Positions 1 to 64,000 of a stretch of DNA of 64,000 nucleotides are shown here, piece after piece. Position 1 is the first letter of the stretch; each line of letters opens with the position of its first letter. Source of the stretch: Apibacter mensalis (GTDB lineage: Bacteria; Bacteroidota; Bacteroidia; Flavobacteriales; Weeksellaceae); contig NZ_LIVM01000002.1 in assembly GCF_001418685.1 (NCBI RefSeq), positions 1 to 64,000 on the forward strand, written 5' to 3'. The notes below the pieces were generated by a model. The model was not told the DNA's origin. It made no database searches and saw nothing but the letters and a program-made list of their open reading frames with translations. The position numbers were made by a program, and so were the translations under genes.

Positions 1-705
1 TATCTTTGGGATGGTAATGTTTTATTGCATGAATGGCATTATCAGTGTGCACGGCGTCCTAAGGTTATTACTGACGAGCTGGGAATGCTTATGTTGGACC
101 GACCCGAACCGGTCGAAAACCTGACCACTTGGGTTTATGAGGAAGGAAGTTTAGTCCCCACCGCAAAGCTATGCGAAGGCAAGTCCTACTCGATTGTATC
201 GGACTATTTGGGCCGCCCCGCTCAGGCCTATGATGACAAAGGAGAACTGGTTTGGCAGGTGGAGTTTGACATCTATGGCAGAATACGGGAAGATACCTTT
301 AACAATCAGCCGTTTATTCCATTCAGGCAACTGGGGCAATATGAGGATGTAGAAACGGGGCTTTATTATAATCGGTTTAGGTATTATAATCCTGAAACCG
401 GCTTATATATTAGTCAAGATCCGATAGGGCTAGCAGGTAATAACCCGAATTTTTATGCGTATGTAAGTGATTCGAATACGATGTTTGATGTGTTCGGACT
501 TAGTGAGTGTGGTATTAAAATTGAAGATGGTAAATTCGATTACTTATTCGGCCGTGTGACATCTAATAATCATAATGCAGCAAGATCAAATCAATTAGCC
601 GGTGTGATGAAACATTTAGGAGTTCATGATACAGCAAGTGGAAGAAAACTATTAACAGACCATTTGATAAATGCATATAAAGATCCTACTAATATATATA
701 ATTAA
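1..705 (+). CDS. RHS repeat-associated toxin protein, 3' part (5' end outside window)
   Basis: The frame is open from the first base, so this is the C-terminal part of a larger RHS/YD-repeat protein. The visible part begins with an RHS repeat (YLWDGN, LLHEW) and reaches the RHS core end, where DPIGLAGNNPNFYAYV is followed by FDVFGLS, the usual junction to a polymorphic toxin tip. RHS proteins form a shell that encloses a C-terminal toxin. The tip here starts near position 500 and contains FDYLFGRV and NNHNAARSNQL, which resemble a recurring RHS tip of unknown activity. Composition changes sharply: the core is clearly GC-richer than its surroundings and the tip is AT-rich, as expected for exchangeable tips. 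The frame ends at a TAA (703-705) inside the toxin domain; the same frame continues with convincing toxin sequence behind it. The product is therefore probably truncated. Confidence 0.85.
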   Translation, partial: YLWDGNVLLHEWHYQCARRPKVITDELGMLMLDRPEPVENLTTWVYEEGSLVPTAKLCEGKSYSIVSDYLGRPAQAYDDKGELVWQVEFDIYGRIREDTFNNQPFIPFRQLGQYEDVETGLYYNRFRYYNPETGLYISQDPIGLAGNNPNFYAYVSDSNTMFDVFGLSECGIKIEDGKFDYLFGRVTSNNHNAARSNQLAGVMKHLGVHDTASGRKLLTDHLINAYKDPTNIYN

Positions 706-835
706 TTCACAAAAGTTTGGGAAGGAGGATCAGGAAATTTTATTGTCAAAGAATCTTTATTTGCTGGACCTAGTGGTAAATTCGCTCTATTTGAATCTAC
801 TAGCTAGATTAATAACTTTAATACCTAAATTATGA
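706..835 (+). pseudogene. Severed C-terminus of the RHS toxin tip
   Basis: Directly after the TAA at 703-705 the same frame continues as FTKVWEGGSGNFIVKESLF and AGPSGKFALFEST, ending at a TAG (805-807). This looks like the natural continuation of the toxin domain. From 806, in the +1 frame, RLITLIPKL follows and stops with TGA at 833-835. The simplest reading is one nonsense mutation plus a small frame-breaking deletion near 800-806. In the intact ancestor the toxin stop would have overlapped the next gene's ATG as ATGA (832-835), typical of toxin/immunity pairs. A sequencing error could explain one of these lesions but hardly both. Confidence 0.7.
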
Positions 836-1158
836 TGATTCAAAATTTTGATAATGTAATTTTAGAAAATTTAGGCTTTGAACCTTTGGAATTTGATAGG
901 GATTATTTTCAATGGACTTATCAGTTTAAAAAAAATAATCTCAAACTGGATTTTACATATTCGATAGATAAAATAATTTCAACATATTTATATTTTAACG
1001 AAATCCTAATAGCATCTAATTTTGCAAGCGGATTAAGTGAATTATCTATTGAGAATAATATTATCATAGCAACATTATCAACTGATAAGTTATATAGAAA
1101 ATTAAAATTAGCCCCATATAACATCACAATTAAATGGTCTGACGAATTTATTCTATAA
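832..1158 (+). CDS. Putative immunity protein to the RHS toxin
   Basis: A 108-residue soluble protein without signal peptide or membrane segment; I do not recognise its family. The assignment rests on position: the gene begins in an ATGA overlap with the degraded toxin reading frame, exactly where RHS immunity genes sit. The frame is intact although the toxin is broken, as expected if the immunity protein is still useful against neighbouring strains or was simply lost later. A second ATG follows at once (835). A terminator-like hairpin lies 20 bases downstream. The composition is as AT-rich as the toxin tip. Confidence 0.55.
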   Translation: MMIQNFDNVILENLGFEPLEFDRDYFQWTYQFKKNNLKLDFTYSIDKIISTYLYFNEILIASNFASGLSELSIENNIIIATLSTDKLYRKLKLAPYNITIKWSDEFIL

Positions 1159-1177
1159 AGTGAGAATTAAATTTAAT

Positions 1178-1213
1178 AAAAAAGCCAACCTTTAGCGTAG
1201 GCTTTAGTTTTTT
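1178..1213. terminator. Hairpin terminator behind the immunity gene
   Basis: An A-rich run, AAAGCC, a loop, then GGCTTT and a T run form an imperfect hairpin flanked by A and T tracts, so it could end transcription from both sides. It would serve the immunity gene on the plus strand and the remnant at 1212-1388 on the minus strand. Confidence 0.45.
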
Positions 1214-1388
1214 AAGAGTTCAGCTTATCGAGGAGTTCAAGTTGATCCTCGGGAACAAGGATTTCAATAAGGTTAAAGATATTAAATAAGTTCAGCGGTT
1301 TGTGGTAAAGAGTAAGGCTTCTGCATTTAGTTTCGGACAAAAGGGCTGTTTGTGCAATTTTACAGAGAGATTTAAGGGTGAAAAATTA
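1212..1388 (-). pseudogene. Gene remnant, C-terminal end only
   Basis: On the minus strand about 58 codons are open and end at the TAA in 1212-1214. The peptide (TLKSLCKIAQTALLSE ... FNLIEILVPEDQLELLDKLNS) reads like a real protein end with a charged amphipathic tail. There is no ATG start and a stop lies just upstream, so only a 3' fragment remains. It is GC-richer than its surroundings, which supports former coding function. The family is not recognised; it could belong to an old RHS or mobile cassette. Confidence 0.35.
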
Positions 1389-1704
1389 AATTCAAGTAAC
1401 TTTCTAATTGTTTAAATATTTTCATAGTGAGAAGAAATTCCTTAGAATTAAAGTTTTTGTTTTTATGAAAGAACTTATTATATTTTTAGATTGCATAATA
1501 AAAATAATCAAAGAGACCAGTTATTGGAAACTAACTTACCACTAAGAAGAACCTGAGTTAACATTAATATTTCTAATTTATTATTAGTACATAAAATTCT
1601 ATCAATTCATAAATAATAAATATAAAATAAATTATAATTTACGCCTATTATTAATGTTTAATCATGTATTTTTATAAAAAAATTATGTAAGCTTCTGATT
1701 ACAT

Positions 1705-2102
1705 ATGGGAAAGAAAATTAAAATCGGTAAAGACGAGTATTCTTGTACATTTGGTTTTGATTTTAGGAGAAATCATTTATTCAAGGATTCATATAAGGAA
1801 AAAAATATTTTAATGATCATTATAGCAATAATTCCGTTACTAGCCATACCCTTTTAAACTTGTTTGAATTAATTAAAGCTTTTGAAAGCGGAAAAATTAC
1901 TTTTATACCTAACGTATATAAAGATAAAAGATTCTCAATTAAAATCCCAAATTCACACGATTTTATATATACATATCGCAGGCCTTTAAATGGTAATGAA
2001 TCCAGCATTTCGGCTAGGAACCGTAGATGAATTAAATTAGAAGGAATTCATGTTTCAGATAAAGAATTAAAATTTTATCATTTAGAATGTATTATTCTAT
2101 AA
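1705..2102 (+). pseudogene. Decayed small gene (one frameshift, one in-frame stop)
   Basis: An ATG at 1705 opens MGKKIKIGKDEYSCTFGFDF and about 32 residues on, at an A7 tract (1799-1805), the sensible frame shifts. It continues as KYFNDHYSNNSVTSHTLLN, LFELIKAFESGKITFIPNVY and IKIPNSHDFIYTYRRPLNG. A TGA at 2028-2030 interrupts this frame; it then runs on as IKLEGIHVSDKELKF to a TAA at 2100-2102. The reconstructed protein is about 130 residues, soluble, and of the size and style of immunity proteins often lined up behind RHS genes. The family is not recognised. Two independent lesions make a pseudogene more likely than a sequencing error. Confidence 0.6.
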
Positions 2103-2225
2103 ATAGAGTCTGAATTTATTTAAAAATATAATACATTTAAATTCGAGTCATACGGATTCTTTTTTGAGTATGAAGCATGATAATTATAAATTTAAAAGCA
2201 ATCTATTTTAAGATATTTATTGGAA

Positions 2226-2243
2226 CCTGTATAGGTATACAGG
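2226..2243. repeat. Perfect short palindrome (operator-like)
   Basis: CCTGTATA, two bases, TATACAGG: an exact 8-bp inverted repeat in an AT-rich spacer between the decayed region and the end of prmC. It could bind a dimeric regulator or be a chance or decayed site; no gene start is near. Confidence 0.3.
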
Positions 2244-2314
2244 AAATAATAATTGAAATTGATATATTAATAAATTTTTAAAAATAATTATTCTTTTCTT
2301 GTTAAAAATCTCAT

Positions 2315-3199
2315 TTAAGACAATATTTCTTTAGCCTTAATCATTCTAAAATTACCGGATAAATCTTGTTTTAGCTCAACATAATTAAAATAATCTAAAA
2401 ACAAGCGTCTGGTTTTTTCTCCTAAATCCTGATTAATCTCAACATACACACTTCCATGTGCTGTTAAATTTTTTTGGGAAAAATGTATAATGCTTCTATA
2501 AAAAATAAGTGGATCATTGTCGGGGACGAATAACGCTTTTGCTGGCTCATGATTTACAACCCTGCCCTCCATAGCTTTTTTTTCATATTCTCGGATGTAG
2601 GGAGGATTAGAAACAATGATGTCATACTTTTCATTATTTTTTATTTTATGGTTAGTAGTATTGAGTAAATCGGCTTGTATAAAATCTATTGAGACCAGAT
2701 TGTTTTCTGCATTTTTCTTTGCCAATTCCATAGCTTTTTCATCAATTTCAAGAGCCGAAACCTTCGATTTTACATTTTTAGCTAAAGCTATAGCTATGCA
2801 TCCGCTGCCGGAACACAAATCCATTATATTCAACTCCTCATTTTTATTCCCAAAGTCTTTACAAATCCATGCTACTAATTCTTCAGTTTCAGGCCTGGGT
2901 ATCAATACATTTGGATTTACCAATATTTTACAACCAAAAAAATCGATGTGACCTAGCACATATTGATAAGGCATTCCACTAATTAAGTAAAATAAGGCTG
3001 TTTGAAAAAGGGTAGATTTCATTTGAGAATCTTCCTGCATTTCATCTAATCCTAATTTTAAGGTGATTTTATCTTTATGCAAATACGTTTCTGCCAACGC
3101 ATAAAATATGATATCGATTTCTTTAGGCGAATAGTGCGAAGAAAGATTTTTAATAAATTCATTTCTTATTTCTGCTAATGATTTCATGGTAAAATGCAT
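2315..3199 (-). CDS. prmC: Peptide chain release factor N5-glutamine methyltransferase
   Basis: PrmC (HemK) methylates the glutamine of the GGQ motif in release factors RF1/RF2 using S-adenosylmethionine and so supports efficient translation termination in the cytoplasm. Visible are an N-terminal helical domain (about 1-90), the SAM-binding loop DLCSGSGCIAIALA (127-140) and the catalytic NPPY motif (198-201). Its length of 294 residues is normal. A second ATG four codons downstream (start at 3187) is an equally possible start. The secA terminator lies between this gene and secA upstream, so it is probably transcribed on its own. Confidence 0.93.
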   Translation of the reverse strand: MHFTMKSLAEIRNEFIKNLSSHYSPKEIDIIFYALAETYLHKDKITLKLGLDEMQEDSQMKSTLFQTALFYLISGMPYQYVLGHIDFFGCKILVNPNVLIPRPETEELVAWICKDFGNKNEELNIMDLCSGSGCIAIALAKNVKSKVSALEIDEKAMELAKKNAENNLVSIDFIQADLLNTTNHKIKNNEKYDIIVSNPPYIREYEKKAMEGRVVNHEPAKALFVPDNDPLIFYRSIIHFSQKNLTAHGSVYVEINQDLGEKTRRLFLDYFNYVELKQDLSGNFRMIKAKEILS

Positions 3200-3218
3200 T
3201 ACGGGTGACTTTTATTTT

Positions 3219-3262
3219 AAAAAAACCGGAATAATAATAAATAAATTACTATTCCGGTTTAA
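3219..3262 (-). terminator. Rho-independent terminator of secA
   Basis: An 11-bp perfect stem (AAACCGGAATA / TATTCCGGTTT) with a 16-base loop is followed, read on the minus strand, by a T run. It sits about 25 bases behind the secA stop codon. Confidence 0.8.
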
Positions 3263-3286
3263 TTTTTTATCTATTTATATAAGAGG

Positions 3287-6200
3287 TTATTCATCATCCT
3301 GATCTACTAATATCCAACCTCCCTCCTCTATAAGATTTTGTGCTTGTTTAAATTTCATAGATTTTACTTCTCCGTTTCTCAAATTACGTACATGGACAAC
3401 TTCGTTTCTTCCAATCTTGTTGACACGCAAAGGTTCCGAGGCCGGTTTTTCTTGACTTGGGTTATCATCGTTTTCTACGTACTCTCTGCTTTCAACAATC
3501 TTTTGTTTTACCTCACGAGCCTGCTCAATTTTGGATTCCTCAGGTTCTGAGGGTAATCCACCTTTGAATAAGAAGGATATAATTTCTTTATTGGTTTTAT
3601 CCAACATATCTCTAAATAACGCAAAAGATTCTTGTTTATATATAACTAACGGATCTTTTTGCTCGTAAACGGCTGATTGTACGGATTTTCTTAATTCATC
3701 CATCTCTCTTAAATGCTCCTTCCAATTTTCATCAATTAAAGCCAAGGTAATTCCTTTTTCAAAGTCTTTTAGTAAAGCTTTTCCTTCAGAATTATAAGCT
3801 TCTTCCAAATTAGTTGTTACATTTAATACTTTAGCTCCATCTGTAAATGGAACTGAGATATTTTTAAATGTATTTCCTCTTGCCAAAAAGACATTAGATA
3901 TAATAGGATACAACTGTTGTGCCGTACTTTCCAATTTTTCTTTATAATATGCTTCAGCTTGTTCAAAAACTTTATCGTTCAATTCTTTTTCAGATAGTCT
4001 ATTAAATTCCGATTCATCTACAGGAGTATCCATAGCGAACACGGTTGCTAATTCAAATTCAAAATTTTTATAGTTTTTATCTTGTTTGTTAACTTTTACC
4101 AATAAAGCCGCTGTATCGTAAATCATGTTGGCAATATCGATACTCAACTTTTCACCAAATAGGGCATTTTTACGTCTGCTGTAAATTACTTCCCTTTGTT
4201 TATTCATAACATCATCATACTCCAATAATCTTTTACGAATACCAAAGTTATTTTCTTCTACTTTTTTCTGAGCTCTTTCAATGGAATTGGTTATCATGGA
4301 ATGCTGAATTACATCTCCTTCCTTATGCCCCAACCTGTCCATCATTTTGGCAATTCTGTCAGACCCGAATAAACGCATTAAGTTATCTTCAAGAGAAACA
4401 TAAAACTGTGAAGATCCCGGATCTCCCTGACGACCTGCACGACCTCTTAACTGTCTGTCTACCCGTCTCGAATCGTGTCTTTCCGTACCTATAATTGCTA
4501 ATCCTCCTGCGGCTTTTACTTCATCGGTAAGCTTGATGTCCGTTCCCCGTCCTGCCATGTTGGTAGCAATAGTTACCACTCCGGGTTTACCGGCTTCCGC
4601 TACTATATCTGCTTCTTTTTTATGTAATTTAGCATTTAATACATTATGCGGTATTTTTCTTAATTTTAAAGCTTTACTTAATAATTCGGAGATTTCCACA
4701 GAAGTTGTCCCTACTAATACCGGTCTTTTATCTTCCTGTGATAATCGAATAACTTCATTTAAAACGGCATTAAATTTCTCTCTATTAGTTTTGTATACTA
4801 AATCTTGCTGGTCGTTTCTAATCACAGGTTTATTGGTAGGTACCACCACTACATCCAATTTATAAATCTCCCAAAACTCTCCTGCCTCCGTTTCAGCAGT
4901 ACCGGTCATTCCAGCCAATTTATTATACATTCTAAAGTAATTTTGTAAAGTAATCGTCGCAAAAGTTTGAGTTGCGGCTTCTACCTTAACATTCTCTTTA
5001 GCTTCTAAGGCTTGATGTAGTCCATCGGAATAACGACGGCCTTCCATAATACGACCGGTTTGTTCGTCAACAATCTTAACTTGTCCATCAATTACTACGT
5101 ATTCTATATCTTTCTCAAATAAGGTATATGCTTTGAGTAATTGGTTCAAAGAATGAATTCGTTCTGATTTTATTGCAAAATATCGTAAGAATTCTTCCTT
5201 CTCCTTGTGTTCTTCTTCTTTGGATAAATTTTTATTTTCAATGTCGGTAAAAACAGTTCCTAGGTCTTCTAATACAAAGAAGTTAGGATCAGAATTTCCT
5301 TTTGACAAAAATTCAATACCTTTGTCGGTAAGCTCAACCTGATTATTTTTTTCATCAATTGAGAAAAATAAATCTTTATCTGCTTCTGGCATCATTCGGT
5401 TATTATCCGATATAAAATAAGCTTCAGCTTTTAATAGGATAGCTTTATTACCTTCTTCGGATAAAAATTTAATTAAAGGTTTATGTTTAGGTAAACCTCT
5501 ATACACCTGATACAATTTGTACCCGCCTTCCTTTTTATTTCCTGAAGCTATAAGTTGTTTTGCTTCCTGAAATAATTTTGAAATTTCATTTTTTTGGGCA
5601 GTAAAAATAGTTTCTACAATTGGTTTTAATTCTTGATATTCTTGTTTATCTCCATTCGGTACTGGACCGGATATAATCAACGGCGTACGTGCATCATCAA
5701 CAAGTACAGAATCCACTTCATCAACAATGGCATAATTAAGTTCTCTTTGAACTAAATCATTAGGAGAATTTGCCATATTGTCACGTAAATAATCAAACCC
5801 AAATTCATTATTGGTTCCATACGTAATATCTGCAAGATAAGCTTGTCTTCGAGATTCAGAATTAGGTTGATGGTTATCTATACAATCAACTTTTAATCCA
5901 TGAAACTCAAATAGTGGTGCCATCCATGCAGAGTCTCGTTTTGCCAGATAATCATTGACTGTAACTACGTGAACCCCACGTCCTGATAAGGCATTCAAAT
6001 ACATAGGAAGAGTTCCTACGAGAGTTTTACCTTCACCAGTTGCCATTTCGGCAATCTTTCCTTGATGCAAAACCGTACCGCCTATATATTGAACGTCGTA
6101 ATGAATCATGTCCCATTTAACATCTTTACCAGCTGCATTCCAATAATTTCTCCATACAGCTTTGTCACCCTCAACAGTAATATAATCTTTGGTCAAAGCC

Positions 6201-6619
6201 AAGGTTTTATCAAACTCAGTTGCTGTTACAGTTATAGTATTGTTCTCAGCAAATCGCTTTGCTGTTTCTTTAATTAAAGCGTAAGCTTTAGGAAGTATTT
6301 CTTCTAATATTTTTTCTTCTACTTCATAGGATTCTTTTTCATATTTCTCAATCTCGCTGTATAATCGTTCTTTTTCGTCTATATTATCAACTGTTTGAGT
6401 CTGTTCTTTTAATTCTGCAATTTTATTTTTAATATTTAAAGTGGCTTGAGATATCTTTTCTTTAAACTCAATAGTTTTATATCTTAGATCATCGAATGAT
6501 AAGGAGGAAATACTTGCTTCTTCTTTTTTAATTTTATCCAGATATTTATTTAATTGTGCAAGATCTTTTTTATGTTTATCCCCAATAAATAATTTGAGAA
6601 CTGAATTTAATATATTCAT
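3287..6619 (-). CDS. secA: Preprotein translocase ATPase SecA
   Basis: SecA is the ATPase that drives unfolded preproteins through the SecYEG channel. The Walker A motif ATGEGKT (193-199), the DEVD box (300-303) with [12 protein letters not shown], and the second nucleotide-binding fold with [15 protein letters not shown] and [10 protein letters not shown] are all present. At 1110 residues it is some 200 longer than E. coli SecA; the extra length lies in a charged N-terminal helical stretch (about 60-110), an insertion behind NBD1 (about 325-470), and the tail. This long form is usual in Bacteroidota. The C-terminus ends in [11 protein letters not shown] and lacks the cysteine-rich zinc motif. 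It has its own promoter element and terminator. Confidence 0.97.
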
Positions 6620-6642
6620 TATATGTAATTAATTTATACCTA

Positions 6643-6650
6643 CAAATGTA
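6643..6650 (-). promoter_or_regulatory. -7 element of the secA promoter
   Basis: On the minus strand TACATTTG matches the Bacteroidota -7 consensus TAnnTTTG, 23 bases upstream of the secA ATG. No good -33 TTG is visible at the expected distance. Confidence 0.5.
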
Positions 6651-6686
6651 CTAAAAAAAAGCTTTTTAGTGAGAATTATGAAAAGT

Positions 6687-6712
6687 AAAGCCCTAAACGA
6701 GCTAGGGCTTAT
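6687..6712 (-). terminator. Terminator of the DUF2795 gene
   Basis: A perfect stem (AAGCCCTA / TAGGGCTT) with a 7-base loop begins a few bases behind the stop codon of the minus-strand gene that ends at 6716, and is followed by an AT-rich tract. Confidence 0.7.
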
Positions 6713-6715
6713 TAA

Positions 6716-6937
6716 TTAATATTCATCTTCGTTCCAGAGAAAGTCATCATCAGTTGGATAATCCGCCCATATTTCTTCAATGCTATCGTAAATCTCGCCC
6801 TCGTCTTCAATTGCCTGTAAATTTTCAACTACTTCCAAAGGGGCACCGGTTCTTATAGCATAATCAATTAATTCATCTTTTGTGGCGGGCCACGGCGCAT
6901 CACTTAAATAAGACGCTAATTCTAAGGTCCAATACAT
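6716..6937 (-). CDS. DUF2795 domain-containing small acidic protein
   Basis: A 73-residue very acidic protein. The sequence from MYWTLELASYLSDAPWPATK to DYPTDDDFLWNEDEY is characteristic of the DUF2795 family, which is highly conserved across Bacteroidota; its function is unknown. No signal peptide or membrane segment. The conserved core TKDELIDYAIRTGAPLEVV (about 19-37) is helical and may be a nucleic acid- or protein-binding unit (inference). A terminator follows directly, so it is probably a single-gene transcript. Confidence 0.85.
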   Translation of the reverse strand: MYWTLELASYLSDAPWPATKDELIDYAIRTGAPLEVVENLQAIEDEGEIYDSIEEIWADYPTDDDFLWNEDEY

Positions 6938-7567
6938 AAGGTAAAATTTATATTATGATTAATTTTTCCTTCCACACATCAAACTTCAAGCCAAATTTTT
7001 TTTCATATTTTTATTTCTATTTAATAAAAATAGTATTAATTTTAATTTAATTATTATAAAATTATAGATAATTTATTCACTTAATTTTAATGGTTAAGGT
7101 AATCAATAATTTATTATTAAAACAATTAAGCTAAAGATTGCACAGAATATAATTATGAATAATATTATGTTTAAAATATGAATTTTAGAATAATTATTAA
7201 TAAAATTAAAAGTTGAATATAAAATATATTTAATCACAATAAACCTTCAATTTTATAATAAATTTTTATAAGTTTAGTTTATAAATTTATAAAAAATATC
7301 GTTTTAAATTTTCTGCCCAATGTGTCATATAATAAACATGACATATTTTCATGAATAATACTTTTAATCAAGTTATACTGTGTATTACAAGATGCTTAAA
7401 AATTTCAAACCCCAAGTTAAATATTTATATTCTGAATAATTAATATAAGTTTAAATTTTTATACAAACATTCTTCTCTATAAAATATAATTAGCTATGCT
7501 ATCATGCAAAATGAAATGAATAAATATATTATTAATTTCGTTTATACCTATGTTTTTTGAATATGTA
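6938..7567. other. Long AT-rich intergenic stretch
   Basis: About 630 bases of extremely AT-rich DNA without a credible reading frame, RNA gene or terminator. The only structure I see is a 6-bp inverted repeat (TGTCAT / ATGACA, 7323-7343) with a 9-base spacer. Confidence 0.5.
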
Positions 7568-8149
7568 TTAATCAAAAATATAAGCAAATCCAAAAGCTAA
7601 AATTGATGTATTTTGTTTCCTGTAAAATTTGTCATAAATATCTATAAAACCGTAATTATAACGAATGAAAAATTCTGATTTTCTAAATATACTATATCCA
7701 AATCCTATAGATATTGAGGCATCAAGATTCTTAGGGTTAGATCCATATCGTTCTTTTTCTAATTTTTTATCTTTTTGATAAATAAGTATTCCTAATTGAG
7801 GGCCAATTTCACTAAAAAATTCACTTTCAGCTTCGGAAAAATAAGCTCTAAAATAAACGGGTATATTTATATAGTTTTGAAAAAATTTAGCTTTTGTACT
7901 TTTTCCTGAAAGTTTAATCTTATCTTTTTCACCTTGTAAAGAATATGAGACCTCAGGTTGTATAAAAAATCTATAATAATTATCTAATTGAATTTGAGCT
8001 AATGCTCCAATAGACCCTGCATACCTACTGCTGGATTTGTTATGTATTTTTGTAACACTTGAATTTTGGAGAGTACCTGTAATACCGAATCGTATTTGTG
8101 AATAAGATAAAATTGGAATTAATAAAAATAAAAGAACGCTTTTTCTCAT
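7568..8149 (-). CDS. Outer-membrane beta-barrel protein (PorT-like family)
   Basis: A 193-residue protein with a clear signal peptide (MRKSVLLFLLIPILSYSQ) followed by alternating beta strands: RFGITGTLQ, RFFIQPEVSYSLQG, YINIPVYFRAYF and SEIGPQLGILIY. These match the small outer-membrane barrel family to which the T9SS protein PorT belongs. It ends in an aromatic strand (SILAFGFAYIFD) as expected for an outer-membrane barrel. Membership in the broad family is likely; identity with PorT is not shown. It lies downstream of sucD with a 41-base gap, so it may be the last gene of that operon. Confidence 0.75.
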   Translation of the reverse strand: MRKSVLLFLLIPILSYSQIRFGITGTLQNSSVTKIHNKSSSRYAGSIGALAQIQLDNYYRFFIQPEVSYSLQGEKDKIKLSGKSTKAKFFQNYINIPVYFRAYFSEAESEFFSEIGPQLGILIYQKDKKLEKERYGSNPKNLDASISIGFGYSIFRKSEFFIRYNYGFIDIYDKFYRKQNTSILAFGFAYIFD

Positions 8150-8190
8150 AATAATCTAATGTTTGTTTTATGTAGATAGAGCAAAAATTA

Positions 8191-9063
8191 CTATATGAAT
8201 ATTTTGCCAACAGTTTTTCCTATATCTGCAGGAGAATTAACCACGTGTATACCACACTCTGACATAATTTTCATTTTTGATTGTGCAGTGTCGTTCTCTC
8301 CTCCAACAATTGCTCCGGCATGTCCCATAGTTCTGCCTTTAGGAGCTGTTATTCCTGCAATAAATCCAATAATTGGTTTTGTAGTATTAATAGATTGGTA
8401 CCACAATGCTGCCTCTACTTCAAGTTGACCTCCTATTTCTCCTATCATAACAATACATTCTGTATCCTTATCTCTTATAAGAAGTTGTAAGGCATCTTTG
8501 ATGGATGTTCCAACTAGAGGATCTCCACCAATTCCTATAGCAGTCGAAATACCATAGCCTGCTTTAACCACTTGGTCAGCAGCTTCATATGTCAAAGTAC
8601 CGGATTTAGAAATTATTCCAACCTTTCCTTTTTTAAAAATGAAGCCGGGCATAATTCCAACCTTTGCTTCATCTGCAGAAATAATTCCCGGACAATTGGG
8701 ACCAATTAATACACAATCGTATGATTTAAGGTAATTTTTAACTTGGACCATATCCTCCACAGGTATACCTTCAGTGATACATATTATAACTTTTATTCCC
8801 GCTTGTGCTGCCTCCATAATTGAATCTGATGCAAACGCAGGAGGTACAAATATTATAGAAGTATTTGCTCCTGTCTGTTCTATTGCATCTTCAACTGTGT
8901 TGAAAACAGGTCTATCTAAATGAGTGGTTCCTCCTTTTCCCGGAGTTACACCTCCAACAATGTTAGTTCCATATTCTATCATTTGTTCGGAATGAAAGGA
9001 ACCTTCTTTACCTGTAAATCCTTGAACAATTACTTTAGAGTTTTTATCAACTAAGATAGACAT
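8191..9063 (-). CDS. sucD: Succinyl-CoA ligase (ADP-forming), alpha subunit
   Basis: SucD carries the CoA-binding and phosphohistidine part of succinyl-CoA synthetase in the citric acid cycle; the beta subunit SucC is not in this window. Seen are the N-terminal CoA-binding fold (VQGFTGKEGSFHSEQM), GPNCPG, and the active loop GHAGAIVGG with the histidine that is phosphorylated (about 248). Its length of 290 is standard. The gene lies 38 bases behind the second lpxD-like gene at the end of the lipid A operon, an order also known from other Flavobacteriia. Confidence 0.96.
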   Translation of the reverse strand: MSILVDKNSKVIVQGFTGKEGSFHSEQMIEYGTNIVGGVTPGKGGTTHLDRPVFNTVEDAIEQTGANTSIIFVPPAFASDSIMEAAQAGIKVIICITEGIPVEDMVQVKNYLKSYDCVLIGPNCPGIISADEAKVGIMPGFIFKKGKVGIISKSGTLTYEAADQVVKAGYGISTAIGIGGDPLVGTSIKDALQLLIRDKDTECIVMIGEIGGQLEVEAALWYQSINTTKPIIGFIAGITAPKGRTMGHAGAIVGGENDTAQSKMKIMSECGIHVVNSPADIGKTVGKIFI

Positions 9064-9101
9064 ATATATAAATTAAAGATGAATAATCATTTTAATTAAA
9101 A

Positions 9102-10013
9102 TCATTTAGCTAAGTTCTTAAGTGTAGCCAATTCTTTTAACTTCTTTTTAGCTTCTTCAGCAGGGGATCCAAAATATGTTTTTCCAGCTTTTAAATTTTT
9201 TGAAACTCCCGATTGTGCTAATATTATTGCTTTTTCTCCTATAGTAAGTGAAGATGCAAAACCTGCTTGTCCCCAAATACTTACTTCGTCGTGAATGGTG
9301 CAACAACCGGCAATACCAACTTGTGAAGCTATTAAACATTTTCTTCCAATAACGGTATCATGACCTATTTGAATCAAATTATCTAATTTTGAACCTTTGC
9401 CAATAATTGTAGAAGCCGTGACTCCTCTGTCAATGGTACAATTAGAACCAATTTCAACATTATCTTCAATTATAACATTCCCTACTGATTTCAATCGTTC
9501 AAAATAACTACCCCGATTTTTATAATAAAAGCCATCTCCTCCAAGCACAGTTCCTGACTGAATAACGACATTATTACCTATTTCAGTATAATCATGAATA
9601 GTTACATTAGGAAAAATTATGCAATCATTACCAATTTTAACATTTTTACCAATGTATACCCCGGGTTGTATAATAGTATTTTTTCCAATTTGAACATCAT
9701 CGGAAATTAACTTATTTTGAGGAATAAACTTTACAAAATAATCATTTATTTTATTGAAATCCCTAAAAGGATCATCAGATAAAAGAAGTGCTTTATTTTC
9801 CGGACATTCAACCTTTTTATTAATCAATACTACACTTGCTTTACTGTGTAAAGCTTTAGCATAATATTTGGGATGATCTACAAAAACTATTTCTCCTTCT
9901 TTTACGCGGTGAATTTCGTTGGTTCCGTAAATTGGAAAATCTTCTTTTCCGACATATTCACATCCTATAATTGATGCAATTTTTTTTAGTGTAAATGAAT
10001 GTGGAAATTTCAT
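9102..10013 (-). CDS. LpxD-like UDP-3-O-acylglucosamine N-acyltransferase (second copy)
   Basis: A left-handed parallel beta-helix acyltransferase: an N-terminal LpxD-type domain (about 1-95) is followed by hexapeptide repeats (IGKNTIIQPGVYIGKNVKIG ...) and a C-terminal helix with FGSPAEEAKKKLKEL. The block [23 protein letters not shown] and the GSPA end are shared with the complete LpxD at 12878-13906, so the two are paralogues. At the position of the usual catalytic histidine it has GHD instead of AHN. It may be a true second LpxD with another acyl preference or a related acyltransferase. The gene is 43 bases from efp and 38 from sucD, clearly in the same operon. Confidence 0.85.
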   Translation of the reverse strand: MKFPHSFTLKKIASIIGCEYVGKEDFPIYGTNEIHRVKEGEIVFVDHPKYYAKALHSKASVVLINKKVECPENKALLLSDDPFRDFNKINDYFVKFIPQNKLISDDVQIGKNTIIQPGVYIGKNVKIGNDCIIFPNVTIHDYTEIGNNVVIQSGTVLGGDGFYYKNRGSYFERLKSVGNVIIEDNVEIGSNCTIDRGVTASTIIGKGSKLDNLIQIGHDTVIGRKCLIASQVGIAGCCTIHDEVSIWGQAGFASSLTIGEKAIILAQSGVSKNLKAGKTYFGSPAEEAKKKLKELATLKNLAK

Positions 10014-10056
10014 GATATAAAATAATAAGTAAATGTACGAATATATTTAATACCTC

Positions 10057-10623
10057 TTAATCTTTAACTCTTTCTATATAAGATCCATCATCTGTATTAA
10101 TTTTTATTTTTTCACCAACTTCTATAAATAGTGGTACTAGAACTTTAGCCCCGGTTTCAATGATTGCATTTTTAAGCGCATTAGTGGCGGTATTACCTTT
10201 AACACCCGGCTCAGCTTCAATTACTTCCATAATGACACTTGCCGGTAATTCTGCTGACAATGGAGTTTCATCTTCTTCTTTTAAGATAATCATAACTTCT
10301 TCTCCTGCTTTCATAAATTGTGAATTTTCAATCAAATTTTTATCAATATAAATTTGAGAAAAATCATCATTGTTCATGAAATGAAAGCCATGATCATCGT
10401 CATATAAGTATTGATATTTTCGAGTAATAATTTTTACATCTTCTATTTTACTTCCTGCTGAAAATGTATTATCTACAACTTTTCCCGATGTTAACGATTT
10501 TAATTTCGTCCTTACAAATGCAGGTCCTTTACCCGGTTTTACATGTAAAAACTCAATAACTTTATAAATGTCATCATTAAAGTTGATACAAAGTCCTTTT
10601 TTTATATCTCCCATTCCAGCCAT
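10057..10623 (-). CDS. efp: Translation elongation factor P
   Basis: EF-P binds the ribosome between P and E sites and relieves stalling at polyproline stretches. All three beta-barrel domains are present in 188 residues. The tip loop of domain I reads KPGKGPAF with lysine 32 at the position that is modified in E. coli (K34), so this is a lysine-type EF-P. The C-terminal domain holds the GEKIKINTDDGSYIERV signature. It lies inside the lipid A operon between lpxA and the second lpxD-like gene. Confidence 0.97.
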   Translation of the reverse strand: MAGMGDIKKGLCINFNDDIYKVIEFLHVKPGKGPAFVRTKLKSLTSGKVVDNTFSAGSKIEDVKIITRKYQYLYDDDHGFHFMNNDDFSQIYIDKNLIENSQFMKAGEEVMIILKEEDETPLSAELPASVIMEVIEAEPGVKGNTATNALKNAIIETGAKVLVPLFIEVGEKIKINTDDGSYIERVKD

Positions 10624-10656
10624 ATGTATATAATTTAAATTTTTTAATATTATTAT

Positions 10657-11445
10657 TTATAATCCCTGAGCGTTAAACCCTCTCATTACTCCTCTCATGC
10701 TTGATTGTATAAATTGGATTATTTCATCTCTTTCAGGAGTTGCCTCAAATTCAGCCTCTACAACTGATAAGGCTTGTGTAATATTTAATTTGTTTTGAAA
10801 AATAACACGATATATATTTTGTATTTCCGCAATTTTATCGGAACTGAAACCTCTTCTTCTTAATCCGACTGAATTGATTCCAACATAAGACAATGGATCT
10901 CTGGCAACTTTAACAAAAGGCGGAATATCTTTTCTTACAAGTGATCCTCCAGTTACAAAAGCATGATTTCCGATAGAACAAAATTGATGCACGGCTGTCA
11001 TGCCTGCCATAACAACGTAATCACCTACAGTTATATGTCCTGCCAAAGTTGTGTTGTTAGAAAATATACAACTATTACCCACTTCGCAATCATGAGCAAT
11101 ATGAGAATAAGCCATAATCAGACAATTTTCACCTATGACAGTTTTCATTTTATCTGAAGTACCCCTACTTACTGTTACGCATTCTCTTAATACTGTATTA
11201 TCCCCTATAATAGTTAATGATTTTTCACCTTTATATTTTAAATCTTGAGGTTCTGCTGAAATTACTGCCCCGGGAAATATTTTACAATTTTTTCCTATTC
11301 GAGCACCCTCCATAATAATTACATTAGAACCTATCCATGTTCCTTCTCCAATTTCAACATCTTTATAAATTGATGAAAAAGGTTCAATAACAACATTCTT
11401 TGCAATTTTGGCATCGGAATGTACAAATGCTAATGGCTGGATCAT
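10657..11445 (-). CDS. lpxA: UDP-N-acetylglucosamine acyltransferase
   Basis: LpxA transfers a 3-hydroxyacyl chain from ACP to the 3-hydroxyl of UDP-GlcNAc, the first step of lipid A synthesis. The protein (262 residues, normal) has about nine hexapeptide turns and the active-site stretch SHIAHDC, with the catalytic histidine near 118, and ends in the typical helical C-terminus. It starts only three bases behind the lpxC-fabZ stop, so translation is likely coupled. Confidence 0.96.
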   Translation of the reverse strand: MIQPLAFVHSDAKIAKNVVIEPFSSIYKDVEIGEGTWIGSNVIIMEGARIGKNCKIFPGAVISAEPQDLKYKGEKSLTIIGDNTVLRECVTVSRGTSDKMKTVIGENCLIMAYSHIAHDCEVGNSCIFSNNTTLAGHITVGDYVVMAGMTAVHQFCSIGNHAFVTGGSLVRKDIPPFVKVARDPLSYVGINSVGLRRRGFSSDKIAEIQNIYRVIFQNKLNITQALSVVEAEFEATPERDEIIQFIQSSMRGVMRGFNAQGL

Positions 11446-11448
11446 TTT

Positions 11449-12852
11449 TTACTCCTTATCTTCTTTGGTTTTCACTACTTGTGCCATCATTTCAGCTTCA
11501 ACTACCATATGTCCATTACAGTAGCCATAACCTTGCATATGCACAATTCCTCTTCGTATAGGTTCTAATAAATCGATTTTAAAAATTAAGGTATCTCCAG
11601 GTATTACTTTTTTCTTGTGTTTTACATTATCTAATTTAATTAAGTATGTAGAGTAATTTTGAGGATCATCTACGTTTTCTAAGACAAATATACCTCCTGT
11701 TTGAGCCATAGCTTCAATTTGTAATACTCCCGGCATAACGGGTTCATTCGGAAAATGACCTACAAAAAAAGGTTCATTTATAGTGACATTTTTAACCCCA
11801 ATTATATGTTTATCATCGACTTCCATTATTTTATCTACCAATAAAAAAGGAGGTCGATGAGGAAGCATTCTCATTATATCTTTTATATCATAAACCGGAT
11901 CTTTATGCAAATCTATTTCCGGTATATTTTTTCTTTTAAATAATTTATATAATTTATTAAGTTTTTTTGCAAATTGCGTATTACAATGATGTCCGGGCTT
12001 AGTTGCTATTATTTTAGCTTTTAATCTAACTCCTACCAAAGACAAATCACCGATTACATCTAACAGCTTATGTCTGGCAGCTTCATTGGGATAGTATAAG
12101 GTCACATTATCTAATATTCCATTGGGTCTTACACTCACCTTAGGCTGATTAAAAACTGCTTTGAGTTTATCCAAAGTTTCGGATGAAAGCTCTTTATCTA
12201 CATAAACAATGGCATTATTAATATCTCCGCCTTTTATCAGTCCAGAATCTAATAGATTTTCCAATTCATGAAGAAAACTGAACGTTCTGGCATTGGCAAA
12301 ATCGGTTTTAAAATCTTCAATACTTTTCATCGTAGCATTTTGTGTTCCTAATACTTTCGTACCAAAATCAACCATAGTTGCCACTTCGAAATGATCTGAA
12401 GGTATTGCCGTGATTTCTGAACCTGTTTCCGGATCTGTGTATGAAATTATTTCTTTTATAGTGAAGTATTCCCTATTTGAATCTTGTTCAATTATACCAA
12501 CTTTTTCGATTGCTTCAACAAAATATTTGGATGACCCATCCATTATAGGAGGCTCTGAACGATCCATCTCAATGTATGCATTGTCCAAATCCATTCCTGT
12601 TAATGCTGCTAATACATGTTCACAAGTATGTATTTTAACTCCTTTTTTTTCTAAAACCGTACCTCTTTCTGTTGAAGTTACATAAGTTGCATCAGCTTCA
12701 ATAGTAGGTTGCCCTTCCAAATCCACCCTAACAAAAACAAATCCTGTGTTTACAGGTGCAGGTTTTATTGTCATGACAACTTCTTTACCCGTATGCAGAC
12801 CTTTTCCTTTTAATGTAAACTCTTGTTTAAGTGTCTTTTGCTTATCTGACAT
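11449..12852 (-). CDS. lpxC/fabZ: LpxC-FabZ fusion: UDP-3-O-acyl-GlcNAc deacetylase / hydroxyacyl-ACP dehydratase
   Basis: Two enzymes in one chain of 467 residues. The N-terminal part (about 1-310) is the zinc deacetylase LpxC, the committed step of lipid A synthesis; the metal-binding HTCEHVLAAL (75-84) and the HKLLDVIGDL block with the other ligands are visible. The C-terminal part (about 325-467) is the hot-dog dehydratase FabZ with HRPPFLLVD, the catalytic GHFPNEPVMPGVLQ and the acidic residue in EAMAQ. This fusion is standard in Bacteroidota and puts fatty acid elongation and lipid A synthesis, which compete for 3-hydroxyacyl-ACP, into one polypeptide. It sits between lpxD and lpxA. Confidence 0.97.
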   Translation of the reverse strand: MSDKQKTLKQEFTLKGKGLHTGKEVVMTIKPAPVNTGFVFVRVDLEGQPTIEADATYVTSTERGTVLEKKGVKIHTCEHVLAALTGMDLDNAYIEMDRSEPPIMDGSSKYFVEAIEKVGIIEQDSNREYFTIKEIISYTDPETGSEITAIPSDHFEVATMVDFGTKVLGTQNATMKSIEDFKTDFANARTFSFLHELENLLDSGLIKGGDINNAIVYVDKELSSETLDKLKAVFNQPKVSVRPNGILDNVTLYYPNEAARHKLLDVIGDLSLVGVRLKAKIIATKPGHHCNTQFAKKLNKLYKLFKRKNIPEIDLHKDPVYDIKDIMRMLPHRPPFLLVDKIMEVDDKHIIGVKNVTINEPFFVGHFPNEPVMPGVLQIEAMAQTGGIFVLENVDDPQNYSTYLIKLDNVKHKKKVIPGDTLIFKIDLLEPIRRGIVHMQGYGYCNGHMVVEAEMMAQVVKTKEDKE

Positions 12853-12877
12853 TTTATATAAATTACTGGTTGAAGAT

Positions 12878-13906
12878 TTACTTTTTACCTTTTTCTAATT
12901 TCTCTAATCTATTGACGATTTCCGGAAGTTTCTTAAAGTATATATAACTTTTTTGATACTTTAAATATTGTATTGCAGGTGAACCAAACAACCTTTGGTT
13001 ATCTTCTACATTATTAGTTATTCCGCTTTGTGCTTGAACTATAACTTTATTTCCTATATTTAGATGTCCGGAAACACCAACCTGTCCTCCGATCATGCTC
13101 CATTTTCCTAATTTCGAAGAACCTGCTATACCTGCTTGCGCAGCTATAACTGTATGTTCTCCTATTACTACATTGTGTGCCACCTGAATTAAATTATCCA
13201 ATTTAACTCCTTTTTTAATAATTGTTGATCCAATAGTGGCACGATCAATAGTGCAATTAGATCCTATCTCTACATTGTCTTCAATGACCACATTCCCTAA
13301 TTGGGGTACTTTTTCATATCCTTCGCTGGTTGGCTGAAATCCAAACCCATCACCCCCAATTATTGTCCCTGCATGAATAGAACAATTATTACCGATAACA
13401 CAATCATCATAAATTTTTACTCCAGGACCTAGATAACAATTATCTCCAATACTAACATTATCACCTATAAAAACATGAGGATAAATTTTAGTGTGGTTGC
13501 CTATTTTTACATGGTTTGATATATAAGCAAAAGCCCCTACATAAACATTTTTTGACAAAACTGAAGATGAAGATATAAATACAGGGTTTTCTATACCCTG
13601 TTTTTTTACTTTCATCTCGTTGTAAATTGTCAATAATTTATTAAAAGCTGAATATGCATTATCTACAACGATAATAGTTGGTAAATTGGAAATATCTTTC
13701 GGTAATAAATCTTTTGATATTATTACTATAGATGCTTTAGTATTTTTTAAATATTCTTGATATCTTTCATCACCTAAAAATGTTATGGTACCAGGCTTCC
13801 CATCTTCTATTTTCGATATATAAGATACTCTTTCTTGGGGGTTACCTTTTATAACCCCATTTATTAAATTTGCTACTTGTTCAGCGCTAAATTCCATGAT
13901 TGGCAA
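12878..13906 (-). CDS. lpxD: UDP-3-O-(3-hydroxyacyl)glucosamine N-acyltransferase
   Basis: LpxD adds the second hydroxyacyl chain in lipid A synthesis. It shows the N-terminal uridine-binding domain (about 1-100), a long run of hexapeptide repeats, the block [18 protein letters not shown], and [11 protein letters not shown] with the catalytic histidine near 240. Length (342) and C-terminus (FGSPA ... LEKLEKGKK) are normal for the family. The second copy at 9102-10013 is shorter and diverged. The gene is 25 bases from lpxC-fabZ and 32 from the HD gene upstream. Confidence 0.96.
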
Positions 13907-13938
13907 ATGTAAACATTTTATTATGATTATAAAAATCT

Positions 13939-15168
13939 TTATTTAATATCATATACTTCTCTTGGTATGCATAAATGAAATCTGGTTATTTTCTTTCTTA
14001 AATCTTTAACTAAGACTTGATTATCTGCTTTTTGCAATTCCAATACTTTACCATTTTTTAAAAGTAATCGGATAGGATCTTGGGTATCATTGTATGCTAA
14101 TACACTTAACTCTTTTTGATGTACAAAATATCCGGCATCTTTTACAGAGTATAGTTTTTTAACAGCAGTTTCTATTAGCTCTAATTTTTCATTAGAAACT
14201 GGTTCTGAAATTATAAGTGAAGTGGGTAGTTTTCTTTGAATTATAAATTGACTTAATAAACTTAACGTTTTGTCTTCATTAGCCTGCCATAATTTCAGTG
14301 CTGAAACTACGTCAGAATCGTCAAGTTGAGCAAATTTATCTAAATCTTTTTTATTAATTTCAACAAAATCGGATTTTTCAAAGAAATATTTTAATACATC
14401 TGAGGAAGGTACATTTTTACCTTTTTTAACTAATTGTTTTGCTCTTTTTAAAGCCTCAATTAAATACGTCTCTGCTGTTACGGATGTTTTATGGAAATAT
14501 ACTTGCCAATACATAAACATTCGTGATGTCAGATATTTCTCAATAGAATATATTCCTTTACTATCTACTACCAATTCATCATCAACAACATTCATCATGG
14601 TTATAATTCTTTCTGAATTAACATTTCCTTCAGAAACACCGGTAAAGAAACTATCCCTTTTTAAGTAATCCAATCTATCTAAATCTATTTGGCTCGATAT
14701 TAGCTGATGAAAAAACTTACGTGGGTATTTATTTAAGAAAATATCGATGGCTAACGTTAATTCATTATTAAATTCCTCATTTAATATATTCATAAAAGTT
14801 ACAGATAGATTTTCATGATGTATCCCTTCCAACAGTGTAGATTCTAATGCATGGGAAAAGGGACCGTGTCCAATATCATGTAATAATATTGCTATAAGTG
14901 AGGCTCTTTCTTCTTCTTTTGAAATGGCAACTCCTTTACTTTTTAAAACTTTGTGAGTTATTTGCATCAAATTTATACACCCTAATGCATGTAGGAATCT
15001 TGAATGAGTAGCACCTGGATAAACGTAATGACTTAACCCTGTTTGTGATATTCTTCGTAATCTTTGAAAATACGGATGTTCAATTATATCAAATAGTAAT
15101 TCGTCTGATATAGAAACAAATCCTAATACCGGATCATTAAAAATTTTCCTTTTATTTATTTTTTCCAA
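13939..15168 (-). CDS. HD-domain phosphohydrolase
   Basis: A 409-residue HD-superfamily protein related to dGTPase-like hydrolases. The metal-binding residues are in place: H55 in [12 protein letters not shown], the HD pair 97-98 in [15 protein letters not shown], and D183 or D186 in [14 protein letters not shown]. The substrate is unknown; relatives act on nucleotides. It is the first gene of the lipid A operon and is transcribed divergently from porX, with a shared 57-base promoter region. Confidence 0.88.
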
Positions 15169-15193
15169 AAGGCATATTTTTTGTACATTAATG

Positions 15194-15201
15194 CAAAATT
15201 A
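15194..15201 (-). promoter_or_regulatory. -7 element for the lipid A operon
   Basis: TAATTTTG on the minus strand fits the TAnnTTTG consensus, 26 bases before the HD gene start. The 57 bases between the HD gene and porX must hold both promoters. Confidence 0.45.
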
Positions 15202-15225
15202 ATGTAAATAAATAACTATTTAGGA

Positions 15226-16770
15226 ATGGGTAAAAAAATATTATGGATTGATGACGAAATTGAATTATTAGAACCTCATATAATTTTTTTAAAAAACAAA
15301 GGATATGAGGTCATATATGTCAACAATGCTGCCGAAGCCTTAGAATTGATTCCCATAAACAATTTTGATGTAGTTCTACTTGATGAAAATATGCCCGGTA
15401 TTGGTGGTTTAGAAGCACTACAAAGGATTAAGGAAATAAAATATAATTTACCTGTAATTATGGTAACAAAAAATGAGGCTGAGGATATTATGGAAGAAGC
15501 AATTGGAGAAAAAATTACTGATTATATTCTTAAGCCTGTAAATCCTAATCAAGTATTAATAAGTCTCAAAAAAATATTTAAAAGTGACGAAATTATAGAG
15601 AAAAAAACGGTTAAAAATTACCAACAAGAATTCCGAAAAATTTCTATGGATCTGATGTATGCACAATCATATGAGGATTGGATACAGCTCTACTTAAAGC
15701 TTATACAATGGGATATTAGTTTTGACAAACTTTCTGATGTTGAAATGAGTGCAATTTTAAGTAATCAAAAAGAAGAAGCAAACAGCTTGTTTTCAAAGTT
15801 TATTGAAAATAATTATCATGATTGGCTCCATTCGGAGCATAAACCTGTCATGTCACATACTGCTTTCAATGATGTTGTAAGACCGGTGATTAGTAATCAT
15901 AATAAAGTTTTGCTGCTTATGATTGATAATTTACGTTACGATCAATGGAAAATTATCGAGCCCTTATTTTCTAAATACTTTAATTCAGTGAATGAAAAAT
16001 CCTATTTCAGTATTCTCCCCTCCGCTACCCAATATGCAAGAAATTCTTTTTTTGCAGGTCTCTTACCTTTGGAAATTGAAAAAAAATTTCCTCAATATTG
16101 GATAGGTGAGAATGATGATGAACATAAAAACCAATATGAAAATGAATTGCTTACTGCCCAACTTCAACGGTTAGGATTAAAAAATATAAGGAATAAATAT
16201 TTTAAAATATTAAATGCGGAATTCGAGAAAAAAATTTCTGATGAATTTAAACATCACAGCAGTAATGCGGATTTTATTACCATTGTCTACAATTTTATAG
16301 ATATTCTTTCACATGCTAAAACGAATAACAATATTGTTAATGAATTAATTAGAGATGACAAAACTTTCCGATCCTTAACCTATACCTGGTTTGAGAATTC
16401 AAGTTTATTAAAAATAATTCAATCAGCGGCTGAAGAAGGATATAAGTTAATAATTACAACCGATCACGGTACCATTTACGTTAAAAAGCCAAGTAAAGTA
16501 ATAGGCGACAAAGAATCATCAACTAATCTTAGATATAAATTAGGAAAAAACCTGCAATATGATGAAAAAGATGTATATGCTGTAAGCGATCCGGAAGATT
16601 ATTTTTTACCTAAAGTTAATTTAAATTCAAAATATATTTTTGCTAAAGAAAATAGGTTTTTTGCATACCCTAAAAATTATAATCATTATGTGAATTATTA
16701 TAAGGATACCTATCAGCATGGAGGAATTTCACTTGAAGAAATGATTATTCCTATAGCTGTTTTGGAATAA
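15226..16770 (+). CDS. porX: PorX: response regulator with PglZ-type phosphatase domain
   Basis: PorX is the two-component regulator that controls type IX secretion together with the kinase PorY and sigma factor SigP. The receiver domain (1-120) has the acidic pocket D9/D10, the phosphorylation site D53 in VVLLDENMPG and the lysine in YILKPVN. A linker follows, then a PglZ/alkaline phosphatase-like domain (about 200-514) with LLLMIDNLRYDQW, SATQYARNSFF, ITTDHGTIYV and the C-terminal QHGGISLEEMIIPIAVLE. Studied homologues act as phosphodiesterases on cyclic and linear oligonucleotides. Length 514 is typical. Its presence indicates T9SS in this organism, in line with porD and the giant secreted protein at the right edge. 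Confidence 0.95.
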   Translation: MGKKILWIDDEIELLEPHIIFLKNKGYEVIYVNNAAEALELIPINNFDVVLLDENMPGIGGLEALQRIKEIKYNLPVIMVTKNEAEDIMEEAIGEKITDYILKPVNPNQVLISLKKIFKSDEIIEKKTVKNYQQEFRKISMDLMYAQSYEDWIQLYLKLIQWDISFDKLSDVEMSAILSNQKEEANSLFSKFIENNYHDWLHSEHKPVMSHTAFNDVVRPVISNHNKVLLLMIDNLRYDQWKIIEPLFSKYFNSVNEKSYFSILPSATQYARNSFFAGLLPLEIEKKFPQYWIGENDDEHKNQYENELLTAQLQRLGLKNIRNKYFKILNAEFEKKISDEFKHHSSNADFITIVYNFIDILSHAKTNNNIVNELIRDDKTFRSLTYTWFENSSLLKIIQSAAEEGYKLIITTDHGTIYVKKPSKVIGDKESSTNLRYKLGKNLQYDEKDVYAVSDPEDYFLPKVNLNSKYIFAKENRFFAYPKNYNHYVNYYKDTYQHGGISLEEMIIPIAVLE

Positions 16771-17042
16771 ATATTGAATCTAACATTTCTATTATCGAAA
16801 TAAATGATCTGGGAGATAATAAACAATAGTATTTTATGCATATAATAAATAAATTGTTTAGTACTATAGTTACTACCTATTTTTTTTATATAATAATTAA
16901 AATCAACACTAAAAACTTATTTTTTATATTATAAATAAATTTAAATTAAGGTTAGTAGAATAAGAACTTTTTAAATTCTTTGATATAATATTTTTAAGAT
17001 AATATATGAAGATTGTATATTTACAAAGTTATAATTATTTAT

Positions 17043-17594
17043 ATGAAGTTAAAACAACTCTTTATTTTATTATTTATTCTAACTCTACTTGTAAGTTGTA
17101 GAACAACCGATAAAATTATTGTTAATAAAAAGCTAATCGACCCTGAAGGCGAAACCATTTTAATAGGTCAAATTACGCGGGAGGCTTTAAAACAATCTGA
17201 ATTTAACTCTTGGTATTCAGATGAATATAATTCATATATTCCGGATCGTAATGTTATCAATAAAATTAAAAATAAAATTAAACATTATCGGATTGAAATT
17301 TATCTTGGCACCTGGTGCAGCGATACACATGAGCAACTTCCTAGATTTTTGAAAATTCTTGATGAAGCCAATTATCCTCAGAGAAAATTAAAGCTTTATG
17401 CTGTAAATCGTAAAAAGGAAAGCTTTTATGGAGAACAAAACCAAAAAAATATAATTAAAATACCTACTTTTATATTATATAAAGCCAATAATAATCCCAA
17501 ACGTCGTGATATGGAGATTGGTAGAATAATAGAATCACCAAATGAATCTCTGGAATTGGATTTGTATAAAATTCTTAATTTTTACCGGAAATGA
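17043..17594 (+). CDS. Thioredoxin-fold lipoprotein with one active-site cysteine
   Basis: Start chosen at the second Met of the open frame because MKLKQLFILLFILTLLVSC is a clean lipoprotein signal with Cys19 as lipid anchor. The mature part has a thioredoxin-like fold: IEIYLGTWCSDTHEQLPRFL, then KLYAVNRKK and IIKIPTFILYK with the cis-proline of the fold. The active site is WCSD, so the second cysteine of CxxC is missing and a classical dithiol exchange is not possible. The envelope location suggests a role in redox or folding of exported proteins, but the substrate is unknown. It stands alone, with AT-rich spacers on both sides. Confidence 0.7.
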   Translation: MKLKQLFILLFILTLLVSCRTTDKIIVNKKLIDPEGETILIGQITREALKQSEFNSWYSDEYNSYIPDRNVINKIKNKIKHYRIEIYLGTWCSDTHEQLPRFLKILDEANYPQRKLKLYAVNRKKESFYGEQNQKNIIKIPTFILYKANNNPKRRDMEIGRIIESPNESLELDLYKILNFYRK

Positions 17595-17693
17595 AATAAA
17601 GCAGTAATATTATGATTAAGTATAACTACACATAAAATTATAGCAACTTTACCTTAAAATCTTTTTTATTTTATTGTTTTTTTTGCATGATTT

Positions 17694-18341
17694 ATGCAAT
17701 ATTATTTAAAAAAAAATATAATGATAATCCTTAAATTTTTAAAAAAATATCTCATATCCATAATATTTTTAATCATAGGTTTATTACTATTCATGTTTAT
17801 TATAAGGCAATCCGGTAAAGAAAATATTAAATCTGAAACTAGAATTATTAATCATGAGATTCAAAGATTGAATAAAATGATTGTTATTGAACAAAATTAT
17901 TCTTCTTTTAAGTCTAAAAAGTACAACAACTTTAATCCAAAATATTTCGATTTTCTAAATAAAAATATTGTATTATATATTACTGCAATGGCGCAAGTAA
18001 CTTATGATATGAAAAAGATGAAAATCAATGTTGATTCGGCCAATAAAATAGTTCATATCATATCCATACCGGAACCAGAATTGCATGTGTATCCAGATGT
18101 TGAAATATATAGCATGGAAAGCGGTTTTTTAAATGATTTTTCAAAATCAGAGCTAAATGAAGTTATGGAAGAAGGTAAAAAGGATATTACTAAAGAAGTT
18201 CAAAAATCTAATATACAATCCTTAGCTAAAAAACAATTGATTTCCAATTTAAAAGAATTATATAACATGGTTAAACTTAATAATTGGAAAATCATTGACG
18301 ATACTCCTTATGCCTATCAACTGCAAACGATTAAAGATTAA
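17694..18341 (+). CDS. DUF4230 membrane-anchored protein
   Basis: A 215-residue protein with one N-terminal membrane helix (about 16-37) and a DUF4230-type outer domain: MIVIEQNYSSF near the start, DSANKIVHIISIPEPELHV in the middle and an amphipathic region with many lysines before the end. The family is common in Bacteroidota and uncharacterised. A second ATG at 17721 would give a shorter N-terminus that still contains the whole membrane helix and is an equal candidate. It ends 22 bases from the convergent DUF1015 gene. Confidence 0.7.
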   Translation: MQYYLKKNIMIILKFLKKYLISIIFLIIGLLLFMFIIRQSGKENIKSETRIINHEIQRLNKMIVIEQNYSSFKSKKYNNFNPKYFDFLNKNIVLYITAMAQVTYDMKKMKINVDSANKIVHIISIPEPELHVYPDVEIYSMESGFLNDFSKSELNEVMEEGKKDITKEVQKSNIQSLAKKQLISNLKELYNMVKLNNWKIIDDTPYAYQLQTIKD

Positions 18342-18363
18342 AGTACTTTGTTTGTACAATTAT

Positions 18364-19614
18364 TTATTTCATATCTAACATGATTATTCCCGTAGGAAAT
18401 TTCGGTTCAATATAAGTGATTTTTTCAGGTAGCTTTTCTCCTAATTCTAATACTTTTTGTAAGTCTGAAAATGATGGAGGATAAAAACCAAAACCTATTT
18501 TAAATTCCCCCATATCTACCTCATGTTTCATTTTTTTTATGCCTTCAATGTCATTAGAACCTTTTATATAGGATACTAACTTCATTTCTTCTTCAGAGTC
18601 CATTATATTAAAGATTTTATCTAAAATAAACTTTTTAAATAAATAGGTGTCTATATTGCCTAAACCTTCCGACATTCCTCTAAACTCATGTTTAATATAC
18701 AAGCCAAAAAACTCTCCATCTATATACATGCTTATATGATGTTTATGTGATGGAAAATAAGGGTCATTTCCTTTATAGTTTATAGTAAAATATTGTTCCA
18801 GCTTTGTAAATACATCTTTTTTAGATAATCCGTTTAATGATTTTAAGAGTCTGTTGTATTCAATAATTTTAAGGTTTTGACCTGAAACTAATAGAGATAA
18901 TACCTGATGGTTTTGGTCTAATAAGAAGTTTTTAGATTTACTTTTGTCTTTTATCTTGTCTGAATGTTTTATAGCTCCCATCAATCTATAATATCCATCG
19001 GCTAAATATAAAGAGGGTAAATTGGAAACTACTTCTTTAAATTGTGCTAATTTCAATCTGTTGTCTATTCGCCATAATCTGTGTGAAATTTCCATTTCAT
19101 CTTCAAACTGTATAAAAGATTTACTTTTCATTTCTAAATCCATCAATAGCTCTATTTTTGAATTTGATTCATAACAGAGTAATATTGGATTAGTCTGTAA
19201 GTAAGTCAAATCTAAAAATTGAGTAAAATCTTTGACTTTTGTTTCGTTAGAAAATGAAGGTACTTTTATATTTTTACCTTCAAAATCTTCAACGGAAAGT
19301 AATCCTAAAATACCTTTATAAGTTTCTCCAGATTTTTTTTTCTGTTCATAAATGTAAAATGAGGCCGGATCAAGTTCAAGCAAATTTTCTTTTATATAAT
19401 CTTCATACCTTTTTCTTACTTTTTTTAAACGATTTTCCAAGGGACTTTCTCCTTTAAAAAAAATGGGCTTAATGAGATCAATATAAGAATGTGTTTTGCC
19501 TCTTAGTTTCAATCTTATTTGCTCATCAGTATATATATTCAGTGAATATATAGGAAAATCTTTAAAATTTTCCTCTTTGGCATGAATTCCTTTAAAAGGT
19601 TTAAAATTTATCAT
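18364..19614 (-). CDS. DUF1015 family protein
   Basis: A protein of about 416 residues of the DUF1015 family (function unproven). Typical parts are the beginning FKPFKGIHAKEENFKDFP, SHSYIDL-like HSYIDLIKP, YEDYIKENLLELDPASFYIY and DGYYRLMGAIKHSDK. The start at 19614 is preferred over a longer one at 19650 because the extra 12 residues are unlike the family and overlap a likely leader. The gene is the last of the ferredoxin-serC-serA-DUF1015 run; this neighbourhood with serine biosynthesis recurs in Bacteroidota, so a link to that pathway is plausible. Confidence 0.8.
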   Translation of the reverse strand: MINFKPFKGIHAKEENFKDFPIYSLNIYTDEQIRLKLRGKTHSYIDLIKPIFFKGESPLENRLKKVRKRYEDYIKENLLELDPASFYIYEQKKKSGETYKGILGLLSVEDFEGKNIKVPSFSNETKVKDFTQFLDLTYLQTNPILLCYESNSKIELLMDLEMKSKSFIQFEDEMEISHRLWRIDNRLKLAQFKEVVSNLPSLYLADGYYRLMGAIKHSDKIKDKSKSKNFLLDQNHQVLSLLVSGQNLKIIEYNRLLKSLNGLSKKDVFTKLEQYFTINYKGNDPYFPSHKHHISMYIDGEFFGLYIKHEFRGMSEGLGNIDTYLFKKFILDKIFNIMDSEEEMKLVSYIKGSNDIEGIKKMKHEVDMGEFKIGFGFYPPSFSDLQKVLELGEKLPEKITYIEPKFPTGIIMLDMK

Positions 19615-19676
19615 ACAAAACCATTTAAGAACAATGTAAGAACTAATCAAATACTTTTACCGTATCGTATAAAATG

Positions 19677-20630
19677 CTATTTTTTTACTAATTCAATGAT
19701 TTGATCAGCTAACTCCATACTTATTCTTTCCTGAGCTTCTTTAGTGTTACCTCCTATATGGGGTGATAATGACAGTTTAGGGTTCATTAATAAGGTGATC
19801 TCCGGTTTGGGCTCTTTTTCGAAAACATCCAGAGCAGCACCAAATATTTTATCCTCATTCAATGCATTCATTAAAGCCACTTCATCAATGATTCCTCCTC
19901 TTGAAGCGTTTACAATAATTGCATTTTCCTTCATTTTATTTAATTCTTTTTCGCCTATTATGTATTTCTCTTGTTTAGGTACATGAACGGAAATTACATC
20001 TGAATTTTTAATAACTTCTTCCATGGGTACTGTTGATATTTCAAAATGTACTTGTTGACCATCAAAGAAATCCAAAGTAATCGTTTTTGTGATATCGTTG
20101 ACATCAGAAACCAGTACTTTCATTCCAAAGCTCAATCCTATTTTGATTACTTCCACACCTATTCGTCCAAATCCGATTACTCCTAAAGTTTTACCTCCAA
20201 GCTCCATTGCTCCGGAGTAAGATTTTTTTAATGCTGCAAAATTAGTATCCCCTTCTAAAGGCATATTGCGATTAGAATCTTGCAAATATCTATATAAAGT
20301 GAACATATGTGCAAACACCAATTCTGCTACTGATCTTGATGAAGCGGCTGGTGTATTAATCACATGTATTCCTTTTTCTTTGGCATACTGTACATCTATA
20401 TTGTCCATACCCACTCCTCCTCTACCAATAATTTTTAGAGACGGACATTTATCTATCAAATCTTTCCTTACTTGGGTAGCACTTCTCACCAGTAAAACAT
20501 CTATTTTGTTGTCGTTTATAAAGTTAATTAATTGTTCCTGAGCAACTTTATGTTTTAAAACTTCATGTCCTTCTTTTTCTAAAAATTCAATCGCTGATAA
20601 AGAAATACCATCGTTGGGTAATATTCTCAT
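19677..20630 (-). CDS. serA: D-3-phosphoglycerate dehydrogenase
   Basis: First step of serine biosynthesis: oxidation of 3-phosphoglycerate with NAD. The 317-residue chain has the 2-hydroxyacid dehydrogenase layout: LLVRSATQV, GRGGVGMDNID, the NAD fold GVIGFGRIG, ASRGGIIDEVAL and the catalytic pair in FEKEP and SPHIGGNTKEAQ. It is a short form without the C-terminal ACT domain, so serine feedback through ACT is not expected. It lies 21 bases behind serC in one operon. Confidence 0.92.
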   Translation of the reverse strand: MRILPNDGISLSAIEFLEKEGHEVLKHKVAQEQLINFINDNKIDVLLVRSATQVRKDLIDKCPSLKIIGRGGVGMDNIDVQYAKEKGIHVINTPAASSRSVAELVFAHMFTLYRYLQDSNRNMPLEGDTNFAALKKSYSGAMELGGKTLGVIGFGRIGVEVIKIGLSFGMKVLVSDVNDITKTITLDFFDGQQVHFEISTVPMEEVIKNSDVISVHVPKQEKYIIGEKELNKMKENAIIVNASRGGIIDEVALMNALNEDKIFGAALDVFEKEPKPEITLLMNPKLSLSPHIGGNTKEAQERISMELADQIIELVKK

Positions 20631-20651
20631 ATGTATTAATGTTAAAATTTA

Positions 20652-21719
20652 TTAATTATGCGTTTTTTCAAGTTCTTTCATAACGTTAACTAAAACTTGC
20701 ACTCCTTCTAAAGGCATAGCATTATATATACTAGCTCTATAGCCTCCTACAGTTCTATATCCACCCACACCAACAATATTGGCATCTTTACACATTTGAT
20801 CAAATATGGCCTTATGTTTTTCTTCATCATTTAAAAAGAAACATACATTCATAAGCGATCTGTCTTCTTTCACACATATACCTCTAAATAAAGGATTTCT
20901 ATCTATTTCATTATATAATAATTCGGCTTTTTCTTTATTTTTTTTCTCAATTCCTTCCGGACCACCTTGTTTATCTAACCAGCGTAAATTTAATAAGGTA
21001 GTATAAACCGCAAACACCGGTGGAGTATTTGCCATGCTGTCTTTTGCAAGGTGTACTTCATAATCTAGGTAAGAGGGCAAATTTCGTCCTGTTGTACCTA
21101 ATAATGTCTTATCTACTACAACCATAGTAACGCCGGCCGGACCCAGATTTTTTTGAGCACCTGCATATAATATAGCAAATTTATTATAATTTATATTTCT
21201 GCTTAAAATATCTGAAGACATATCACAAACTATAGGAATATTGGTGTTAGGAAATGTTTTTATCTCTGTTCCATAAACCGTATTATTGGAAGTGATATGT
21301 AAATAATCCGCATCAGAAGGTACAGCATAATCTTTTGGTATATACGTGTATTTATCTTGTTTTGAGGAAGCAATAATCTCTATTTTTCCAATTTTTTCTG
21401 CTTCTTTTATAGCCATTGAAGCGAAATTCCCACTATCTACATAAGCCGCTTTTGACTTAAGTAAATTGTAAGGAACCATAGAAAATTGCAAACTGGCTCC
21501 TCCTTGCAAATACAATACTTCATGATTATCATCCAACTTCATTAATTTCTTAGCTAAAGCTCTGGCTTCATCCATGATGGCTATAAAATCTTTACTTCTA
21601 TGAGATATTTCAATTAAAGAGATCCCTTTATTATTAAAGTCCAATACTGCCTGTGAGGCTTGTTGAATAACTTCTTCCGGTAAAGTAGAAGGTCCTGCAC
21701 TAAAGTTATATTTTTTCAT
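20652..21719 (-). CDS. serC: Phosphoserine aminotransferase
   Basis: SerC converts 3-phosphohydroxypyruvate and glutamate to phosphoserine. The class V aminotransferase fold is complete in 355 residues: FSAGPSTLPEEV at the start, ISHRSKDF, QGGASLQF, and AGAQKNLGPAG with the PLP lysine K190. GVGGYRTVGGYRASIYNAMP near the end is the phosphate-binding family signature. It is directly followed by serA and preceded by the ferredoxin gene. Confidence 0.97.
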   Translation of the reverse strand: MKKYNFSAGPSTLPEEVIQQASQAVLDFNNKGISLIEISHRSKDFIAIMDEARALAKKLMKLDDNHEVLYLQGGASLQFSMVPYNLLKSKAAYVDSGNFASMAIKEAEKIGKIEIIASSKQDKYTYIPKDYAVPSDADYLHITSNNTVYGTEIKTFPNTNIPIVCDMSSDILSRNINYNKFAILYAGAQKNLGPAGVTMVVVDKTLLGTTGRNLPSYLDYEVHLAKDSMANTPPVFAVYTTLLNLRWLDKQGGPEGIEKKNKEKAELLYNEIDRNPLFRGICVKEDRSLMNVCFFLNDEEKHKAIFDQMCKDANIVGVGGYRTVGGYRASIYNAMPLEGVQVLVNVMKELEKTHN

Positions 21720-21782
21720 TATTTAATAAATATAATGTGTTTTATCTTATTGAGAAATAAAGTAAATACGTTCAACTTCTTC

Positions 21783-22133
21783 TTAAGAAGGATGTAAAAA
21801 ATCTTTTTTAGCGTGTAGTTCTTCGTCGGTTTCAACATGAGCATCATCAGGAACACAACAATCGACAGGACATACAGCTGCACATTGAGGTTCTTCATGA
21901 AACCCTTTACATTCAGTACATTTGTCTGCAACTATATAATAAATATCGTCAGATATAGGTTTTTGAGGAGCATCAGCATCAATGGAGAGACCACTTTTTG
22001 TAACTACCATACCGGTTAAACCCGTTCCTTCAGACAGTTTCCAATCAACAGCTCCTTCATATATTGCATTATTAGGACATTCCGGCTCACAAGCTCCACA
22101 ATTTATACATTCATCCGTAATTTTTATAGCCAT
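21783..22133 (-). CDS. Ferredoxin with two [4Fe-4S] clusters
   Basis: A 116-residue ferredoxin. The first cluster motif is CINCGACEPECPN, the second CTECKGFHEEPQCAAVCPVD; the second has the long loop typical of the Allochromatium-type 2[4Fe-4S] ferredoxins. An acidic C-terminus follows. It is the first gene of the serC-serA run and divergent from the acyl-CoA reductase; both share a 65-base upstream region. An electron-transfer role in cytoplasmic metabolism is known for the family; its partner here cannot be seen. Confidence 0.92.
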   Translation of the reverse strand: MAIKITDECINCGACEPECPNNAIYEGAVDWKLSEGTGLTGMVVTKSGLSIDADAPQKPISDDIYYIVADKCTECKGFHEEPQCAAVCPVDCCVPDDAHVETDEELHAKKDFLHPS

Positions 22134-22158
22134 TATTTAATTTTAATTTACTTTTGTG

Positions 22159-22166
22159 CAAAATTA
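22159..22166 (-). promoter_or_regulatory. -7 element of the ferredoxin-serC-serA operon
   Basis: TAATTTTG on the minus strand matches TAnnTTTG, 26 bases before the ferredoxin ATG. A clear -33 element is not seen. Confidence 0.45.
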
Positions 22167-22198
22167 TACAATTTTTTTCACATATATCATAAGTAAAA

Positions 22199-23233
22199 AT
22201 GAGTTTAGATCAAAGAATAAAGTCATTAGTTGCAGTGAGAAACGTTTTAGATCAATTTCTTAATAAAAAGTATGTAGACTCACAAACTTATTCAGAATTT
22301 AAAAATCTTATCTCACTTGCAGAGATAAAAAATCCTTGGTTTACTGAAAAAAGCATTCTTTCGGTTTTAACGTATTGGAACAGTGTTCTTACTGAAGAAA
22401 CGCTTACTAATTGGCTATCTAATTATACGATTAAATTTAATAAATCAAAACCTATTGGACTGGTATTAGCGGGTAATATACCTATGGTTGGTTTTCATGA
22501 CTGTATCAGTACCCTACTGACCGGTAATCAGGCAAAAATAAAATTATCATCTAAAGATTCAGTTCTAATCCCTTTTTTACTTAATTTATGGAAAGAATTT
22601 TGTAAGGATCTGGAATTTGAATTCGTGGAAAAGCTTCCTCATTGTGATGCAGTTATTACTACCGGTACAACCAATACTGCCAGGTATTTTGAATACTACT
22701 TTAAAAATATCCCACATATAATACGGAAAAACAGAACTTCTATTGCCATAATTAACGGAAATGAAACAAAGGCAGATTTACTTGGCATAGCTGATGACAT
22801 ATTTACTTATTTCGGATTAGGCTGTAGAAGTGTAACTCAACTATTTATACCGGTAAATTACGATCTTAAACCACTTTTTAATGTTTTTATTTTTTATAAA
22901 GATTGTATTAATCATTCTAAATATTCGAATAATTACGAATATAATAAAGCTATATATCTAATGAACCTAGAGAAGTTTTGGGATAATAATTTTATATTAC
23001 TTAAGGAATCCCGAAATTTGTTTAGCCCTATCGGTACTTTATATTTCAGTACTTATTATGATAATTCAGAGCTTGCAAATTTTATCTCTCAAAACACCGA
23101 TTACTTACAATGTATTGTTAGTGCTCAACCGTTTGATAGATTTAAAACTGTATTACCCGGGCAGGCACAAAATCCTAAAATAAATGATTATGCGGATGGA
23201 GTTGACATCTTAGAATTTCTGACAAATTTATAA
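22199..23233 (+). CDS. LuxC-type acyl-CoA reductase family protein
   Basis: A 344-residue protein related to fatty acyl-CoA reductases of the LuxC/aldehyde dehydrogenase superfamily. Visible are GLVLAGNIPMVGFHD (cofactor fold), KIKLSSKDS, the Rossmann turn TTGTTNTARYFEYYF and the catalytic-type cysteine C209 in YFGLGCRSVTQ. Such proteins reduce acyl-CoA or acyl-phosphate to aldehyde; the substrate in Bacteroidota is unknown. The fixed head-to-head position with ferredoxin and serC is a recurring neighbourhood in this group. Confidence 0.8.
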   Translation: MSLDQRIKSLVAVRNVLDQFLNKKYVDSQTYSEFKNLISLAEIKNPWFTEKSILSVLTYWNSVLTEETLTNWLSNYTIKFNKSKPIGLVLAGNIPMVGFHDCISTLLTGNQAKIKLSSKDSVLIPFLLNLWKEFCKDLEFEFVEKLPHCDAVITTGTTNTARYFEYYFKNIPHIIRKNRTSIAIINGNETKADLLGIADDIFTYFGLGCRSVTQLFIPVNYDLKPLFNVFIFYKDCINHSKYSNNYEYNKAIYLMNLEKFWDNNFILLKESRNLFSPIGTLYFSTYYDNSELANFISQNTDYLQCIVSAQPFDRFKTVLPGQAQNPKINDYADGVDILEFLTNL

Positions 23234-23346
23234 GGTGCTTATTTTTAAGATAGAAAAAATTTAGATCTCATATTCTTTTTTTTACATATTTAAATATTTA
23301 ATAGTATTTTTACTTTTTATAGTATAAAGACAAAATTGTTACTCTT

Positions 23347-24234
23347 ATGAAATCATTACAAGGATTAGGTGTGGCTTTAATTACACCTTTTTACGAAGAT
23401 GGGTCGGTTGATTTTTCATCATTAGAAAAATTAGTAAATTATAATATAGAAGGTGGTACCAATTATCTAGTAATTTTAGGAACAACTGCTGAAAATGCTA
23501 CTTTAAATTCAAAAGAAAAAAAACAGGTAATTGATTGCATAAAGAAGAGTAACAACAATAGATTACCCTTGGTATTGGGTATAGGTGGAAATAACACAGC
23601 AGATATATTACATCAAGTACGTACAGCCGATCTTGATGATTTTTCGGCAATACTTTCCGTATCACCGTATTATAATAAACCTTCTCAAGAAGGAATTTAT
23701 CTTCACTATAAAAGTATAGCAGAAAACAGCAGTAAGCCTGTAATACTTTATAATGTTCCTGGAAGGACAGGTTCCAATATTGAAGCAGCTACAACTTTGA
23801 GGTTGGCCAATGACTGCAAAAATATCATTGGAATTAAGGAAGCAAGCCCCAATTTTTTACAGTCCACTCAAATTATCAAAGATAAACCAGAAGATTTTAT
23901 AATAATTTCCGGTGATGATGAATTAGCTTTGCCGATGGTATTAGCCGGAGGATGTGGTGTAATATCCGTTTTGGGTCAAGCCTTTCCTCATGAAGTTTCT
24001 CAAATGATGATGATGGGGTTAGACAGGAAAGTGGATCAAGCATATAAAATTCATTATAAAATAAAAAATCTATTTGAATTAATTTTTGCTGAAGGAAATC
24101 CTTCCGGCATAAAAGCATTATTATCTCTTAAAGGAATTTGTAAACCTTATACACGTTTACCATTAACTCCTGCGTCTGCTAAACTTATCGATAAATTAGA
24201 AAAAGAATTAGAAAAATTATCTATCCTATCTTAA
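23347..24234 (+). CDS. dapA: 4-hydroxy-tetrahydrodipicolinate synthase
   Basis: DapA condenses pyruvate with aspartate semialdehyde on the way to diaminopimelate and lysine. The TIM-barrel residues are present: GTTAEN (with A and N where many have G and E), Y135 in ILYNVPGRTG, and the Schiff-base lysine K164 in IGIKEASPN. Length (295) is normal. The product feeds peptidoglycan, which fits mpl and murB elsewhere in the window. It begins the run dapA-bamD-rpoZ-coaBC-porD-recN. Confidence 0.95.
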   Translation: MKSLQGLGVALITPFYEDGSVDFSSLEKLVNYNIEGGTNYLVILGTTAENATLNSKEKKQVIDCIKKSNNNRLPLVLGIGGNNTADILHQVRTADLDDFSAILSVSPYYNKPSQEGIYLHYKSIAENSSKPVILYNVPGRTGSNIEAATTLRLANDCKNIIGIKEASPNFLQSTQIIKDKPEDFIIISGDDELALPMVLAGGCGVISVLGQAFPHEVSQMMMMGLDRKVDQAYKIHYKIKNLFELIFAEGNPSGIKALLSLKGICKPYTRLPLTPASAKLIDKLEKELEKLSILS

Positions 24235-24314
24235 ATTTTATTGCAATAAGGGTTTACCTGTCTATTTATTAGCTATTTACTATATCCATCATTTATACCA
24301 ATAAATGTTATTTA

Positions 24315-24346
24315 TTTGTTTTAAATTATAAAAAGATGTAATTTTG
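24315..24346 (+). promoter_or_regulatory. Promoter in front of bamD
   Basis: TTTG at 24315-24318, a 20-base spacer and TAATTTTG at 24339-24346 form a full Bacteroidota housekeeping promoter. The bamD ATG follows only seven bases later, so the transcript would be almost leaderless. Confidence 0.6.
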
Positions 24347-24353
24347 TAGTTAG

Positions 24354-25235
24354 ATGAAAAAAATACCTCTACTAGGTTTATCATTTCTCCTTTTAATTAG
24401 TTGTGAGAGAAGATTAAATCAAGCTTTGAAAAGTACTGATAAAAACTTGATATTAAAAGTTGCTGAAGAATATGAACAAAGAAAAAAATATTCTCAAGCC
24501 ATAAGCTTATACGAATACGCAAACAAATTTATAGTAGGAACAGATGAAGCTCCTGAAGTTTCTTATCGAACCGCATACTTAAATTACCTGGATAAAAACT
24601 ACAGACTTGCGGCTCATCAATTTAAAAATTTTGTGATGTCGTATCCTAAGGATTCAAGAGCTGATGAAGCAGCATATATGGCTGCTTATTGTTACTATGT
24701 AGATTCCCCTGATTATAATCTTGATCAAACTAATACGCGTGATGCGTTAAAAGAATTACAACTATATATTGATACGTATCCTAATTCGGATAAGATTGCA
24801 GAATGCAACCGAATGATGGATGATTTGACAAGAAAATTGGAAAAGAAGGCCTTTGAAAATGCTAAAACCTTATACAAAGTAACGGAATATAAGGCTGCCA
24901 TTATTTCTTTTGATAATGTATTGAGCGATTTTCCGGATACTAAATTGCGTGAAGATATTTTAATTTATTCATTGAGAGCAAAAACAGAATTAGCTGTAAA
25001 TTCTATACATAGATTGCAAAATGAAAGAATTAACGATGCCGTTAATTCATATAATAATTTCTGCAAATTGTTCCCAAATTCTGATTATTTAGATGAAGCC
25101 AAAAGATTAAACAATCGATTGGAGAATGCTAGAATTACTTATCAAAATAAAGAAAATAACATTAATGAAGCAAAAGATCAATCTGAAGATAAATTAAAAT
25201 CGGCAGAAAAAGAAAGAAAAAATAAAATAAGTTAA
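24354..25235 (+). CDS. bamD: Outer-membrane assembly lipoprotein BamD
   Basis: BamD is the essential lipoprotein partner of BamA in inserting barrel proteins into the outer membrane. It begins with a lipoprotein signal (MKKIPLLGLSFLLLISC, lipidated Cys17) and continues with TPR repeats, e.g. YSQAISLYEYANKF, YRLAAHQFKNFVMSYPKDSR and EAAYMAAYCYYVDSP, the latter two being BamD hallmarks. The C-terminal 50 residues are a charged coiled coil. Its length of 293 is usual for Bacteroidota. It is followed by rpoZ after 24 bases. Confidence 0.92.
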   Translation: MKKIPLLGLSFLLLISCERRLNQALKSTDKNLILKVAEEYEQRKKYSQAISLYEYANKFIVGTDEAPEVSYRTAYLNYLDKNYRLAAHQFKNFVMSYPKDSRADEAAYMAAYCYYVDSPDYNLDQTNTRDALKELQLYIDTYPNSDKIAECNRMMDDLTRKLEKKAFENAKTLYKVTEYKAAIISFDNVLSDFPDTKLREDILIYSLRAKTELAVNSIHRLQNERINDAVNSYNNFCKLFPNSDYLDEAKRLNNRLENARITYQNKENNINEAKDQSEDKLKSAEKERKNKIS

Positions 25236-25259
25236 CTAATTATATACACCAAGTAAAAT

Positions 25260-25577
25260 ATGAATTTAAAAGAATTAAATGCTCCCAACACAACCGTTAC
25301 TTTCAACAGACAACAAATTGAAAGTAAAGTAGGTAACATTTATGAAGCTATAGTGATCATAGGTAAAAGAGCGGAACAAATCAATACTATTATAAAAAAT
25401 GACTTAAATCAAAAATTGGATGAATTTGCTTCTAACAGCGATTCTCTTGATGAAATATTTGAAAATAGAGAGCAAATTGAGGTTTCTAAATATTATGAAA
25501 GATTACCTAAACCTACGTTAATTGCCATACAAGAATGGTTAGATAACGAAGTTTATTTTAGAAAAACAGACGCATAA
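25260..25577 (+). CDS. rpoZ: RNA polymerase omega subunit (Bacteroidota type)
   Basis: A 105-residue Rpb6/omega homologue, recognised by the core GNIYEAIVIIGKRAEQINTI (about 26-45), which packs against the beta-prime subunit and supports polymerase assembly. The acidic middle and C-terminus (PTLIAIQEWLDNEVYFRKTD) are those of the Bacteroidota form. It lies between bamD and coaBC, its standard place in this phylum. Confidence 0.9.
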   Translation: MNLKELNAPNTTVTFNRQQIESKVGNIYEAIVIIGKRAEQINTIIKNDLNQKLDEFASNSDSLDEIFENREQIEVSKYYERLPKPTLIAIQEWLDNEVYFRKTDA

Positions 25578-25591
25578 TATCCATTTTTCAA

Positions 25592-26803
25592 ATGTCGGTT
25601 TTAGAAGGGAAAAAGATAATAGTAATAATAACGGGTGGCATAGCTGCCTATAAGACAGCTTCCCTTGTAAGACTTTTCGTGAAACGAGGGTGTGAAGTTC
25701 AAATCATTATGACCCCCGAGGCTCATAATTTTATAACTCCGCTAACACTATCAACTCTATCAAAAAATCCTGTATATACACAATTTTTTGATGGTAAAAC
25801 AGGACAATGGAACAATCACGTTGATTTAGCTTTAAGTGCTGATTATATAGTAGTAGCCCCTGCAACTTCTAATACTTTGTCTAAAATGGCAAGTGCTAAA
25901 GCTGATAATTTAGCTTTAGCTACCTATTTATCTGCAAAGAATGTTGTTTTCTTTGCTCCTGCAATGGATTTAGACATGTATAAAAATCCATTCAATAAAG
26001 AAAATATTGAAAAACTTCAACAAAAAGGAGATATCCTAATTCCTCCTAATAAAGGAGAACTTGCCAGTGGATTGGAGGGAGAAGGAAGAATGGCTGAACC
26101 GGAAGAAATTTTAAATTTTATTGAAAATTTCGCAAGAAAAAATTTAATTTTCTATAAAAAGAAAATTTTGATTACAGCCGGTCCTACTTATGAACCTATT
26201 GATCCTGTACGATTTATAGGAAATCATTCTTCAGGTAAAATGGGCTTCGAGATAGCTAAAGCATCCGAAAAGTTAGGAGCAGATGTTACGCTAATATCCG
26301 GTCCTTGCTCTCAAAAACTTTCCCATTATTCTTCTATTGAAAGAATAAATGTAATGTCTTCTGAAGAAATGTATCAAGCTGTTATTGACTATTATCACAA
26401 TAATATTGATATTGTTATTATGGCTGCAGCAGTATCCGATTATAGACCTGAGACAATATCTAAAATTAAAATTAAGAAAAATGAAGAATCATTTTCTTTA
26501 CCTTTAATAAAAAATAAAGATATACTTTTAGAGTTAGGTGCTTCTAAAAGAAATCAATTTCTGGTTGGATTTGCCCTTGAAACTAATAATGAAGAGGAAA
26601 ATGCTCTTAAAAAATTACAACAAAAGAATTTAAATATGATTGTTTTAAATTCTTTACAAGATAAAGGCGCCGGATTTTCTTACGATACCAATAAAATAAC
26701 CATTTTAGACAATAAAGGGAATATAGAGTATTTTGATCTTCAAACCAAAGAAAAAGTAGCTGAAAATATTTTAAAATCTATTCATGAAAAAATTAAAACC
26801 TGA
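25592..26803 (+). CDS. coaBC: Bifunctional phosphopantothenoylcysteine decarboxylase / synthetase
   Basis: CoaBC makes 4'-phosphopantetheine from phosphopantothenate and cysteine in coenzyme A synthesis. The N-terminal flavoprotein half (1-185) has VIITGGIAAYKTASLVR, the catalytic His in WNNHVDLALSADYIVVAPAT and the substrate clamp region FAPAMDLDMY. The C-terminal half (186-403) has GPTYEPIDPVRFIGNHSSGK, AAAVSDYRP and KNKDIL with the lysine of the CoaB site. Both halves are complete. Confidence 0.96.
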   Translation: MSVLEGKKIIVIITGGIAAYKTASLVRLFVKRGCEVQIIMTPEAHNFITPLTLSTLSKNPVYTQFFDGKTGQWNNHVDLALSADYIVVAPATSNTLSKMASAKADNLALATYLSAKNVVFFAPAMDLDMYKNPFNKENIEKLQQKGDILIPPNKGELASGLEGEGRMAEPEEILNFIENFARKNLIFYKKKILITAGPTYEPIDPVRFIGNHSSGKMGFEIAKASEKLGADVTLISGPCSQKLSHYSSIERINVMSSEEMYQAVIDYYHNNIDIVIMAAAVSDYRPETISKIKIKKNEESFSLPLIKNKDILLELGASKRNQFLVGFALETNNEEENALKKLQQKNLNMIVLNSLQDKGAGFSYDTNKITILDNKGNIEYFDLQTKEKVAENILKSIHEKIKT

Positions 26804-26807
26804 AGTT

Positions 26808-27716
26808 ATGAAACATATATTTTTATTTACTTTATTGCTGTTATTACCACTTTTTGCTACTTGTCAACAACTATTGGCTGATGTTAATATTAATTTTAGT
26901 AAAGTTCAAGGATCGAACAATCAAGTTTTTACTACATTGAAAAAAGATTTGAAAGAATTTATCAATAATACAGATTGGATCCAGGATAAAAAATTGTTAA
27001 TGAAGGAACGTATTAAATGTTCATTTGGAATTATTATTGATGAAAGGATTTCAACAGATAAATTTAAAGCCACTTTATTAATACAATCCAGCAGACCGGT
27101 ATATAACTCTTCCTATATAACTCCGGTACTAAATTATCAAGATACCAATTTCACATTTAACTATATTGAATCCGAAAACTTAGTATTTAATGAAACCCGT
27201 TTCAGTGGAAAAAATTTAACCGATGTAATTGCATTTTATATTTATATGATTCTTGGATATGATGCTGATACATTTTCCAGATATGGCGGAACTGAATACT
27301 TTGATAAAGCTCAAAAAATATCGGATAATTCCATAAATCAGGGATACAATGGATGGAATACTTTTGATGGTCCCAAAACCAGAGGTTCTCTTATTGCTGA
27401 TATTGTCAATGATAAATCAAAAATGTTAAGAAATATTTCATACAATTATCATCGTTTGGGATTGGATGTGATGTCTTCCAATGAATTACAAGCTAAAACT
27501 CATATTGCAACCTATTTAATGAAGTTAAATGAATATTCTTCCAATTATCAGTTTTATCCCTTAGATCTATTTTTAACCGCAAAACGCGAAGAAATAGCAA
27601 ATATTTTCTCCGGCGGAATTCCGGTTACATCTATTAACATTTCCGAATTAAAAACTCTGTTACAAAAAATAAATCCAATAAATAGTAACGATTACTGGAA
27701 TAAAATTAAAAATTAA
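26808..27716 (+). CDS. porD: T9SS-associated protein PorD (DUF4835)
   Basis: The sequence fits the DUF4835 family, which is annotated as PorD in the type IX secretion system. The start at 26808 gives a clean signal peptide (MKHIFLFTLLLLLPLFATCQ); the longer frame from 26784 would overlap coaBC. Family landmarks are FINNTDWIQ, LIQSSRPVYNSSYITPVLNY, the FIYMILGYDADTF-like segment and GGTEYFDKAQ. It is predicted to be periplasmic or outer-membrane associated. The order coaBC-porD-recN is conserved in Bacteroidota. The exact mechanical role is not known to me. Confidence 0.85.
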   Translation: MKHIFLFTLLLLLPLFATCQQLLADVNINFSKVQGSNNQVFTTLKKDLKEFINNTDWIQDKKLLMKERIKCSFGIIIDERISTDKFKATLLIQSSRPVYNSSYITPVLNYQDTNFTFNYIESENLVFNETRFSGKNLTDVIAFYIYMILGYDADTFSRYGGTEYFDKAQKISDNSINQGYNGWNTFDGPKTRGSLIADIVNDKSKMLRNISYNYHRLGLDVMSSNELQAKTHIATYLMKLNEYSSNYQFYPLDLFLTAKREEIANIFSGGIPVTSINISELKTLLQKINPINSNDYWNKIKN

Positions 27717-27721
27717 AATTT

Positions 27722-29374
27722 ATGCTATGTCATTTATCAATTCGTAATTATGCATTGATAGATATGCTGGATATTGACTTTCCCTCCGGTATGGTAACTG
27801 TTACAGGTGAAACCGGGGCTGGTAAATCCATAATTTTAGGAGCATTAAAATTAGTCTTAGGTGAACGGGCAGATTACAAATCTTTGAAAAATGTCGAAGA
27901 AAAATGCTTCGTAGAGGCGGAATTTACGTTGGATAATGAACTATTTGGTAAATTTTTTATTCAAAACGAATTGGATTTTGATTCCAACACAATTATAAGA
28001 AGGGAAATATTACCCTCCGGTAAATCAAGGGCTTTTATTAATGATACTCCGGTTACATTAACTATATTACAATCTTTGACCAAAAAGTTAATTGATATTC
28101 ATTCTCAGTTTGATTCATCAGACCTTATGAATGAAAAATTCCAACTTCATCTATTGGATAATTATTCGGGCACTACCTTAGATTTGAAAGAGTATCAAAA
28201 TGTTTATCATAAATACGTCTTTGAAAAAAATAAGCTCACCTACTTAAAGGATAAATTGATTTTAGGTAAGGAAGAGATTGATTATAAAAATTATTTATTA
28301 GAAGAGTTGATCAACTCCCAATTAGATTCAATCAATTATATTGAATTAGAAAATGAGTTGAATTTAATGAAAAATTCAGAGTATTTAGCTCAAATATTAA
28401 CTGAAATCAAACAAATTCTTAATAATGATGAACTTGGTGTTTTAAATCAATTACGAGAAATATGTTCCCGTATGGATAAAGGTTCTCAGTATTCTTCCGA
28501 TTTAATGAAATTATCAGAAAGAATAAGTAGTATTAGGCTGGAGTTACAAGATATTTCTTCTGAATCCGAATTTTTTCTGGAAAAATTAGACTTTAATCCG
28601 TTGCGATATGAAGAACTTATGCAAAGAATTGATTTAATTCATTCTTTATATAGTAAGCACAAAGTAAACAGTATAGAGGAATTGAAAGAAATACGTGATT
28701 CTTTATCCAAAGATACCTCTGATTTGCTGAATTTGGAAAATCAAATCCTAGCATGTCAAGAAAAAATTAAAGCACTTTCTTCACAACTTGCTAATTTAGC
28801 GGAGTTTCTTCACAACATTAGAGCTAAACATATTCCTGAATTAGAAAACAAAATACTTTCAAACCTTTCTTATTTAGGAATGGAAAAATCCAAAATTGAA
28901 ATTTCCATTCAAAAATCGGATAATTTTACTGTATATGGCACAGACATCGTTCGTATTTTATTTTCCGCAAATGCCGGTATACCTCTACAACCAATAGCTA
29001 AAGCCATATCAGGCGGCGAACGTTCTAGAGTTATGTTAGCCATAAAAAAAATTATGTCTGAAAAAGAAGCATTGCCAACTTTAATTTTGGACGAAATTGA
29101 TACCGGTGTTTCTGGTCGAATAGCAAATGAAATGGGAAAATTAATGCAGCAAATGGCCTCATCCATGCAATTAATTTCCATTACCCATTTACCTCAAGTA
29201 GCTGCAAAGGGAAACAGTCATTTTAAGGTTGAAAAAACAGAAAATTCGGGAGAAATTCAAACTCGAATACGTTTACTGAATCACGAGGAAAGAGTAGAGG
29301 AAATTGCACAGCTAATAAGTGGTTCAAATATCACTGAAAATGCTAGAAAACAAGCTCTTGAATTACTAAAATAA
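27722..29374 (+). CDS. recN: DNA repair protein RecN
   Basis: RecN is an SMC-like ATPase that acts early in double-strand break repair. It contains the Walker A GETGAGKS near 33-40, two long coiled-coil arms (about 150-370), the signature ISGGERSRVMLAIK and the Walker B LILDEIDTGVSG. The end VEEIAQLISG ... ARKQALELLK is family-typical. Length 550. Only five bases separate it from porD, so it belongs to the same transcript. Confidence 0.96.
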   Translation: MLCHLSIRNYALIDMLDIDFPSGMVTVTGETGAGKSIILGALKLVLGERADYKSLKNVEEKCFVEAEFTLDNELFGKFFIQNELDFDSNTIIRREILPSGKSRAFINDTPVTLTILQSLTKKLIDIHSQFDSSDLMNEKFQLHLLDNYSGTTLDLKEYQNVYHKYVFEKNKLTYLKDKLILGKEEIDYKNYLLEELINSQLDSINYIELENELNLMKNSEYLAQILTEIKQILNNDELGVLNQLREICSRMDKGSQYSSDLMKLSERISSIRLELQDISSESEFFLEKLDFNPLRYEELMQRIDLIHSLYSKHKVNSIEELKEIRDSLSKDTSDLLNLENQILACQEKIKALSSQLANLAEFLHNIRAKHIPELENKILSNLSYLGMEKSKIEISIQKSDNFTVYGTDIVRILFSANAGIPLQPIAKAISGGERSRVMLAIKKIMSEKEALPTLILDEIDTGVSGRIANEMGKLMQQMASSMQLISITHLPQVAAKGNSHFKVEKTENSGEIQTRIRLLNHEERVEEIAQLISGSNITENARKQALELLK

Positions 29375-29576
29375 TATTAACTTATTATTTTTTAACATAT
29401 GTATTAATCCATATTTTCAAAAAACTATAGCAACATTATAGTTGTTGTTTTATTTCATTCAGACATGATATATAGAAATTATACTCTCTAATTCAAATAA
29501 CACCCAAATAAAGAAATAAAAAAAGGCGAAAAAGGCCGATTACTAGCGCATTTCAGATTGTTTTTACCTCGAAGCC

Positions 29577-29639
29577 ATGAACAAAACAAAAGATACATTA
29601 GGATTAATAAAATACCTATGTAGCCAAGCTCCTGCATAA
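29577..29639 (+). CDS. Candidate 20-residue small protein
   Basis: The frame reads MNKTKDTLGLIK followed by YLCSQAPA and a TAA. It is GC-richer than the surrounding spacer and lies 17 bases upstream of a strong rho-independent terminator, so a short transcript of roughly 100-150 bases with this frame is plausible. It may be a small protein, a leader peptide without a following gene, or a chance frame in a small RNA. I do not recognise it from a family. Confidence 0.35.
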   Translation: MNKTKDTLGLIKYLCSQAPA

Positions 29640-29655
29640 CAGGGCAAAACCATGT

Positions 29656-29682
29656 AAAAACGGCTTAAAATACCGTTTTTTT
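29656..29682 (+). terminator. Rho-independent terminator of a short transcript
   Basis: AAAAACGG, a 9-base loop and CCG followed by a run of seven Ts. As it stands 280 bases behind recN and right behind the small frame, it more likely ends a separate short RNA than recN. Confidence 0.65.
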
Positions 29683-29845
29683 GTTTTCTTACTATCCCCA
29701 TTCCTTATACCTTGTTATGTATAACCCGTTTGCATGTTTACAACATACCTGATTTTTAATACAAAAAACATACAAAAAATGATTTGAGTTATAGGAGTAT
29801 GTGTACAATAATGACACAAAATGGAAAATAAAAAACAAGTATTTC

Positions 29846-29883
29846 TCACTTTTTATCAGCTTAATAAGAGTGATTTTTGTTTT
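29846..29883 (+). terminator. Weak hairpin between recN and mpl
   Basis: TCACTTTTTAT pairs imperfectly with ATAAGAGTGA around a 7-base loop and is followed by TTTTTGTTTT. It may stop read-through toward the convergent mpl gene. Confidence 0.35.
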
Positions 29884-29907
29884 CTATATTTATCTATAGA
29901 ATAATAC

Positions 29908-31254
29908 TCATTTAAAAATTGAATTCAAATTTATGCCTCCATAATTTCCTGAGCTCATCATTAGAAAAACAGAATTAGTTTTATCAATTTCTTTTAAATA
30001 TTTTTCCAATGATATAGAATCACTAAAGACTTTTAAACCACTTTTTTTAAAAGAATTTTTAATTAATTCTTCTGAAATCGGCTCCATTCTTTTAATTTTC
30101 AATGCTTCTTCACTATAGAAAACAATTGCTTCATCAGCTTCTTCTAACGAATATTTGTATTGTTTTAAAAATTCAGGATTTAGTGAGCTGTAAGTATGTA
30201 ATTCTAAACAAGCTACCAGGCGCTTATGGGAAAAATTTTCTTTAACTGCTTTAACTGTTGCCAACACTTTTGAGGGAGCATGTGCAAAATCTTTATATAC
30301 TATATAATCTTTTGTTTCATATATTTTTTCCAGTCTTTGAGAAGCTCCTTTAAAAGATATAATTGCTTCATAAAATTCTTCATTCTGAATACCTATTTGA
30401 TTACATACCAGCCGAGCTCCTTCCAAATTCAAAAGATTATGTCTTCCAAATAAGGACAACTGTAATTCTCCCTCAGATGTTTGCAAGTATACTTTTTCAT
30501 CTCTTATTGCATAACCGGGTGTGTGATAAGGAAATTTTTTTATATAATTATTTGATTGCTCCACAACGTCTACGACTTCTTTATCTTCTTCGTTATAGAT
30601 TAAAGCACCTCCTTGACTTACGCTACTTACAAAAGATATAAATTGTTGTTTATAAGTTTCAAAAGTTGAAAAAACATTGATATGATCCCAAGCGATCCCA
30701 CTGATTAAAGCAATATTGGGTTGGTATAATAAAAATTTGGAACGTAAATCTATCGGTGAAGACAAATATTCATCTCCTTCTAATACCATAAATTCATTAT
30801 GATCTGTTAGTTTAACCATAGTATCAAAACCTTCCAATTGAGCCCCAACCATAAAATCGACATCTACATGATGATAGTTTAGAACATGGAGAATCATAGA
30901 GGTTATAGTGGTTTTGCCGTGAGAACCTGCAATTACCACCCGAGTTTTATTTTTAGATTGTTCGTATAAAAATTCAGGATATGAATAAATTTTTAAATTT
31001 AATTCTTTTGCTCTTCGAAGCTCCGGATTGTCTGAGTGTGCATGCATACCTAGAATTACAGCATCTAGATCCGCAGTAATCTTGCTTGGAAACCATCCCA
31101 GTTGATCCGGTGCAATACCTTGTTTTTTTAATCTTGAAAGAGAGGGTTCAAAAATCGCATCGTCTGAACCTGTAATAGTATAGCCTTTTTGAGCTAAGGC
31201 TAAAGCCAAATTATGCATGGCACTTCCACCTATCGCAATAAAATGTATTTTCAT
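29908..31254 (-). CDS. mpl: UDP-MurNAc:L-Ala-gamma-D-Glu-meso-DAP ligase
   Basis: Mpl recycles the murein tripeptide by joining it to UDP-MurNAc in the cytoplasm. It has the Mur-ligase Rossmann start HFIAIGGSAMHNLAL, the ATP loop GSHGKTT (110-116), EGDEYLSSPIDLRSKF and the C-terminal binding domain with YKDFAHAPSKV, whose form distinguishes Mpl from MurC. Length 448. The gene suggests DAP-type peptidoglycan and peptide recycling, in line with dapA. Confidence 0.93.
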   Translation of the reverse strand: MKIHFIAIGGSAMHNLALALAQKGYTITGSDDAIFEPSLSRLKKQGIAPDQLGWFPSKITADLDAVILGMHAHSDNPELRRAKELNLKIYSYPEFLYEQSKNKTRVVIAGSHGKTTITSMILHVLNYHHVDVDFMVGAQLEGFDTMVKLTDHNEFMVLEGDEYLSSPIDLRSKFLLYQPNIALISGIAWDHINVFSTFETYKQQFISFVSSVSQGGALIYNEEDKEVVDVVEQSNNYIKKFPYHTPGYAIRDEKVYLQTSEGELQLSLFGRHNLLNLEGARLVCNQIGIQNEEFYEAIISFKGASQRLEKIYETKDYIVYKDFAHAPSKVLATVKAVKENFSHKRLVACLELHTYSSLNPEFLKQYKYSLEEADEAIVFYSEEALKIKRMEPISEELIKNSFKKSGLKVFSDSISLEKYLKEIDKTNSVFLMMSSGNYGGINLNSIFK

Positions 31255-31340
31255 TTATCGATATTTTTCAAAACAAAGATACTTTTTTAAACTAAAAATG
31301 ACAGTTAAATATAGTTGTCTTTTTTTATCTTAGTGATAAA

Positions 31341-32165
31341 TTAAAGCTCAAAGAATGATCTGGTTTTTTCTTCTTCCCTTTCTGCTTCTAATTCCTCAAC
31401 TGTTTTGACTTTTAAAAAACTTGGATCTTGCTCTATTGCTATCATAATTTTTGCCAGTATTTCATTTGCATTTTCGTTCTCATAATCTATCTCCAAAGGG
31501 GCTTTAAATGTCATTTTAGGTTCAACTCCCCGTTTTTTTACTATCAGACCTTTTTTATCAAAAGCCCTTCTAAATCCATCGATTACAACCGGAATTACAA
31601 TGGGCTTATTTTTTTTAATAATTTTTGCAGCCCCTCTTCTACCGGGAGACCAAGGGGTTACGGTACCTTGTGGGAATGTAACTACCCATCCACTATTCAA
31701 AGCCTTCAAAATATTATCAATCTCACTCATATCCACTATTCGGTTTACATTTTTGCCGGCATCTCTCCAGGTTCGTTTTACGGTTATAGCACCGGCCAAG
31801 GAGAATAATTTTGCTAGTATTCCCTTATTCATGGTTTCTTTTGCCGCCACATAATATAGATCTATTTTGGGGTCTAACAGATATATGGGATTTTTAATTG
31901 TGTCAATATAGCCATGCTTTACGGCCCCAAATACATGGTACATAGCAAATACATCCGCAAAATAGGTTTGATGATTGGATACAAATAATACATTGGTATC
32001 CGGGAGTTTTAAAAGATTTTCTGTTCCTTTAAGTTTCAATTTATTAAATCCGTTGAACCTATTATAAGATATTACCCCAAAGGTAAATATGAGAAATCTT
32101 TTTAGGACAAACCAGTGACCAAATGCATCTCTAAATATTCTTTTCTTCTTCTTTCCTTTTTCCAT
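31341..32165 (-). CDS. 1-acyl-glycerol-3-phosphate acyltransferase (PlsC family)
   Basis: A membrane-associated acyltransferase of phospholipid synthesis. The family motif I reads NHQTYFAD (64-71), with five rather than four residues between His65 and Asp71; the motif III equivalent is FPQGT (about 166-170). This spacing appears to be normal for the Bacteroidota branch. A hydrophobic stretch at about 22-35 may anchor it, and the C-terminus is a charged helix. It is 86 bases upstream of mpl on the same strand. Confidence 0.85.
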   Translation of the reverse strand: MEKGKKKKRIFRDAFGHWFVLKRFLIFTFGVISYNRFNGFNKLKLKGTENLLKLPDTNVLFVSNHQTYFADVFAMYHVFGAVKHGYIDTIKNPIYLLDPKIDLYYVAAKETMNKGILAKLFSLAGAITVKRTWRDAGKNVNRIVDMSEIDNILKALNSGWVVTFPQGTVTPWSPGRRGAAKIIKKNKPIVIPVVIDGFRRAFDKKGLIVKKRGVEPKMTFKAPLEIDYENENANEILAKIMIAIEQDPSFLKVKTVEELEAEREEEKTRSFFEL

Positions 32166-32570
32166 TTTTTCATCCAGATTTTAAAAATTGCAAATTTATT
32201 ACTTTTTAAAATTATAACTTGTTTTGTCCATTTCATTATAAAATATAATGACTTCACAAAATTATAATTTATATGCAGAATTTTTGTTAATTAAATATTA
32301 ATTAAAATATATGCATTTTACAATTTGTCAATTAATTATTACTATATAAAAGTCTATTTTTACACAATAATATTATTTATATCTTATTAATTATTGATAA
32401 ATAAATTTTTTATTATTTACTCAATTACTATATTAATTTCAATTAAATCGTATTAAAATTAAATGAATAAAAAAAATTATGATATATAAATCTTGAATTA
32501 CAAAATCTATTTCTTCGAGGTATAATAAAATTCAGATCTAATTTTCTATTTAAAATTTTATTAGACTATT
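32166..32570. other. AT-rich spacer
   Basis: About 400 bases of very AT-rich DNA between plsC and the S37 peptidase gene. I see no reading frame, RNA gene or terminator in it. Confidence 0.5.
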
Positions 32571-33881
32571 TTAATATAGAAGATCATAGTTCGGTCTAAT
32601 ACCTATCCATTGATATAAAATATCACTAATTTGCTGCCTCATGGCCTGATTCATATTTTTGATTCTAGCAGATGCGTGGTTAGCTCCGACAAGTTCCAAT
32701 ATAATGGAATTGGTATTGTGTGTAGGTATAACTTTTGTGGCACTCCAGGTGTCCAATTCTCCATAAATGTATATGAAATTATTCCCATTAGAATTTAACC
32801 AATTTTTTAAGTTCGCATTGAGTTTCGACGAAAAAGTTATTTTTCCAGCTTCTTTAGGTGGAAATACTGCCAAAGGATTTTCATTAAAATAATTTAAATA
32901 GTCTTTAAATGGTGAAACATCATAACCGTAATATCCCATTTCCACGGCTGCCTGATAATAATGGGGGGCATATTGTTTTATTTCCTGATCACTAAAAAAA
33001 CTTATATCAACTGAATTAATAAGATAATCTACTCCTTGGGCAATATCGATTAATTGAGATATGGAATCACATGAATATCCCCATTGCCAAAATGAAAATG
33101 GATATTCCAAAACAGTATATTCAAATGCTTTGCCTATTGATCCTACATAATTATATGTAAGACCTTTCATATCAGAATATGCTTTTACGTATTTTAACGC
33201 TTCTTCTTCATTACGTAGTAAAAACAGTTGAAAATCTTTAATTTTTTTTCTGCATTTTTCAGTACCCACATGGTCTAAAAAATCATATATTCTGGGATCT
33301 TCTAGTGAATAATTTATGGGAGCCACATAAGGAATAGATACATCTACGTCCTCCGGAAAAAAATACCGATAATAGATTGTTGTTTGGCCACCTTTACTAA
33401 TACCTGTACTTATCCATTTTTCTCCATATATTTTTTTAAATATTTCATTTATATGATGTAAATCATGAGCTACATTATTAAGAGTCAAATATTTCCAGCT
33501 AAAAATGATTGAATCGGGTGTGGACTCTCCAAAATATCTATGTTCTATATTTAAGAAATTTGAATTTAATATTTGCTGTAACTCGTTTTTAACATTATAC
33601 ATCTGATAACCTTGCGTGTCCATTACCATGGGATTATTAAAACCTGTATGCGTCAAGATGACCTGTTGGTTAAAATAATTTTTAAGCGGATCCGACCAAT
33701 CTAAGGGTTGTTTAATTGATAATTTATATTTTAAGGGACCACCTTTTAAAGTTTCTATTTTTTCAAATGTTAAATCTTGTTGTTTTGATAAAAATTCTTC
33801 TAGTTTTTTCCTGTCTGATTCTTGACCTGATAAAATATAAAAGGAAAATAGTATAATAATGAATAAATGTATTCTTTTCAT
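32571..33881 (-). CDS. Secreted peptidase of family S37 (PS-10 type)
   Basis: A 436-residue exported serine peptidase. The signal peptide is MKRIHLFIIILFSFYILSGQ. The alpha/beta-hydrolase nucleophile elbow GISKGG puts the serine at 162, preceded by EHRYFGESTPDS, both family features of tripeptidyl aminopeptidase-like S37 enzymes. The acid is likely in YIYGELDTWSATKV and the histidine in GANHASARI. No T9SS C-terminal domain is seen, so it probably stays in the periplasm. It likely trims short peptides for uptake. It is an isolated gene. Confidence 0.82.
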   Translation of the reverse strand: MKRIHLFIIILFSFYILSGQESDRKKLEEFLSKQQDLTFEKIETLKGGPLKYKLSIKQPLDWSDPLKNYFNQQVILTHTGFNNPMVMDTQGYQMYNVKNELQQILNSNFLNIEHRYFGESTPDSIIFSWKYLTLNNVAHDLHHINEIFKKIYGEKWISTGISKGGQTTIYYRYFFPEDVDVSIPYVAPINYSLEDPRIYDFLDHVGTEKCRKKIKDFQLFLLRNEEEALKYVKAYSDMKGLTYNYVGSIGKAFEYTVLEYPFSFWQWGYSCDSISQLIDIAQGVDYLINSVDISFFSDQEIKQYAPHYYQAAVEMGYYGYDVSPFKDYLNYFNENPLAVFPPKEAGKITFSSKLNANLKNWLNSNGNNFIYIYGELDTWSATKVIPTHNTNSIILELVGANHASARIKNMNQAMRQQISDILYQWIGIRPNYDLLY

Positions 33882-33977
33882 ATTAACATATATTAAATGC
33901 TTGCTTTTATGATGTATTATTTATATAATAAAAAAGTATTACATGAATACAACCGCAAACATCAGCTATATTATTTT

Positions 33978-35198
33978 TTATAATTCTAATGCCTTATTTA
34001 TATTATTATTCATCAAGCGTTCCAAAGGATTTTCAAGAGCATCTTTCACTGCTACCAGAAAGCTAACTGATTCTTTTCCATCAATAATTCTATGATCATA
34101 AGAGAGAGCGATATACATCATGGGGGCAATAACAACTTGTTTATTTTTAACAACAGGTCGCTCTATAATGTTATGCATTCCAAGAATTGCACTTTGTGGT
34201 GGATTTATGATAGGTGTGGATAACATGGATCCAAAGACTCCTCCATTAGTAATAGTGAATGTTCCTCCGGTCATTTCATCCACGGTAATTCTTCCGTCTC
34301 TGACTTTATCTGCAAGATTCTTTATATTTTGCTCCACTCCCCTAAATGTCATCGTTTCTGCATTTCTAAGCACCGGAACCATCAATCCTTTAGTACCGGA
34401 TACAGCTATGCTGATATCTTGAAAATCATAGGTGATTTTATTATCCCCGTCAATCATTGAATTTACATCCGGAAAAAGCTGCAATGCTCTTACAACAGCT
34501 AAAGTAAAAAAAGACATAAAGCCTAAACCTACATTGTGTTTATTTTTGAATTCCTCTTTATATTGATTTCTTATACGATAAATTTCACTCATATCCACTT
34601 CATTAAAAGTGGTCAACATGGCGGTTTGGTTTGTAACGGATACCAATCTTTCAGCTATTTTTCTTCTAAGAGCCGATAACTTAACTGATTGATAGGTCCT
34701 GACTCCATTACCTGTTGAGTTTCCCAGGGACGGTACAGCTTGTAATGCATCATTCTTAGTAATTCTTCCATCTTTTCCTGTTCCTTGTATATCGGCAGGG
34801 GAAATATTTTTTTCTTTAACTATTTTTCTGGCAGCCGGTGAACAGGTTCCTTTTGCATAAGAATTTGACGGTAATTCTTGATAGTTTCCAGAATCTTTTG
34901 TATGAGCAGCTCCTTCTTTTTCATTTTGTATAGTATCTATATTGTCATTTATTGTATTAACGGTATCCGTATCGATTAAGCATATAATATGTCCTACCTG
35001 AATTGTATCACCTTCTTGAGCTTTCAAAATTATTTTACCTGAAGCTTCCGCCGGAAGGTCCAATGTGGCTTTATCACTGTCTATTTCTGCTATAGTCTGA
35101 TCTTTTACCACGTAATCTCCATCTTTAACCAACCAGGTTGAAATTTCTACTTCTGTTATTGATTCCCCGGGAGAGGGAATTTTCATTTCAAATATCAT
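33978..35198 (-). CDS. odhB: Dihydrolipoyl succinyltransferase (E2 of 2-oxoglutarate dehydrogenase)
   Basis: E2 carries succinyl groups on its lipoyl arm between E1 (OdhA, next gene upstream) and CoA. The lipoyl domain has the modified K43 in [11 protein letters not shown], then a polar linker, the E1/E3-binding domain ([13 protein letters not shown] ... [13 protein letters not shown]), and the catalytic core ending in [12 protein letters not shown] with the active-site His369 and Asp373. Length 406 is complete with one lipoyl domain. It lies 26 bases behind odhA in one operon. Confidence 0.96.
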
Positions 35199-35224
35199 AA
35201 GTTCTAATATTTTATTTTAAGGGT

Positions 35225-37984
35225 TTATTTTACATTTTCAAACACAGAATTAATCAGATTTTTCTGTATTTTATCGTATCTTTTATGAGAGCCCGGTGAA
35301 GGAGAACTACTTTCGGATGTATATATACCTTTTATATTAAATTTTCTAAATTCTTTAAGTATATACCACCATGCTCCCATATTCTCCGGTTCTTCTTGTG
35401 CCCAAATTAATTCTTTTCTAAAAGTATATTTATTTAATGCCTGATGTATTTTATCCCAATGTAAGGGATATAATTGTTCTAAACGCACTATGGCAATTCG
35501 TTCTTCATTAAGTTCATCTCTTTTCTTATCCAATTCATAAAACAATTTACCTGAACAAAGAACTATACGGGTTACTTTTTCTACATCAGCCTTTGCATCG
35601 TCAATTACTTCCTTAAATCCTCCTTCAGCTAATTCATCTAAGGTAGACACTACTTGAGAATGTCTTAATAAGCTTTTGGGGGAGAAAACAATTAACGGTT
35701 TTCTATAATTAGTTTTCAATTGCCTTCTTAATGAGTGAAAGAAATTTGCCGGAGTAGTTGCATTTACCACATACATATTTCCATTAGCACATAATGACAA
35801 AAATCGCTCAATCCTCGCCGAAGAATGTTCTGCACCTTGGCCTTCAAAGCCATGAGGTAACAACATTACTAATCCGTTTTGCATTTTCCATTTATCTTCT
35901 GCAGCCGACAGGTATTGATCAATCACAATTTGTGCTCCGTTAGCAAAATCTCCAAACTGCGCTTCCCAAATAGTAAGCGAATAAGGAGAAGTCATAGCAT
36001 AGCCATATTCAAATCCCAAAACTCCATATTCTGATAGTAAAGAATTATAAACATAAAATTTTGCTTTTGTATTTAAGCTATTTAAAAGAATAATTTCTTC
36101 TTCTGTATCTTCAGTTTTTATTACCGCGTGTCGATGTGAAAAAGTTCCTCTTTCAACATCTTCTCCGGATAATCGAACATGATGTCCTTCTGTAAGTAAA
36201 GTTCCGTAAGCCAGTAATTCTACCATTCCCCAGTCAATTTTATGGGTAATTTCTATCATATCCCGCCTTTGTTTCAGTAAACGTTTGGTTTTATTAAAAA
36301 GGTTCTTTCCTTCAGGAACTTCGGTTATTTTATATGCTATGGAACGCAGTTTATCCAATGGAAAAGTGGTATCTACGGAAGCTAAAAGCTCAGTGGCTCC
36401 TACTCTATCAAAGTCTTTTCGTTCATGTTGCATGAATAATTCAATGGTAGCTTGTTCTATTTCTTTAGAAACTTCCAAATTCTTATCCAGCAATTTTCTA
36501 TATTCTTCATCACTATCAGCTACCATTTTTTTGGTAATGATATCATCTTTTTCAAGCTTTGCCCGGTAAATCTCTCTGGGATTCGGATGATTTTCAATTA
36601 TTTTATATAATTGTGGTTGTGTAAATCGTGGCTCATCGCCTTCATTATGTCCATATTTTCTATATCCTAGGAGGTCAATAAAAACATCTTTGTTAAAAGT
36701 ATTTCTATAATCGGATGCAAATCGTATTGCATGAATTACTGCTTCCGCATCGTCTGCATTTACGTGCAGCACCGGACATAAAACCGTTTTGGCAATATCT
36801 GTACAATAGGTGCTGGAACGTGCGTCTAAATAATTGGTGGTAAACCCTATCTGATTATTGATTACTATATGAATGGTTCCTCCTGTTTTATAACCCTCCA
36901 AGTTCATCATTTGGATTACTTCATACACAATACCTTGTGCGGCGATTGCAGCATCTCCATGTATAAGTATAGGCATTACTTTACCGTAATCTTCTTGATA
37001 GTCATGGTCTGTTTTGGCTCTTACGATTCCTTCAACAATAGCATCCACTGTTTCCAAATGCGAAGGATTAGGAGCTAAACTTATTTTTACGGTTTTACCT
37101 TTTTTTGTAATATAATTATTAGAGGCACCCAAATGATACTTTACATCTCCTGAAAATATAGTCTCTAAGTAATCTTTCCCTTCAAATTCAGTAAATATTT
37201 GTGAATATGATTTATTAAATATATTGGCTAAAACATTTAATCTACCTCTATGTGCCATTCCGATAACAATTTCTTCAACTCCCAATTCTGATGAATGATT
37301 AATAATTTCATCTAATGCGGGAATCAAAGTTTCTCCTCCCTCTAAAGAAAATCTTTTTTGACCTACAAATTTGGTATGTAAGAAGTTTTCGAAAGCAACG
37401 GCATGTGACAATTTTTTTAATATTCTTTTCTTCTCTTCTACATCCAATACCGGCTGATTAAAGTTTTGGTTTATCCAATTCTGAATCCAAAGAATTTCTT
37501 CGGGTTTTCGAATATACATGTATTCTATACCAATGGAGCTGCAATATTCTTTATTAAGTATATCAATTATTTCCTTTAGGGTATATTCGCCTTCCACCCC
37601 TATTATTTTACCATTAACGGGTACTGTTAAATCTGACTCACTAAGACCGAAATTTTCAATACTTAAATCGGGAGTATAGGTTCTTCTTTGTCTAACCGGA
37701 TTCGTTTTAGTAAACAAATGACCTCTTGTTCTGTAACCATTTATCAAATTTATTATTTTAAATTCTCTTATTATATCTTCCGAAATTTCGCATCTATTAA
37801 AAGAGTTAGTATCGTTATTCAACTTATTGATAGATATTTTATTATAGAATTTGTTTGCAAAATCAAATCCTTGAAAAAAACTTCTCCAGCTGGGTTCTAT
37901 GCTATCGGGAAATCTTAAATATTTTTGGTACAATTCATCTATATGTTCTAAATTGATTGCATTTAAAAATGAAAATTGGTCCAT
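35225..37984 (-). CDS. odhA: 2-oxoglutarate dehydrogenase E1 component
   Basis: OdhA decarboxylates 2-oxoglutarate with thiamine diphosphate and passes the succinyl group to OdhB in the citric acid cycle; with sucD this window covers two consecutive steps. Present are the N-terminal E2-binding segment (LYQKYLRFPDSIEPSWRSFF), GMAHRGRLNVLANI, the TPP site GDAAIAAQGIVYE ... NNQIGFTTN, the pyrimidine-domain block GTFSHRHAV and the C-terminal EEPENMGAWWY. Length 919 is standard. Confidence 0.97.
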   Translation of the reverse strand: MDQFSFLNAINLEHIDELYQKYLRFPDSIEPSWRSFFQGFDFANKFYNKISINKLNNDTNSFNRCEISEDIIREFKIINLINGYRTRGHLFTKTNPVRQRRTYTPDLSIENFGLSESDLTVPVNGKIIGVEGEYTLKEIIDILNKEYCSSIGIEYMYIRKPEEILWIQNWINQNFNQPVLDVEEKKRILKKLSHAVAFENFLHTKFVGQKRFSLEGGETLIPALDEIINHSSELGVEEIVIGMAHRGRLNVLANIFNKSYSQIFTEFEGKDYLETIFSGDVKYHLGASNNYITKKGKTVKISLAPNPSHLETVDAIVEGIVRAKTDHDYQEDYGKVMPILIHGDAAIAAQGIVYEVIQMMNLEGYKTGGTIHIVINNQIGFTTNYLDARSSTYCTDIAKTVLCPVLHVNADDAEAVIHAIRFASDYRNTFNKDVFIDLLGYRKYGHNEGDEPRFTQPQLYKIIENHPNPREIYRAKLEKDDIITKKMVADSDEEYRKLLDKNLEVSKEIEQATIELFMQHERKDFDRVGATELLASVDTTFPLDKLRSIAYKITEVPEGKNLFNKTKRLLKQRRDMIEITHKIDWGMVELLAYGTLLTEGHHVRLSGEDVERGTFSHRHAVIKTEDTEEEIILLNSLNTKAKFYVYNSLLSEYGVLGFEYGYAMTSPYSLTIWEAQFGDFANGAQIVIDQYLSAAEDKWKMQNGLVMLLPHGFEGQGAEHSSARIERFLSLCANGNMYVVNATTPANFFHSLRRQLKTNYRKPLIVFSPKSLLRHSQVVSTLDELAEGGFKEVIDDAKADVEKVTRIVLCSGKLFYELDKKRDELNEERIAIVRLEQLYPLHWDKIHQALNKYTFRKELIWAQEEPENMGAWWYILKEFRKFNIKGIYTSESSSPSPGSHKRYDKIQKNLINSVFENVK

Positions 37985-38030
37985 TTTATTTTTTGCTTTA
38001 AACGGGTATATTTTATTTACTGAACAGGTT

Positions 38031-38061
38031 CAAATCTAATGATTTTGATAATACCTTCAAA
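38031..38061 (-). promoter_or_regulatory. Promoter of the odhA-odhB operon
   Basis: On the minus strand CTTTG (TTG at 38058-38060), a 19-base spacer and TAGATTTG (38031-38038) match the Bacteroidota promoter consensus. The start codon lies about 40 bases downstream. Confidence 0.6.
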
Positions 38062-38250
38062 GTAAATATTTTTTATATTATAAATTATATATCAATTAGT
38101 AAGTAATTATTTAAAAAAAAATAATCTTATTTTTTAATTTATAAGTATATTGATATAAATATATTCTACATGTATATCATATTAAATAACTAATTGATAA
38201 CTATTCTAATTTTATTATAATTTAAACTATTCTGGAGTTTATCTAAACTT

Positions 38251-38274
38251 TAAGTGAACTAATTGTTTCACTTA
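38251..38274. repeat. Inverted repeat (8 bp, 8-base loop)
   Basis: TAAGTGAA and TTCACTTA form a perfect stem. No T run follows, so an operator or RNA element is as likely as a terminator; it is 110 bases behind the lipid kinase stop. Confidence 0.3.
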
Positions 38275-38385
38275 ATCGGAAAACTTGTAGAAATGTAGTA
38301 TAGTATACTTCTTAATTTATTATGCATAAATTACGTGATGGAATATTGACAATAAGCAGCACAAATTATGAATGTATTAATTATT

Positions 38386-39276
38386 TTAACCTACTAACAC
38401 CTTAACTGATTTAGGCAATAAGCAAATATTCAGTTTTTTAGTTGATTCGGGTATATATTCACCATCAATTTGTAAAAAATTAGAATCAAAATAAATTTCT
38501 AATTGATTGGATTTAAAAAACATTTTTTTCTTACTCCCTAAATTAGCTTTAAATAAATATCCTATACCCAGTAAACCAAATACACTCCAGGAACATTGAG
38601 CTATCAAGTTAATATCAAATTTTCCATCTTGTAATGAGGCATTAGGTGATATGGAAAAACCATATCCTAAACAATTACTGTTAGAGATATTTAACATCAT
38701 AGCTTTTCCCTTATAATTTTTTACTTCAGAATGCAAATCAATTTGAATGGGCTTAAATTTAAATATACTTAGTATTGAACTTTTAACATATCCCAATAAT
38801 TGCCTTTTCTTTTGGTGTGCATAAACATTCACGATGGTGGCATCAAAGCCTATACCGGCATTACTAAAGAAATACTTATCGTTAATCTTTCCACAATCAA
38901 TTGTTTTTATAATTTTCTTGGAAGATTTTATCAATTGTAAAGAATCTTCAAAAGCAAGAGGGATATTTAAATGTCTTGCCAATCCATTTCCGGATCCTAT
39001 CGGTACGATCGCTAATGAGACTTGTTTATTTACTAAGGCTGTTGCAACTTCATTGAGGGTTCCGTCTCCACCACAACTGACGATAATGTCAGCCCCATCT
39101 TCAATGGATTGCAATGCATAGTTATACCCATCATCTTTTTTTCTTGTTACTTTGATTTGTTTATTGTAGTTTACAAAAATTTCTTCAATCCTATTTTTTA
39201 CCTTACTACCTATTCCTTTACCGGATATTGGGTTGATGATAAAATGAATTTTTTTATCTTTCATTAAAATTTTCAA
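38386..39276 (-). CDS. Diacylglycerol/lipid kinase family protein
   Basis: A 296-residue kinase of the DAGK catalytic family (YegS/DgkB type), which phosphorylates diacylglycerol or a related lipid with ATP. Seen are NPISGKGIGSK at the start, the nucleotide loop SCGGDGTLNEVATAL, PIGSGNGLARHLNIP, and a C-terminal beta domain ending with QIDGEYIPES. It could recycle diacylglycerol into phospholipid; the substrate is not fixed by sequence. It follows rpe after five bases, so the two are cotranscribed. Confidence 0.85.
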   Translation of the reverse strand: MKILMKDKKIHFIINPISGKGIGSKVKNRIEEIFVNYNKQIKVTRKKDDGYNYALQSIEDGADIIVSCGGDGTLNEVATALVNKQVSLAIVPIGSGNGLARHLNIPLAFEDSLQLIKSSKKIIKTIDCGKINDKYFFSNAGIGFDATIVNVYAHQKKRQLLGYVKSSILSIFKFKPIQIDLHSEVKNYKGKAMMLNISNSNCLGYGFSISPNASLQDGKFDINLIAQCSWSVFGLLGIGYLFKANLGSKKKMFFKSNQLEIYFDSNFLQIDGEYIPESTKKLNICLLPKSVKVLVG

Positions 39277-39281
39277 TGAAC

Positions 39282-39935
39282 TTATTTAGTACTTATTTTT
39301 AAATCTTTTATCATTTGTAAAGGATCTTTAGCATTAAAAATACAACTTCCGGCAACCAATACATCTGCTCCGGAATCAGTAAGTTTTTTTGCATTTTCTA
39401 AGCAGACTCCTCCATCAACTTGTATCAATGCTTTGGAATTTTTTCGAATAATAAGATCCTTACAACTGGCTATCTTTCTATAAGTATTTTCAATAAATTT
39501 TTGACCGCCGAATCCGGGATTTACACTCATCACTAACACTAAATCCAAATCATCAATAATATCTTCCAATAAATTTGTATTAGTATGAGGACTCAACGCT
39601 ACACCGGCTTTCATATTCAAATTTTTAATTTCTTGAATAGTTCTATTTAGATGTATACATGCTTCATAATGGATAGTTATATAATCTATACCTAACTTTT
39701 TAAAAGTTTGAAAATATTGATCAGGATTAATGATCATTAAATGAGCATCCTTAATCTTTTTAGCTTTTTTATTGATTGCTTCTAAAACCGGAAACCCAAA
39801 AGAGATATTAGGAACAAATACCCCATCCATAATATCTATATGAAACCAATCGGCTTCGCTCGAATTAATCATATCCAAATCTTTATCTAAATTACCAAAG
39901 TTAGCAGAAAGAATGGAAGGTGCCAATAATGCCAT
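39282..39935 (-). CDS. rpe: Ribulose-phosphate 3-epimerase
   Basis: Rpe interconverts ribulose-5-phosphate and xylulose-5-phosphate in the pentose phosphate pathway. The TIM-barrel signature is complete: LLAPSILSANF, HIDIMDGVFVPNISFG, MSVNPGFGGQKF and VDGGV ... VAGSCIF. The start at 39935 (MALLAPSIL) is preferred over the longer frame with a TTG at 39947, because a promoter -7 element covers that position. The product has 217 residues, the family norm. Confidence 0.95.
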   Translation of the reverse strand: MALLAPSILSANFGNLDKDLDMINSSEADWFHIDIMDGVFVPNISFGFPVLEAINKKAKKIKDAHLMIINPDQYFQTFKKLGIDYITIHYEACIHLNRTIQEIKNLNMKAGVALSPHTNTNLLEDIIDDLDLVLVMSVNPGFGGQKFIENTYRKIASCKDLIIRKNSKALIQVDGGVCLENAKKLTDSGADVLVAGSCIFNAKDPLQMIKDLKISTK

Positions 39936-39944
39936 TTTTTTATA

Positions 39945-39952
39945 CAAATTTA
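39945..39952 (-). promoter_or_regulatory. -7 element of the rpe promoter
   Basis: TAAATTTG on the minus strand ends ten bases before the ATG at 39935, so the rpe mRNA would have almost no leader. Confidence 0.45.
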
Positions 39953-40042
39953 AAAAACAATTTATTATCAGGCACTGAAATTTATCTTATAAATAAGAAT
40001 AAATGTTAATAAGCTTTACTTTATATTGATGAATTTAGGCAT

Positions 40043-40050
40043 TACATTTG
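40043..40050 (+). promoter_or_regulatory. -7 element of the AraC-type regulator gene
   Basis: TACATTTG matches TAnnTTTG, 16 bases before the ATG at 40066. It supports the ATG start and rules out the upstream TTG. Confidence 0.45.
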
Positions 40051-40065
40051 TATAAAATTTCAAGT

Positions 40066-40626
40066 ATGACTTTATATATTAAAAATATGGTTTGTGCTCG
40101 ATGTATTCTTGCAGTTAAGGAAATTTTGAAAGAAATTCATATAAAACCTGTCAATATTGAGCTGGGAGAAGTTACTTTAAATGATGAAATGAGTGATGAA
40201 GAGAAGCATATATTTAACATCAAATTGGAAAAACTTGGTTTTGAACTTATTAGTGATTCTAATCAAAAAATAATTGAAAAGATAAAGTCAATATTAATTT
40301 CTCAAATTCGAGAACATAAAGCACAATCTATTACCTATTCAGAATTTTTATCTGAAAAATTAAATAAAGATTACTCTTATCTAAGTAAACTATTTTCAAC
40401 TATTGAAGGCATAACCATCGAACATTATATTATCCTACAAAAAATTGAAAAGGTAAAAGAATTATTGTCTTATAAAGAATTAAATTTATCAGAAATTTCT
40501 TATAGGTTAGGATACAGCAGTGTGGCCCATCTTTCTGCTCAATTTAAAAAAATGACCGGACAAACTCCTTCTCAATTCAAATCTCAGAAAATAAAAAAAA
40601 GAAAAAGCATAGATAATATAATATAA
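40066..40626 (+). CDS. AraC-type regulator with N-terminal HMA-like domain
   Basis: A 186-residue protein with an unusual build. The N-terminal about 65 residues resemble a heavy-metal-associated fold (MTLYIKNMVCARCILAVKEI), with CARC in place of the metal-binding CxxC. The C-terminal about 105 residues are an AraC/XylS double helix-turn-helix (LSKLFSTIEGITIEHYIILQ, ISYRLGYSSVAHLSAQFKKM). The domain pair suggests a copper or other metal sensor that directly binds DNA. It is a known but little-studied Bacteroidota type. No metal transporter gene stands directly next to it; the CDF gene is 16 kb away. Confidence 0.8.
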   Translation: MTLYIKNMVCARCILAVKEILKEIHIKPVNIELGEVTLNDEMSDEEKHIFNIKLEKLGFELISDSNQKIIEKIKSILISQIREHKAQSITYSEFLSEKLNKDYSYLSKLFSTIEGITIEHYIILQKIEKVKELLSYKELNLSEISYRLGYSSVAHLSAQFKKMTGQTPSQFKSQKIKKRKSIDNII

Positions 40627-40814
40627 TATTACCAAAATATTATGACATATTACTTTTTATTTTAAAATATTGTACTATATTAGCAAATAAATTTTAATTA
40701 ATATAACAATATACCAATTATCAGGTATTAAGATTATGATATCTGTTTTTTTTATATAATTTAATATATAAAATCTAACTTGTTAAATAAATTTTTTTAT
40801 AATACACTTAATAA

Positions 40815-40846
40815 TTTGGACATTTAGTATTATATTTATAGTTTTG
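40815..40846 (+). promoter_or_regulatory. Promoter of the acyltransferase gene
   Basis: TTTG (40815-40818), a 20-base spacer and TAGTTTTG (40839-40846), 29 bases before the ATG. Confidence 0.6.
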
Positions 40847-40875
40847 CCGTCGCTATTTTAATTGCTTTATAAACA

Positions 40876-41880
40876 ATGAACAGGAATAAGACTTTTGACT
40901 CTTTGAAATTTATATTAGTTTGTATTGTAGTATATGCTCATACTACTGAAAATCTTTACAAAGATAGAGGAACAGCAGTCTTAGTTAGTTTTCTCTCGAC
41001 TTTCACTATGCCACTATTTATATTTATATCCGGCTATTTTTCAAAAAATGTTACATGGGATAAATATAAAAGGTCTTTTAAATCTTTAGGTCTCACCTAC
41101 TTAGCAGCCCAACTAACCTATTCCATACCTTTTATAATTGTACAAGCGGTAACACTTCCGCCTGAACGATTTAATATTATTGAAAAAATCATTTCTATTT
41201 TTATTCTTCCTTATGGAGGACTTTGGTATGTAGTTGGACTCTTAGTTTGGAGATTACTTATATACTATATTGCAAAATTTAATTTAAAATTCCCTTTAGT
41301 ATTCAGTGTATCTTTAATCGTACCTTTATTATTTGGTTTTATTGATATACAATTAAATGCATTTAGAGTTATAACCTTTTTCCCGTATTTTGTTTTAGGT
41401 TATTATTGCAATGAACAAATGTTCAATAGAATTAGAAAAATTAAACCCATATTTCCAATTATTATATTATTGATAATATTTATTGGTTTATTTCTGAGTA
41501 AAAACCTATTTTATTTTGTAATGTCTACTTTTGGAGAGGGTTCTTATAAATCTACTTATCCAACTGTTTTCCAAGGATTATTATATAGAGCTTCTTTCTA
41601 CTTAATTAGTATAATCAGTATTAATTGTGTGATAAATTTGGCCACAGATTATTTCTATAAATTAGGGAAATATTCTTTTGGTATATTTTTAGTGCATCCT
41701 TGTGTTATATTTACTATCGCGGGAATCAGAATGTATTTGCTTCCTCCAATAAACATATCTTATCCAATTCTTTTTGAGTTTCCATTAGCAATGGTAATTG
41801 CGATTATAAGTTTATATTTATCTGAAATAAAGCCGATTCAATATTGGATGAATCCAATTATGTTTTTTCAAAAAAAATAA
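40876..41880 (+). CDS. Membrane acyltransferase (acyltransferase 3 family)
   Basis: A 334-residue integral membrane protein with about ten transmembrane helices. The first helix carries the family histidine in VVYAHTTEN (H22); FISGYFSKN and the GGLWYVVGLLVW segment also fit acyltransferase 3 proteins, which O-acetylate or acylate surface sugars. A typical C-terminal pair of helices ends with FQKK. It is isolated between its own promoter and terminator, with no glycan genes next to it, so its substrate remains open. Confidence 0.78.
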   Translation: MNRNKTFDSLKFILVCIVVYAHTTENLYKDRGTAVLVSFLSTFTMPLFIFISGYFSKNVTWDKYKRSFKSLGLTYLAAQLTYSIPFIIVQAVTLPPERFNIIEKIISIFILPYGGLWYVVGLLVWRLLIYYIAKFNLKFPLVFSVSLIVPLLFGFIDIQLNAFRVITFFPYFVLGYYCNEQMFNRIRKIKPIFPIIILLIIFIGLFLSKNLFYFVMSTFGEGSYKSTYPTVFQGLLYRASFYLISIISINCVINLATDYFYKLGKYSFGIFLVHPCVIFTIAGIRMYLLPPINISYPILFEFPLAMVIAIISLYLSEIKPIQYWMNPIMFFQKK

Positions 41881-41881
41881 T

Positions 41882-41914
41882 AAAAATGTCTGTAAATTAT
41901 TACAGGCATTTTTA
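41882..41914 (+). terminator. Strong terminator behind the acyltransferase gene
   Basis: AAAAATG-t-CTGTAA / TTACAG-g-CATTTTT with an ATTA tetraloop gives a nearly perfect 14-bp stem ending in Ts, directly at the stop codon. Confidence 0.8.
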
Positions 41915-42422
41915 TTATTAATAATATAAATATAATTTCATTGATATAATACAATTATGAATTGATTCAAATATGCATTTTATAAAAATTAATTTTAGAT
42001 GCATAAACTTGATTTATTCTCTTTCACAATTAGAGTATCAACACAAGTACATATAAATTATAATATAAAATCAACATGATCATAATTTTACAATTGTGTA
42101 TGCAATTGTTAACAATTTGACCTTATTATAAATATTCATTCATACTTAAAGCTTCTTTACAATAATATCAAGTTTTAATTTAACTTGTCATATAATTTAC
42201 TAAATCTAAAAAAATATATTTTAAAATAGTATTTTTACAAATAATTATATTAAGGTATAAATAATTTATATATTTTTTAAAAGTTAATTAGATTAATCGT
42301 ATGCAGAATTTGAAAAAATAGTAATTGGTAAAATTCAATAAAACTTATTGCTAAAGAATTCAAAAATTTATCCTAAGTTCAATGAGAAATATAATTAAAA
42401 ATCAGTAATTTAGCAATTCATT
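41915..42422. other. AT-rich spacer before the epimerase gene
   Basis: About 500 bases without a credible frame. It contains two nearby CAATTG hexamers (around 42090-42115) and a TAATTTAG close to a -7 element just before 42423, otherwise nothing I can support. Confidence 0.45.
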
Positions 42423-43436
42423 ATGATATTAGTTACAGGAGGTACGGGTTTAGTAGGTAGCTACCTATTACTAAAGTTAGCCGGTAAATCTAAGCAGGTT
42501 AAAGTTTTATATAGAACTGATTCTTCCAAACATGAGGTTTATGACTTGTTTAGATTATATGAGCCAAAAAGATTTAAAAAATTATTTGAATCATTACAAT
42601 GGGTAAAAGGAGATATTCTCGATATTACATCTTTACAAGAAGCTTTTTCCGATATAACAGAAGTATATCATGTAGCCGGAAAAGTTAGTTTTGAAGAAAA
42701 AGATAAAAAAGAATTACATAAAATAAATATTGAGGGAACTCAAAATATGGTAAATTTATCTATTAACAATAATATATATAAATTTTGTTTTATCAGTTCT
42801 ATAGCTACATTAGACTCCAATTTTGAGCAATTATATATCAATGAAAATGCTGAGTGGAATTTTAAATTCAATCATTCTTCCTATGCATGCTCAAAATATG
42901 GAGCTGAAATGGAAGTATGGAGAGGATCACAAGAAGGATTAAACGTATTGGTTGTACATCCGGGTATAGTGTTAGGTTCGGGTAATTGGAAGCGAGGTAA
43001 TGGGATACTTTATGACAGAGCATATTCAAATCGAGCATATTATACAACAGGTAATACCGGGTTTATTGATGCTTCAGATGTTGCGGAAATATGCATTAGG
43101 CTCATGGATGATCCAACTATACACAATGATAAATTTATTTTGACTGCAGATAATGTCTCTTATATGGATCTCATGTTCATGTTAAGAAAAGAGTTTAAAA
43201 GAAAACCTCCCGTTAAAATATCCAATTTTATGCTTAAAAAAATATCTCTTTTTTCTCATTTATTACCCATTAAGAGAAAAATAAGTAAGCCTGCCTTTTT
43301 AGCTTTAACTTCTCAAAACAAATACTCTAATGACAAGATAAAAAAAGTGTTATCATATCCATTCATACCTATTCAGGATTCTTTAAAAATGCATGCTAAA
43401 AATTATCTACAATATAAAAAATTAAATAATGACTGA
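42423..43436 (+). CDS. NAD-dependent epimerase/dehydratase (extended SDR)
   Basis: A 337-residue extended short-chain dehydrogenase. The dinucleotide loop is ILVTGGTGLVGSYLLLKL at the N-terminus, then VYHVAGKVSFEEKDK, SSIATLD, and the catalytic YxxxK as YACSKYGAE, with the HPGIVLGSG turn after it. Nearest functional classes are dihydroflavonol reductase-like or sterol-dehydrogenase-like enzymes. It overlaps mvaD by eight bases; the tight coupling suggests a link with isoprenoid metabolism, but substrate and direction are unknown. Confidence 0.82.
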   Translation: MILVTGGTGLVGSYLLLKLAGKSKQVKVLYRTDSSKHEVYDLFRLYEPKRFKKLFESLQWVKGDILDITSLQEAFSDITEVYHVAGKVSFEEKDKKELHKINIEGTQNMVNLSINNNIYKFCFISSIATLDSNFEQLYINENAEWNFKFNHSSYACSKYGAEMEVWRGSQEGLNVLVVHPGIVLGSGNWKRGNGILYDRAYSNRAYYTTGNTGFIDASDVAEICIRLMDDPTIHNDKFILTADNVSYMDLMFMLRKEFKRKPPVKISNFMLKKISLFSHLLPIKRKISKPAFLALTSQNKYSNDKIKKVLSYPFIPIQDSLKMHAKNYLQYKKLNND

Positions 43437-44484
43437 AGAAAATTTTATCCCATATGAATCGTATAAAAATATTGAACATGGAGAAATTAAAGCTAAATGC
43501 AGTTCAAACATAGCATTAGTCAAATATTGGGGTAAATTTGATATGCAATTACCTGCAAATCCTTCTATAAGTTACACCCTCACCGAAAGTTTTACAGAAA
43601 CTACTATTAAATTTAAAAAATCAGATAACTTTTCTGTTAAATTGTATCTTGATAATCAAATTCAAGAAGGATTTGCTTCAAAGATATATACTTATTTTCG
43701 TTCCATTAAAAAGTATTTACCATTTATTGATAATTACTCATATACAATACATACAAAAAATTCTTTCCCTCATAGTAGTGGAATTGCCTCATCAGCGTCC
43801 GGTTTTGGTGCATTAGCATTATGTCTTATGAATATGAGTGAATTATTAGGAGAAAGTAATACTAAAGAATTTAAGTTAACGAAAGCTTCTTTTTTGGCTA
43901 GGCTAGGGTCAGGAAGCGCGTGCAGGTCTATTTACAAGGGTCTGGTTGTATGGGGAAAAAGCCCGGATATTATTTCATGTTCCGATTTATATGCCATTCC
44001 TTTTCCCTATGAAATATCCCCCATTTTTAAAGAAATTCAAGATACAATATTATTGGTACATGAAGGAAATAAACAAGTTAGCAGCTCAATTGGCCATAGC
44101 TTAATGAAAGAGCATCCTTATGCAACTTCACGTTTCAAACAAGCAAGTAAAAATTTATCTGAAATTTGTAAAATTATACAATCCGGAGATTTGGAAATAT
44201 TCGGTGAAATAGTTGAACACGAAGCGTTAACACTTCATGCCATGATGATGACCTCCTCTCCTCCCTATATTTTGATTAAGCCTAATACATTAGCAATTAT
44301 CAATAAGGTTTGGAAATTCAGACAAGATTCTAAATCACATTTGTATTTTACCCTTGATGCCGGAGCTAACATTCATTTACTCTATCCCGAAAGAGAAAAA
44401 GGAGTGATTAACAGTTTTATTAAAAATGATCTTATAAAATATACAGAAAATGGTAATTTAATATCAGATAGGGTTTTATTTTAA
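43429..44484 (+). CDS. mvaD: Diphosphomevalonate decarboxylase
   Basis: MvaD converts mevalonate diphosphate to isopentenyl diphosphate with ATP; its presence indicates the mevalonate route of isoprenoid synthesis, as in many Flavobacteriia. Seen are SSNIALVKYWGKFD near the start, the GHMP phosphate loop PHSSGIASSASGFGALA (114-130), RLGSGSACRSIYKGLVVW with catalytic residues, and TLDAGANIHLLYP at the C-terminus. Length 351. The ATG lies inside the end of the epimerase gene (8-base overlap). Confidence 0.93.
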   Translation: MTEENFIPYESYKNIEHGEIKAKCSSNIALVKYWGKFDMQLPANPSISYTLTESFTETTIKFKKSDNFSVKLYLDNQIQEGFASKIYTYFRSIKKYLPFIDNYSYTIHTKNSFPHSSGIASSASGFGALALCLMNMSELLGESNTKEFKLTKASFLARLGSGSACRSIYKGLVVWGKSPDIISCSDLYAIPFPYEISPIFKEIQDTILLVHEGNKQVSSSIGHSLMKEHPYATSRFKQASKNLSEICKIIQSGDLEIFGEIVEHEALTLHAMMMTSSPPYILIKPNTLAIINKVWKFRQDSKSHLYFTLDAGANIHLLYPEREKGVINSFIKNDLIKYTENGNLISDRVLF

Positions 44485-44568
44485 ATATAAGGGATAAATA
44501 AATAGCATGATTATTTACTTAAAAATGTAAAGTATTCTTTATTAGAACGAAAAAAAGAGAGAATATGC

Positions 44569-44598
44569 TTGTTTTTACCAAACAAAATACTACCTTTG
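44569..44598 (+). promoter_or_regulatory. Promoter of the HU gene
   Basis: TTG (44569-44571), a 19-base spacer and TACCTTTG (44591-44598) match the consensus very well, with the ATG 40 bases downstream. Confidence 0.7.
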
Positions 44599-44637
44599 TT
44601 AAATTAAGATAAATAACCTTATTAAAATTAAATCATC

Positions 44638-44910
44638 ATGAACAAATCAGAACTAATTGATGCAATTGCAGCAGATGCTGATATTACTAAAGCGGCAGCA
44701 AAAAAAGCTTTAGATTCATTTTTGAATAATGTTACTAATGTATTAAAAAAAGGAGATAAAGTTACTCTTGTAGGTTTTGGGACTTTTTCAGTTTCTGAAA
44801 GAAGCGCAAGAGAAGGAATTAATCCTCAAACTAAAGCTAAAATTAAAATTCCATCAAAGAAAGTTGCTAAATTTAAAGCAGGCGCAGAATTATCTTCTGC
44901 AGTTAACTAG
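44638..44910 (+). CDS. HU family DNA-binding protein
   Basis: A 90-residue histone-like protein that bends and compacts DNA as a dimer. It has the HU helices ([20 protein letters not shown] ... [15 protein letters not shown]), the hinge [19 protein letters not shown] with the intercalating proline in the beta arm, and the C-terminal [12 protein letters not shown]. It is flanked by its own strong promoter and terminator, as expected for an abundant protein. Confidence 0.95.
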
Positions 44911-44939
44911 ATAAGCTAAAATAATTAAATTTAAAAAAT

Positions 44940-44970
44940 AAAAAGGGCTGTTTAAACACAGCCTTTTTTA
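44940..44970 (+). terminator. Terminator of the HU gene
   Basis: AAAAAGGGCTGT and ACAGCCTTTTTT form a stem with a short loop and a T run, 30 bases behind the stop codon. Confidence 0.8.
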
Positions 44971-45034
44971 TTTTTATACTTAATAAATTATAGATATTTC
45001 TTCTAGCATTACTAAAACCCAATTAAATTTTATC

Positions 45035-45427
45035 CTATTCAGTAAAATTATTTAAAGCTTTTGCTTGATTTTTATTACGAATATTTGATAAAACGTTTTT
45101 ACCTTTTGATAGTAGCATCGGAGTTATATACGAAGAAGCTAATAGAATTAATTTTCCTGATAGGGTTTTCTTATTAACAAACTTTGATACCATCTTTTCA
45201 GTACCGAATCCTATTGCAAAATTAATCAGCAAATTTAAGAGACTGGGACTGTTGACCAGATGTAAAGCCTTATCTCGTACATTATCACTAATTAAACCTA
45301 ATGCTTTGGGTAAATGCTCTAGTGAAAGTTTATTCTCCATATCAAAAATCTCATTTTTTAATACGCGCTTACGTAATAAAAAGTCATCATATGTGTATTT
45401 TCCGTTAGTTTTTGTCATTAAGTTCAT
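45035..45427 (-). CDS. Uncharacterised protein of the YtxH/holin-like cluster
   Basis: A 130-residue basic protein with a hydrophobic middle (SLLNLLINFAIGFG and KLILLASSYITPMLL), possibly one or two weak membrane helices. Family not recognised. It overlaps the end of the holin-like gene by 23 bases; a start at the second Met (45418) would shorten the overlap. The cluster YtxH - holin-like - this gene recurs in Bacteroidota and is thought to be envelope or stress related, which is inference from neighbours. Confidence 0.55.
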   Translation of the reverse strand: MNLMTKTNGKYTYDDFLLRKRVLKNEIFDMENKLSLEHLPKALGLISDNVRDKALHLVNSPSLLNLLINFAIGFGTEKMVSKFVNKKTLSGKLILLASSYITPMLLSKGKNVLSNIRNKNQAKALNNFTE

Positions 45428-45743
45428 TTTCTTTTACATTTAAATGCAATTCAATGATTTTTTTCATAATATATTTTCTAATATTTGAATAATTGGAAAG
45501 AAGAATAATAAAAATTATGAAATATATACAGGAAATAAGTAAAATCCCTAAACCCATATTATTAAAATGAGTACCCATCATTATACCAAAAGCCAAACTG
45601 GCTAAAAACAGAAACATCATTCCTATACTGAATATTATAATGATGCAAATTATTATACTTAATAATCCGGAAATGGTCTCTGTCAAATCCAATTTTAAAA
45701 GTTCAATTCTGTTATTGATATATTTTTTTAAAAAACCTAGCAT
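45405..45743 (-). CDS. Holin-like membrane protein (phage holin superfamily III type)
   Basis: A 112-residue protein with an amphipathic start (KKYINNRIELLKLDLTETIS), two transmembrane helices (about 27-55 and 66-84) and a charged C-terminus. This matches the holin-X/DUF1469 type common next to YtxH proteins in bacterial chromosomes; such chromosomal members need not lyse cells. There are no other phage genes near, so a housekeeping envelope role is more likely. Confidence 0.7.
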   Translation of the reverse strand: MLGFLKKYINNRIELLKLDLTETISGLLSIIICIIIIFSIGMMFLFLASLAFGIMMGTHFNNMGLGILLISCIYFIIFIILLSNYSNIRKYIMKKIIELHLNVKENELNDKN

Positions 45744-45766
45744 AATTAAAATATAGTGGTAAAACT

Positions 45767-45796
45767 AAAAAAGAGTCATTAAAACAGACTCTTTTT
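45767..45796 (-). terminator. Hairpin between the YtxH and holin-like genes
   Basis: AAAAGAGTC / GACTCTTTT with a 9-base loop lies just behind the YtxH stop codon. The A and T tracts on both sides allow it to act on the minus strand; it would separate or attenuate the following two genes. Confidence 0.65.
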
Positions 45797-45808
45797 AATT
45801 TTCAGTAC

Positions 45809-46090
45809 TTATTTTTTTGTCAATTCATCGTATTCCTCTGCAAGATGATCAATTTTTTCCTCTTTTTTTCTATTAAACTCTTTTTTGTACTTATCATACC
45901 CTTCCCTCAGCTCATCTTTATATTTATGATAAGAATCTTTAAGGCTATCACCCAAATCTTCTGCTCTACTTTTTATCTTTTTACGGGTATTTTTTCCTTT
46001 ATCAGGTGCTATTAAAACTCCTGCAAGCAGGCCTCCAATAGCACCTAAAATCATGCCGGTTAAAACATTTTGAGCATTTTTATTTCCCAT
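45809..46090 (-). CDS. YtxH domain-containing protein
   Basis: A 93-residue protein with one N-terminal glycine-rich membrane helix (LTGMILGAIGGLLAGVLIAP, about 9-28), then a highly charged helical tail with lysine/glutamate repeats (KYKDELREGYDKYKKEF). The GAIGGLLAG segment followed by a basic stretch is the YtxH signature. Members are often induced by general stress in other bacteria. It heads a three-gene cluster on the minus strand. Confidence 0.8.
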   Translation of the reverse strand: MGNKNAQNVLTGMILGAIGGLLAGVLIAPDKGKNTRKKIKSRAEDLGDSLKDSYHKYKDELREGYDKYKKEFNRKKEEKIDHLAEEYDELTKK

Positions 46091-46248
46091 ATTAATTACT
46101 ATTAAATATTATTATAATTTTATTTTTAAATTTTAATCCAATATATGCTTAAAATAAGTAAGATTTATAATTATTCAGCTTACTATATAATTTAACACTA
46201 ATTTGTTTTAGCTATCATAAATTATTGAAACTTATTTTAATTTTTTTG

Positions 46249-46279
46249 TTGCCTTAAACAAATTTACTCAATAAATTTG
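46249..46279 (+). promoter_or_regulatory. Promoter of the aminotransferase-murB-lpxK run
   Basis: TTG (46249-46251), a 20-base spacer and TAAATTTG (46272-46279), 27 bases before the ATG at 46306. Confidence 0.65.
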
Positions 46280-46305
46280 TAATTTCCAAAACAATATAAA
46301 AAATT

Positions 46306-47505
46306 ATGCCAAAGTTCTCTTCACGAGGTTTAAATATGCCTGAGTCTCCTATTAGAAAACTAGCTCCCTATGCAGTAAAAGTTAAAGAGAAAGGATTACA
46401 TGTATACCATTTAAATATTGGTCAGCCGGATATCAAATCTCCACAAACAGCAATAGATGTTTTAAAAAACATAGATTTAGATATTTTTGCATATACCCCT
46501 TCTGAAGGAAATTTTGATTACAAGGAGACTCTAAAAGAATATTATCACTCTTTAGGTTTTGAAGATTTAACCAGAGATAATTTTATAATTACTAATGGAG
46601 GTTCAGAAGCATTATCTTTTACTTTAAGTTGCTTATGTGACAATGAAGATGAAATTATTGTTCCGGAGCCGTTTTATGCAAATTACTATAGTTTTGCCGA
46701 ATCTATTGGCGTTACTATTGTACCAATTGTTTCAACTATTGATACCGGATTCTCACTACCCGATATTGAGAAATTCGAAGAATTAATTACATCCAAAACA
46801 CGTGCAATTTTAATTACTAATCCGAGTAATCCTACAGGATATCTTTATTCTAAAGAAGAATTACAAAAATTGGCCGATATTGCGGTTAAACACGATATAT
46901 TTCTTATTTCTGATGAGGTATACCGAGAATATGTTTATGATGGGTTACCATTCCATTCTGTACTGGAATTTCCCGAGCTTAAGGAAAATGTAATTGTAAT
47001 TGATTCGGAATCTAAACGATATAGTCTTTGCGGAATACGTTGTGGTTTCTTAGTTAGCAGAAATAAAAAATTTTTGGAAATTGCATTAAAATTTGCACAG
47101 GCTCGTTTGAGCCCTTCCTTAATTGGTCAGATTATTGCGAATGCTGCACATAAGCAACCTATTTCTTATATTGAAAATGTAAAAAAAGAGTATTCAGAAA
47201 GAAGAGATTTATTAGTAAAACTACTTAATGAAATACCGGGGGTTGTTTGTCCTAAACCTAAAGGTTCTTTTTATTGTACCGTAGAATTGCCGGTTGAAAA
47301 TGCAGAAGATTTTTGTCTATGGATGTTAAAAGATTTTGAATATGAGAACGGTACAGTTATGCTTACTCCTGCACAAGGTTTTTATTCCAATCAAGAACAT
47401 GGGAAAAGACAAGTCAGACTTGCTTATGTTATAAATAAAGATGACATTACCCAATCCATTAAAATTATCAAAAAGGGCTTAGAAAAATATAATACACTTC
47501 AATGA
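46306..47505 (+). CDS. Class I PLP-dependent aminotransferase
   Basis: A 399-residue fold type I aminotransferase of the aspartate/aromatic group. It has LNIGQPDIKSP, the NGGSEALSFTL loop, NPSNPTGYLYSKEEL, D203 and Y206 contacting PLP (ISDEVYREYVYDG), and the Schiff-base lysine K237 in DSESKRYSLCGIRCG. Likely substrates are aspartate or aromatic amino acids with 2-oxoglutarate; sequence alone does not decide. It overlaps murB by four bases (ATGA), so translation is coupled. Confidence 0.88.
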   Translation: MPKFSSRGLNMPESPIRKLAPYAVKVKEKGLHVYHLNIGQPDIKSPQTAIDVLKNIDLDIFAYTPSEGNFDYKETLKEYYHSLGFEDLTRDNFIITNGGSEALSFTLSCLCDNEDEIIVPEPFYANYYSFAESIGVTIVPIVSTIDTGFSLPDIEKFEELITSKTRAILITNPSNPTGYLYSKEELQKLADIAVKHDIFLISDEVYREYVYDGLPFHSVLEFPELKENVIVIDSESKRYSLCGIRCGFLVSRNKKFLEIALKFAQARLSPSLIGQIIANAAHKQPISYIENVKKEYSERRDLLVKLLNEIPGVVCPKPKGSFYCTVELPVENAEDFCLWMLKDFEYENGTVMLTPAQGFYSNQEHGKRQVRLAYVINKDDITQSIKIIKKGLEKYNTLQ

Positions 47506-48530
47506 TTATTCAGGAAAATATTGATATCAAAAAATTTACGACCTTTCATGTATCCGCAATTTGTAGATTTTTTACAGAAATATTTACACTGGAAGAGCTC
47601 AATGAAGCTTTGAATTTTTCTGTAAATAATAAATTGCCCGTTTTATTTATTGGGGGTGGAAGCAATATTTTATTTACTAATAAAACTTTTAACGGATTAG
47701 TTATTAAAGTTAATTTAAAAGGAATTCAAGAAACCTTAGGTAATCATAATAACCAAGTTTTTGTTTCTGGTATGGCCGGTGAAAATTGGGATTCTTTTGT
47801 TAGTTATTGCATAAATAAGAATTACGGTGGATTGGAAAATTTATCATTAATCCCCGGTAATGTAGGAACTTCTCCAATACAGAATATTGGTGCCTATGGA
47901 GTTGAAATGAAAGATTCTTTTTACCAACTTAAAGCCCTTAATCTTACAACTCGTGAAATTGAGATTTTTTCTTTCGATGATTGTAATTTCGGATATAGAG
48001 AGTCTTTTTTTAAAAATGAGGGTAGGAATAACTATGTTATTCTTGAAGTAACTTTTCAATTAACCACTAAAAAACATAAACTTAAACTATCTTATGGAGA
48101 TATAATGGATGAGCTTAATAAAGATAAAATATCTGAACCAAGCCTAAAAGAAATAAGAAATCAAATAATAGCAACCAGAAAACGGAAACTTCCTGATCCT
48201 GAAGTTTTGGGAAATGCAGGAAGCTTTTTTAAAAACCCTATTATTCCGATCTATCAATTAATTAAAATTCGAGAAAATTACCCGAATATCCCCTTCTATA
48301 CTATTTCTAATGACTTTGTTAAGCTTCCTGCTGCATGGTTAATTGAAAAGACCGGATGGAAAGGTAAAAAAATAGGGAATGTCGGAGTACACGAAAAACA
48401 ACCACTAGTTTTAGTTAATTTGGGTACTGCTACCGGAAAAGAAATTTTTTCATTATCCAATTCTATAATAGAGGATGTTAATAAAATTTTTAATATTCAA
48501 TTAGAGCGAGAAGTAAATATCATTTTATAA
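47502..48530 (+). CDS. murB: UDP-N-acetylenolpyruvoylglucosamine reductase
   Basis: MurB reduces UDP-GlcNAc-enolpyruvate to UDP-MurNAc with FAD and NADPH, an early step of peptidoglycan synthesis. Seen are NTFHVSA-like TTFHVSAICRFF, the FAD loop FIGGGSNILFT, SLIPGNVGTSPIQNIGAYG, the YRESFFK catalytic segment with the serine region GNAGSFFKNPI, and PAAWLIEKTGWKG. Length 342 and layout are of the type I (E. coli-like) enzyme. Confidence 0.95.
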   Translation: MIIQENIDIKKFTTFHVSAICRFFTEIFTLEELNEALNFSVNNKLPVLFIGGGSNILFTNKTFNGLVIKVNLKGIQETLGNHNNQVFVSGMAGENWDSFVSYCINKNYGGLENLSLIPGNVGTSPIQNIGAYGVEMKDSFYQLKALNLTTREIEIFSFDDCNFGYRESFFKNEGRNNYVILEVTFQLTTKKHKLKLSYGDIMDELNKDKISEPSLKEIRNQIIATRKRKLPDPEVLGNAGSFFKNPIIPIYQLIKIRENYPNIPFYTISNDFVKLPAAWLIEKTGWKGKKIGNVGVHEKQPLVLVNLGTATGKEIFSLSNSIIEDVNKIFNIQLEREVNIIL

Positions 48531-48558
48531 ATTTATATTTTTGCTTCATAATTTAAAT

Positions 48559-49575
48559 ATGAAGATATTCCTTTATCCCTTTGCCGGTCTTTACTGGCTG
48601 ATTACATATATTAGAAATAAATTTTTTGATTGGGGACTTTTACAATCAAAAAGTTATAAAAAACCAATTATCACAGTTGGAAATTTAAGCGTTGGAGGTA
48701 CCGGTAAATCTCCCTTCGTAATATACCTTATAGACTTGTTGAAAGACTCTCATCTTATAGGCGTTATGAGCAGAGGCTATGGTAGAAAAACTAAGGGCTT
48801 CCACTTTGCAAATTATACAACTAGCTATGAAGATATTGGAGATGAGCCTATGCAATTTTTTTTACGTTTTAAAAATAAAATTATTGTAGGTGTAGATGAA
48901 AAGAGAATACATGGAATTGACAATCTAATTAAAGATTTCAACCCTAATCTTTTTATCCTGGATGATGCTTTTCAACATCGCTACGTAAAAGCCGGTTTAT
49001 ATATTCTATTAACGGATTACAGTCATCCGTACTACGAGGATCAAATTTTGCCTTTAGGTCGTTTACGTGAAGGAAGATACGGAGCTAAAAGGGCTCAAAT
49101 AGTAGTGGTAACGAAATGCCCCGAAGATTTAGCTGATGAAAATAAAAGGGTTATCGAGAGAAAATTAAACTTACAACCTTATCAATCGTTATTTTTTTCC
49201 ACTATCATATATGAAAAACAAATCATATCCTCTACCCTTACTTTACCTATTGATGATTTGCTCTCTTACCATATCCTTTTGGTAACGGGGATTGCTAAGT
49301 ATCAAGATATATTGGAATTTGCAGAGGAAAAATTTTCATCGGTTACCCATTTACAATTTAAAGATCATCATAATTTTTCTGAATTCGATATTGTGGAAAT
49401 CGAAAAAACATATCAAAATTTAAATGAAAAAGCTATTATTTTAACTACTGAAAAAGACTTTATGCGTTTAAAGCATTTTCAACAAATTAAAGATTTCCTG
49501 TTTTATCTTCCTATAAATATTAAATTAGATAGACCGGAAGAGTTTAAAAAGCTAATTAATAAATTCGTCGGATAA
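48559..49575 (+). CDS. lpxK: Tetraacyldisaccharide 4'-kinase
   Basis: LpxK phosphorylates the 4' position of the lipid A precursor at the inner membrane. The start MKIFLYPFAGLYWLITYIRN provides the membrane-entry helix; the upstream TTG is unlikely. The phosphate loop is GNLSVGGTGKS (41-51), followed by SRGYGRKTKGF, GDEP, DDAFQHRYVKAGLYILLTD, and PLGRLREGRYGAKRA. With lpxA, lpxC-fabZ and two lpxD-like genes it completes much of the lipid A pathway in this window. Confidence 0.95.
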   Translation: MKIFLYPFAGLYWLITYIRNKFFDWGLLQSKSYKKPIITVGNLSVGGTGKSPFVIYLIDLLKDSHLIGVMSRGYGRKTKGFHFANYTTSYEDIGDEPMQFFLRFKNKIIVGVDEKRIHGIDNLIKDFNPNLFILDDAFQHRYVKAGLYILLTDYSHPYYEDQILPLGRLREGRYGAKRAQIVVVTKCPEDLADENKRVIERKLNLQPYQSLFFSTIIYEKQIISSTLTLPIDDLLSYHILLVTGIAKYQDILEFAEEKFSSVTHLQFKDHHNFSEFDIVEIEKTYQNLNEKAIILTTEKDFMRLKHFQQIKDFLFYLPINIKLDRPEEFKKLINKFVG

Positions 49576-49657
49576 AAAAAGAATTAAAATTTTAAAAATA
49601 GATAATTATCTATATTTTAATGGATTTCCTTATCTTTATAACTTAATTTACCTTTAC

Positions 49658-50344
49658 ATGAATAAAAAAATATTATTTTGGGTTTTTCTTATTACAGGAA
49701 TAATATGGATTTTAGGAGCTGGTTATTGGTATATATGGATTGAAAATTTAGATTTAATCAAATTAAATTTAAGTAGTAATGACCCAAATACTAAAGCTTT
49801 TTTAAAAGCAGTTTCGGTGGTGTTCATACCCTTATTAATTACTGCTTTGCTTTTTTATTTTATAGGTTTGTTGTTCGGTAAAAAAGAGGGAAAATATTTT
49901 ACAGAAATAGAAAAAGAAAATGAACAGTTAAAAAACGAAATAGCCACTCACATTGATAAGATAGAAACAATGAAAGTTTTATATACCGGTGGAAAAATTA
50001 GAAGAAGGAAGCTAAATACAATTGAGAGCTTCTCTCCCATCTATGCTAAAGAAAAAGAAGAAGAAAAAGAAGATAACGATAATAAAATCAACGCTCTAAT
50101 AAAAAAAGATGATTTAAAAGTTATTGAAGGTATCGGTGAACGAATTGAATTCTTTTTAAATGAAAGTGGTATCTATACTTGGGAACAACTTTCTCAACAA
50201 TCTGTTGAATCGCTAAAAAATATTCTTGAACTCTATGAAGGAGCTTCTTATCGTATACACACCCCAAACAATTGGCCACAACTTGCAGAATTGGCAGCAA
50301 AAGGTAAATGGAACGATTTCCATGCTTTGCAAAAATTGATTTAA
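49658..50344 (+). CDS. Membrane protein with C-terminal helix-hairpin-helix-like domain
   Basis: A 228-residue protein of unknown function. Two transmembrane helices (about 5-24 and 48-71) are followed by a coiled-coil stretch (EIEKENEQLKNEIATHIDKI), a charged linker, and a C-terminal domain of about 80 residues with DLKVIEGIGERIEFFLNESG, YTWEQLSQQSVESLKNIL, and WPQLAELAAKGKW. This end domain resembles HhH-type domains used for DNA or protein binding and recurs at the end of Bacteroidota membrane and ribosomal proteins. It would face the cytoplasm. Confidence 0.65.
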   Translation: MNKKILFWVFLITGIIWILGAGYWYIWIENLDLIKLNLSSNDPNTKAFLKAVSVVFIPLLITALLFYFIGLLFGKKEGKYFTEIEKENEQLKNEIATHIDKIETMKVLYTGGKIRRRKLNTIESFSPIYAKEKEEEKEDNDNKINALIKKDDLKVIEGIGERIEFFLNESGIYTWEQLSQQSVESLKNILELYEGASYRIHTPNNWPQLAELAAKGKWNDFHALQKLI

Positions 50345-50699
50345 AGAAACGCTTATTCATTTTATTTAATTTAAAAGGTTGAACCTTCCGGACATTTACT
50401 ATAATGAAATTTTTTTTAACAAAAAGGAAATTAGAAAGTCGAATTATTTTTGATTCTATTTACCTCTAACTATATTTACCAATAAATAATCTTTCTATTT
50501 TACAGATTTATAAATTTTTTACGCATACCTATATAAGTCTATTATAAGTTTATTAAAGTTAGTATAGGTATTTTCTCACTTTTAATATTCAAGTTATTGA
50601 TATAGTTTAATTTCTAGTATTGACTCTCTCTCTTAACCTGATAAATCCCCCTCAAATTGTAAAAATATTTACCTTTTAATTTAAAAATTTTAATTAATA
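50345..50699. other. AT-rich spacer before the tRNA
   Basis: About 350 bases without a convincing frame or RNA; only the tRNA promoter at its right edge can be supported. Confidence 0.5.
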
Positions 50700-50730
50700 T
50701 TTGTATTGAATGAAAATTATTGTATATTTG
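50700..50730 (+). promoter_or_regulatory. Promoter of the initiator tRNA
   Basis: TTTG (50700-50703), a 19-base spacer and TATATTTG (50723-50730), 14 bases before the tRNA. Confidence 0.65.
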
Positions 50731-50743
50731 CAATCACAAACAT

Positions 50744-50819
<76 letters not shown>

Positions 50820-50830
50820 AGTAACAAGTA

Positions 50831-50859
50831 AGAGAATCAGAAAACTGGTTCTCTTTTTT
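50831..50859 (+). terminator. Terminator of the tRNA gene
   Basis: AGAGAATCAG and CTGGTTCTCT pair over ten positions (one G-T pair), followed by six Ts. Confidence 0.8.
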
Positions 50860-51302
50860 GTATTCATCAATGAACTAAATCTTTTTTATAATTATTGATA
50901 TTTAATTTTGCATATTATTATTTTTAATCTGAGATATTTTGCTTGCACTCAGTAAGGAGAAATCAGTTTAAGTAAAATGGATAATCTGTCTACTTAAGCT
51001 ACTAAATCTAATTGTATTAATACGCCTTTGAGAGGGAATGATAATGCATTAAATTTTAATGAAAATATTTAAAAGACCGGGGATTGTGGCTTATCAATGT
51101 TTTCTATATTGGTTAGATTACCATATAGAAATAAAGAATGGATTCTCATAAATATTTTAATACTTTTTGTATAACCATACATTTATTTAAGATAATTGTA
51201 AGTTAGCTAAAGTATGCTTATTTAGTTTTTATATAAGAAACTAAATTATATTAATATTTATTATGTTAGTTTAGTAATAGCTAGGCTATAATTGTGTTGG
51301 AT
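50860..51302. other. Gene-poor stretch at the left end of the island
   Basis: About 440 bases behind the tRNA with only a 30-codon frame at 51059-51151 that lacks any other support. Composition is mixed; it may be scarred DNA, but I see no identifiable remnant or direct repeat of the tRNA end. Confidence 0.4.
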
Positions 51303-52349
51303 TTAGACACTTTTTTCCTCTTCTATATCAATAATTTTTGAATCTATAATATATTTGTATACTGTTAAAATATTATAAGATGATACCTTTATCTCGCCTT
51401 TAGCATCATATCTTCTTTTAGTTTCTAATTCACAAATTACTTTTGAACCATTCTTAAATTCAATTGTCCCTGCTTGAATTAAGCTTTTAAATTTATTTGA
51501 TTCCATTCTTACATTAGCTCTATTACCATTTATTAAAACTTTCCATGTATAATTAGCTCCTTTTTTTAGAACAGGCGAAACGATCTCTATTATTACATTA
51601 TTTTCAATAAGCGGTTCTAATTTTTCATTTGTTACTATATAATTTTTAAAGAGCGACTTATCAACTATAAATTCTTCTGTTCGTGCTTCTTTTTTAAAGT
51701 TATATATTTGAAAACCTATTTTATCTATTTTATTGTATTTATCTGAATTTTTATAAAAATTTGAAACACTATTCTTTACATCAATATTTTCTTTAAGTGT
51801 ATCATTTTTTTGCAATAATTCTATTCTCTTATTTTCAATTTTAAATTTTAGCTCTTCTAATTCAAGTTTTTTTATCTCATTATTAATTTGCTTTGTTTCA
51901 TTGTCTAATTTTTTATTTTTTACTTCTTCTTGATATAATTCTGAAGTAATATAATGATCAAATATTTTAAGAATCATTTCACTGGGTGTATTAACAAAAT
52001 ATGAGGTTGCTAATGTGATTATAATTGCAGATAATACAGAATTTTCTTTAGGTGATTTAGTAATTATTTTTAACCAAGAAATTAGTCCGCCTTCTTCTAC
52101 TGGCTCTATTTCAATATTAACTTCAATTTTAAATGAATCAGCTATTATTCCTATAACTTTTAAAATTTCTGCAATATTTTTATTATAAATGATAGCATCC
52201 ATGGAATGAGAATTATCATTAAAAAAGTAATGTAATTCTAAATATTCTTGATTTAAAAATTTATTATCCATTTTAAAATTATATGATTGTTTTGTAAAAG
52301 AACTAATTTTAAAGATAAAATTAAAAAGATTATCCAAGATAAACTTCAT
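51303..52349 (-). CDS. Uncharacterised coiled-coil protein of an accessory island
   Basis: A 348-residue protein in three parts. The N-terminal part (about 30-100) contains LELHYFFNDNSHSMDAIIYN and IEPVEEGGLISWL. It is followed by a hydrophobic helix (about 103-120) and a charged coiled coil (about 138-185). The C-terminal beta-rich domain (about 205-335) has IEIVSPVLKKGANYTWKVL and GSKVICELETKRRYD. I recall similar uncharacterised proteins in unrelated bacteria but no function. A start at Met27 (52271) is possible. Its position beside a tRNA, toxin-like genes and remnants suggests horizontal origin and perhaps a defence or conflict role, which is inference. Confidence 0.55.
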   Translation of the reverse strand: MKFILDNLFNFIFKISSFTKQSYNFKMDNKFLNQEYLELHYFFNDNSHSMDAIIYNKNIAEILKVIGIIADSFKIEVNIEIEPVEEGGLISWLKIITKSPKENSVLSAIIITLATSYFVNTPSEMILKIFDHYITSELYQEEVKNKKLDNETKQINNEIKKLELEELKFKIENKRIELLQKNDTLKENIDVKNSVSNFYKNSDKYNKIDKIGFQIYNFKKEARTEEFIVDKSLFKNYIVTNEKLEPLIENNVIIEIVSPVLKKGANYTWKVLINGNRANVRMESNKFKSLIQAGTIEFKNGSKVICELETKRRYDAKGEIKVSSYNILTVYKYIIDSKIIDIEEEKSV

Positions 52350-52563
52350 GTATTTATAAAAAGATATTAAGAAGTTATAAACAGTTGAAAATAAATTTTA
52401 ATTTTTGTGAAGTGATAAAACAGCGAATAAAAATTTACATAAAAAAAATAAAATCATTAAAATTTAATAAAATACTAAAACAGGAATAATATATAGCAAT
52501 TACAAATTTATTTTTACTTATTTATATAACATATATTTATATATTGATAAATTAAAAATACTA

Positions 52564-53223
52564 ATGAATATTATCAAATATACGGATAGAATGGATATTT
52601 ATATTGAAGAAGATAGAAATATCATTTGTATTCAGGAAAAATGGGAATATAATTGGTTAACTAAGGTTACTCCCTGGACTTTAACTGAAAAAAGAAAATT
52701 TCATGAAATGGCTGATTCTAGAATTTGGAAAAACTGGGGAGGATATTTTAAACTGAAAGTGAAAGGAACTTCCTCTTTTGCTTTAAAACATAAAAATACT
52801 ATTTTTACGGTAAATTTTGATATCAAATGGGTGTTATTGAACTCTCATTGGAAAGTTAATATTACTAAAATTGCTCCGGGAGGATTTGAACGAAGTAATG
52901 TTAAATGGAATGAAAGAATTATTAATCTAGATACAGAAGATACTAAATTGATTGGTAAAGGTGTCTATGCAGGAACTAGTTATTATCAATATCCTATATC
53001 ACATGAATTCGGGCATACAATTGGTAATAGTTATCATGCTTTAAAAGGAAGAAAAAGTGTGCATGGAGATGAATATAGTGCAGACAACAGAGTAAACGGT
53101 GGATTTAGATTAGATTATTTTAGCATTATGAATATTGGAAATGAGTTACGAAACAGACATTTAGATTATATTTTAGTCCAATTAAATACTATGATTCCTA
53201 ATACAACTTTTTATATTGTCTAA
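52564..53223 (+). CDS. Metzincin-like zinc protease, candidate toxic effector
   Basis: A 219-residue protein without signal peptide or membrane segment. The active site HEFGHTIGNSYH (147-158) has the HExxH zinc motif with a glycine at the metzincin position and a possible third histidine at 158. YFSIMNIGNELRNRHLDYI (185-203) supplies a SIMN Met-turn. The N-terminal half (WTLTEKRKFHEMADSRIWKN and FTVNFDIKW) looks like a conserved accessory domain. A lipoprotein gene follows after three bases. A cytoplasm-made protease without export signal plus a periplasmic lipoprotein fits an effector/immunity pair of a contact-dependent secretion system; this is inference. No secretion machinery is in the window. 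Confidence 0.6.
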   Translation: MNIIKYTDRMDIYIEEDRNIICIQEKWEYNWLTKVTPWTLTEKRKFHEMADSRIWKNWGGYFKLKVKGTSSFALKHKNTIFTVNFDIKWVLLNSHWKVNITKIAPGGFERSNVKWNERIINLDTEDTKLIGKGVYAGTSYYQYPISHEFGHTIGNSYHALKGRKSVHGDEYSADNRVNGGFRLDYFSIMNIGNELRNRHLDYILVQLNTMIPNTTFYIV

Positions 53224-53226
53224 ATT

Positions 53227-53661
53227 ATGAAAAATGTTTTATTAATATTACTAATACTACTTACATTCTCTTGTAATAAATCTCAAATTAAAAATCCAAG
53301 AAATATTAATAAAAGCTTATCAAGAAAATATCAATCAATCCAATCACAAAATAGAATGCAAACTAAGCTCATTACTTATGAACGGATAAAAAATATGCCT
53401 ATGGAAGATGCTACCATAGCATATCCGCCCATTGAAGACGAAACCTTTATTCTCGGTAAAGAAGGAGGATTTATAACTGAATTTCGGATAGGATTATTGA
53501 ATCTATTTAAAGAGGAAGAAATCAAAAATAATAATATAAAAATAAAAGAAATTACATGGAAAATAAACGTTAAACAAAATTTAACTATTTGGTACCAAGA
53601 AATAAATAACAGGTGGAAACCTATTGACCATTTTATCTGGGATAAAGATGCTGAATTTTAA
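53227..53661 (+). CDS. Small lipoprotein, candidate immunity protein
   Basis: A 144-residue protein with a lipoprotein signal (MKNVLLILLILLTFSC, lipidated Cys16) and a mature part rich in lysine and aromatic residues (EITWKINVKQNLTIWYQEIN). Family not recognised. The gene is three bases behind the metzincin-like protease, so both are translated together. A periplasmic anchor would let it neutralise a protease delivered into the periplasm. Other explanations, such as an unrelated island lipoprotein, remain open. Confidence 0.5.
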   Translation: MKNVLLILLILLTFSCNKSQIKNPRNINKSLSRKYQSIQSQNRMQTKLITYERIKNMPMEDATIAYPPIEDETFILGKEGGFITEFRIGLLNLFKEEEIKNNNIKIKEITWKINVKQNLTIWYQEINNRWKPIDHFIWDKDAEF

Positions 53662-53809
53662 ATTATTACTTACCTATTTTTAATAATTAATGGATAATTT
53701 ACAATTATTAATGAAAATTATTATGTAAAATTTCAATCATTTTACTACTATAAATATCCGGTAACTACCTAATAAAATTAGATGTATTCCTAAGGAATGC
53801 AAAACAAAT

Positions 53810-54112
53810 TTATGTATTCAATAACTTATCTATCAAATCATTTTTTTCTTGAATCATGCGTTCATATGGTTTTTGTTTTCCCTTATATAATTCTTCTTTT
53901 TCGGTATAAATTTCAATGATTTTTCCAATAGGATTAAATATACATCTATAATGAAAAGTTTCAACCGTATTTGCAATAAAGTTCAAAGAGCCTTCATCAT
54001 TAAAATTTCTATCGCATCCACAGGTATTTTAAGAAAGTATATCTTTTTTAATTTCTTCTTTGGATTCCAATTTGAATACTTCTGTTCGAATTATGTGTAA
54101 TAATAGTTTATC
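53810..54112 (-). pseudogene. Gene remnant with in-frame stop
   Basis: Read on the minus strand, about 100 codons form IIRTEVFKLESKEEIKKDIL, then a TAA (54029-54031), then CGCDRNFNDEGSLNFIANTV, FHYRCIFNPIGKIIEIYTEK and PYERMIQEKNDLIDKLLNT with a final TAA at 53810-53812. The sequence is protein-like throughout, yet lacks a start codon and has one stop inside. It was probably a small soluble protein of the island. Family not recognised. Confidence 0.55.
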
Positions 54113-54227
54113 TTATCTATTTATAATTAATTTACTTATAAAAAATATAATTATTGTTAATAACAAGTTCTATTAAATATATATAAGATTGGATCAATAA
54201 ATTAAAAAAAGAGCAAGTTAAACAATT

Positions 54228-54344
54228 TATAAATATGGATATGGGAAGTTACAAACATTTAGTGTTGACTATTCTTTCAATGCTAACTATTTATCAAATT
54301 CTTTTGTTTTCATTGGAAAGCAATACTTCAACGGAGTAACATGA
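54228..54344 (+). pseudogene. Possible gene remnant
   Basis: KYGYGKLQTFSVDYSFNANY followed by LSNSFVFIGKQYFNGVT and a TGA is open on the plus strand, while the preceding bases in another frame read LKKEQVKQFIN. Together they look like the frameshifted end of a lost protein. Support is weak, from protein-like composition only. Confidence 0.25.
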
Positions 54345-54456
54345 ATTACGGATTGATATTTATAGCTTGCTGAAATTAATTAAAAAACTTCTTCCCTACC
54401 TCAAATTTGAATTTTTAGATACAATTTTACGGGAAAATTAAATATTTTAGAGTAAG

Positions 54457-54744
54457 TTAAACTGCATAAATATTTTTAATCAACAGTATAACTCTTTGAG
54501 CGGAATAATAATTCAAAGAAATTTTATTATGGGGTATATCTATACTCTCAACTTTCCATATATATTTATTATACGATTGAATTTTTATTTCCAATGCAGT
54601 ATCTATCAACAACCCCAACAAGGCGTTTTCAAATGAATTGATTTTGGAAAAAATTTCCAATACTTGCGATTCTAATGCGGGTAAAGCCTCTTCTCTTTTA
54701 ATAGAAAATAATTTCGAACTATTTTCTATATAAATTGAAATCAT
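54457..54744 (-). CDS. Small conserved-looking protein coupled to the MATE gene
   Basis: A 95-residue soluble protein of unknown family, without signal peptide. Its start overlaps the MATE stop codon by four bases (ATGA), so it is translated together with the exporter. The alternating pattern KYIWKVESIDIPHNKISLNYY suggests a small beta domain behind an N-terminal helix. A regulatory or accessory role for the exporter is possible but unproven. Confidence 0.55.
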   Translation of the reverse strand: MISIYIENSSKLFSIKREEALPALESQVLEIFSKINSFENALLGLLIDTALEIKIQSYNKYIWKVESIDIPHNKISLNYYSAQRVILLIKNIYAV

Positions 54745-56087
54745 TTTATGAATTTATTTTTATGTTTGGTAAGAATATGAAAACGCCATAATAACATTAC
54801 GGCAGCAAATCCTAATCCAATACACAATCCTACCCAGGTTCCTACAGCTCCTAGTTTTCGATTAATACATAAATAATAACCAATAGGAATTGCCAATACA
54901 ATATACGCTATAAAACAAATTAAAGTAGGAATTTTAACATCCCTCATGGCTCGTAAACACCCCAAGCTTACCACTTGTATTCCGTCAAATATTTGAAATA
55001 ACGCCGTTAAAATGACCAATTTGGACGCTATGGATATAACTTCAATTTTACTTTCATCAAAAAATATCAAAGGAAGCTGATCTTTAAAAATTATAAAAAG
55101 TATACCACATATCGTCATAAAACCAACTACCAAATAAATATTTGCCATTCCGGCTTTTTTTAAATCTGCCATATTTTTTACTCCGTAATACCCTGCTACC
55201 CTCACTGTTGCCGCCACACCGAAACCGGTACATACCTGAAAAGTTATAGATGCTAAATTGGAAGTTACAGAATGTGCTGAAGTATCTAAATAACTATGCA
55301 TCCCTGCTATAAAAGCTGCAAGGGCAAATGAGCTTATTTCAAATAAGGATTGTAAGGATGACGGCAATCCTATTGATATGAGTTTACGAAAATAGGCTGC
55401 TTGAAAATTTTTCCATTGAACGCCTTTAAGATAAAATAAAGATTTTTTATTACTGTATAAAACCACAATAATAATGCACATCATTAAAATACGTGCCAAT
55501 AAAGTAGCCGTTGCAGATCCTTTTAACCCCATCTCTGGCAAACCCCAATATCCATAAATTAACCCAAAATTCAATACAATATTTACAATGTTAGATATAA
55601 TTGTAGCCACAGTAACTAAAATAGTCATGGAAATACCTTCAGAAAATTGCCTGTAAGACTGAAAAATCATTAAAGGCAGTAAACTCCATGCACTTATATT
55701 AAGAAAAGTAATTGCATCGGGAATAACAGAGACATCTTGTCCAGTATCATACATCAACGGAGAGCATAACTCAAGTAAAAGAATCACCCCTAAGGCCAAA
55801 GACACATTCAGAACCATTCCATGTGTAAATATTTTTTTTACCCTATCTGTATTTCCATTAGCTACTGAGGAAGATATAAGAGGCGACATGGAGTATGAAA
55901 ATCCTAAAAGGAAAACCAAAAATATGAAAAATAAACTGGTTGCCAATGAAGATGAGGCTACTGCCCTTTCGCCTAAATTAGCTATAATAATTATATCAAT
56001 AAAATTCACAGAAACTTGACCTAATTGAGTTATAACAACAGGTAGTGCTAATTTTATATTTGCTTTAAAATGTCCCTTCAGATCCAT
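54741..56087 (-). CDS. MATE family efflux transporter
   Basis: A 448-residue membrane protein with twelve predicted helices in two homologous halves, as in NorM-type exporters that expel cationic drugs or metabolites against sodium or protons. Typical stretches are IKLALPVVITQLGQVSVNFID in the first helix (shortened here by one residue at each end when aligned), ASSSLATSLFFIFLVFLLG, and IGLPSSLQSLFEISSFALAA at the start of the second half. Substrate unknown. It is divergent from the CDF gene. Confidence 0.9.
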   Translation of the reverse strand: MDLKGHFKANIKLALPVVITQLGQVSVNFIDIIIIANLGERAVASSSLATSLFFIFLVFLLGFSYSMSPLISSSVANGNTDRVKKIFTHGMVLNVSLALGVILLLELCSPLMYDTGQDVSVIPDAITFLNISAWSLLPLMIFQSYRQFSEGISMTILVTVATIISNIVNIVLNFGLIYGYWGLPEMGLKGSATATLLARILMMCIIIVVLYSNKKSLFYLKGVQWKNFQAAYFRKLISIGLPSSLQSLFEISSFALAAFIAGMHSYLDTSAHSVTSNLASITFQVCTGFGVAATVRVAGYYGVKNMADLKKAGMANIYLVVGFMTICGILFIIFKDQLPLIFFDESKIEVISIASKLVILTALFQIFDGIQVVSLGCLRAMRDVKIPTLICFIAYIVLAIPIGYYLCINRKLGAVGTWVGLCIGLGFAAVMLLWRFHILTKHKNKFIK

Positions 56088-56106
56088 TTGTTTTTATTAG
56101 AGCCTG

Positions 56107-56114
56107 CAAAGATA
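56107..56114 (-). promoter_or_regulatory. -7 element of the MATE operon
   Basis: TATCTTTG on the minus strand matches TAnnTTTG, 20 bases before the MATE ATG. Confidence 0.45.
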
Positions 56115-56283
56115 GTAATTTTACAGAAATTCGTTTAATTCAAATTATGAATCTTTATACTAAATACTTAACTAATTTTAACATTACTCAACATAATTAA
56201 AATTATTAATAGCATTTTGTTTTATATAAGAGTCAACTTTAAAAATTCTAAAAATAATTTCTGAATGTACAAAACAAAAGATG

Positions 56284-56291
56284 TACCTTTG
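56284..56291 (+). promoter_or_regulatory. -7 element of the CDF transporter gene
   Basis: TACCTTTG matches the consensus, 44 bases before the ATG at 56336. Confidence 0.45.
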
Positions 56292-56335
56292 AAGAGCCGG
56301 GCATTATGTCCTTTATAAATGTAATACACTAATGC

Positions 56336-57331
56336 ATGAATACCCCTGCAAAAGAAAATTATTTTTTTCAAAAAATTGTGGTTATTGTCGGAACGGCACT
56401 ATTCATTATTAAAGTTATTGCTTGGCAGCTTACTCAGTCTATAGCAATTTTAACTGATACTTTAGAAAGTATTATTAATGTTGCTGCGGGCCTATTTTCT
56501 TTATACAGTCTCTATATATCCTCTAAGCCAAAAGATCGAGATCACCCTTATGGACATGGTAAAATTGAATTTATCTCGGCGGGAATTGAAGGTAGCCTTA
56601 TTACTGTAGCAGGAATATCAATCATTTATGAATCTGTAATTGGTATTTTCAATGTCCATGAAATAAAAAAGCTGGATTCTGGGATCTTATTAATTGCTAT
56701 TGCTGGATTTATTAATTATATTTTGGGAGTTACAGCAATTAGAAAAGGTAAAAAAAATAAATCTTTGGCTTTAATATCGGGGGGTGAGCATTTAAAATCA
56801 GATACCTATTCCACTATCGGTCTTGTTTTAGGTCTTTGGGTTATATATTTTTTTAAAATCTACTGGCTGGATAGTTTGATAGCCCTAATTTTTGCTATGA
56901 TTATCATCTATACCGGGTTAAAAATTATTCGTAGATCCTTAGCAGGTATTATGGATGAAGCAGATGAAGAGCTTATTGTTCAGTTGGTTGAAACTTTAAA
57001 TAAAAATAGAAATCCTAATTGGATTGATATACATAATGTGCGATTTATTAAATACGGCAGCAGCTTACATTTGGACTGTCATTTAACTTTACCTTGGTAT
57101 TTTAATGTAAGGGAAGCTCATCAAGAATTAGATAAACTTAAGAAGGTTATTATTGATAATTTTGGTAATAGTTTTGAAATGTTTGTTCACGTAGATGATT
57201 GTTGCGAAACTATTTCTTGCAAAATTTGTAAAAAGGCAAATTGCCCTTATCGTAAATACCTTTTTGATAAGGAGATTTTGTGGACAAAGGAAAATATAGA
57301 GATGGATAATCGCCATAATTTAGATAAATAA
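56336..57331 (+). CDS. Cation diffusion facilitator (divalent metal exporter)
   Basis: A 331-residue CDF transporter with six transmembrane helices and a cytoplasmic C-terminal domain. The metal-site helices carry SIAILTDTLESIINVAAG (D41) and GGEHLKSDTYSTIG; RDHPYGHGKIEF is the family loop. The C-terminal domain has the usual HxHxD-like region (LHLDCHLTLPW, VHVDDC) and then a cysteine-rich tail (DDCCETISCKICKKANC) that is longer in Cys than in standard CDF proteins and may bind metal. It likely exports zinc, iron or manganese using protons. It is followed two bases later by a small membrane protein gene. Confidence 0.88.
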   Translation: MNTPAKENYFFQKIVVIVGTALFIIKVIAWQLTQSIAILTDTLESIINVAAGLFSLYSLYISSKPKDRDHPYGHGKIEFISAGIEGSLITVAGISIIYESVIGIFNVHEIKKLDSGILLIAIAGFINYILGVTAIRKGKKNKSLALISGGEHLKSDTYSTIGLVLGLWVIYFFKIYWLDSLIALIFAMIIIYTGLKIIRRSLAGIMDEADEELIVQLVETLNKNRNPNWIDIHNVRFIKYGSSLHLDCHLTLPWYFNVREAHQELDKLKKVIIDNFGNSFEMFVHVDDCCETISCKICKKANCPYRKYLFDKEILWTKENIEMDNRHNLDK

Positions 57332-57333
57332 AT

Positions 57334-57648
57334 ATGAGTAAGAAAAAAAATTTTTTATGTATAGAAGAATCCGTTTTTAAGTCTTTAGGAAAAACCGGGT
57401 ATATCATAATATTTGTTGGTATATTTTCACTTTTGATGGTTTTGGTAGATTTTATACTTCATTGTTTTGTAGATAATCATTACACTTCCCAATTTTTATT
57501 TTCCGGAGAAATTCCTTTTTCAAAATGGATAAATCTTATGTGGAAAAATTATTCTTACTCATCATTTAAAATAGTTTTTTTCGCTCTTATATTTATTATC
57601 CTTGGTAGTTACAGAAGTAAGATTTTAACTAGTGAATTTTCCAAATAA
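57334..57648 (+). CDS. Small two-helix membrane protein
   Basis: A 104-residue protein with two hydrophobic helices (about 22-44 and 79-95) and a polar loop. Family not recognised. The gene starts two bases behind the CDF stop, so the two are cotranscribed and it might assist the transporter. The start codon context is clear (ATG at 57334, no alternative). Confidence 0.55.
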   Translation: MSKKKNFLCIEESVFKSLGKTGYIIIFVGIFSLLMVLVDFILHCFVDNHYTSQFLFSGEIPFSKWINLMWKNYSYSSFKIVFFALIFIILGSYRSKILTSEFSK

Positions 57649-57675
57649 ATTAAACAATTAAATTTATAAAAAGAT

Positions 57676-57710
57676 AAAAAGCTGCTCCAATTATTGGTAG
57701 CAGCTTTTCT
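57676..57710. terminator. Bidirectional terminator
   Basis: AAAAAGCTGCT, CCAAT, one base, ATTGG and AGCAGCTTTT form a long hairpin between the convergent CDF operon and DegT gene; A and T tracts on both sides suit both strands. Confidence 0.75.
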
Positions 57711-57739
57711 TTTCTAAAACTATTATATTATTTATAGTA

Positions 57740-58939
57740 TTATTTATTAGCTAAAACATTAGATACTATAGATTTTATAATTTCTGATTTTTTTGCCAAT
57801 TCTTCATCTGTCCATAATAAAGAAATAGGAATAGTTACCGTTTTGCTAATAATAACATCAGATTGTGAAAAATCTGCATTGGCATAATTGGGTAATAATT
57901 CTTTATGTTCTTTATAAAGAGGTGCTAATGTTCTTAATAATTTTAAATGATCCCATTTTCTAATATAGTGCCAATTGTTATCATACCAATACGCATTTCC
58001 TATACCTTTACTGCTTAATTCAAGAGATACTTCTTTGGCCAAATCTTTATTCGGTAAAAATATACTTAAAAAAGAAGCATTATCACCGGCTTCATCCGGT
58101 AATATTCTGAAATTAACTCCATCAACTTCCTTTAGAGCATCTTTCAATACTTTTTTATTTTTACGTTGAATAGAAAGTATTTTATCTAATTTTTCAAATT
58201 GAGCCAGACCAACAGCTGCATGTAATTCAGAGATTCTATAATTCAATCCTAAATAGGGATGATTTTCTGCTCCTCTGTTATTTCCGAGGTGGTCATGTCC
58301 ATGATCAGTATATTGGTCGGCATTCACATAATACTCCTCCTTATTAGTTAAAACAGCTCCTCCTTCCCCACAAGTTACAGTTTTAACAAAATCAAATGAA
58401 AAACACCCTAAATCGCCTATAGTTCCGAGGTATTTTCCTCTATAGGTACCCCCGAAAGATTGACAGGCATCTTCAATTAATAATAAATTATATTTTTTTG
58501 CTAATTCCTTTAAAGCTGAAACATCCGCCATGGCTCCGCACATGTGTACGGGCATAATTACTTTTGTTCTGGGAGATATAGCTTTTTCTACTGCTTTTGG
58601 ATCCATGGTTAATGTTTCATCGATATCCACCAAAATCGGAATAGCTCCCGCACTTAGAACCGCCTCAAAACTAGCCACAAAAGTAAAGGTTGGTAATATA
58701 ACTTCATCTCCGGCTCCAACTCCGGCAGAATTCAAAGCAGTCAATAAAGCTGTAGTACCACTACTGGTTAGCTGAACATGCTTTACATGCATTCTTTTTT
58801 GAATCGCCTGTTCAAACTCCCTTGCTTTCCAATGATTATTCCGTACAGACTCAAAGTTATAACGCATAAGAATACCACTCTCAATTATATCATTCAGGTG
58901 TTTTTTTTCCTCTTCACCCCAAAGCTCATATCCTGGCAT
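57740..58939 (-). CDS. DegT/DnrJ/EryC1/StrS family aminotransferase
   Basis: A 399-residue PLP enzyme of the sugar-aminotransferase family. It shows LTSSGTTALLTAL, PTFTFVASFEAVLSAGA, D157 in LLIEDACQSFGG, and the Schiff-base lysine K186 in FDFVKTVTCGEGG. ENHPYLGLNYRISELHAAVG is also typical. Members aminate nucleotide-linked keto sugars for surface glycans, or act in antibiotic sugar pathways. No other sugar-pathway gene is next to it, so its substrate is open. Confidence 0.88.
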   Translation of the reverse strand: MPGYELWGEEEKKHLNDIIESGILMRYNFESVRNNHWKAREFEQAIQKRMHVKHVQLTSSGTTALLTALNSAGVGAGDEVILPTFTFVASFEAVLSAGAIPILVDIDETLTMDPKAVEKAISPRTKVIMPVHMCGAMADVSALKELAKKYNLLLIEDACQSFGGTYRGKYLGTIGDLGCFSFDFVKTVTCGEGGAVLTNKEEYYVNADQYTDHGHDHLGNNRGAENHPYLGLNYRISELHAAVGLAQFEKLDKILSIQRKNKKVLKDALKEVDGVNFRILPDEAGDNASFLSIFLPNKDLAKEVSLELSSKGIGNAYWYDNNWHYIRKWDHLKLLRTLAPLYKEHKELLPNYANADFSQSDVIISKTVTIPISLLWTDEELAKKSEIIKSIVSNVLANK

Positions 58940-58981
58940 AATAAAAGTATTTTATATTATTTTTTTTTAAAAAATGTTAAA

Positions 58982-58989
58982 CAAAGGTA
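58982..58989 (-). promoter_or_regulatory. -7 element of the DegT gene
   Basis: TACCTTTG on the minus strand, 42 bases before the ATG at 58939. Confidence 0.45.
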
Positions 58990-59312
58990 ACAAAATGACT
59001 GAAAAGAATCTTTAAAAAACAAATAAAAAAACGTTAATAACCGGACTGTATAAAATTATAATTTTTACTCTTCGTAGTTGTTTAAATGTATTGTTATATA
59101 AGACAAGAGGAAATAAAACTTTTTTATATTGTTTCGATTACATATAAGATCTATTTGTGGTATGTTAACTATCATTAATTAATTTACTTATTCTAAAATT
59201 TTATTAAATAACAATTTGGGAAATATTGAAATATTTTCAATTTTTCATCATGGATTTTTATTTTATTTGAGAAAAAAATTGTAATTACATAAAAATAAAA
59301 GTTAAAAATTGT

Positions 59313-59320
59313 TAACTTTG
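59313..59320 (+). promoter_or_regulatory. -7 element of the giant secreted protein gene
   Basis: TAACTTTG matches TAnnTTTG, 28 bases before the ATG at 59349; no clear -33 is seen. Confidence 0.4.
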
Positions 59321-59348
59321 TTATACTAACATTAACATTAAAAAGAAT

Positions 59349-62300
59349 ATGAGCACACAAGCTCCTTACCATTTTCTCTTTTTGATATTCTTTGGAATAT
59401 TCAATTTAACCCCTGCCCAAATTATGACGACACCTTCGGTGACAATAAAAGATCATAATGACAACAAGAGTCCTGTAACCATTGATTGTAATTATAAGTT
59501 TAATGAAAATCATAAAATTCTATTAAAGGCTGAATATCCGGAACTTAGAAGCACTTCTTCATATACCGTTACATCTATTCCCTATAATCCGTTCGGGAAT
59601 TTTTCTGATGGCGAAGAAATTACAATCGATAGTGATGATAAATGGAGTAATGTACAAAATCTTCCTTTTAAATTTTGTTTTTTTGGGAATATCTATAACT
59701 CCATAATCTTAGGAGATAATGGAGTGATCAGCTTTGATACTCAATATGCAGGAACAGAATGTCCCTATGCCATAGCCGGATCCTTACCTAGCCCTAATTT
59801 AATGCATAATACTATATTTGGAGCTTACCACGATATGACCAATGATGGTGATGTATTCGGTTGCACTTCTGACTGTGGTAAAATTACTATGTATACTACA
59901 GGATTAATGCCCTTCCGAAAAACAATTATCAATTATTATAATATGAATCATTTTGGGTGTGAATATTCAAAATCGACCCTGCAAATAATACTTTATGAAA
60001 CTACTAATGTTATAGAAATATATATTAAAGACAAACCTTTAACTTGTGATATTGGTAATGAAAAAAGGGCTCTTATTGGAATTTCCAACTCCGACGGCTC
60101 TAAGGGTATCTCACCCGAAAAAAGAAACACCGGAATTTGGGAGGCCCATAATGAAGCATGGAGATTTTCCCCTCAAGGCACTGTTACCATACCCAACGTA
60201 GAATGGAGAGATTCCAATCAAACAATACTTTCTTCTTCTGAAATTAGTCCTAAAGAGTCTACTACCTATTATGTCAATGTATCTTATGCCGGATGTACGC
60301 CTGTTACCCTCAATGATAAATTTCAAATTATCTTTTCACCGGACTATCCCAAAGTGAAAGACTTGATAGTAAATAAATGTTATGAAGGAACAAATCCTAA
60401 TGAAATAATTGATTTGGAGGAATTGATGAAAGAAGCTTCCGAAACCAATCCGGATATTATTACTACATTACATCTGAATATGGAAGATGCCAACTCAGGG
60501 CTAAATCCCATATTTAATTTAAATTCCTATCCCATAACTTCAAATTCAAAATCTTTTTATTTACGTGCTTCAAAAGGTAAAGAATGTTATTCTACTTCGG
60601 TCATAACAGTACACTTAAAAAGAAAACCAAGACTTAAAGAAATGGAACCTATAATTATATGCAGTAATAATACTAATGATTCCGAAATAATATACTTAAA
60701 CAATTATAATGATCAAATTAAGGGATATGAAGAGTGGATGACTCTAGATTATTTTGATTCCTATACTAATGCTCTTAATGGAACTAATCCAATTAGCACC
60801 CTTTCCCTGTCATCGACAGTTACCGTATATGCTAAAGCAAGTAATAAAGAATTTAATGACTGCTTTTCGATAATTCCTGTGACTTTCAAATTTCAAAAAA
60901 CGATAGTTTCTCGACCTCAAGAAATTATTCTCTGTAATAAAAATTTAAATGGTCAAGAAATTTATAATTTAAGATTATATGAAACCTCTATAACGGGATA
61001 CGAAAAACTCTCTTTTAACTATTATAATTCCAAATCCGATGCTTTACAAAACAAAAATCCTATACTAAATCCCGATTCATATTCGGTAAAAAATGAAGAA
61101 ATAATTTATGTGGTTATATCCAGTCCCGGATATTGCTCTTCTATCAATACCTTATCTTTTACTTTTAAAAATACCTTAGTGCAAAATATGCATAAATATG
61201 TATGTGATGATAAATCGCATGAAATAAATGTAAATCTCTTAGACTTTTACAACGAAATGAAAAGCGGGCACGATATAGTTCTTGACGGAATATATTATAG
61301 TTGGCAAGCAGCTATGGACAAAGATCAATCACAAATCATTTCAAATTTAAGGAATTACACCGTAAAATCCCCATTTTCAATAGTTTATGTGCGTTTTTAT
61401 GATAATAGAACCCAATGTGAGTATATTCGTGAAATAAAATTGGAAATTAGAGATAAAATAGAAAAAGATCCAACTTACAATGTGTGTGATTTAAATAATT
61501 CAGGGGAAAGTAATTTTAATCTTAATACATTACGACCCATTTTTCTTGCCGGATATCCTCCTTCCTCAATAGCATTTTATGAAACTTTAGAGGATTACAA
61601 TAATGAAACTAATCCCGTTACAGAAACAATCATAAAAGGCCATAAATTTATTTACGTAAAAATTAAAGTTGATGACGGTTGTAAATTCTTTCATAAAATT
61701 GATCTGATTTTAAAATCTTTAGAACTATCCGAATTGCAAAATATTTCTCTATGTGATAAAAACAATGATGGAATAGAAAACTACAATTTGAACGATTTGA
61801 TAGGCTATTTAAATTTATCCGATTATAGTTCAGTGAAATTTTATAAATCTGAGAACGACGCTTTTAAAGAAACTAATCCAATAAACAATATAAATCAATA
61901 TCCCATAAGTATAACTCATGATAATAAAGTATATGTGCGAACTGATTATGAAAAAAGTTGTCCCGGTATCGTACCGGTAGAAATAAATTTACTTGAGTCT
62001 GTAATGGTCTCAGATTTAAATCCGATAGAGATATGTGATATCGATAATAGTCATAACAAAACCGTTAACTTAATTTCTGCTATTGATGAGAGTGGTATAG
62101 ATAATACCCAGGTTTCAATGGAATTTTATCTTACTCAAAAAGGCGCTCAAAACCAAAATAATAATGAAAAAATTTCAGACCCCACCTCATTTTCTCTTTA
62201 TAATACAACTACAGTTTTTGTGCGTTTTACTAACATAAAAACAAAATGTTATGAGGTAAAGCCTTTGAAATTAAAATTAAATCCATTTCCTCAGGTGTTG

Positions 62301-64000
62301 AAATCAAATTTAGAAATATGTGATTTTAATAATGATCAACAAGAAGAAATAATTTTGAGTGATTTAAATTCTCATTTAGTTAATAATTATCAAAGTTTTA
62401 CCTTCTCCTATTATTATACTGAAAAAGATGCATTAAATAATATAAATAATCTGATCAAGCATACTATTAAGAGCTCAACGGAATTGTATGTTAAAATCTC
62501 TTCCGGGAATGAATGTCAGGTGATTCAAAAATTAGGATTTACATTAAAATCATCTCCTCTAGTTCATAATAAAACAGTAGAAATATGTGACAATAATGCG
62601 GATGATACGGAAATAGTTAATTTAACCCTGTATGAAGATTTTTTAATTGATGATTCAAAATCAAATTACAATTATTCCTATTTTACCTCTTTCGAAAACG
62701 CTTATAACAATAAACTAATGATTTATAATACGAAAGAATACGTAATTCAAAAATTTCCTTCCACCATTTTTGTTAGAATTTCAAATTCATTCGGATGCTT
62801 TTCCATAGCTGAATTAACATTTAATAGTGCAGAAAAGACACTGGCTCAAAATAAAAAAATTCATATTTGCGATGAAGGTTCAGATATGCAAGAATATGTA
62901 AATTTAACTAAATATATATCTGAAATTTTACTCACTTCTGAACAAAATTTAATCATAAATTATTATAAAACGGAAAAAGGAGCCAACAATAAAGATGTAC
63001 AAACTCTTATAAAAAACCCTGATCGTTATTCTGTAACACTGGCTAAAGATTATGTTTGGATTCGTATGGACAATCCTACTACCGGTTGTTATACGGTCAG
63101 ATATTTAGAAATTAATTTGGAACCTCTTCCAAAACTCATTAATGCTAAGTATTTAGTTTGTGATAAAGACTTTGACGGTATATATAAGATAGATTTAGAT
63201 GAACTTCGCTATACGGTAATATTCAACCCTGAAGGGTATACTTTTTCTTATTACCATACTCTTGAAGATGCCACAAAAGACATTAACATAATTGAAAATA
63301 TACATTCCTATACTGTTAATAGTTTTAATGAAAAAATAGTTTTAAAAGCAACCAATAACTATGGATGTAGTTCCATAAGAACGGTAACTTTATACACCAA
63401 GGATAAAATAAAAGTTAATTCCAATTCTATTGAAATTGAAAGTTGTGATGATGATTTTGATGGATTAACATTATTTAATATTACTACAAAAAATTCATCT
63501 ATAACTAATGATCCAAAAGCTACCTTTGAGTATTTTAGTAACTTAACCGATGCCCAAAATCAAACCCATCCTATATTAGATCCGTATAACTATAAAAATG
63601 TAGTACCTTATCATGATAAAGTATATATACGTGTATCCTCTCCCGATTATTGCCCTTCATTAAGCATACTAAATCTTAAAGTTTTACCGGTTCCGGTGAG
63701 CATATTGCAAAAAGATCTGAAAATATGTCCCAATGGCACCCTCAAACTATTTGCAGACACAAAAAACCCGAAAGATTTTTATGAGTGGAGCACCGGAGAA
63801 AAAGGATATGACAAGCATACTATTACGATTTCTAAAGCAGGAATTTATACGGTAACCATTACCAATACAAAAGGATGTAAGTATACTTATACAACGAATG
63901 TAACGGAATATCCTAAAACAAAAATCACTGATTTAAGGGAAGGTAATGATTATATCACAGTCATTGCCGAAGGGGATGCTCCTTTAGAGTATTCAATAGA
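59349..64000 (+). CDS. Giant secreted repeat protein (3' end outside window)
   Basis: An open frame of 1550 codons runs to the window end without a stop. The N-terminus has a signal-like segment (FLFLIFFGIFNLTPAQ). Residues about 50-290 form a lead domain with PFKFCFFGNIYNSIILGDNG and GVISFDTQYAGTECPY, as in many secreted adhesins of Bacteroidota. Then come about twelve imperfect repeats of some 100 residues, each starting like ICDKNNDGIENYNLNDL, continuing with SFxYYxTxxDA-type strands and NPI, and ending VYVR ... C. Several repeat starts carry DxNxDG-type loops that may bind calcium. A PKD/Ig-like unit (FYEWSTGEKGYDKH, AGIYTVTITNTKGCKYTY) begins near 63700. Such proteins usually end in a T9SS type B sorting domain; that end is not visible. 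Likely a gliding- or adhesion-related surface protein. Confidence 0.85.
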   Translation, partial: MSTQAPYHFLFLIFFGIFNLTPAQIMTTPSVTIKDHNDNKSPVTIDCNYKFNENHKILLKAEYPELRSTSSYTVTSIPYNPFGNFSDGEEITIDSDDKWSNVQNLPFKFCFFGNIYNSIILGDNGVISFDTQYAGTECPYAIAGSLPSPNLMHNTIFGAYHDMTNDGDVFGCTSDCGKITMYTTGLMPFRKTIINYYNMNHFGCEYSKSTLQIILYETTNVIEIYIKDKPLTCDIGNEKRALIGISNSDGSKGISPEKRNTGIWEAHNEAWRFSPQGTVTIPNVEWRDSNQTILSSSEISPKESTTYYVNVSYAGCTPVTLNDKFQIIFSPDYPKVKDLIVNKCYEGTNPNEIIDLEELMKEASETNPDIITTLHLNMEDANSGLNPIFNLNSYPITSNSKSFYLRASKGKECYSTSVITVHLKRKPRLKEMEPIIICSNNTNDSEIIYLNNYNDQIKGYEEWMTLDYFDSYTNALNGTNPISTLSLSSTVTVYAKASNKEFNDCFSIIPVTFKFQKTIVSRPQEIILCNKNLNGQEIYNLRLYETSITGYEKLSFNYYNSKSDALQNKNPILNPDSYSVKNEEIIYVVISSPGYCSSINTLSFTFKNTLVQNMHKYVCDDKSHEINVNLLDFYNEMKSGHDIVLDGIYYSWQAAMDKDQSQIISNLRNYTVKSPFSIVYVRFYDNRTQCEYIREIKLEIRDKIEKDPTYNVCDLNNSGESNFNLNTLRPIFLAGYPPSSIAFYETLEDYNNETNPVTETIIKGHKFIYVKIKVDDGCKFFHKIDLILKSLELSELQNISLCDKNNDGIENYNLNDLIGYLNLSDYSSVKFYKSENDAFKETNPINNINQYPISITHDNKVYVRTDYEKSCPGIVPVEINLLESVMVSDLNPIEICDIDNSHNKTVNLISAIDESGIDNTQVSMEFYLTQKGAQNQNNNEKISDPTSFSLYNTTTVFVRFTNIKTKCYEVKPLKLKLNPFPQVLKSNLEICDFNNDQQEEIILSDLNSHLVNNYQSFTFSYYYTEKDALNNINNLIKHTIKSSTELYVKISSGNECQVIQKLGFTLKSSPLVHNKTVEICDNNADDTEIVNLTLYEDFLIDDSKSNYNYSYFTSFENAYNNKLMIYNTKEYVIQKFPSTIFVRISNSFGCFSIAELTFNSAEKTLAQNKKIHICDEGSDMQEYVNLTKYISEILLTSEQNLIINYYKTEKGANNKDVQTLIKNPDRYSVTLAKDYVWIRMDNPTTGCYTVRYLEINLEPLPKLINAKYLVCDKDFDGIYKIDLDELRYTVIFNPEGYTFSYYHTLEDATKDINIIENIHSYTVNSFNEKIVLKATNNYGCSSIRTVTLYTKDKIKVNSNSIEIESCDDDFDGLTLFNITTKNSSITNDPKATFEYFSNLTDAQNQTHPILDPYNYKNVVPYHDKVYIRVSSPDYCPSLSILNLKVLPVPVSILQKDLKICPNGTLKLFADTKNPKDFYEWSTGEKGYDKHTITISKAGIYTVTITNTKGCKYTYTTNVTEYPKTKITDLREGNDYITVIAEGDAPLEYSI

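Follow-up and report, generated by a model that had tools for sequence, protein, structure and literature searches.

A noncoding element in the spacer behind recN is present twice in the same genome, as two diverged copies. The stretch at 29577-29682 of the window (the whole 64,000 nucleotides of DNA analyzed) would be the 3′ part of this intergenic element, whose best-supported job would be to end transcripts by means of an intrinsic terminator that can be read in either direction. We infer a working terminator, the production of an RNA, and the arrival or spread of the element by duplication; an RNA ending there could belong to the message of the upstream gene, as its 3′ end, or be a short separate RNA. 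We consider it probable that a duplicated noncoding element of about 180 bases, extending to about 350, serves to end transcripts as a two-way terminator and that the 20-codon frame within it is there by chance. The main value of the analysis is a correction, that is, the short frame ahead of the terminator is very probably no gene here, and it is the within-genome copy that decides the status of the frame. The features are listed below in window coordinates.

27722..29374, + strand: recN, the upstream neighbor (open reading frame; gene name from the original prediction)
29509..29691, + strand: core of the duplicated noncoding element, comprising the 5′ conserved block, the hairpin region, and the terminator (from the second copy and shuffle tests)
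29526..29553, + strand: conserved 5′ block, GCGAAAAAnnnnnATTnCTAGCGCnTTT
29558..29567, + strand: segment TTGTTTTTAC, a possible competitor of the terminator through predicted pairing with 29654-29663
29577..29639, + strand: 20-codon frame MNKTKDTLGLIKYLCSQAPA, most likely no gene
29594..29622, + strand: predicted hairpin, TACATTAGG...CCTATGTA (fold predictions of both copies)
29656..29687, + strand: likely intrinsic terminator, arms 29656-29663 and 29673-29680 with a T-rich tail to 29687; it reads on the - strand too
29810..29859, no strand: downstream block common to both copies, the end of the longer alignment piece
29908..31254, - strand: mpl, the convergent neighbor (open reading frame; gene name from the original prediction)

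The frame and the hairpin lie where the original prediction had placed them. The frame opens with ATG at 29577-29579 and closes with TAA at 29637-29639, and the hairpin, with arms AAAAACGG (29656-29663) and CCGTTTTT (29673-29680) followed by a T-rich tail, begins 17 bases past the stop. Both are found in the 533-base spacer (29375-29907) behind recN, which ends at 29374, and ahead of the convergent mpl. The locally raised composition that had been proposed is also real, since G+C content goes from 20% in 29375-29508 to 33.5% in 29509-29690 and then to 26% in 29691-29907. An inverted repeat, AAAAACTATA/TATAGTTGTT, with T-rich DNA after it, was seen at 29420-29446 and is a possible terminator of recN itself.

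Two diverged copies in one genome

A DNA search with 29440-29720 gave an own-genome match at G000:C11:32671-32787, on the - strand, with 75% identity over 29588-29699 of the window and an E value of 1.4e-11. The second copy as a whole lies at about 32677-32911 of G000:C11, on the - strand (L023:3178-3412:-). The two copies aligned locally in two pieces, 29509-29566 (76%) and 29588-29859 (65%), and three matching blocks were found between them within about 29509-29859. The similarity scores were 44 for the core, 28 for the upstream part, and 26 for the downstream part, compared to shuffle maxima of 18, 26, and 22, respectively, and none of the 500 shuffles reached the score in any of the three cases. 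Because the core, the upstream part, and the downstream part each beat all 500 shuffles, an element of about 180 bases, and perhaps 350, is present twice. A lax own-genome search with the core model yielded a third match at chance level (E 4.15), which overlaps the second copy on the opposite strand.

The setting is the same at both places. Each copy sits just after a same-strand gene and between convergent genes, the window copy after recN and the second copy after a gene that we take, from its protein sequence, to be dnaJ-like, facing a convergent gene. Within the second copy, an internal self-similar stretch (L023:3312-3331 and 3270-3288, - strand; region L023:3270-3331) lengthens the middle relative to the window copy.

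The 20-codon frame

The original prediction had offered the frame as a candidate 20-residue small protein, and an open ATG frame directly ahead of a terminator does speak for such a gene. However, frames of this kind are expected by chance in shuffled spacers. In 1000 dinucleotide shuffles of the recN/mpl spacer, ATG frames of at least 20 amino acids numbered 2.64 on average compared to 4 observed, and at least one such frame was present in 954 of the shuffled spacers and at least four in 257. The frame is also broken in the other copy, the sole homologue found. The local alignment places indels of 1, 4, and 1 bases inside it, none a multiple of three, and a second alignment places indels of 46 and 1 bases there. 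The second copy has stops in all three frames across this region, and its own ATG, about one codon away in the alignment, opens 7 codons only (MQKVPKG). Searches with the 20 residues matched no Pfam family and no phage record. It had been proposed that conservation of the hairpin but not of the frame would speak against a small gene, and this is what the second copy contains, the terminator hairpin being kept and the frame lost. The frame is most likely a chance frame within a noncoding stretch, and the small protein is rejected with good confidence; we judge a real 20-residue product to be extremely unlikely.

Likely terminator, 5′ block, and possible RNA

The core alignment has 75 identical positions among 104 ungapped columns. 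All 23 of the 23 positions in the terminator arms and T tract agree between the copies, compared to 3 of 9 in the loop and 13 of 25 in the linker before the terminator. The probability of 23 identical columns by chance is about 0.0002, and that of three or fewer in the loop is about 0.013, so the hairpin with its T tract is conserved above its own loop. Arms kept with the loop lost would be the pattern expected from selection on the hairpin, as read from a single comparison, because only two copies are known. The hairpin energies, -6.2 kcal/mol (window copy, + strand) and -10.5 kcal/mol, are weak or modest, and a consensus terminator scan of 29000-30300 returned one site (shuffle mean, 0.5), on the - strand only. 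The description of the terminator as strong was therefore overstated on sequence alone, whereas the conservation of the hairpin in the second copy speaks for it. A real terminator at this site is likely on these comparisons.

Conservation also extends well upstream of the hairpin. The pattern of the 5′ block (29526-29553) has exactly two occurrences in the own genome and none in eight genus relatives with up to 3 mismatches allowed, and a form of it without the last four positions has one match in the window compared to 0.04 expected. A terminator does not require this block, which makes the strongest case for an RNA with some further role.

The predicted folds are less uniform. The hairpin at 29594-29622 was predicted in three of three folds of the window copy and in two of three of the other copy, where the pairing is shifted and bulged, and it was absent from the two-copy consensus fold. 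That consensus fold has 24 pairs, and covariation says little because just one of them is changed on both sides. Fold energies were no better than those of shuffled sequence, a level that an independent small RNA gene might be expected to surpass. The two copies had z values of -0.92 and -0.96, which became 0.0 and +0.35 once the terminator was left off, and 29500-29690 had a z value of -1.48. Folding of 29500-29690 leaves the terminator unformed, its T tract being paired with an A-rich 5′ stretch, and the two-copy consensus fold also partly pairs the T tract in this way. The pairing of TTGTTTTTAC was predicted for the window copy only when the 3′ arm of the terminator was omitted; an attenuator role is not assigned to it, since there is no gene directly downstream on the + strand to control.

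Excerpts of two published studies give TAnnTTTG as the promoter consensus of Bacteroidota (PMC7366714, PMC9723704). At the threshold used, the + strand of the window's spacer gave no TTG and TAnnTTTG pair. The second copy has two weak, overlapping promoter matches, both within its variable middle; on the - strand of the scanned stretch, the only match lies beyond the spacer. Sigma-70-type sites, whose value as a guide is doubtful in this phylum, numbered 11 in 29000-30300, compared to a shuffle mean of 6.7 (SD, 2.4). The suggestion of a noncoding RNA with its own terminator gains indirect support from the second copy, which fully keeps the arms and T tract and not the loop; at that threshold, a TAnnTTTG-type promoter was not detected in the window's spacer.

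6S-Flavo RNA is expected in this class of bacteria. Run on the whole window at the gathering threshold, Rfam found a tRNA at 50744-50816 and nothing else; the spacer, searched at E up to 10, had ten matches, each far below its family cut-off. Identity with 6S-Flavo RNA (RF01685) was rejected, as neither this family nor Bacteroidales-1 was among those ten matches, and both the 6S-Flavo and Bacteroidales-1 models match elsewhere in the genome, at a 6S-like RNA on another contig (G000:C3:125300-125438, - strand; L001:1501-1639). That RNA scored 47.2 bits with 6S-Flavo (cut-off, 85) and 44.6 bits with Bacteroidales-1 (cut-off, 60), and since both scores lie below the cut-offs, Rfam gathering thresholds miss it.

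Distribution, origin, and comparison with known systems

The element was not found in eight other genus genomes (some of them drafts and one 83% complete) by DNA, pattern, and model searches. DNA searches of two samples, one of 60 and one of 9 genomes, returned weak matches (E up to 1) from every genome, and the best match outside the own genome, at E 2.6e-4 in each sample, was short and A/T-rich. A covariance model, R1, built from the two copies with the 5′ block not included, scored 121.5 and 134.8 bits on the copies themselves. R1 matched 14 of 320 family genomes (E up to 0.1), one of them being the own genome, and the 13 other matches scored 30.2 to 34.8 bits (E 0.0106 to 0.099). The DNA of all 13 loci was inspected, together with alignments of 9 of the 13 plus L082; by eye, several of them overlap the ends of apparent coding genes. 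Genome contigs contained 59 stretches with the exact terminator pattern, all scored with R1 (best scores, 34.8 bits for L082 and 33.4 bits for L083). Viral contigs gave 14 terminator-pattern and 87 hairpin-pattern stretches, 94 of the 101 being scored with R1, and the best of the 94 was L130 at 32.5 bits (E 0.009). Over these 166 loci (13 + 59 + 94), the 5′ block had at least 5 mismatches at its 22 fixed positions, and in the 13 family loci at least 6, compared to 0 in both own copies. None scored above 34.8 bits, and because the 5′ block is at best five mismatches away, the 166 loci were rejected as homologues and taken as chance terminators. The stretch L130:6833-6930 on a viral contig carries the same terminator arms and a ATTAATAAAAT stretch without the 5′ block, probably by chance.

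The wider searches gave a similar result. The exact 5′ block pattern was found in none of the viral contigs. The own genome alone was returned from 395 order genomes by DNA search (E up to 1e-4) and from 395 phylum genomes by covariance model (E up to 0.003), the family, order, and phylum samples overlapping one another. DNA searches of plasmid and phage records with both copies gave short weak matches only (E 0.03 to 0.4), and the titles and abstract openings covered by a literature search name no such element. The element appears to be lineage-specific; it might release a small RNA, or it may merely be a duplicated transcript end.

Comparison with relatives bears on its origin. From the dnaJ stop to a common anchor there are 498 bases in the own genome (G000) compared to 81 in G008 and 80 in G004, which makes this spacer about 417 bases longer in G000. 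In G008 and G004 the element is absent after dnaJ and, by eye, another hairpin with a T tract is found there; in other genus relatives the sequence after dnaJ looks different. Between recN and mpl, G008 has a gene that is presumably oxidoreductase-like. At E up to 1e-10 this gene was detected in 4 of the 9 genus genomes, and G000 was not among them. The sequence after recN appears by eye to differ among other genus relatives, and the recN/mpl place is therefore variable. Imperfect A/T-rich inverted repeats lie at 29509-29524 and 29676-29691, and a similar pair is found in the second copy.

These observations would fit the remains of a small MITE-like mobile element that was inserted twice, a possibility that we consider rather unlikely. 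The longer dnaJ spacer, the gene between recN and mpl of G008 that was not found in G000, and the repeats near both ends speak for it, but there are just two copies, the end repeats are A/T-rich in spacers where many such pairs occur, the homology runs beyond the 3′ repeat, the plasmid and phage matches are short and weak, and a target-site duplication was not demonstrated. If the element is mobile, it would illustrate how a terminator might be brought to a new gene and take the place of the old one. Likewise rather unlikely, in our estimate, is that the two copies encode paralogous small RNAs that act in trans, each having a promoter and a terminator to itself, and that are comparable in kind to FopS/GibS. 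In favor of such a pair, the element lies between genes in two diverged copies that share the 5′ block and the terminator, most folds of each copy have a predicted hairpin, and multicopy small RNAs are documented for this phylum (PMC11697453). Against it stand the promoter scan, with nothing on the + strand of the window's spacer at the threshold used and two weak matches in the variable middle of the copy, the fold energies, which do not surpass shuffles, and the fact that the element was not found in other sampled genomes. A real RNA would mean a young pair of paralogous small RNAs specific to this lineage. A broader proposal, that noncoding units composed of a 5′ block, a hairpin, and a terminator form a family within the species, mobile or duplicated, and insert behind stress genes (recN and dnaJ), replacing the native transcript end and releasing a small RNA, seems improbable to us.

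A duplicated two-way terminator with a chance frame is the reading that we prefer. It is favored by the well-matched second copy with its three separately significant homologous parts, by the contrast of conserved arms and T tract with a diverged loop and linker, by the loss of the frame, by the extra length after dnaJ in G000, and by the position between convergent genes at both places. However, some points count against it. The arm conservation is one comparison between two copies, the hairpin is weak by energy, and the T tract pairs with the A-rich 5′ stretch in the longer fold and partly in the consensus. In addition, the 5′ block is conserved far upstream of the hairpin, where a plain terminator has no need of it, and the recN message may already stop at the inverted repeat of 29420-29446.

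Several known systems resemble the element in part. FopS/GibS of Bacteroides thetaiotaomicron are described, in excerpts of the source, as expressed RNAs of about 65 to 70 nt with 14 copies, 9 of the 14 intergenic, canonical promoters, a common seed sequence R1, and RbpB binding (PMC11697453). The likeness is in kind only, as both cases concern paralogous noncoding copies, mostly intergenic, within one Bacteroidota genome; compared to the 14 expressed copies with promoters reported in those excerpts (PMC11697453), there are 2 copies here and no promoter was detected in the window's spacer. A MITE of Porphyromonas gingivalis is likewise described in excerpts as short, intergenic, gene-free, and multicopy (PMC4596501). 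The present element shares with that description short gene-free intergenic DNA in more than one copy, but it occurs just twice, and neither clear inverted repeats at its ends nor a target duplication were seen. The element is similar in size to 6S-Flavo RNA, but it has no match to that model at E up to 10 and the 6S-like RNA of the genome sits elsewhere. Bidirectional intrinsic terminators between convergent genes are a known arrangement. The element resembles them in its short hairpin, flanked by a T tract and, on the opposite side, an A tract, which lies between convergent genes at two places, and it differs from a bare bidirectional terminator in that sequence about 100 bases upstream of the hairpin is also conserved between the copies.
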